Shown: in pieces, positions 1-32,351 of the stretch | How the letters are laid out: the number at the start of each line of letters is the position of its first letter | Numbering within the stretch: position 1 is the stretch's first letter | From: Aigarchaeota archaeon | GTDB taxonomy: Archaea; Thermoproteota; Nitrososphaeria_A; Caldarchaeales; Wolframiiraptoraceae | Length of the DNA stretch: 32,351 nt | Reading direction: 5' to 3' | Assembly: GCA_025058515.1 (NCBI GenBank) | Contig: JANXDW010000024.1 | Coordinates: 1 to 32,351, forward strand | Notes under the pieces: model-generated | What the model was told of the DNA's origin: nothing | What the model saw: the letters and a program-made list of their open reading frames with translations, nothing else | The model's database searches: none | Made by a program: the position numbers and the translations under genes

Positions 1-444
1 ATTGGAGAAGTAATCTTCCATGGAACAACACTAAGCCCTGGAAAAGTTTCAGGAGTATGTAAAGTAAATGGGAAACCAGTATTCCTAGTCCCAGGACATA
101 TAGGCTCAGCAACATGCTGCATATATAATATAATGCTACCGATAATCTCGAAGATCCATTACGATAATGTAGATTTGCTTCCGAAAGTTTCAGCTAAACT
201 ATCAACATCAGTTGAAGCGAGACCTGGACTATACACATTTAGAACTGTAAGCTTAGAATGGTGTAATGGTACACTTACGGCGACACCTCGTGTAAAGAGG
301 TTAGGAGGGGCAACACTATTAACAGTACTCTCAAATGCTAGTGGATACATTCTAATACCTCCAGGCACAAAGTTATCAGAAGGAGAAGTAGTGAATGTAA
401 CACTTCTAAATCCTCTCGAAATCTTTAGCTGGAGATATAGATGA
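1..444 (+). CDS. moeA: Molybdopterin molybdenumtransferase (MoeA-like), C-terminal part, truncated at the window edge
   Basis: The frame is open from base 1 (IGEVIFHGTTLSPGKVSGVCKVNGKPVFLVPGHIGSATCCIYNIMLP...). It matches the MoeA-type 'HG..(x)PGKP...GKPVFxLPGxxxSA' region, followed by a MoeA C-terminal domain-IV-like tail. The listed ORF start at 133 is internal. Confidence 0.8.
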   Translation: MGEVIFHGTTLSPGKVSGVCKVNGKPVFLVPGHIGSATCCIYNIMLPIISKIHYDNVDLLPKVSAKLSTSVEARPGLYTFRTVSLEWCNGTLTATPRVKRLGGATLLTVLSNASGYILIPPGTKLSEGEVVNVTLLNPLEIFSWRYR

Positions 445-668
445 AAACCATAAAAAAGGCTATGACTCTCTCAACATTTAAAATCTCGATTTTAATTGAT
501 CTAATCAGGTTAGGTTGAAGATTCAAATTCCCTAGTACATTAAAAATATATGTTATGTTTATGTTAATTATAGATTAACTTTATGGCCAAATAGGGTTTG
601 AGAATATCTATGATTAAGGTGTTAAATGGCCAAGATGATTCTACGTTAAATTCTACTTCTTCTAAATC

Positions 669-1418
669 GTGATGATGTCTAATGATAAGTTTACTGAAGA
701 TATCTTAAAGATTGTTGAGAAAGCTGTATCTATCTATGGGGTCGACATACGTAATAAGCTATCTAGATTATCCAGTAAGCTGATAGAACTCCATAGAATG
801 AATAGAGTTAAGATAAATCATTCAATTATGGAGATTGTTATGGGTGCCTACTTTATAGATAGAGGGTATGAAGTAGACGTAGAAGCAGATGTTGGAGATA
901 AGCTTATAGCTGATGTAGTAGCATATGATGATAAAGAAAAGATATTGGTAGAGATAGAGACAGGGTTTACTTCACCTGAGAATGCGCTAGATCCTCAGAG
1001 CTACTTGATGGCGAGGATTGTAAGTAAGCTGGCAAGATATAGTAAGCACTCAGATATATTCTCATTTGCAACACCACTTCATAATGTTCTCCAGATCCCT
1101 CGAGTATACTTAAAACCATCTAAAGAGAGAAGAAGAGAAGAGATGATGATCCTTAAAGATCTCTGTGATAGATACTATTCTCAACCACCTATAACTATAG
1201 AGGATATTGCTAGACCGAAGATCGACTCTATATATTTAATAAATGTAGATACATTAAGAGTGAAGAAGCAGTCGCTTAAGCAGTACATGAAAACAACTAT
1301 AGGTAAGTATATGCCGAAGACTATTGAAGTAGAAAAATACGTAGGGTGGAGCCAACATTCGGAGCAAGTGAGAACAAGAAGTGCACAACCCTACAACTCC
1401 CAAGCTGTGCACCCTTAA
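669..1418 (+). CDS. PD-(D/E)XK-like (restriction-endonuclease-fold) protein of unknown function
   Basis: 249-aa ORF with E (SIMEIV) ... D (LIADVVAY) ... E-x-E (ILVEIETG), in the order expected for a PD-(D/E)XK core. Start codon is ambiguous (GTG 669, ATG 672 or 675). The last ~24 codons lie inside the palindromic element at 1348-1555. Confidence 0.6.
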   Translation: MMMSNDKFTEDILKIVEKAVSIYGVDIRNKLSRLSSKLIELHRMNRVKINHSIMEIVMGAYFIDRGYEVDVEADVGDKLIADVVAYDDKEKILVEIETGFTSPENALDPQSYLMARIVSKLARYSKHSDIFSFATPLHNVLQIPRVYLKPSKERRREEMMILKDLCDRYYSQPPITIEDIARPKIDSIYLINVDTLRVKKQSLKQYMKTTIGKYMPKTIEVEKYVGWSQHSEQVRTRSAQPYNSQAVHP

Positions 1419-1555
1419 TTCTCATCACCATCCATCCCGGTTACCGTTCTTCACGGGTTGTAGGGATGAAATGGTGATATACTGTAAGTATCCATGTTGA
1501 GGCTTCCCCCAACACGGTTCCTTACAGTATACTTGTTCCTCTCCCTGTTGGCTCC
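1348..1555 (+). ncRNA. Candidate structured RNA (four-way junction); MITE-like palindromic element is the alternative, strand uncertain
   Basis: Closing helix GGAGCCAACA(1348-1357)/TGTTGGCTCC(1546-1555), GGAG(1361-1364)/CTCC(1541-1544), GAACAAG(1372-1378)/CTTGTTC(1532-1538). Hairpin A GTGCACA(1381-1387)/TGTGCAC(1406-1412). Hairpin B ATCACCAT(1424-1431)/ATGGTGAT(1471-1478) plus CATCCC(1433-1438)/GGGATG(1463-1468). Hairpin C ATACTGTAAG(1479-1488)/CTTACAGTAT(1521-1530). Followed by AATTTTTGATATTTTTG. Confidence 0.55.
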
Positions 1556-1789
1556 AATTTTTGATATTTTTGAATAGAGATAGATAAAGTTTTCTATTTT
1601 TCTAGTTTGCCGGTAATACCGTGAAGATCTTAAAGTATTTTTCATAGAAGATTTTCATTCTCTTCATCATTTTACGTTTTCTATCTTTCTAAATTTTTCT
1701 CTTCAGAAATTTATTTTAGTATTAAGTTATTCAAGAAAAAATTGTAATCTGATGATAGGCTTTCAGTCTGCATTATGAGAAGAAAACTT

Positions 1790-1814
1790 ATTTACCATTT
1801 TAAGTAAGGTAAAT
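1790..1814. promoter_or_regulatory. 7-bp inverted repeat (possible operator) just upstream of the RAM-domain gene pair
   Basis: ATTTACC (1790-1796) - 11-nt spacer - GGTAAAT (1808-1814), ending 1 nt before the ATG at 1816. Confidence 0.4.
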
Positions 1815-1815
1815 A

Positions 1816-2058
1816 ATGAAGAATATGGTGGTATATGCATATATCTTATTACGATGTAAGATGGGAAGATTAAAGAGTGTAGTTGAAGAAGTTAAGAAGA
1901 TTGAGAATATTAAAGCTGTCTATCCTGTAACCGGTAGGTTCGATGCTGTGATAGAAGTAGAAGTAGGAGAATTAAATCAATTAGCAGATCTCATAATTGA
2001 CCGTATCCAGAATATTGAGGGAGTTGAAAGAACTGAAACTCTTCTCTCCTTGGGGTGA
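1816..2058 (+). CDS. Stand-alone Lrp/AsnC ligand-binding (RAM) domain protein
   Basis: 80 aa; VYAYILLRC...VKKIENIKAVYPVTGRFDAVIEVEV...IQNIEGVERTETLL is the typical AsnC_trans_reg fold signature. There is no HTH. Confidence 0.88.
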   Translation: MKNMVVYAYILLRCKMGRLKSVVEEVKKIENIKAVYPVTGRFDAVIEVEVGELNQLADLIIDRIQNIEGVERTETLLSLG

Positions 2059-2300
2059 GTGTGAACATGCCAGTTCAAGCATATGTATTCATAAGAGTTT
2101 TAAAAGGTAATGCAAACATAGTTTTGAAAGGAGTATCTAGAGTTAAAGGAGTAAAATCTGCTAGAATGGTCTCGGGAAGATACGATGTAGTAGCATTTAT
2201 TGAAGCTGAATCTCTCGAAGAACTCGGTAGGATAGTTGCTACAAAGATCCATAGAGTTAGAGGTGTACAATCTACTGAGACAGCGATAGTCACACCCTAA
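2055..2300 (+). CDS. Stand-alone Lrp/AsnC ligand-binding (RAM) domain protein, tandem paralogue
   Basis: 81 aa; VQAYVFIRVLKG...VSRVKGVKSARMVSGRYDVVAFIEA...VRGVQSTETAIV. GTG start overlaps the upstream stop by 4 nt; ATG at 2067 is an alternative start. Confidence 0.87.
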   Translation: MSVNMPVQAYVFIRVLKGNANIVLKGVSRVKGVKSARMVSGRYDVVAFIEAESLEELGRIVATKIHRVRGVQSTETAIVTP

Positions 2301-2398
2301 CCTCCACACACTTTTTTATCAATAATCTATACTAGTACCTTAACCTACTTTAAACAATTGAAAGAATAACTACTACACAGAATAGATGATCTTATAGT

Positions 2399-3817
2399 CT
2401 ACCTAGACTTTCCCGATAACCTATCCACTCGTAGGAATGAGATCTTTGCAGCTATGATATTCAGTATTGCCGATGCCAGTAGAGCATTCTTTATTCCTTG
2501 AACTAAGTTAAGTATCTCGATAGTAGAATCGGCTGCTCCTATTTCTCCACCTCCTATCATATTGGAGATTTTAGTGAAAGATGTTGTAGTAGAGATTATT
2601 GCTATAGAGAAAGGTATGCTTAAAGCAATACTAGTGTTTATAACAGTACTCCTTATACCTGCAGCTACTCCTCTCTCATTACTTGGTACAGACGACATTA
2701 CAGAGCTTGCATTTGGGCTACGGAATAACCCTACTCCTAGACCTGCTAAGAATAATCCTGTAAAGATTAAATTGAGATTTAGCTTATCCGATATATTAGA
2801 TAGAATTATTAGAGCCACCCCAGTAATTAATAGACCGGTCGTACACAGAATTCTTGTTCCTATCTTATCTGAGATCCATCCACTAATTGGTCCGGTGAGA
2901 ATTAGTGTTAGATCTAGAGGTATTAAGTTAAGTCCAGCTTGAAGAGGTGAGAGACCAGCAACAACTTCAAGGTATATTGAGATGAGGAAGGCTAAGGATG
3001 CGAAAGAAACTCCATTTAATAGATTTGAAATATTTCCGATGGTGAATGCTTTATTGGTAAATAATTTAAAGTCGACCATTGGATAGTCTGTTTTTCTCTC
3101 GATGAATATGAAGAATACGAATAATAGTAGGCTAGATAGTATGAGGAATAGTGTTGTTGAAGAGTATATGGGTCCAGATGTTAGACTGAGCATTAAGAGG
3201 ATTAGAGCGGTGGAGAGTATTATAGCTCCTTTAAAATCGAACTTCTCTACTCTAATCTGAGGGTCGATATCCTTCAATCTTTTTTTAGCCCAGATCCCTC
3301 CAAATATTCCAATAGGAACGTTTAACAAGAAGAGAGCTCTCCAACCATACAAGCTGATTACTATTCCGCTTAAAGTATATCCAAGTATTGTCCCAGCATT
3401 TATCGCCATCTGATTTATCCCGATTCCAGCGCCTAGACCACGTCCAGCAAAAGTATCTGTAACTATAGCCATAGAGTTCACGAACATAAGAGATGCTCCA
3501 ACTCCTTGAAAAAGTCTAAAGATGAGTAGTTGGTATACATTGGGTGCAAGAGAGCATAGTAGTGAGGTTATGGCAAATATGAAGTAGCCTAGCGAATAAA
3601 GCTTAACCCTTCCATACATATCTGAAAGCTTGCCGATGGGTACTAGGAAGATTGTAAGTGCAAGACGATATATTGTAATTATCCAACTTCCAGTAGCTAG
3701 GTCTGCTCCAAGCTCAGCGATAACAACCGGTAAACCGACTACGAGTAAACTAGCATCGAGCGATGCCATAAAAATTCCTACGGTAGTTACAGTGAGTACG
3801 CTCCAACGCGTTTCCAT
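2399..3817 (-). CDS. MFS transporter, DHA2/EmrB-QacA-like drug efflux
   Basis: 472 aa, polytopic; N-terminal 'FMASLDASLLVVGLPVV', 'GKLSDMYGRVKLY' motif A, and 'LNVPIGI' typical of DHA2 transporters. Confidence 0.88.
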   Translation of the reverse strand: METRWSVLTVTTVGIFMASLDASLLVVGLPVVIAELGADLATGSWIITIYRLALTIFLVPIGKLSDMYGRVKLYSLGYFIFAITSLLCSLAPNVYQLLIFRLFQGVGASLMFVNSMAIVTDTFAGRGLGAGIGINQMAINAGTILGYTLSGIVISLYGWRALFLLNVPIGIFGGIWAKKRLKDIDPQIRVEKFDFKGAIILSTALILLMLSLTSGPIYSSTTLFLILSSLLLFVFFIFIERKTDYPMVDFKLFTNKAFTIGNISNLLNGVSFASLAFLISIYLEVVAGLSPLQAGLNLIPLDLTLILTGPISGWISDKIGTRILCTTGLLITGVALIILSNISDKLNLNLIFTGLFLAGLGVGLFRSPNASSVMSSVPSNERGVAAGIRSTVINTSIALSIPFSIAIISTTTSFTKISNMIGGGEIGAADSTIEILNLVQGIKNALLASAILNIIAAKISFLRVDRLSGKSR

Positions 3818-3916
3818 TCAAGTAAACTATGAAGAAGCAATTAAAAATCATTAAACTGAATATGTGTAGAGAGCCAGACTGATAGATCTTTAACTTAATA
3901 GAATATTTTGTGTTCT

Positions 3917-4723
3917 CTAAATAAGAGATTTGGGGATACTCTCTGGTTTAAATGCTACCGTAGGCTTTAACCTCCTCTTCTCTAACAGCTCGACAACATG
4001 AGGATAGAGTATAACGTATTCTTCATCTATACATTTTGAAAGTAATGGGTCTATGTTTGAAAGTCTTTCTTTAAGCTTCTCATACTCTTTAAGTTCACTA
4101 AAACTAAGCATAACTGCTGCATAGACTTTCTCACAAGGCTTAGCTCCTACTTCAATTAAATTTTCTAAAGCCTTCAACTGTAAGTCAAAGTATTCTGGTT
4201 TTGCAAGTGTAATCTTATAGAAATCGCTTCTACTACATCCTTTCAAAGAGACTCTAACTACTAGGCACTTATATTTTACGAGCTTTTCAGCATAGTCAAG
4301 GTCATCTCCTATAACTAGCCCATTCGTCTCTAGTATGAACTCCAGACCAGAATTTTCAAAGTGATCTAATAAGTCTAATAAATGATCTTTAGATATTGTG
4401 GGTTCTCCACCACTTAATCTAACCATGGTTAAACCTGAACTATGTGCGATGTTCTTCAGCCTTTTATATACAGAAGAGGGAGTAAAGTAGGAGCCCTCAG
4501 CCATCATATGGCTTGCAGACCTCCAACTCCAACACATCCCACATCTAAGATTACATCCAACAACATCTCCAGTAGCTATACCACCATACCACCTATCTTT
4601 CCTGAATCTATAGTATCGTCTCTCTTCTACGTTATCAACCCTCCTCGTAACTTTCTCTCTAATTATCTCTGTTAACTTTAACGGATCATATCCTTCTACA
4701 ACATCTATTGGTTCTGAGGTCAT
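3917..4723 (-). CDS. Radical SAM protein
   Basis: 268 aa with CNLRCGMCW (CX3CX2C) and 'RLSGGEPTI' (GGE motif). Its start codon overlaps the upstream glycosylase stop (TAATG). Confidence 0.88.
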   Translation of the reverse strand: MTSEPIDVVEGYDPLKLTEIIREKVTRRVDNVEERRYYRFRKDRWYGGIATGDVVGCNLRCGMCWSWRSASHMMAEGSYFTPSSVYKRLKNIAHSSGLTMVRLSGGEPTISKDHLLDLLDHFENSGLEFILETNGLVIGDDLDYAEKLVKYKCLVVRVSLKGCSRSDFYKITLAKPEYFDLQLKALENLIEVGAKPCEKVYAAVMLSFSELKEYEKLKERLSNIDPLLSKCIDEEYVILYPHVVELLEKRRLKPTVAFKPESIPKSLI

Positions 4724-5631
4724 TACCTCTTCAACAATTTGTATGGATCTCTCCCTCTACTCAAATATTTCGCACCGTAAAGATATGTTGCAGTCTGGAA
4801 CCATCCAGCCATGTGTCCAAATATACTGTATAGCTTATATGTAATACACTTATCAACTATCTTACAATCTTTATTTATGAAACATCTTGATGTAATGCAT
4901 AAGATTTTTACAGGGTTTTTATCATCTGGATTGATTACGTTAAGAATCTTCCCGATGCTCAGTAGATGTCTATCGACTTGACTTAAGTATGTTAAGCCTA
5001 ATGAGAATAAACCCCATCCATGTACTACCTTCGGTCCACAATATTTTACAGAGAGAATCTTCTTCCGAAGATCTAAGAATTCTTCTAGACTATACATTTC
5101 TTTTCTAAACTCTTCTAAACTGAATAGTGATGCAATCTTAGCTCTAACCTCTGTTAATTGTTCTAATTGGTAGCTCCTTCCAATATCACTTAGTTGAACA
5201 GATTTTATAGCTTCTTCATCTAGAGCCTTTCCCAAAATTTTCTTCATCCATTTAACAGTATTGTTATGATAGTCGGTATTCCTCGATAAGAATATAGTGT
5301 ATAGTACCGCAATCTTATCCCATGGATCGATAGATATCCCGAGACCTGGAAATATCTCAATTAATCTTTCTAGGATGTTTCTCGCAGTCTTATTAGTTTT
5401 ACGGATTTCGATATGTGGATTAAACCATGAACCGCTTAACATTAAGACCTCGAGTTCATCTCCACCCTCATACTTTAACAAGTTTCTTTCCTGTCTTATC
5501 TTTACCCCTCGGCTCTTACCATATATCTTCATATATTCATCTTCCATCTTGTAGAATAATGGTAAGGTAAAAGATGCCTCTAGAGATAGATCGAGACTGA
5601 ACTCACTCCATACTTCTACGACTTTTTTCAT
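4723..5631 (-). CDS. HhH-GPD superfamily DNA glycosylase/AP lyase, OGG-like
   Basis: 302 aa; 'LYTIFLSRNTDYHNN', HhH-GPD segment 'LSVKYCGPKVVHGWGLFSLGLTYLSQVDRHLL' (candidate catalytic Lys and Asp), and OGG-like 'FGHMAGWFQTA' near the C-terminus. Four clustered Cys (CX4CX5CX5C). Confidence 0.7.
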   Translation of the reverse strand: MKKVVEVWSEFSLDLSLEASFTLPLFYKMEDEYMKIYGKSRGVKIRQERNLLKYEGGDELEVLMLSGSWFNPHIEIRKTNKTARNILERLIEIFPGLGISIDPWDKIAVLYTIFLSRNTDYHNNTVKWMKKILGKALDEEAIKSVQLSDIGRSYQLEQLTEVRAKIASLFSLEEFRKEMYSLEEFLDLRKKILSVKYCGPKVVHGWGLFSLGLTYLSQVDRHLLSIGKILNVINPDDKNPVKILCITSRCFINKDCKIVDKCITYKLYSIFGHMAGWFQTATYLYGAKYLSRGRDPYKLLKR

Positions 5632-5644
5632 AGATAATTAGAGT

Positions 5645-6184
5645 TTATGGTTTATTCTTTGCTTTAGGGAGGGTTGGACCTCTCTGATTATGGTATCTAC
5701 CTCTATATGGATTCTCAGCTGGAGAAGCTAACTTTACGAATACTATTTGGACTATCCTTGAACCTCTACGTATCTTTATTGGGAATGGTCCACCTACTAA
5801 CTCGATTGTCAATTCACCTTCTGAGCCAGCGTTGACTATCGTTGGAGGTATGCTGAGACCCAGCCTTGCATATGTACTCTTCAAGTTGACGAAACCCATA
5901 ATATTTGCAGGCAGTCTTAAGTACTCTAGACTAGTAAGCAGTAGATGTTCTCTAGGCTCTACTATGAATTCTTCACCTTCTTCTACAGTATAGTATTTGT
6001 GGAGATCATCCATCTTGTCAGGGTCGAGAACTTCTCTAGGGTTTCTCAATCTAATGATCTTATTACCTATCCTTAGGTCTAGACTATTTGAACCTACGAG
6101 ATTGTTTTCGAAAACATCTGAACCTGAGGTTACGAGCCATCCTCTCGAAATATACTCTATTATCTCTCTATCACTCAGTATCAT
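5645..6184 (-). CDS. dcd: dCTP deaminase / dUTPase-family protein
   Basis: 179 aa; 'SNSLDLRIGNKI', 'GFVNLKSTYARLGLSIPPTIVNAGSEGELTIELVGG', 'GSRIVQIVFVKL', 'YHNQRGPTLPKAK' are hallmark Dcd motifs. Confidence 0.92.
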   Translation of the reverse strand: MILSDREIIEYISRGWLVTSGSDVFENNLVGSNSLDLRIGNKIIRLRNPREVLDPDKMDDLHKYYTVEEGEEFIVEPREHLLLTSLEYLRLPANIMGFVNLKSTYARLGLSIPPTIVNAGSEGELTIELVGGPFPIKIRRGSRIVQIVFVKLASPAENPYRGRYHNQRGPTLPKAKNKP

Positions 6185-6408
6185 GGATTCACTTAAACCT
6201 CTAAAAGCAATTATGAGAAACTAAATTTAAGATTAATCTTTATTGGAATAACAAATTTATTAAGAAGAGTTTAAGATCTTCTCATCATCTACATCTATCG
6301 CTAAATAATGAGATTTCGTTGATCTTCATGTATTTAGAGAGCTTTATTTATTTTTAAGTATATTTAGAGGTAAGTTAATTATGTGATTTACAGAAGTTTT
6401 AGTTAGCG

Positions 6409-7287
6409 TTGAGTAGCACTCAGCTAATTAAGTTATTTGATCCTTGGAGGAGTAAGCTCTGTACGTGTCCCGTTAAATATTCATTCGACCCCTATACAGG
6501 GTGTGCTCATAGATGTTTATACTGTTATGCTTCATCTTATATTAGAGATTTCTATAACTGTAGACCTAAAAAGAACTTGCTAAAGATTATAAGAAGAGAT
6601 TTAGAAAAACTTCCAGAGAATACTATAATATCGATGTCTAACAGCTCTGACCCTTATCCATGGATGGAGAGAGAATTGAAACTTACTAGAAGATGTTTAG
6701 AGGAATTTATGAAATCTAATTTAAGAATACTCGTTGTGACTAAGAGTGATCTTGTCGTTCGAGATATAGATTTATTGAAAGAGCTTAGAGTAGCAGTGAC
6801 AATATCTATCACAACTATCGATGATTGGTTAGCAAAGAAGATCGAGCCTCTAGCTCCTGCTCCTTCTAAAAGACTTAAAGCATTATCTAAACTTTCAGAG
6901 GAAGGTGTTAACACAGGGTTAAGACTAGATCCTATAATACCTTTTATAAATGATGATAATTATAGAGAACTATTAATAGAGGCGAGAAACTGTGGTGTTA
7001 AACATGTTGTATCCAGTCTATTCAAACCTAGATATGATAGCTGGACCAGAGTTGTTAGCAGTTTCCCTGAGATAGAAGATTCTTTAAGAAAGATTTACTT
7101 TCTTGAAGGTGAGAGAATTGGGAGAAGCTGGTATGCTTCAAGAGAGCTTAGGTTCAGAACCATGAAGAAGGTCTCTGAAGAATGTAAAAGACTTGGTTTA
7201 GGATTTGCAACATGTAGAGAAGGTTTTGAAGAACTTCATACTTCTCAAACGTGTGATGGAAGCCATCTGATAAGAAAGACGATCTGA
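6409..7287 (+). CDS. Radical SAM protein, SPL-like/Rv2578c-like family
   Basis: 292 aa, TTG start; 'CPVKYSFDPYTGCAHRCLYCYASSY' (CX3CX2C) and 'ISMSNSSDPYPWMERELKLTRRCLE' are typical of the spore-photoproduct-lyase-like radical SAM family. Confidence 0.85.
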   Translation: MSSTQLIKLFDPWRSKLCTCPVKYSFDPYTGCAHRCLYCYASSYIRDFYNCRPKKNLLKIIRRDLEKLPENTIISMSNSSDPYPWMERELKLTRRCLEEFMKSNLRILVVTKSDLVVRDIDLLKELRVAVTISITTIDDWLAKKIEPLAPAPSKRLKALSKLSEEGVNTGLRLDPIIPFINDDNYRELLIEARNCGVKHVVSSLFKPRYDSWTRVVSSFPEIEDSLRKIYFLEGERIGRSWYASRELRFRTMKKVSEECKRLGLGFATCREGFEELHTSQTCDGSHLIRKTI

Positions 7288-7320
7288 AGATAAAAGAATA
7301 TGTTCTCGTAAGAGATAATT

Positions 7321-7971
7321 TTATTTCCAGACTTCCAATCTAAACATTTTGTATCTTAGAAATTCTCTTCCAGCCCATCTCGTATCAGGTGGATTATCTG
7401 TAATGTTTTCAGGAGGATACCTTGCTACATAAAATTCTTCTTCTCTATCAACTGGATTAAAAACCTTCTTGTCTTCATCTACTATCCATCCTCTAAAAAA
7501 TATCTCAACTTTCTCAACCTCTGGATCTAGTTTTATAATTAAGTTTGCTCTCTTAACTCCTAGCCCACCGATCTCATTTGAGTAGATCTCTACTATACTT
7601 GAGTTTAAAGGTTCAATTATCTCAGAGTTTTCCGATACACCAATGATAAATTGAAAGTCTTTAATATCGTATTCTAAAAGCTTAGCGCCTCTAAATACTA
7701 ATAATACCCCACATGCTAACTCATATCTTCTACGGCTGGGCTCACTACTATTATTCAACAATATTACATCAACTCTCAAGTTATCATCTATGCAATCTTC
7801 TATAATCTCTTCATCTAGAATTCTGACCGTCTCTCCATTCTTACAGTGTATCTCTAAGATAACGATCGGCTTTGGATAAGATTCATCTTCAACAAAGGAG
7901 GAGTTTTGAGATATTAATATGTATAAAAGAATTATTGTGAAGATTATTAAGAGCATCTTCCCAAGCTTCAA
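7321..7971 (-). CDS. Hypothetical membrane-anchored/secreted protein
   Basis: 216 aa with one N-terminal hydrophobic segment (MLLIIFTIILLYILIS) and an otherwise soluble beta-rich composition. Confidence 0.6.
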   Translation of the reverse strand: MKLGKMLLIIFTIILLYILISQNSSFVEDESYPKPIVILEIHCKNGETVRILDEEIIEDCIDDNLRVDVILLNNSSEPSRRRYELACGVLLVFRGAKLLEYDIKDFQFIIGVSENSEIIEPLNSSIVEIYSNEIGGLGVKRANLIIKLDPEVEKVEIFFRGWIVDEDKKVFNPVDREEEFYVARYPPENITDNPPDTRWAGREFLRYKMFRLEVWK

Positions 7972-8043
7972 ATCTTATCATCTTCTCATGTTGCTCTATA
8001 CTATATATCCGTTTCAACATTTATTCTTCTCAATCTCCTATTA

Positions 8044-9054
8044 TTAGATCCACCCTTTCCTCTTAAAATGGAAAACCATCCATAGACCTACTCCAAGCAT
8101 GATTAATAAGACTGCAGGGTAACCCCAGACCAGTTTAAGCTCAGGCATATACTCAAAATTCATTCCATATATTCCAGCTATGAATGTTAAGGGCATGAAT
8201 ATTGTAGCTATCATCGTCAATACCTTCATAACTTCGTTGAGCTTGGTACTAACAGCTGAGAAGTAGATATCCAACATATCTGAAAGTTGTAAATGAAGCA
8301 TCTCAACATTCTCGATTACCGTTACAACATGATCATAAAGATCTCTAAAGAAGGGTGCACTCTGCTCTTTAACGAATTTATATCCAGCTCTATCTAGCTT
8401 TCCAACAACTTCTCTTAGTGGCCACATATTCTTTTGAAGAAGGATCAGGTTCCTCTTTAATCTATGGATAGATTGTAATGTCTTAGAAGTTGGATTAGAA
8501 GTCAACTCATTCTCAAGCTTTTGAACACTCTCTTCAATATTTTCTAAAACATCAAAATAGTAATCGACTACGGAGTCCATAATTAAGTAAAGTAGATAAT
8601 CTACGCCCATCCTTCTAACTATACCTCTATAATACTTTATCTGGTCTTCAATATCGTTTAAGAGTTTACTCTTTCTCTCCTCAAAAGTAATGATTGAGTT
8701 TGAACTTATTACTATGCTTAATTGTTCAGATGATAAATTTCTCTCTTTATGATTGTAATAGAAGATCCTTAAAGCTATGTATGTGTAGTTATAGAACTCT
8801 TCTATCTTTGCTCTTTGGTCAAGGGTCAAAATATCCTCGAGAGTTAATTGATGTAGCCCGAACCTTTCTCCTAACTTCTTAACCACCTCCTTATCTTCAA
8901 GCCCTACTACTTGTATCCAACCAACTTTAAATGAATCTTTCTGAAGCTTGCATTCATCAAGATCTTTAATGAGCTTCTCTTGAAATGAGTTCTCATCATA
9001 TTCTACTATTTTAACAATCGTATTCTTAATCTCATTTAGTGTTTCTTCAGCCAC
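8044..9054 (-). CDS. corA: CorA family magnesium/cobalt transporter
   Basis: 336 aa; C-terminal 'IFMPLTFIAGIYGMNFEYMPEL' with the GMN motif and two terminal TM segments. Confidence 0.95.
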   Translation of the reverse strand: MAEETLNEIKNTIVKIVEYDENSFQEKLIKDLDECKLQKDSFKVGWIQVVGLEDKEVVKKLGERFGLHQLTLEDILTLDQRAKIEEFYNYTYIALRIFYYNHKERNLSSEQLSIVISSNSIITFEERKSKLLNDIEDQIKYYRGIVRRMGVDYLLYLIMDSVVDYYFDVLENIEESVQKLENELTSNPTSKTLQSIHRLKRNLILLQKNMWPLREVVGKLDRAGYKFVKEQSAPFFRDLYDHVVTVIENVEMLHLQLSDMLDIYFSAVSTKLNEVMKVLTMIATIFMPLTFIAGIYGMNFEYMPELKLVWGYPAVLLIMLGVGLWMVFHFKRKGWI

Positions 9055-9262
9055 TTGAGATACACCTACAGAATCCTCTAGAGATAAAGATGGTTAAGTT
9101 CTTTAAATGGTTTCTCTACCAATTTATCTTGAGAGACATATCTCGATACTAATATGAGCATCCACTTAATATATAGCCTTAAAAATTATTTATCATTTTA
9201 TCGAGTAGATAGTGAGAAGTTTTTGAAGATTCTCGATTTATCTGGAATTGTGTTTCCTTATT

Positions 9263-9282
9263 CTTAGTATCTGGATACTAAG
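9263..9282. other. Perfect stem-loop overlapping the EamA gene stop codon
   Basis: CTTAGTAT-CTGG-ATACTAAG (8-bp stem, 4-nt loop), overlapping a second near-palindrome GGATACT-A-AGTATCC. Confidence 0.5.
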
Positions 9283-10121
9283 TATCCTGCTAATATTATC
9301 AAGATACCTCCGATTAAGGTTTCACTAGATAGCATCTGACCGAGTATTATGGTTCCGAGTACTGCTGCAGTAACCGGTTCGAGATATGTTAAGATTACTG
9401 CTCTTTGGGCTTCTATCAATCCTAAACCATGAAAGTATATTGTAACAGCGAAAGCAGTATTCATTACACCCATTAAGATTAATTGAGGAGGAAAATATTC
9501 TCCTAGATAAAGATCATAAGACATGAAGATTGTAAATATTCCCAAGAATATGAGGGTGAAGATATATGTGTATGATGCTAAGATGTAGCTGGAGACTCCT
9601 TCACGGATCTTTTTAGATAGTAAGATAAAGATAGCATAAAATAGACTTGATAAGAGTCCATAAGATATACCTATCCAATTCACTTCACCGAATTGATTAT
9701 ATAGCATCATCAAAACCCCTGTTATCGAGAGCATCAAAGAGATCATGGTAATCTTTCTCACTTTTTCTTTTAATACAAGAGGAGCCGCAAGAGCTACAAA
9801 TATTGGTGCTAGATAATTTAAGAGAACAGCATTAGCAATAGGTATTAACTTCATAGATATGAATAGAGAAACCCAGCCAAGAGAGTTCATCAATCCATTT
9901 AAAATTAGCAACTTCCATTCTCTCAAAGCTTCTATGAACTCTCTACGTTTATACAAGGAGACGAATGGTGTTAAGATTACTGTAGCGAATAAAGCTCTAT
10001 AGAAAGCGATTACCAATGCATCAGCATAGACCGTATTCACTATTACACCATTTGAACCCCAGATGATAGCAGCGAGACCGACAAGAATGAATCCTAGCAT
10101 TCTATCCATTCTTCTAATCAT
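9264..10121 (-). CDS. EamA/DMT family transporter
   Basis: 285 aa; ten predicted TM segments in two repeats; 'GSNGVIVNTV', 'YLEPVTAAVLGTIILGQMLS' typical of the EamA C-terminus. Confidence 0.9.
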   Translation of the reverse strand: MIRRMDRMLGFILVGLAAIIWGSNGVIVNTVYADALVIAFYRALFATVILTPFVSLYKRREFIEALREWKLLILNGLMNSLGWVSLFISMKLIPIANAVLLNYLAPIFVALAAPLVLKEKVRKITMISLMLSITGVLMMLYNQFGEVNWIGISYGLLSSLFYAIFILLSKKIREGVSSYILASYTYIFTLIFLGIFTIFMSYDLYLGEYFPPQLILMGVMNTAFAVTIYFHGLGLIEAQRAVILTYLEPVTAAVLGTIILGQMLSSETLIGGILIILAGYLVSRY

Positions 10122-10138
10122 TTACTTCAACCTAGTCG

Positions 10139-10158
10139 ATTAGCTATTGTAAGCTAAT
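10139..10158. terminator. Stem-loop at the DUF1152 gene stop codon, possible 3'-end element
   Basis: ATTAGCT (10139-10145) - 6-nt loop - AGCTAAT (10152-10158), overlapping the stop codon of the minus-strand CDS at 10154. The adjacent T-tract is on the + strand only. Confidence 0.35.
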
Positions 10159-11134
10159 ATTTTTTAGAATCTTCTTTAAAGAGTTCTCGATAACTCTTTG
10201 CTCCCTTTCTATAAGCTTCAATCTCAAGATCGAGCTCTGTCTTTATACCCATCTCATTTAACCTCTGATTAGCTTCAAAGATATCTTTAGAACTTGAGAC
10301 TGCTTTAGCGAGTGGACTTAGACTATATGTTTTCTCAGTATCTAGGTAAAAGGTTATAGTCGAGATCATCGATGTCTCTGCTCTCCATAAACCATCTCTT
10401 ATCCAGACTTCACCTCTTCTTCCCTTGAATGATAACAAGGCTATTTTGCTAACCTCACTAGGCATACCAAAGGTCAGCATTTCAAGAATCTCTACATCTT
10501 CTCTACTCATTCCATATGCTCCAAGATATCCATCATGCGATGCTATATCAGAGATGTAAATCAGTATCTCTTCAATAGATAGTTCTCCATCACATCCTAC
10601 TCCAAATACTCCTAGAAAATTCTCTTTCTTCATATTGTAAAGTGATGCCAGCATTATTGAGTCACATAGAGGTGAACGTAGATTTTTCTCTACTCCTCTA
10701 GCGAGAACATCTCCTCCACCATCTACTCCTATCAATAAGTCTACGTTAAGTCTTGATAGAGCTTCATCAAGTCCTCTAGAAGTATTAGCAACACCTTTTG
10801 TAATATCTACTAGAACGACTTCTTCATTTAGTTTTTCAGAAAGATGGGATGCTTGAAGCTTAATACCATCATTTGTTACAGTATTTGGTCCACCAATGCA
10901 TACAGTTTCAGATACTTTTATAATGTTCTCTAATTCTTCTAATGATCTTGGACCAGGTTTTGGATCGACTACAAACCTCTCCCAAGCTACGCATCCTACG
11001 TATACTTCTAGTCCCAGCTTCTTCAAGAAATTCCTTGTAGGTATTGTAGCGAATATGTCTCCTCCACCACCAATCCCCAAAACTATAGCTTTTCTACATT
11101 TAGCTAAATAGCTAAACAACTCGAAACCGATCAT
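10154..11134 (-). CDS. DUF1152 domain protein
   Basis: 326 aa; 'AIVLGIGGGGDIFATIPTRNFLKKLG' and 'LLIGVDGGGDVLARG' Gly-rich motifs recognised as DUF1152. Confidence 0.8.
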   Translation of the reverse strand: MIGFELFSYLAKCRKAIVLGIGGGGDIFATIPTRNFLKKLGLEVYVGCVAWERFVVDPKPGPRSLEELENIIKVSETVCIGGPNTVTNDGIKLQASHLSEKLNEEVVLVDITKGVANTSRGLDEALSRLNVDLLIGVDGGGDVLARGVEKNLRSPLCDSIMLASLYNMKKENFLGVFGVGCDGELSIEEILIYISDIASHDGYLGAYGMSREDVEILEMLTFGMPSEVSKIALLSFKGRRGEVWIRDGLWRAETSMISTITFYLDTEKTYSLSPLAKAVSSSKDIFEANQRLNEMGIKTELDLEIEAYRKGAKSYRELFKEDSKKY

Positions 11135-11219
11135 CTAGAACAACGTGCTTCTCTATAAATCCATCGTTCTTATTCTTCAATATTCTTATTATTGAGTTTA
11201 TTATTAGCTATCTCTGGAT

Positions 11220-11699
11220 ATGGAGGGTCTGAGGAAGAGACCTCTGCCCTTCGTTCCATCTCCGATAGACGTAGTCTACAAGATGTTGAGTATAGCTGAT
11301 CCTAACCCTGATGAAGTACTTGTAGACCTTGGTTCAGGAGATGGTAGGATAATTCTCTCTGCTGCAAGATATTACAAGTGTAGGTCTATAGGCGTTGAGA
11401 AAAATACCAATCTAGTTGATTTAACTAGGAGAAAGATCAATACGATGGACTTAGATAATGTTACAGTTGTTCATGGAGACTTGTACAACTTTGATTTCTC
11501 AAAAGCAGATGTAGTCACTCTATACCTTTTACCAGAAACTCTACATATTCTTCTCCCAAAATTTAAAGAACTTAAAAGAGGTGCTAGAATAATAAGCCAT
11601 GATTATCATATCCCATATCTTACCCCATACGAGGTTCACGAAGTAAAATCTAGTGAAACTAATAGAACACACAAAATCTATCTATACTTAATGAAGTAG
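11220..11699 (+). CDS. Class I SAM-dependent methyltransferase, aKMT-like protein-lysine methyltransferase
   Basis: 159 aa; 'FVPSPIDVVYKMLSIADPNPDEVLVDLGSGDGRIILSAARYY', 'GVEKNTNLVDLTRRKI', 'ADVVTLYLLPETLHILLPKFKELKRGARIISHDYHI' resemble the Sulfolobus aKMT pattern (VPTP...VYDLGCGDGRI...TMFLL...SHEFEI). Confidence 0.75.
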   Translation: MEGLRKRPLPFVPSPIDVVYKMLSIADPNPDEVLVDLGSGDGRIILSAARYYKCRSIGVEKNTNLVDLTRRKINTMDLDNVTVVHGDLYNFDFSKADVVTLYLLPETLHILLPKFKELKRGARIISHDYHIPYLTPYEVHEVKSSETNRTHKIYLYLMK

Positions 11700-11798
11700 A
11701 ACTCTTCCAGAATATAACTAGTTTATCAATTTACTTCAACCATCTCATTGGATCATAAGATAGGTTGGTTTATTAAATACGTCTAGACTAGATTTTAG

Positions 11799-12974
11799 AT
11801 GATGACGATACTCAATGCTCCAGTTGCTCTAATAATCTGCATGGTGCTCGTAATATTTCTAGTCTTCAAAAAAGTAAATGTTGGAGTATCTCTTGGAGTA
11901 GGAGCAATTCTCTACGGTATACTATCTCTTGGAATCGGTATGCCTTTTACGATAGTTGAAGCATTCAATCTCCAGATGGCCCAGACGGTAATAGCCTTAA
12001 CATTATCTATGCTCTTAGCAGACATCTACAATTCTGTAGGAGCTTCCACTAAGCTAATCGAGAGTTTTGAGGTCATCGGTCCTAGGTTCGCAGCATTCTC
12101 CACCCCTGCTGTTATCGGTCTACTACCAATGCCAGGTGGAGCATACGTATCAGCAGTAGTAGTTGACCCACTTTATGAAAGTATGGGGTTGAGCAGAGAT
12201 TTAAAGACTTTTATAAACTACTGGTTTAGACATCTCTGGATAACGACTTGGCCGCTATATCAAGGAGTAATCCTTGCCTCGGGGCTCCTCGGATTACCTA
12301 CAAGCTACATAATGATGTTGAATATGCCTATAACTTTAGCTGCACTTATCTCAGGTCTTTTAATTGGGATTAAAGAGATCAATAAGAGTAAAACCATGGT
12401 TGGTAAAGCTTCAGAGAAAAATTTTAAGAAGATAATTCATGTTTGGCCGTTTCTCTTAATAGCAATCTTAACAATTGGGTTAAACTTGAATATCGCTCTC
12501 TCCATAGCTATCACTGTAATATTCTTCATATTAGCATATAGACCGAGTAGAGACAGACTTGTACATGCTTTAAAATACTCAATCAACCCAACTCTTATAG
12601 GAGTGATAGTCTTCTCATTCATCTTCAGTGAATTCATAAAAGAAAGTAATGTTGCAAATTATTTAACAGAACTTCTAAAAGGATATGCAGAGTTAGCTGT
12701 TTTCTTAATACCTTTGGTAATCGTTATGGGGACAGGTGTAGAGTTTACGTACATATCCTTAGCTTTTCCACCTCTCGCTCCTCTATTCAACCCCGAGAGA
12801 TTACTCTTAGCATTCGCAGGAGGATTTATGGGAGCGATGCTTACCCCAGCTCATGCATGTCTAGTAATGTCTGCAGAATACTATAAAACTGAACTACCAA
12901 AGACATATAGATTCATACTTCCAACTACTATACTGACAACAGCCTTAGTCTTGGTCTATGTTTTCCTAACTTAA
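11799..12974 (+). CDS. DUF401 family integral membrane protein (putative transporter)
   Basis: 391 aa, polytopic; 'LLPMPGGAYVSAVVVDPLYESMGLSRDLKTFINYWFRHLW' and 'GAMLTPAHACLVMSAEYY' are typical of DUF401/GntP-like permeases. Confidence 0.8.
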   Translation: MMTILNAPVALIICMVLVIFLVFKKVNVGVSLGVGAILYGILSLGIGMPFTIVEAFNLQMAQTVIALTLSMLLADIYNSVGASTKLIESFEVIGPRFAAFSTPAVIGLLPMPGGAYVSAVVVDPLYESMGLSRDLKTFINYWFRHLWITTWPLYQGVILASGLLGLPTSYIMMLNMPITLAALISGLLIGIKEINKSKTMVGKASEKNFKKIIHVWPFLLIAILTIGLNLNIALSIAITVIFFILAYRPSRDRLVHALKYSINPTLIGVIVFSFIFSEFIKESNVANYLTELLKGYAELAVFLIPLVIVMGTGVEFTYISLAFPPLAPLFNPERLLLAFAGGFMGAMLTPAHACLVMSAEYYKTELPKTYRFILPTTILTTALVLVYVFLT

Positions 12975-13071
12975 TCTTAAGGAAAATTTTAGAGAGTTAC
13001 TTCAAAAGACATTATTTCAAGATCATTGAAACTAGAAAAGAGTTAATAATAGATTAGGTTTATCTCTTAGC

Positions 13072-13452
13072 ATGAGCCTTCAGGCAGGTTTATTATTCCG
13101 AGAAAACTATATGGTTACATCTGAGTATACTGCTAAACATTTAGGTTCAGGGAGTGTAGAAGTTTTAGCTACACCTGCGATGATCTTGTTTATGGAGCAC
13201 ACTTGTAGAGTTAACTTAGATAAACTTCTTCCACCTGACCAGACTACTGTCGGCGTACATGTAGATGTTTATCATGTAAAACCTGCACCACTTAATTCGG
13301 AGATTAAGGTTGAGGCTAGATTATTGCAAGTTGATGGAAAGAAGCTTATCTTCTATGTTACAGCATACTGGGAAGATACTTTGATAGGTTATGGAATACA
13401 TGAAAGATATATTGTAGATAAGGTAGCGTTTGCTCAAAAAATTAGAAAATGA
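13072..13452 (+). CDS. Hotdog-fold thioesterase, FlK-like
   Basis: 126 aa; 'LGSGSVEVLATPAMILFMEHTCRVNLDKLLPPDQTTVGVHVDVYHVKPAPLNSEIKVEARL...GYGIHERYIVD' is FlK-like. Confidence 0.85.
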   Translation: MSLQAGLLFRENYMVTSEYTAKHLGSGSVEVLATPAMILFMEHTCRVNLDKLLPPDQTTVGVHVDVYHVKPAPLNSEIKVEARLLQVDGKKLIFYVTAYWEDTLIGYGIHERYIVDKVAFAQKIRK

Positions 13453-13459
13453 GTATAGG

Positions 13460-15040
13460 CTAGCTTTTTTCTTTAACTATAGTTCTACTCTGTTCTCTAA
13501 TATATGTTAGTAGATAATTTGGTCCACCTAATCCTTTACCTGTTGAACCACTAGCCTTCCATCCAACGAAAGTCTGTAATCCAGGCCATGCACCTGTTGT
13601 AGCACCTCCCCTCCTATTTGCATATACTACTCCGAACTCAATTCTTTCAAAGAAATAATTTATTTCTTCTTCATCTTCTGAGAATATTCCTGCTGTAAGA
13701 CCGTAATCTGTATTATTTGCTTCAGCTATAGCTTCTTCTAAGGTATCAAAAGTATCAATTAAGAGTATTGGTAGGAATAACTCGTTCTTGAATAGTTCAT
13801 GATCTCTTCTCAATCCTGTAATAATAGTTGGTAAGACATAGTAGCCTTTATCATACTCGCCTCCAACCAATACATGGCCTCCAAATAGGATGTGACCTCC
13901 ATCTCTCTTAGCAGTCTCAACATACTTCATAAAGTTCTCATACGCTCTCTTATTCACTACTGGACCTAAGAAGACTTCACGTTTACGAGGATCTCCTACT
14001 TTTAGATTCTTAGTTTCTCTAATCAATTCTTCTATAAATCTATCCTTAATATCTTTCTGAACATATACTCTAGAAGTAGCAGAGCATTTCTGACCACCAT
14101 ACCCAAATGCAGCTCTAATAACTCCTTGTACAGCTTTTTTAACATCAGCTTTACTCGTTACGATAGTTGGATTCTTACTTCCCATCTCCAAGATTACAGG
14201 CTTTGGATATGGTTGAGAAGATGTGAAGCGTTTATAGAGGCGCATCCCTACCTCTCTAGAACCTGTAAAAGCTATACCTGCAACATCTTTATTCATTACT
14301 ATCTCATCTTCAAAAACATCTCCAGGTCCTGTTAGATAGTTTATTGCTTCTCCAGGGACTCCTGCATCTATAAATATTTTGTAGAGGAGCAGCCCTGTTA
14401 GTGGTCCATCACTGCTAGGCTTGAAGACTACTGTATTACCAGTAATTAGGGCACCTACTATCATGCCGTTAGCCAACATTAATGGAAAGTTGAATGGAGA
14501 GATTACAACCCATACACCATAAGGCTTAGCAACCATTCTACATACTTCTTCAAGTTCAAGTTTTAACTCATATCCATTATTCTCCTCCATAATCTTAGCG
14601 TAGTAATTTAATGTATCTATGACTTCCCAGCACTCCGCTAAAGCTTCCATTCTATTCTTACCAACCTCGTAAGTTACGACAGCAGCTATCTCATACTTTC
14701 TCTCATCAACAAGTTCCGCCGCTCTCCTCATTATCTTAACTCTATCTCTCCAATCTGTCCTAGACCATTCTTTAAATCCTTGCTTTGCTATAGATATTGC
14801 TTCTCTAATGTGATCTACATTAGATCTCTGGAAGTAGCCGATTAAGATCGATGTATCTATAGGACTTCTATCTTCAAATTCTCCACTAGGAGAAAAGAAT
14901 TCTCCACCACCTATGTAGATAGGATAATGTTTCCCAAAATATTTTTCTGAAACTTTTTCTAATGCTTCTTCATACATTGCATGTACTTGTTCGTCTGCTA
15001 ATAGTAGGGAGGTATAGGTTATCTTCTTATTAAAAGGCAT
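13460..15040 (-). CDS. Aldehyde dehydrogenase, 1-pyrroline-5-carboxylate dehydrogenase-like
   Basis: 526 aa; 'VISPFNFPLML', 'VILEMGSKNPTIV' (catalytic Glu), 'GYGGQKCSATSRVYV' (catalytic Cys). Confidence 0.9.
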   Translation of the reverse strand: MPFNKKITYTSLLLADEQVHAMYEEALEKVSEKYFGKHYPIYIGGGEFFSPSGEFEDRSPIDTSILIGYFQRSNVDHIREAISIAKQGFKEWSRTDWRDRVKIMRRAAELVDERKYEIAAVVTYEVGKNRMEALAECWEVIDTLNYYAKIMEENNGYELKLELEEVCRMVAKPYGVWVVISPFNFPLMLANGMIVGALITGNTVVFKPSSDGPLTGLLLYKIFIDAGVPGEAINYLTGPGDVFEDEIVMNKDVAGIAFTGSREVGMRLYKRFTSSQPYPKPVILEMGSKNPTIVTSKADVKKAVQGVIRAAFGYGGQKCSATSRVYVQKDIKDRFIEELIRETKNLKVGDPRKREVFLGPVVNKRAYENFMKYVETAKRDGGHILFGGHVLVGGEYDKGYYVLPTIITGLRRDHELFKNELFLPILLIDTFDTLEEAIAEANNTDYGLTAGIFSEDEEEINYFFERIEFGVVYANRRGGATTGAWPGLQTFVGWKASGSTGKGLGGPNYLLTYIREQSRTIVKEKS

Positions 15041-15250
15041 AGAGTATCCGTCAAGCAGATAAATTTGGTGACATATTAGCCTCCTTCATTTACTTAAGAA
15101 ACTGTAGATTGGTTCCTTGTCTAGGTACTGCAAAATAATTCTTTCTTCTCCAAGAACTTAACTTACAATCTTTTAAATGTTAAAATTGAGGATGAGTCTT
15201 TAGAAGTGATTAAGTAGAGAGTCAGATACAACATATTATTTCTAAGTTTT

Positions 15251-17743
15251 TTAGAAGAATCTCTCTAAGCTTGTGACACCTATAATCTTCTCAAAATCTA
15301 TATCTAGTGCATCGAATACTTGTTCAAATGTTGAGGTTAAGTATTCAACATATTTGTCAACGTCTACGTTTTCTTTTCGTGCAAACTGTAGTGGTGTTAC
15401 ACCATCTCTATCCTTTGTCTTCACATACTCAATTATATCTCCAGAACTTACTTGTATCCCTTTTTGTATTAATTTTTTAGCTGCTTTAACGTGGGGAGGT
15501 GTAGTCTTGACATATCTCTCGACACCTCTCGAGAGCATTATTTTAAATGATAGGTCTTGTAACTCAAATTCACCATTCTTCAATTTTGTATACCATCTTC
15601 TAACGATCTCTTGGATAATCTTCTTAGCATTTTCTATATCTTCCTCATCTTTCACTTCTTTGAGTACCCTGACCATCTCGTCGAAAGCTTCTTTAATAAA
15701 CTTAGGAATATGGCGTTTTTTACCGGTAAGCCCTTTAACATCTACAACTCCTTTATCCGTTACTCCTAGATAATTCTTCTTCCGCATCGAGAATACTATG
15801 TAGCTATATCTTTTATCTATCTCGAGATCTAGTCTTAATTCTCTTCTAGCCCAGTTTACCATCTCATCTATCATCTTCTCATCTCCAGCTTTCAAGAAGA
15901 TTGAGTCAGTATCTCCGTAGACCACCTCGATCCCTAGAGCTCTAGCTCTTGATATTGTCTCTGAGAAAACATATCTAGCTATAGCTGTAGTACTCTCGGC
16001 AACTGGTGGACAGTATAGTGGAAAGCTTTCAAATCCGAATACTCCATATGCTGCATTCAAGAAGACCTTTAAAGCTCTTTGAACAACCGAGTACCATCTC
16101 CTCTGAATATCTGGGATAGACTTATCACTACTAAGTGGTTTATATATTCTCACCCTTATATCTCTCAAGCATCCTATCAACTCGCTCTGTATTCCTTTCT
16201 TCTTACTACATATCCAGTGACTTGTCTCTGGAACTACGTTATCTTCACACTCTCTATGTGGACATCTAACGGTCTCATAACTCAAGTTCCATTCTTTCAA
16301 GATTGAAGGATAGAGAGAAGCAAAGTCTAGAACGATTACATTAAAATGAACTCCTGAGATTGGCTCGACAACTATAGCACCTCTATACTTCTTACCTTCT
16401 ATCACTGGTTTTGTTGAGATAACTCCCTTCTCTTTCATCAATTCATCAGACCTAGGTATGAGGTATCCTCTCTTCCTATGCTCATAGTAGAGGAGGCTTT
16501 TAATCCATCCAGATACACCGTGTCTACAAACATCTTCAACTGGTAATCTACTAATCCGAGAGATAACAATGAGTAGTTTTAAGATAAGATCGTCGTCAAA
16601 TGTTAAGAGTTCATGTACGAGTAGCGCATCGTAGAAACTATATCTTGCTAGTTCACTACTTGTTAACTGGCTTATCGGTTTATCTATCACTATCTTTCCT
16701 TTACCTAATAATGATTGAGCAATCGCTTCTAGAGTATGTTCTCGATACTTGTTATCAAAAGCATATACTTGAACACTCTTGTTATTGAATAATTTGTATA
16801 AGTCTATATGTATTCCTCTCCTTAAAGATGCTCCTTCTCTTCCAAGAGTTATGGGTATCTTGTCCTTAGGGATATTGAGCTGTTCTCCTCTATGTCTTAG
16901 ATAAGGCATATCGAAATCATCACCATTGAATGTAGCAACTATTGGGTATTCTTCTAAGATTTCGTAAACTTTTTTTAACATCTCAACCTCATCTTCAAAG
17001 ATTATCGTCTTGAACTCTTCTGTTACTATATTGTCAAAATTGGGTATCTTCAATAAGTAGACTTCTCTTCTACCATCGCTCCCGATCATAGAGACTGCAA
17101 CTACTTTATCTTTAGCCTTACTCGGAGATGGAACACGAGTAGCTATAGGAGATAGAACTTCGATATCTATCGAGAGATGTTTAAGCTTTGGCTGCTCCTC
17201 CTCCATCAATATTACCCATTCTTCAATTATCTTCTTCTCGTTCTCAGATAAATCATGAAAATATTTCTCAACTATCTTTTTTATTTTCCCTAGGTCTACC
17301 TCAGCTGGGATGAGCCTTCCATCAACCATATAGTATGGGATGCTAGGGATAAGCTTCATATCATAAAGATAACATAGATGATAAGGGATATCTGCCTCCC
17401 ATGCTCTTATCTTTTCTCTGATAGAGCTTGGTGACCCACCAATAGAAAGTGGATCATTTGCTAAGATCTTAGTCATTTCAACTTCTTTATCTCTTAGTAG
17501 GTCGTACTTCTTTTCACTCTCAATCTTAACTACACCTGATAGTTTTAAGTTTTCTACTTCTTGAATGCTTTCACTTACGTAGCAGTATGGTTTATGTCCA
17601 GACTCATCGTAAAATATCTCTACCTTACCACTATCAATATCTAATAGTTTTAAGTAAGCTTTACCTTCTCTTCCATCATAACTACTTCCTAATAGAAAAT
17701 ATGTTTTAAGATTCAAGTGATCGTCGAGGATTGTCTGACCCAT
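15251..17743 (-). CDS. polB: Family B DNA polymerase with 3'-5' exonuclease domain
   Basis: 830 aa; Exo I 'LSIDIEVLSP', Exo II 'FNGDDFDMPYLRHR', Exo III 'YSFYDALLVHELL'; Pol motifs 'DFASLYPSIL', 'KVFLNAAYGVFG', 'VVYGDTDSIFLK'. Confidence 0.96.
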   Translation of the reverse strand: MGQTILDDHLNLKTYFLLGSSYDGREGKAYLKLLDIDSGKVEIFYDESGHKPYCYVSESIQEVENLKLSGVVKIESEKKYDLLRDKEVEMTKILANDPLSIGGSPSSIREKIRAWEADIPYHLCYLYDMKLIPSIPYYMVDGRLIPAEVDLGKIKKIVEKYFHDLSENEKKIIEEWVILMEEEQPKLKHLSIDIEVLSPIATRVPSPSKAKDKVVAVSMIGSDGRREVYLLKIPNFDNIVTEEFKTIIFEDEVEMLKKVYEILEEYPIVATFNGDDFDMPYLRHRGEQLNIPKDKIPITLGREGASLRRGIHIDLYKLFNNKSVQVYAFDNKYREHTLEAIAQSLLGKGKIVIDKPISQLTSSELARYSFYDALLVHELLTFDDDLILKLLIVISRISRLPVEDVCRHGVSGWIKSLLYYEHRKRGYLIPRSDELMKEKGVISTKPVIEGKKYRGAIVVEPISGVHFNVIVLDFASLYPSILKEWNLSYETVRCPHRECEDNVVPETSHWICSKKKGIQSELIGCLRDIRVRIYKPLSSDKSIPDIQRRWYSVVQRALKVFLNAAYGVFGFESFPLYCPPVAESTTAIARYVFSETISRARALGIEVVYGDTDSIFLKAGDEKMIDEMVNWARRELRLDLEIDKRYSYIVFSMRKKNYLGVTDKGVVDVKGLTGKKRHIPKFIKEAFDEMVRVLKEVKDEEDIENAKKIIQEIVRRWYTKLKNGEFELQDLSFKIMLSRGVERYVKTTPPHVKAAKKLIQKGIQVSSGDIIEYVKTKDRDGVTPLQFARKENVDVDKYVEYLTSTFEQVFDALDIDFEKIIGVTSLERFF

Positions 17744-18069
17744 CCCATGCTTATCTATAACATCTCTTACTTATTTCTTTTACAATATTGTTATAAGTAG
17801 GGTATGTTATCTAGAAGATTTTCACAATTAAAGAGGAATAAGCAAGTTCTCAAGCTTTGACCATCTTTATAAGATGAAATTTACGAATCGAGAAGAGGTT
17901 TCTTTAACCCCTCATTTATAATTTCAATTTTCAGATTCGCAGTAGAATTTAAAAGTCTGAAAGAGCCTACCCATTACATTGGCCAAAAATACTAGTATTC
18001 TCTACTCTCCAAAATCTAGGAAAAGAATAAAAATAATTTAATAATAAGTTTCTAAAGAATCTCTATAAA

Positions 18070-18606
18070 GTGAATTTCAATATGGTATCTTTCTCAAATG
18101 ATTTCTCGATGAATTTTGTAGGAGACTTATTTAGGAGGATAAGATCTATGGTTGAAGATACCCCATATAGGTTTAGCTGGATAGATGAGAATGTTGCAGG
18201 ATGTGGGAGACCGATGAGCTCCGACCAAGTTAAATGGGTGAAAGATAGAGGAATAACAATGATAATATCTTTAACTGAATCTCAGCTACCCAGTGAGTGG
18301 ATAGAGCCTCTAAACTTAAAATACTTACATTTTCCTTTAAGAGATCACTCAACTCCAGATCCAGAAGTGATAAAGAAGATCGTAGAAGAGATATTGAAAG
18401 AAGTGAATAATGGTGGTAGAGTTTTGGTACACTGTGCAGCAGGTTTGGGGAGAACAGGTGTTGTGCTTGCCTCCTACCTCATTGTTAAGAAGAAGATTCC
18501 ACCTGAGGAGGGGATAAAGATCGTTAGAAAGATGAGACCTGGATCGATAGAACCTCATCAAGAAAAATCGATCTATGAATTTTATAGAAGAATCTCTGAA
18601 GAATGA
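18070..18606 (+). CDS. Dual-specificity/tyrosine protein phosphatase
   Basis: 178 aa; P-loop 'VLVHCAAGLGRTGVVLASYLI' (HCX5R). GTG start at 18070; internal ATGs are alternatives. Confidence 0.88.
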   Translation: MNFNMVSFSNDFSMNFVGDLFRRIRSMVEDTPYRFSWIDENVAGCGRPMSSDQVKWVKDRGITMIISLTESQLPSEWIEPLNLKYLHFPLRDHSTPDPEVIKKIVEEILKEVNNGGRVLVHCAAGLGRTGVVLASYLIVKKKIPPEEGIKIVRKMRPGSIEPHQEKSIYEFYRRISEE

Positions 18607-18621
18607 TTATCTACTTTATTC

Positions 18622-20757
18622 TCAAAGCTGTTCTACTATCTTCTCTGCTGTACTTCTTCCTATACCTAGAACTCTGACGAGATCATCTAATGTTGCACTT
18701 CGAAGCTTCTCTAGTGAAGTGTATCCAGCTCTGTATAATGCTCTAGCCCTTACTCTACCTATACCCTTCAACCTTGTAAGAGGTATTAACTCTTCTCTAA
18801 CACCATACCTTATCCTTTCACTAAGTCTCTCGAATAATGTAACGTAATCAAGGTAACCAGCAACCTTTGAGATCTGTGAAGCAGAGTAAGCAATCCACTC
18901 AGATGCTTCTCTTAAAGCAAACAGATCTCCCGGTTGTACTCCGAATCTATCATATAATTCTGCTTCACTAACTTCTTCGATCCAAGCTTCAAGCACCATG
19001 GCGAGCCTCAGAGCTTCAATATATTCTTCGTATCCTTGATCTTCAGGATCTGGAATAGGGATCACCATCCCCTTCTTCTCCTTCTCTAATCGTTCTTCTA
19101 GCATGTAGGGGCTCAGCCTCTTCATAGGTATCTTAGGAACTTCAGGGGTTGAAGTAATTAAATGTAATAATCCGAGTGTACTTGGAGAGGTCAAAGTCCT
19201 CGATAAGTTTTCAAGTAGGATGTTAGCGGTAAGTGGGTCGATGTATAATTGTGCTACTCTTACTCCAAGCCTCGTTGCTTTTAGCGTTTGTCCATTAATC
19301 TCGATGAACCCACTCGATTTCAAGAATCTCAAGATCACGTTGATCTTATCCTTGATCACTGATGCACCATATAGATTTCCCAGATAGGTATCTTCAAAAA
19401 ACTTGATCAAGCTCTTGATACTATCAACTTCAGCTGAAGATATTATAGCTAGAACATGTGTTCTTAAGTGTTTTTCTGAACCTAGTCTTGAAGTAATCTT
19501 CTCTAGTTCTCCATTGATGTATTCTTCTAAGATGTATTCTTTCTCTTCATTTGTTCTAGAGATCGTTATTGCATAGCCTACATTATCATAAATAGGTCTG
19601 CCAGCTCTTCCACAGAATTGTTTATACTCTATTACAGGTATCTTTTGGTATCCGTATCCAGGGATATATCTCTTGACTTCTGTTATCAAGACGAGCCTAG
19701 CTGGGAGATTTACTCCAGCGGCTAATGTTGGAGTAGAAACAACTGTCTTCAGTATTCTAGACCTAAAAGCTTCCTCAACTATTCTTCGGTGATGATATGA
19801 TAATCCAGCATGATGAAATGCTACACCTACCTCCACGAGTTTTGCTAAGTTTTCTGTAAAACTACTCCTTTCTTCTACTAATAGTTCTCTAGCGTACTCG
19901 CTTAGTCTTTCTCTATCTTCCCAACTTAAAGTATCTAACCTCTCACTAAGTGCTTGAGCTATCTTGAGAGCATAATCTTCAGCCTTCTTCCTTGTTGATG
20001 CAAAGACTAACGCCTGCCCTCCTTCTTCAATAATATTCAAAACTGCATTAACTACAAGATTCTTATTCAGCATTTTCAGCTCTTTTCTCTCACCATCTTT
20101 AAACTCTATCTCGAGGTCTTTCAAGATTCCTTCTTTTAATGGTACAGGTCTCCAATCAGATTGAATAACTTCTGCTTTTAGCCATCTTCCTAGATCATGA
20201 GCATTACTTATAGTTGCACTGAGACCTATATATTGAGCTCTAGGAATAATCTTGGTGAGCCTAGTGATAACCATCTCAAGAGCAGGACCACGTTCACTAT
20301 CGCTTATCAGATGTAGCTCATCAAGAACTACTAGAGTAATATCTCTTATCCAAGGAGCTCCATGCCTCAGCAAGCTATCAGTTTTTTCATTTGTAGAAAC
20401 TATGATATCGAATGCTTTAAGCCATGGATCTGATGAATCGTAGTCGCCCGTTGATATAGCTACTTTAAATCTAGTATTTGAGCAGAGTATCTCATCTATC
20501 TCTACCACCTTCTCAGATGCTAATGCTCTTAGAGGGACGAGATAAAGTACTTTACCACCTCTTGTGAGATGGATCGAGGCAGCTAGTAAAGCTATAAGAG
20601 TCTTGCCAGAAGCTGTAGGGGTTGAGAGTATTATATTCTTACCTTCTAAAACACCTGCTTTAACAGCTTCTACTTGAGGTGGATATAGTTCTCTAATATT
20701 CTTCTTTTGAAGATTCGTGATAACATATCTTGGTACTGGAAGCTCTTCGATATTCAA
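18622..20757 (-). CDS. hel308: Hel308 family Ski2-like DNA helicase
   Basis: 711 aa; Q-motif, 'STPTASGKTLIALLAA', 'VLDELHLISD', 'GLSATISN', 'FHHAGLSYHHRRIVEEAF', 'QFCGRAGRP', and a C-terminal HhH 'LTRLKGIGRVRARALYRAGYTS'. Confidence 0.95.
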   Translation of the reverse strand: MNIEELPVPRYVITNLQKKNIRELYPPQVEAVKAGVLEGKNIILSTPTASGKTLIALLAASIHLTRGGKVLYLVPLRALASEKVVEIDEILCSNTRFKVAISTGDYDSSDPWLKAFDIIVSTNEKTDSLLRHGAPWIRDITLVVLDELHLISDSERGPALEMVITRLTKIIPRAQYIGLSATISNAHDLGRWLKAEVIQSDWRPVPLKEGILKDLEIEFKDGERKELKMLNKNLVVNAVLNIIEEGGQALVFASTRKKAEDYALKIAQALSERLDTLSWEDRERLSEYARELLVEERSSFTENLAKLVEVGVAFHHAGLSYHHRRIVEEAFRSRILKTVVSTPTLAAGVNLPARLVLITEVKRYIPGYGYQKIPVIEYKQFCGRAGRPIYDNVGYAITISRTNEEKEYILEEYINGELEKITSRLGSEKHLRTHVLAIISSAEVDSIKSLIKFFEDTYLGNLYGASVIKDKINVILRFLKSSGFIEINGQTLKATRLGVRVAQLYIDPLTANILLENLSRTLTSPSTLGLLHLITSTPEVPKIPMKRLSPYMLEERLEKEKKGMVIPIPDPEDQGYEEYIEALRLAMVLEAWIEEVSEAELYDRFGVQPGDLFALREASEWIAYSASQISKVAGYLDYVTLFERLSERIRYGVREELIPLTRLKGIGRVRARALYRAGYTSLEKLRSATLDDLVRVLGIGRSTAEKIVEQL

Positions 20758-20844
20758 GCTACTTCAACCTAACTACAAGATTCAATATAGTCACTAACTC
20801 TCTAATCAGGGTGGGAGAGATTATGGTATGAGGATACTTCCTGC

Positions 20845-22872
20845 TCATACTAGCCTATATACTCCAGGTTTAGGCGTATATAGTTTACCATCACTCAAGA
20901 GCCGGTTCAACAGCATCTTTATCTCTTGATCATCTATTCCTTGTTCTCTCAAAGCTTCTCTAAGTTCAGCATCTTCAACATACCCCTTCTTTTCTTGAAT
21001 CTCACTTATTATCTTTAAGACCATAGCGAATTTATCTCTAATACTTTTAGGTTTTCCAGTTAATATTACGTCTATATCTAGTTTACCTGTTTCTATATCT
21101 ATACCAACCTCGGATAGACTCCGCTTCATTAACTCGATTACATCCAAGACATCTTCTTCTGTTACATATTCTCTTAATGCAGCTCTCGCTCTAGCTTCAG
21201 CTAATCTTATCAAAGACTCAAGTTGTCGAGCTGTAATAGTTATCGTAGAGGTCTGTTGATAAAGACTCCTCATCTGAAGATAGAAGTTTTCTATTAATTT
21301 AGCTGCTCTTGCAGTTAGCTCAGGCTGAATCCTCTTAGCGTAAGAGATGTATTTTCTTAAGATCTCAGGTTTTAAAGGTGGCTCTGCAGGTGGTACAGCC
21401 CTACTTTGAAGACTTAGAATATGTGAAGCGATCTTCTGATCTTGTTCGGGTACAGGCTCGTCTCTCAATACGAATATCAAGTCGAATCTTGAGAGGATAG
21501 TTATTGGAAGATTTACATTGACAGTGAATGATTCGTAGGGATTGTATCTTCCAAGTTCTGGGTTTGCGGCAGCAAGTATAGAAGTCCTAGCATTTAGTGT
21601 TGCAACTATACCTCCTTTTGCTATGCTAACTGTTTGCTGAGCCATCGCTTCATGGATTGCAACCCTATCTTCAGGTCTCATCTTATCGATCTCATCTATA
21701 CTGCACAAGCCCATATCCGCTAACACTAATGCTCCAGCTTCCAAGATCATGTTTCCTCCCTTATCTCTAACAACAGCCGCCGTTAATCCTGCAGCAGTAG
21801 ACCCTCTACCAGAAGTGTATATACCTCTAGGAGCGATCTGAGCTGCATACCTAAGTAATTGACTCTTCCCAGTTCCAGGATCTCCTACAAGTAGGACATG
21901 AATATCTCCTCTTACTTTTACACCATCAGGGAATTGTTTTGTTCTTCCACCTAAGAGTAAGAGCATGATCGCTTTCTTTATATGCTCTAGTCCATGTATA
22001 GATGGTGCAATACTATCAATAAGTTTCTGATATATATCTGGGCTGCTCGCCATCTCCCTAAACATCTTCTCTTCTTCAAGAGTTATCTGAAGAGCTTCAG
22101 GTTCTTTACTCGCCGTCTCTATGCTAACGGCTTCTAGATATAGCTTAGAAGTTTTTAATGGAGCTTCACCAGTCTTCTCTTGTACTGCGTAAAGTATACC
22201 TGTAACTATTACTCTATCTCCTGGTCTAGCTCTATCAACGAGATCTCCTCTAAGACCGATATCAATACTTCTCGGAAGCTGACCTGGAGGAAGATCTTCA
22301 GGCTTCTCTTGAACTCCTATTATCTGGTAATCGTAGTATTCGCTCTTCTCTTCTACGAGGTCGAACTTCTGTCTTCTCCCTCTACACTTTATGCTGATAC
22401 ATGACTCTGGAAGTACTAGTCTCTGACCATCCTGAGGTATGGTCTGCTCACTACCACATGATCTACATCTAAATACAGCTGTCTTGATAATAGGCTTAAC
22501 TGCGCTGGCTCTAACGATTAAGCCATCTACTGCAATAAGTTTCTTGAGATGAGATGCTCTAATCTCTCTTATTAGCTTGATCTCGGGTAGATTGTAGATC
22601 CTCACCTTGAATTCTTTGGTCTCAGCTGCGTAGGCTGGATCTTCTATCCTCAACTGTTCCCAAGCCGCCTTCTCTAGTAATGGAAAATACTTCAAGGGTT
22701 CATCTACTAGTAGATGGCTTAATTCTTCATCGAAGACGATTAGATCGTTAAAGTCTAAGGGTATACTGGATAACCTCTGGGCAGCAGATCTAGCGATTAG
22801 CGATCTGTACTTCTCTTGTTTGAAGAACTCAGCTATCCTATCTTCGACATGAGGTTTACCGCTCATCTTCAT
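20845..22872 (-). CDS. mcm: MCM replicative helicase
   Basis: Zn-binding-like 'CRSCG...C...C', Walker A 'GDPGTGKSQLL', 'GRGSTAAGLTAAVVRD', Walker B 'LADMGLCSIDEIDKM', 'NPELGRYNP', arginine finger 'LSRFDLIF'. The ORF track begins at 22905. ATG at 22872 (ATGA overlap with the GINS stop) or 22866 (behind GGAGGAGG) is the more likely start. Confidence 0.96.
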   Translation of the reverse strand: MKMSGKPHVEDRIAEFFKQEKYRSLIARSAAQRLSSIPLDFNDLIVFDEELSHLLVDEPLKYFPLLEKAAWEQLRIEDPAYAAETKEFKVRIYNLPEIKLIREIRASHLKKLIAVDGLIVRASAVKPIIKTAVFRCRSCGSEQTIPQDGQRLVLPESCISIKCRGRRQKFDLVEEKSEYYDYQIIGVQEKPEDLPPGQLPRSIDIGLRGDLVDRARPGDRVIVTGILYAVQEKTGEAPLKTSKLYLEAVSIETASKEPEALQITLEEEKMFREMASSPDIYQKLIDSIAPSIHGLEHIKKAIMLLLLGGRTKQFPDGVKVRGDIHVLLVGDPGTGKSQLLRYAAQIAPRGIYTSGRGSTAAGLTAAVVRDKGGNMILEAGALVLADMGLCSIDEIDKMRPEDRVAIHEAMAQQTVSIAKGGIVATLNARTSILAAANPELGRYNPYESFTVNVNLPITILSRFDLIFVLRDEPVPEQDQKIASHILSLQSRAVPPAEPPLKPEILRKYISYAKRIQPELTARAAKLIENFYLQMRSLYQQTSTITITARQLESLIRLAEARARAALREYVTEEDVLDVIELMKRSLSEVGIDIETGKLDIDVILTGKPKSIRDKFAMVLKIISEIQEKKGYVEDAELREALREQGIDDQEIKMLLNRLLSDGKLYTPKPGVYRLV

Positions 22873-23399
22873 CCTCCTCCAGTCGGAGTAACATATCTCA
22901 ACCAAGCATCTATTAGGTTCTTCACAGCTTTGTAGAGAGCTTCTTCTTCTCTACTCAAGTTTTCAACCAAACTTACATCAACCCTCTTTGCAGCAAAACC
23001 TAAGATCTTATGCATCCTCAGAGAGATTATATCCACTACAATACTTCTCAAAGTAGAGTCAAGCTTCGCTTCTTCTTCCTTAATCATTAGATAGAAGTAT
23101 CTAGGTACTTCTTGTAGTTCTCCTGGATTGTTCTTCTCCTTCCACTCCAACTGTACTAAGCTCTTCATATCTAATGTTCTCTCTCCATACTCGATTACTC
23201 CTGCTTCATGTAGTCTTGAAGCAGCCCACTTTGCTACAGATAAAACTGTCCCCTTTCTTAGATTCTCAAATACTTGACCAGGTAAGACTAGCCTCTGAAT
23301 ATCTCTCGTCAAGGTTACCTTCTTCTCAGAATTTTCATACTCTACCTCAATTGTCTTAAGTAGCTTCTTAAATTCTTCAACGACAGCTTCTATGCTCAT
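22869..23399 (-). CDS. gins23: GINS complex subunit, Gins23-like
   Basis: 176 aa immediately upstream of mcm with coupled stop/start. Small beta B-domain-like segment N-terminal and helical A-domain C-terminal (BA order, as in Psf2/Psf3-type). Confidence 0.8.
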   Translation of the reverse strand: MSIEAVVEEFKKLLKTIEVEYENSEKKVTLTRDIQRLVLPGQVFENLRKGTVLSVAKWAASRLHEAGVIEYGERTLDMKSLVQLEWKEKNNPGELQEVPRYFYLMIKEEEAKLDSTLRSIVVDIISLRMHKILGFAAKRVDVSLVENLSREEEALYKAVKNLIDAWLRYVTPTGGG

Positions 23400-23565
23400 C
23401 TTCTCTAATACTAGAGATATATACAGTTGAATTTATCTAAGAAAGACTCCCCTGAAAGTGGAGTAGACCTAAATATTCTCTCTAAATATACATGGAAAAG
23501 ACATAATAAATTTGGAGGAAAACGTAAAGTTAAGCAAAAATATAACCTTAAACTTATATTAAGTG

Positions 23566-23658
23566 GCGGCCGTCGTCTAGTCTGGAAGGACACTGGCCTT
23601 CCGCAGTCAATCTTCTGGAGAAAGCCAGTGGTCGCGGGTTCAAATCCCGCCGGCCGCA
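23566..23658 (+). tRNA. tRNA-Gly (anticodon TCC at 23600-23602) with canonical 37/38 intron of about 19 nt (~23604-23622)
   Basis: Acceptor GCGGCCG/CGGCCGC plus A73; D stem GTCT/GGAC; anticodon stem CTGGC/GCCAG with loop CTTCCG^intron^A; variable TGGTC; T arm GCGGG-TTCAAAT-CCCGC. A UUCC/GGAG central helix flanked by GCA and AAA bulges resembles a BHB. Confidence 0.93.
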
Positions 23659-23804
23659 TACCTATTCTAAACACAATCACACTACACCAAATTATTCATG
23701 CCACCGTAAATTCTAGATAACGACTCTACAATAGAAAGATAAATATAATGAGAATGGCTAGTTATAATTGCTGATGGCCATGGTGCTGGGATCTTCTCTA
23801 AAGG

Positions 23805-24170
23805 ATGGATCTTGCAAAATTAGGTGTACTACTTATTGGTATAGCATTAATTATCATAGCCTCTGTTTTTCTCCATTTCTATGTAACCTACCTCAGTAAG
23901 ACTTTTCAAACCTCCTATATGGTAAGACCTTTTACATCACACTGTTCTTTCAGTAGAGTAATAATTATTGAAGCCCACCAAGAATTAAGAGATATAAGAG
24001 TATTTGATAACAGCTCAAATCTCATTTGCTCATTCGATAAGATAGTAAAGAACTCTGAAGAAATGTGTAATGTTAAGTATTATGGAGTATACATGGTTCA
24101 ACATACTGAATTCAAAGATGTTGTAGAATGCTCAATACCAGTAGTAACCGAGCCTAGGTCAGTCGATTAG
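23805..24170 (+). CDS. Small hypothetical protein with one N-terminal TM segment
   Basis: 121 aa; 'LGVLLIGIALIIIASVFLHFYVTYL' TM helix followed by a soluble domain containing several Cys. Confidence 0.55.
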   Translation: MDLAKLGVLLIGIALIIIASVFLHFYVTYLSKTFQTSYMVRPFTSHCSFSRVIIIEAHQELRDIRVFDNSSNLICSFDKIVKNSEEMCNVKYYGVYMVQHTEFKDVVECSIPVVTEPRSVD

Positions 24171-24227
24171 AAAAACTTAATCTCGATTTATCTAGATCTT
24201 GTAGGAGTAGTATCTTTAAATATATCG

Positions 24228-24806
24228 ATGATGATATCGAAATTGATAAAAATGAATCTATCGACACATCATAAAAGACACTTATTAAAGCATATGGCTA
24301 TAGCACCTAAAGGTCTTCTAAGATATTATGTACTTGAATTATTATCTGGGAATCCTATGTCCGGCTCGGAGATCATGAATAAGATTGAAGAAGCTAGTGG
24401 AGGATTGTGGAGACCGAGTCCTGGATCAATCTATCCACTACTTGAGTGGTTGAGAGATAAAGGGTATGTAAAAGTAGCTACCTCTCAAGAGACTGGAGTA
24501 AAACAATATGCACTAACTGATAAAGGTCGAAGGTTCTTAGAAGAACAGAGAGAGGTAAAAATATTCTTGAGAAAGACTTGGAGATTCTTCGCTCCTCATT
24601 TCCTCGACCTACTTTATCTGAGAATGATGAAGGATGAACGTCGTGAGTTAGTGGAGACCATCAAGTATTTTTTACAAACATTCGTAGATCTAGAGAATAG
24701 AATATTAGAGGAGAACTCTAGGGAATACGTAGGAGATATCATAAGGATCCTGAGGAATGCAGCTGATGAACTCAATGAAGTAAAGAAGAAGATTGGAGGG
24801 GTCTAG
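24228..24806 (+). CDS. PadR family transcriptional regulator
   Basis: 'LLRYYVLELLSGNPMSGSEIMNKIEEASGGLWRPSPGSIYPLLEWLRDKGYVKV' is a diagnostic PadR wHTH. Likely true start is ATG 24252 (see findings). Confidence 0.92.
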   Translation: MMISKLIKMNLSTHHKRHLLKHMAIAPKGLLRYYVLELLSGNPMSGSEIMNKIEEASGGLWRPSPGSIYPLLEWLRDKGYVKVATSQETGVKQYALTDKGRRFLEEQREVKIFLRKTWRFFAPHFLDLLYLRMMKDERRELVETIKYFLQTFVDLENRILEENSREYVGDIIRILRNAADELNEVKKKIGGV

Positions 24807-25811
24807 ATGGCGAAAGACGTGATAATTGTTGATAATTTAACAAAGATCTTTGATAAGAACTTGGTAGCGGTAGACCATATCAGTTTCACTGTTAAAGAAG
24901 GAGAAGTATTCGGCTTGTTGGGTCCTAATGGAGCAGGCAAAACTACAACTATCAATATGTTGGTAACAGTCTTAAAACCTACGGAAGGTAGAGCATCAAT
25001 ACTAGGTTACGACATAGTAAAGCAAGCTAGCATAGTTAGAAGACTCATAGGCGTAGTACCTCAAGACTATACGGCTGATGAAGATTTAACCGGCTACGAA
25101 AACATAATCCTATGCGGAGACCTCTACGGCATACCTAGAGAAGTCTCTAAGAAGACTGCTCTAGAACTTCTAGAATTCCTAGGGCTCATGAAGTTTAAAG
25201 ATAAGAAGGTTGAGACTTACTCAGGAGGGATGAGGAGAAGACTTGAACTAGCATGTGGGTTAGTGAACAAGCCTAAAGTCTTATTTTTAGATGAGCCTAC
25301 TCTTGGTTTAGATGTCCAAACTAGAGCTGCTATATGGGAGTACATCAAGAGATTGAGAGAAGAATATAATATGACCATTCTCATGACAACCCACTACATG
25401 GAGGAAGCTGATAATCTATGCGATAGAATAGCCATAATCGATCATGGAAAGATAGTCGTGATGGGATCTCCTGAAGAATTAAAGAATAGTATTGGGAGCG
25501 ATGTTGTAGAGGTTGAGATTAAAGAGAAAGATGATATCTTAGATATGATCCAGAAAATTGAGTACGTGAAAGATGTTAAGAAAGTAGGAGAGTCTTCCTA
25601 TTTAATTAGGTTGGAGAATGGAGAAAGAACTGCACCTGAGATTATTGAATTTATCAGAGATAGTGGGCTTCACGTTGTAAAGCTCTCTCTCCGTAAACCT
25701 AGTCTAGATGAAGTCTTCTTAACCTACACGGGTAGAGCGATAAGAGATATTGAAGAGAGTAGGGAATCTCTTATGACCCGTAGGATTTTACTGAGGAGGG
25801 CTAGAGGATGA
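24807..25811 (+). CDS. ABC-2 type transporter ATP-binding protein (DrrA-like)
   Basis: Walker A 'GPNGAGKTTTI', signature 'YSGGMRRRLELA', Walker B 'VLFLDEPTLGLD', H-loop 'MTTHYMEEAD'. Confidence 0.95.
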   Translation: MAKDVIIVDNLTKIFDKNLVAVDHISFTVKEGEVFGLLGPNGAGKTTTINMLVTVLKPTEGRASILGYDIVKQASIVRRLIGVVPQDYTADEDLTGYENIILCGDLYGIPREVSKKTALELLEFLGLMKFKDKKVETYSGGMRRRLELACGLVNKPKVLFLDEPTLGLDVQTRAAIWEYIKRLREEYNMTILMTTHYMEEADNLCDRIAIIDHGKIVVMGSPEELKNSIGSDVVEVEIKEKDDILDMIQKIEYVKDVKKVGESSYLIRLENGERTAPEIIEFIRDSGLHVVKLSLRKPSLDEVFLTYTGRAIRDIEESRESLMTRRILLRRARG

Positions 25812-26773
25812 AGATAGAATCCTACTCTCAACCTGTTTTTAAGAGTATACTTCAAGGACTATTCGCACTAATGAATAGAGAACTTAAGAAATGGATTAAA
25901 GAACCGATAATACTATTGATGGCAGTCCTACAGCCTATTATGTGGATGGTCTTATTTGGAAAATCTATGAATATTGGAGCAATCTTTTCAGCCAACACTT
26001 TTAAGAATATAAATCTACCTGACCTAAAGATACCTGGAGAACTTGTAAATCCACCTATCGATGGATTGATAACCATCCCCGGCTCTATCCTCTCAGAAAA
26101 TATTGAGAATCTTCTCTCAATTATTGGAGGTCAAGCATTAGAGAACGTATTCGGTATCTCAGACTACTTTAGCTATCTAGCGGTCGGTATGATCTCAATG
26201 ATAACGATATTTACTTCAACTTTTAGCGGTATGTCCATAGTCTGGGATAGAAGACTCGGTTTTCTATACAAAGTCTTAAGCACCCCAGTTCCAAGACCTG
26301 CAATACTCTTCTCAAAAGTATTAAATGCTGCTATTAGATCGATCTTTCAGTCAACTATTGTTTTTGGGTTAGCGATCTTGCTAGGAGTAAGATTTAGCCC
26401 TTCATTTAGTTTAATCAACTTACTAGGAATCTATCTTGCAATCTTTCTCTTCTCAATAGGATTATCATCCCTCTTCGTAGCCCTCGCCTTAAGATCTACG
26501 AGACACGAAACCCAGATAGCAGTAGTAAACTTGACCACAATGCCTTTGATGTTTACCAGTAATGCATTTTTCCCTACTTCCCTGATGCCTGACTGGCTTC
26601 AAACTATAGCTAAAATAAATCCAGTTAGTTACATGACAGATGCATTACGTCAGCTTACAATCTACTCAATGGATGTACCTATACTTCTCCTCGACTTTAC
26701 GTATCTAGCACTTTTCGCTACCTCTCTCTCAGTATTAGGAATGACTCTTGCATGGAGATTCTTAGTAAGATAG
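25808..26773 (+). CDS. ABC-2 type transporter permease
   Basis: 321 aa polytopic; starts 4 nt inside the ATPase gene; 'TSNAFFPTSLMPDWLQTIAKINPVSYMTDALRQL' is an ABC-2 C-terminal motif. Confidence 0.92.
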   Translation: MKIESYSQPVFKSILQGLFALMNRELKKWIKEPIILLMAVLQPIMWMVLFGKSMNIGAIFSANTFKNINLPDLKIPGELVNPPIDGLITIPGSILSENIENLLSIIGGQALENVFGISDYFSYLAVGMISMITIFTSTFSGMSIVWDRRLGFLYKVLSTPVPRPAILFSKVLNAAIRSIFQSTIVFGLAILLGVRFSPSFSLINLLGIYLAIFLFSIGLSSLFVALALRSTRHETQIAVVNLTTMPLMFTSNAFFPTSLMPDWLQTIAKINPVSYMTDALRQLTIYSMDVPILLLDFTYLALFATSLSVLGMTLAWRFLVR

Positions 26774-27001
26774 GTTTGGAAGCGTTCTATAAAGAAGCTA
26801 AGCCATTTTCTTACCTTAATCAATATAAATTATAGAAAAAGCATTAGATCTAGATAAGACCTTTCCTAGTTTTATTCATAATCTAAAAACTATGAGAAAG
26901 CTTGGAAGCCGATAGATTTATTATTAATGATTAGGTTTTAGTGAGTAAAATAGCTCATCCTTATTAGAAAGGTATATAATGTATTGAAAACATTTATATC
27001 T

Positions 27002-27013
27002 ACACTATAGTGT
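27002..27013. promoter_or_regulatory. 12-bp perfect palindrome (putative operator) downstream of a TATA-like box
   Basis: ACACTATAGTGT, placed just downstream of 'CATTTATATC' (26991-27000) and 20 nt upstream of the GTG start at 27034. Confidence 0.5.
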
Positions 27014-27033
27014 TTATGAGTCCGTGAAGAGAA

Positions 27034-28563
27034 GTGAAGCCTGATGCTCCAATTCTTGAAGTGAGAGGGGTTACGAAAAGATTTCCTGGAGGTGTTGTTG
27101 CTCTAGACAAAGTAGATATCGAGATAAGAGCAGGAGAGATTCACGCAATCTTAGGAGAAAATGGTGCAGGTAAGACAACTTTGATGAATATTCTTTTCGG
27201 AGTATTACAACCTGATGAAGGAGAGATCTATATTCATGGTAAGAAGGTTAGATTTAGATCTCCACTAGACGCAATGAACATGGGGATAGGGATGGTCCAC
27301 CAGCTTAGAAAGTTGATACCAGCTCACACAGTGCTTGAGAATATTATACTCGGTCATCCGAAGACTGGAAAGATCCTAAACTTAAAGAAGGCGAGAGAAG
27401 AAGTTGAATCACTTTGTAAAAGATATGGTTTTAATCTAGACCTTGATGCAAGAGTTTGGCAACTATCTGCAGGTGAGCAACAAGTAGTAGAGATAGTGAG
27501 AGCTCTATACCGTGGTGCGAGAATTCTTATCCTCGATGAGCCGACCTCGGTTCTAACACCTCTAGAGATTGAAGCTCTCTTAAAATCTATGAAGGCCATG
27601 GCAAAAGAAGAGATAGCTACCATACCATTCGTTACCCATAAGTTGCCAGAAGTTTTTGCTGTTAGCGATAGAGTAACTATCTTGAGACGTGGAAAAGTAG
27701 TGAAGAAGATTGAGACGAGGGAGGCCACAATTAAAGCTCTTGCTGAATACATGGTTGGTAGAGAAGTTCTCTTCAAATTAGATAAACCTCAAGTGAAAAT
27801 AGGAGATGAAATATTGAGAGTAGAGAACCTTTCAGCTATGAGTGATAAGGGAGTTCTAGCACTGAAAGGAGTCTCTTTCTCTATAAGAGAAGGTGAAATA
27901 TTTGGGATTGCAGGGATTAGCGGTAATGGTCAACAAGAGTTAGCTGAAGTCATAGCAGGTCTAAGAAAACCAGTAAGTGGTAAAGTAATCTTTCAAGGTC
28001 GGGATATAACTCATTTATCTGTTCTTGAAAGAATGAAGATTGGGATAGGGTATATACCTCCAGAACGGTTAGGGGTTGGAGCTATAGGAGCTTTCTCACT
28101 AGCTGATAACATTCTGATGAGCATCTATTTCGACCCCGAGTTTTCTACAAAAGGATTCTTGAATTATAAGAAGATCCGAGATTATGCAAAAAAGATCGTT
28201 TCTGAGTTTGAGATAGTCGCTCCAAGTATTGATACAAAGGCAGCCCATCTCTCAGGTGGAAATCTTCAAAGATTGATTCTAGGTCGTATCATCCCTAGAA
28301 CCTCTAAGCTCCTAATTGCTAACTCGCCTACAGTCGGTCTAGATGTTGCAGCAACAGAAGCTGTTAGAAGCAGGTTACTAGCATGTAAGAAAGAAGGCAT
28401 GGGCATCCTCTTTATCTCCGAGGATCTAGATGAAGTTTTAGAAGTGAGTGATAAGATAGCACCAATATATGAAGGAAGGTTTGTAAAGATCCTCCCAGCA
28501 GAAGAAGCTAGAAAAGAAGAGGTTGGAGCAATGATGGCTGGAGCGATCCCAGGAGGGAGTTAA
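27034..28563 (+). CDS. Nucleoside/sugar-type ABC importer ATP-binding protein with two ABC domains (YufO/NupA-like)
   Basis: Two tandem ATPase domains: 'GENGAGKTTLMNILFG', 'LSAGEQQVVEIVRALYRGARILILDEPTSVLTP'; 'GISGNGQQELAEVIAG', 'LSGGNLQRLILGR'. Followed by two BMP-type permeases. Confidence 0.93.
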   Translation: MKPDAPILEVRGVTKRFPGGVVALDKVDIEIRAGEIHAILGENGAGKTTLMNILFGVLQPDEGEIYIHGKKVRFRSPLDAMNMGIGMVHQLRKLIPAHTVLENIILGHPKTGKILNLKKAREEVESLCKRYGFNLDLDARVWQLSAGEQQVVEIVRALYRGARILILDEPTSVLTPLEIEALLKSMKAMAKEEIATIPFVTHKLPEVFAVSDRVTILRRGKVVKKIETREATIKALAEYMVGREVLFKLDKPQVKIGDEILRVENLSAMSDKGVLALKGVSFSIREGEIFGIAGISGNGQQELAEVIAGLRKPVSGKVIFQGRDITHLSVLERMKIGIGYIPPERLGVGAIGAFSLADNILMSIYFDPEFSTKGFLNYKKIRDYAKKIVSEFEIVAPSIDTKAAHLSGGNLQRLILGRIIPRTSKLLIANSPTVGLDVAATEAVRSRLLACKKEGMGILFISEDLDEVLEVSDKIAPIYEGRFVKILPAEEARKEEVGAMMAGAIPGGS

Positions 28564-29649
28564 ATGGTCTATATACAGATTCCAAAACTAAAACGTGAAA
28601 GAATAGTAGTATTAACAGGAAGAGAAGCCGTCTCTATATCTGTATTATCATTAGCGGTAGCCTTTATCGTGTTCAGCGGCTTCTTGATGTACGAGGGAGC
28701 CGACCCGATTGAAGCGTATAGAAACATATTCTCATTTGCATTTGACCAAAAACTCGGGTTATCTACAACTCTACACAGAGGATTCTTCATACTTTTTGCA
28801 ACTCTAGCATTTATAATTCCAATGAGAGCTGGTCTTTGGAATGTTGGAATGGAAGGACAGTTCTATCTTGGAACTATAGGCGCCTTCGCAGTTGCATATA
28901 CTCTACCAACTCTCCACCCTGGAATCTTAATCCCGCTAATGCTCTTGGCAGGAGCTCTATTTGGTGCATTTTATGGAGCTTTAGCAGGATTCTTAAGAGG
29001 AAAGCTAAATGTAAATGAAGTAGTAACTACGCTCATGTTGAACAACATCGCTTTCTGGTTGGTGTACTTGCTGACAGTAGGAGGGCCATGGGCTGGCATC
29101 GCTGAATCTACGAGTAGACCTCTTCCAGCATCTGCTCACGCACCCATTATCTTAAATACTCCTTTCACTAGCTTCCTCGTAATCGGGATAGCTGTTATAC
29201 TCTACATCTTCCTCAAGTATTCATCTATTGGATACCAGATCCGGGTTCTCGGCAACAGCCCAGCTGCAGCTAAGCATATTGGGATAAGTGCACCTAAGAT
29301 AACAGTTTTAGTAATGGCGTTAGGAGGAGCTATAGCAGGTCTCTCAGGATACCATATGTGGGCTGGAGACCCAGCTTTCTTCATGATCCCGAGACCTGAA
29401 GCTTACAAAGCTATCGCAGACCTTACTTATTGGGGGTTGATAATAGGGTTGATCTGCTTACTCAACTCCATAGCTGCGATTCCGTTATCCGTTTTTATCG
29501 GGTCTATACTAGTAGGATCTACAGTCCTCGTTAGAAGACTTAGGTTACCCTTTGGACTCGATGTCCTCTTTCTAGGAATAATCTCTCTCACTTTCGTCGC
29601 TTTCCAGTTCTTCCATTACTATAGAATCAAGATAAAGAGGAGGGAATAA
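28564..29649 (+). CDS. BMP/nucleoside-type ABC transporter permease (YufP/NupB-like)
   Basis: 361 aa polytopic; 'RAGLWNVGMEGQFYLGTIGAFAVAY', 'LNVNEVVTTLMLNNIAFWLVYLL' characteristic of the BPD_transp_2 nucleoside permease. Confidence 0.92.
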   Translation: MVYIQIPKLKRERIVVLTGREAVSISVLSLAVAFIVFSGFLMYEGADPIEAYRNIFSFAFDQKLGLSTTLHRGFFILFATLAFIIPMRAGLWNVGMEGQFYLGTIGAFAVAYTLPTLHPGILIPLMLLAGALFGAFYGALAGFLRGKLNVNEVVTTLMLNNIAFWLVYLLTVGGPWAGIAESTSRPLPASAHAPIILNTPFTSFLVIGIAVILYIFLKYSSIGYQIRVLGNSPAAAKHIGISAPKITVLVMALGGAIAGLSGYHMWAGDPAFFMIPRPEAYKAIADLTYWGLIIGLICLLNSIAAIPLSVFIGSILVGSTVLVRRLRLPFGLDVLFLGIISLTFVAFQFFHYYRIKIKRRE

Positions 29650-29653
29650 GGTT

Positions 29654-30532
29654 ATGTGGCCCTTCATTATAAGATCTCTTGAAGTTGCGACGATCCTTTT
29701 ACTTGCAGCAATAGGAGAACTACTGACTCAGCGTTCAGGTGTGTTAAACGTCGGTATAGAGGGTTTGATGCTCCTCGGAGCTGCCTCAGGCTTCTTAACA
29801 GCTATGATATGGGGTCTCATCCCAGGTTACTTAGCCGGCTTGCTTATAGGAGCTCTCTTTGGTCTTCTACATGCTATCCTCTCGATTACATTAAGAGTTA
29901 ATCAAGTGGTAAGCGGGATGGGTGTATGGCTCTTCGCCATGGGCTTCGTAACCTATTGGGCAGATAGATACTCTGGTCCACTACCTCCATGGGTTACCTC
30001 AATCCGCGTCTACGGTCTCTCGCCCATCTTCTTCCTCGCAATAATCACAGTAGTTGTAATCTGGTTCATACTTTCAAAAACCCACCTAGGATTAAAGATA
30101 AGATCTACTGGAGAAAATCCATTTGCAGCAGAGGTCTCCGGTGTAAAAGTAATGAGGATCCGGTATATATGTACGATAACTGGTGGAGCACTAGCCGGTC
30201 TAGCAGGAGCATTCTTATCTCTAACATATCTAGGGATCTGGAGTCATCTTCCAACAAAAGGTTTAGGATGGATAGCATTCGCTCTCGTCATGTTCTCATT
30301 ATGGAGACCTTTCATACTATTAGGTGGCGCTCTACTCTTCGGCTTCGTTTGGCAGTTCGCGATCTCTCCCGAGACCATATACGCAGGAATACCTGCACCT
30401 CTACCAATATTAAGAATGCTTCCATTCATCATTACGATCATCTTGCTAATCATAATCTCATCTGAACGATTTAGAAGAAAGTGGTGGCTAGCGAGACCCG
30501 AAGCTCTCGGAGTACCCTACATCAAAGAATAA
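29654..30532 (+). CDS. BMP/nucleoside-type ABC transporter permease (YufQ/NupC-like)
   Basis: 292 aa polytopic; 'LLTQRSGVLNVGIEGLMLLGAASGFLTA', 'LRVNQVVSGMGVWLFAMG', 'GLKIRSTGENPFAAEVSGVKV'. Confidence 0.92.
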   Translation: MWPFIIRSLEVATILLLAAIGELLTQRSGVLNVGIEGLMLLGAASGFLTAMIWGLIPGYLAGLLIGALFGLLHAILSITLRVNQVVSGMGVWLFAMGFVTYWADRYSGPLPPWVTSIRVYGLSPIFFLAIITVVVIWFILSKTHLGLKIRSTGENPFAAEVSGVKVMRIRYICTITGGALAGLAGAFLSLTYLGIWSHLPTKGLGWIAFALVMFSLWRPFILLGGALLFGFVWQFAISPETIYAGIPAPLPILRMLPFIITIILLIIISSERFRRKWWLARPEALGVPYIKE

Positions 30533-30574
30533 AATAGAAAAAATTATTTTATACTATATTTAATTTTTATCTTC

Positions 30575-30588
30575 TTTCTTTAAAGAAA
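30575..30588. terminator. 14-bp perfect palindrome in an A/T-rich gap between convergent genes; possible bidirectional terminator
   Basis: TTTCTTTAAAGAAA, flanked by T-rich and A-rich tracts between the stops at 30532 (+) and 30626 (-). Confidence 0.4.
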
Positions 30589-30625
30589 AATATGGGAAAA
30601 GATAGGGAGATAAATTTTGAAAGAT

Positions 30626-32026
30626 CTACTTAACTAGAACTATGCCATCTAGTTGGAAGTTAAGTTTTCCGAGGAGCCAATCATCGGTAGGCATTACTCC
30701 AGCCGGTTTAACCACAGTGCCTTTAGGTGGTACTTCTAATCCTAATTCTGGTATCGGCACTCCTTCTCCACTACTAACGAGCTCATTTTCAGAGAACGGG
30801 TCATAAGCACCTATAAGCATCTGTGTCCTCCTCCTATCAATCAACTTAAGAATATCCTCAGAGATTAAGCGTTTTGCCTTCGGGCTGATCGCATCGAGAC
30901 CAATCTTTTTATCATTCTGGAGGTCAACTGCTGGTAGAATAGTCTGTCCAGGCACCCATGGGTTATCGCTTGGCAAGGATATGTGATGATTCATTCCGAG
31001 GAAGATCAATCTATCAGGATGTTTTGTACCTGCTAAATATTCTTTCAATATGTGATAGAATAGTACTTCCCATCTTGTATCGAATGAGATAGCCACTGTA
31101 TCTGTTGACCCCCATCCATAGAGCCCAACTATATCGGAATCTTTTCCTACGAACCATATCTTTCTCTCTTCAGCAACCTTTAGAGGTTCGACTGAGTCTG
31201 TGTAGTGGGTTAGAACGTCAACTCCGAGATCAACTAGAGCTTGTGAGACCTCTCTCTCCTTAGGTGGGTCATACCACTCTCCTACATACTTAATGTACAG
31301 AGTAGCTCTTGGGTTAGCTTCTTTAATGCCTAGATAGAATGCCGCCATCCTTCTCCAGTTTTGAACACATGCAGGACCTACTGCAATCCCAATCTTGTTA
31401 GTCTGAGTAATCGCTCCCGCTATAAGCCCTTCTAAGTACATTGCTTGATATTGTCGTACGAAGACTCTGAGGAAGTTTCTTTGAGAAGATATATCGCTTC
31501 CAACTATCCCGAGGAAGTATACATCTGGATATTCTGGTGCTACTCTATGGAATGATGGGATCGCTGCAGGCTCCCAACTACCAAATATGATGTTTGCTCC
31601 ACTAACTGTAATTAAGTCTTTAGCTGAAGAGATCGGATCCTTCCCCTTCAATACTACTCCTTCATCATAGACATAGTCAAACCATGGATAGAGCTGTTTC
31701 AATCGCTCAGCAGCTTTAACCTGTCTTCCATCCCATGTTGAACCTTCAACATATCCACCCAAGACCATCCCCATTACAACTTTCAACCCTTTTACAACTT
31801 CTACTGTCTTAGTCTGGGTAACCGTTGTAGGGACAGTTACCGTACCAGCACCTACAGTAACGGTCTTCGTCTCTGGTACCGCTGTTGCGCTACCTGCATA
31901 GTATCCTGCAGCACCGGCTACTACTCCTGCTACTACAACTCCAGCAGCAACTTTACCAGCTGTCGAGAGAGCTTCTCTTCGAGAAAGTTTTCTAAAAGAT
32001 TTCTGATCTCTTTCTTCTTTTATCAT
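30626..32026 (-). CDS. BMP family (PnrA/BmpA-like) substrate-binding protein with a Tat-like signal
   Basis: 466 aa; N-terminal 'KLSRREALSTAGKVAAGVVVAGVVAGAAGYY' (twin Arg plus hydrophobic stretch), Thr/Val-rich linker, then 'VVMGMVLGGYVEGSTWDGRQVKAAERL', 'VYFLGIVGSD', 'YLEGLIAGAITQTNKIGIAVG', typical of the BMP family. Confidence 0.88.
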   Translation of the reverse strand: MIKEERDQKSFRKLSRREALSTAGKVAAGVVVAGVVAGAAGYYAGSATAVPETKTVTVGAGTVTVPTTVTQTKTVEVVKGLKVVMGMVLGGYVEGSTWDGRQVKAAERLKQLYPWFDYVYDEGVVLKGKDPISSAKDLITVSGANIIFGSWEPAAIPSFHRVAPEYPDVYFLGIVGSDISSQRNFLRVFVRQYQAMYLEGLIAGAITQTNKIGIAVGPACVQNWRRMAAFYLGIKEANPRATLYIKYVGEWYDPPKEREVSQALVDLGVDVLTHYTDSVEPLKVAEERKIWFVGKDSDIVGLYGWGSTDTVAISFDTRWEVLFYHILKEYLAGTKHPDRLIFLGMNHHISLPSDNPWVPGQTILPAVDLQNDKKIGLDAISPKAKRLISEDILKLIDRRRTQMLIGAYDPFSENELVSSGEGVPIPELGLEVPPKGTVVKPAGVMPTDDWLLGKLNFQLDGIVLVK

Positions 32027-32159
32027 ATTCTTTATTATTAGTCTGGTGAATATAAAGTTTTATTATGCATTATTATTTTGGAATAACCTATACGTATAAT
32101 TATTACGGTAGACTAATTGGCGAACATTTAAAATACAGCTTAGGATTATTAGGAGGGTG

Positions 32160-32351
32160 ATGTTGCTTCTATGTCATTGTATATTAAATGTTAATTCTAG
32201 AGCTCCTGGTATTGCTCGTTGGAAGAATGTAGTTAAACCTGTCTGGGATATTATGAGAAGAGAAGGTTACCAATTTATACAGCTTCCATGTCCTGAAGCA
32301 TTCTACCTTGGTTTAAGGAGGTGGTGGTTTGTTAAAGAACAATACTCTAAT
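32160..32351 (+). CDS. TudS/DUF523-like protein, N-terminal fragment, truncated at the window edge
   Basis: Open frame MLLLCHCILNVNSRAPGIARWKNVVKPVWDIMRREGYQFIQLPCPEAFYLGLRRWWFVKEQYSN with CHCILN and QLPCPE motifs. Preceded by AGGAGG and a 'CGAACATTTAAAATA' BRE/TATA-like sequence. Confidence 0.6.
   Translation, partial: MLLLCHCILNVNSRAPGIARWKNVVKPVWDIMRREGYQFIQLPCPEAFYLGLRRWWFVKEQYSN

Follow-up and report, generated by a model that had tools for sequence, protein, structure and literature searches.

We identified, at positions 1348 to 1555 of the window (the whole 32,351-nt stretch of DNA that was analysed), a gene for a structured non-coding RNA, and both the gene and its structure are near certain. 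Comparison with related genomes showed that it is present in single copy, that its structure and strand are conserved, that a promoter-like box precedes it, and how it is distributed in its family. It encodes a new type of structured RNA, autonomous and deeply conserved among thermophilic archaea, that most likely serves as a ribonucleoprotein (RNP) scaffold. We assign a probability of about 0.68 to the reading that the RNA is transcribed autonomously from the minus strand and has a trans-acting scaffold role. According to this reading, a stable RNA of ~210 to 225 nt would be transcribed from its own archaeal promoter, end at a T-tract, and fold into a four-way junction that is closed by helix P1 and locked by a pseudoknot between the P4 internal loop and the P5 apical loop. 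It would act in trans as an RNP scaffold, for which the purine loop between P1 and P2 (GGnAnA/GAA) and the tip of P3 (GGGGRAGCCUC) are putative protein-docking sites. The novelty refers to the class of RNA; to our knowledge, archaea have few known large, deeply conserved single-copy structured RNAs other than rRNA, RNase P RNA, SRP RNA, and guide RNAs.

The initial annotation had described, on the plus strand, a closing helix (1348-1357 paired with 1546-1555) enclosing three hairpins, A to C, and had proposed checks by z-scores against shuffled sequences, covariation among homologues, Rfam, and BLASTN. All helices described there were recovered at their positions, including the end of hairpin B at 1478 and the start of hairpin C at 1479. 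The z-scores were significant for both strands, with a folding energy of -88.0 kcal/mol and a z-score of -8.65 for the plus strand and of -108.0 kcal/mol and -12.00 for the minus strand. As none of 200 shuffled sequences was equally stable in either case, the structure lies far beyond chance. The assignment to the plus strand did not hold. The minus strand folds better by 20 kcal/mol in the window and also folds better in every congener checked. When an alignment of 21 sequences was read on the minus strand, 105 cells contained G-U but only 14 contained A-C, which indicates that the minus strand rather than its complement is the RNA. In this orientation the RNA forms a four-way junction of P2, P3, P4, and P5 with P1 as the closing helix (Table 1), and the P4 internal loop and the P5 apical loop form a pseudoknot between hairpins B and A that the initial annotation had missed.

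Table 1. Features of the RNA gene and its surroundings in the window
Feature	Position	Strand	Basis or remarks
Protein gene, unnamed archaeal family, ~235 aa, likely start at 678	669..1418	+	Stop codon falls within the RNA gene, which is on the opposite strand
T-tract TTTTT, likely transcription terminator	1333..1337	-	11 nt past P1′
Structured ncRNA gene, P1 to P1′	1348..1555, read 1555 to 1348	-	R3 match, E 2.1e-29 (sequence was in R3 training)
P1 3′ strand UGUUGGCUCC	1348..1357	-	Fold and covariation
P1/P2 internal loop, 3′ side, conserved, GAA	1358..1360	-	G246 and A247 100% across clades
P2 3′ strand CUUGCUCC	1361..1368	-	Fold and covariation
P5 hairpin (hairpin A of the initial annotation)	1369..1423	-	Fold and covariation
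Pseudoknot strand 2 GUUGUAGGG, P5 apical loop; core GUUGUA 1397-1392	1389..1397	-	Complementarity test
P4 hairpin (hairpin B)	1424..1478	-	Compensatory changes in each of the 10 lower pairs
Pseudoknot strand 1 CCCUACAAC, P4 internal loop; core UACAAC 1462-1457	1457..1465	-	Complementarity test
P3 hairpin (hairpin C)	1479..1531	-	Fold and covariation
P3 tip GGGGGAAGCCUC, best-conserved hairpin motif in the family	1499..1510	-	Wolframiiraptoraceae, Calditenuis, f17; variant in Nitrosocaldaceae
P2 5′ strand GGAACAAG, pairs with 1368-1361	1532..1539	-	Fold and covariation
P1/P2 internal loop, 5′ side, conserved; window GGGAGA, consensus GGnAnA	1540..1545	-	A16 100% across clades
P1 5′ strand GGAGCCAACA, pairs with 1357-1348	1546..1555	-	99.2% of cells paired; compensatory changes in all 8 modelled pairs
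BRE/TATA-like box GAAAACTTTATC	1583..1594	-	TATA part 1588-1583, 33 nt upstream of P1

Covariation was assessed at an earlier stage with 21 sequences and then with 33 aligned RNAs of 178 to 225 nt. In the latter set, 91.0% of the cells were standard pairs, compared to 63.7% after shuffling of the 3′ letters, and compensatory changes were found in 54 of the 57 pairs, counts that lean towards the modelled structure because the model itself produced the alignments (A7 and A9) and fitted them to it. The covariation score was 0.744 versus 0.230 for shuffled and 0.08 to 0.13 for slid partners. The test of the pseudoknot is free of this bias; the P4-P5 pairing was left out of all covariance models. 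The two loops are complementary in each RNA, with UACAAC/GUUGUA in the window and GUGAGC/GCUCAC, CGGGC/GCCCG, CUCCG/CGGAG, GACCC/GGGUC, GGGGG/CCCCC, and GCGUGG/CCACGC in other clades; between clades the sequence is wholly replaced while complementarity is kept. Own partners scored 15.9, compared to 10.0 (sd 0.68) for partners permuted among nine clades, and none of 5,000 permutations reached 15.9. The RNA of the held-out genome G589 has a perfect 7-bp pseudoknot (AAGGAGU/ACUCCUU). The preservation of fold and pseudoknot at a mean identity of only 35 to 60% between clades indicates strong selection on the RNA.

Two sites of the RNA are near constant across clades, the asymmetric P1/P2 purine loop, in which GGnAnA faces GAA, and the P3 tip; in the other loops the sequence turns over. 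Since outside these two sites the sequence mostly turns over and the shape is kept, an antisense or guide function was rejected. The constancy of the two sites suggests that they may be protein or RNA contacts on a scaffold, and on such comparative grounds we infer that the RNA probably acts in trans and binds protein. Kink-turns, which are bound by L7Ae/15.5K proteins, have a 3-nt bulge followed by G1b-A2b opposite G2n-A1n. The P1/P2 loop resembles this motif in that the invariant A16 lies opposite the invariant G246 and A247 (A2b, G2n, and A1n, respectively), but position 15, corresponding to 1b, varies among A, G, C, and U, and additional nucleotides are present in the loop. As 1b is not a conserved G, the loop departs from the consensus, and we did not classify it as a canonical kink-turn.

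The best BRE/TATA-like match starts at -26 to -36 relative to P1 in 30 of the 34 loci (median 30), a spacing that is kept although the upstream sequences of the clades are otherwise dissimilar. This constant spacing supports a promoter of its own, from which the RNA is probably transcribed separately. Most loci have four or more consecutive T residues within the 40 nt downstream, but none of those of Nitrosocaldus does. The sequence AATTTTTGATATTTTTG, previously interpreted as a 3′ T-tract terminator, in fact precedes the minus-strand RNA and falls within its promoter region.

The window derives from a hot-spring archaeon of the Wolframiiraptoraceae, a family of the order Caldarchaeales (Aigarchaeota) described before (PMC9246946). 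A BLASTN search, in agreement with the single-copy status, returned as the only other match in the 1.47-Mb assembly the inverted repeat of the RNA's own P3 hairpin, and it revealed homologues with 74 to 77% identity in congeners. The same locus was found in Candidatus Geocrenenecus arthurdayi and dongiae. With the covariance model R1 the RNA was detected in 19 of 22 Wolframiiraptoraceae genomes, and R1 also matched loci of Calditenuaceae (L064-L066, L068, L071) and Nitrosocaldus (L108, L157). A wider model, R2, added the genomes G040 and G028 (loci L163 and L164) and G060 (L170); G028 is tied to Ca. Calditenuis fumarioli by L079/L156, and the RNA at L163 and L164 adjoins a gene that, judged by eye, is xanthine-dehydrogenase-like. 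A third model, R3, detected the RNA in all seven Nitrosocaldaceae genomes, three of which were outside the training set. One of these three, G589, belongs to the second genus of the family and matched with an E value of 3.9e-15, at a locus apart from the protein gene described below. The families f2 (Calditenuaceae) and f41 (Nitrosocaldaceae) were assigned by matching loci to named records. One further Thermoproteota genome beyond these three families carries the RNA, giving at least 34 genomes of thermophilic archaea in total.

All other genomes searched gave no match at E ≤ 0.001 (~1,280 genome searches, some genomes repeated), and the models found no RNA in G003, G006, G018, and G022; the search filters drop weak matches, as when R1 missed the plainly homologous locus L118, so that these results do not prove absence. 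Nearly all genomes compared are MAGs. A weak R3 match (E 0.026) was seen in G036 (L171:1501-1670, minus strand). At locus L044 of G020 the RNA has an altered P3, a P2 of GAAG/CUUC, and an intact, compensated pseudoknot, and the protein gene is not beside it. Contig C26 of G016 (L052/L031) carries either a second copy of the RNA together with a degenerate protein gene containing internal stops, or it is the contig of a second strain.

No Rfam 15 family matched at the gathering score, and laxer thresholds gave chance-level matches or none in three clades. Searches of the open-access PMC literature, a scope outside which most subscription papers and preprints lie, also returned no description of the RNA. 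The RNA resembles archaeal RNase P RNA (RF00373) in being a stable structured archaeal RNA gene of 200 to 300 nt and archaeal SRP RNA (RF01857) in being single-copy, structured, and of housekeeping type. Both assignments were rejected; the element matched neither family, and the true genes lie on contigs C51 (173 bits) and C42 (153.8 bits), respectively. These results, together with the strong covariation, bear out the proposal of the initial annotation that the element is an undescribed structured non-coding RNA. OLE, GOLLD, and ROOL are trans-acting structured RNAs of bacteria known from comparative genomics. Our RNA is similar to them in that it was recognised by covariation, likely acts in trans, and has neighbours that suggest no evident function, but it is archaeal, ~210 nt long, and has its own architecture and no Rfam match. 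A riboswitch or other 5′ UTR element was discarded, as the RNA is read towards convergent genes and into their 3′ ends, or sits downstream of a gene; no conserved gene downstream of the RNA was seen at the loci compared.

The protein encoded next to the RNA, whose gene served as a guide for locating RNA loci in the family, showed only weak matches in Pfam, NCBIfam, PADLOC, and PDB sequences and has no Pfam or NCBIfam name, and no relatives were found in viral contigs. Its AlphaFold model (mean pLDDT 86.8) gave weak best Foldseek matches, mostly to PD-(D/E)XK nucleases, and a PD-(D/E)XK-like fold is therefore predicted; D79, E92, and E94 are conserved in the family (alignment A10). In the Wolframiiraptoraceae and Calditenuaceae the two genes lie tail-to-tail on opposite strands, and in Nitrosocaldus the RNA follows the protein gene on the same strand. 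Downstream of the protein gene of another Thermoproteota MAG (L129:4710-4856), on the same strand, we observed a distinct and highly stable extended hairpin of 147 nt (-96 kcal/mol) that matched none of the RNA models.

The strong linkage of the two genes could reflect a paired or a cis function instead of a scaffold role. For the former, RNA and protein would form one two-part system, either with the RNA controlling the protein or as an RNA-protein nuclease complex, that is, an undescribed archaeal RNP of a pseudoknotted four-way-junction RNA and a PD-(D/E)XK-like protein that would provide thermophilic Thermoproteota with an RNA-dependent nuclease system. We regard this as doubtful, and the protein as no more than a possible partner. 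All 18 Wolframiiraptoraceae genomes with the protein have the same RNA fold tail-to-tail behind its gene, adjacency recurs in the f2 g6 genomes and, in the other orientation, in Nitrosocaldus, and G016 has a second copy of both with the protein broken. Among 44 genomes of the order, 25 contain both, 4 only the protein, 1 only the RNA, and 14 neither (Fisher p 3.5e-7, kinship of the genomes ignored), an association that is inflated because adjacent genes vanish together when an incomplete MAG misses one contig. However, the RNA lies away from the protein gene at L163, L164, L170, L175, and L044, which rules out obligate pairing, and the protein family is present in 184 of 401 Thermoproteota genomes, mostly without detectable RNA. 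The varying orientations and unlinked loci argue that the RNA does not depend on a particular neighbour.

It appears distinctly improbable that the RNA acts in cis on the neighbouring gene, as an antisense element or as a terminator, with minus-strand transcription running into the 3′ end of that gene. The RNA overlaps the stop codon by 25 to 71 nt in three genera and is convergent with a different gene in Calditenuis, but in other genera the RNA and the protein gene are mostly separated by 6 to 65 nt, so that the overlap is not essential. The structure is kept across these gaps, across the flipped orientation in Nitrosocaldus, and beside other neighbours, and a terminator needs neither a four-way junction nor a pseudoknot. 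The cis-acting mRNA 3′ structure considered in the initial annotation fails on the same variation in strand and neighbours and on the RNA's own TATA-like box. Catalysis by the RNA is still less probable: its compact multi-helix fold with a pseudoknot and the small number of invariant nucleotides in its loops would suit a ribozyme, but no Rfam ribozyme family matches, and outside the two constant sites invariant nucleotides are few. A MITE or other mobile inverted-repeat element, the alternative put forward initially, could account for the inverted-repeat ends and the folding of both strands. Both the single-copy occurrence and the covariation refute it for practical purposes: the genome holds no second element, the position is conserved across the genomes of the family, the pairs carry compensatory changes, and the promoter-like box is conserved.

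The preferred reading of an autonomous scaffold RNA concerns a gene that spans the Caldarchaeales and the Nitrosocaldaceae, and its predicted transcript, defined structure, and covariance model can now be tested in Wolframiiraptor and Nitrosocaldus, in culture or enrichment. Elsewhere in the window, on the plus strand, positions 1816-2300 contain two overlapping small genes, each encoding a lone Lrp/AsnC ligand-binding domain without the DNA-binding part, and positions 23566-23658 contain a tRNA gene of 93 nt that probably has an intron and for which ARAGORN gives no anticodon.
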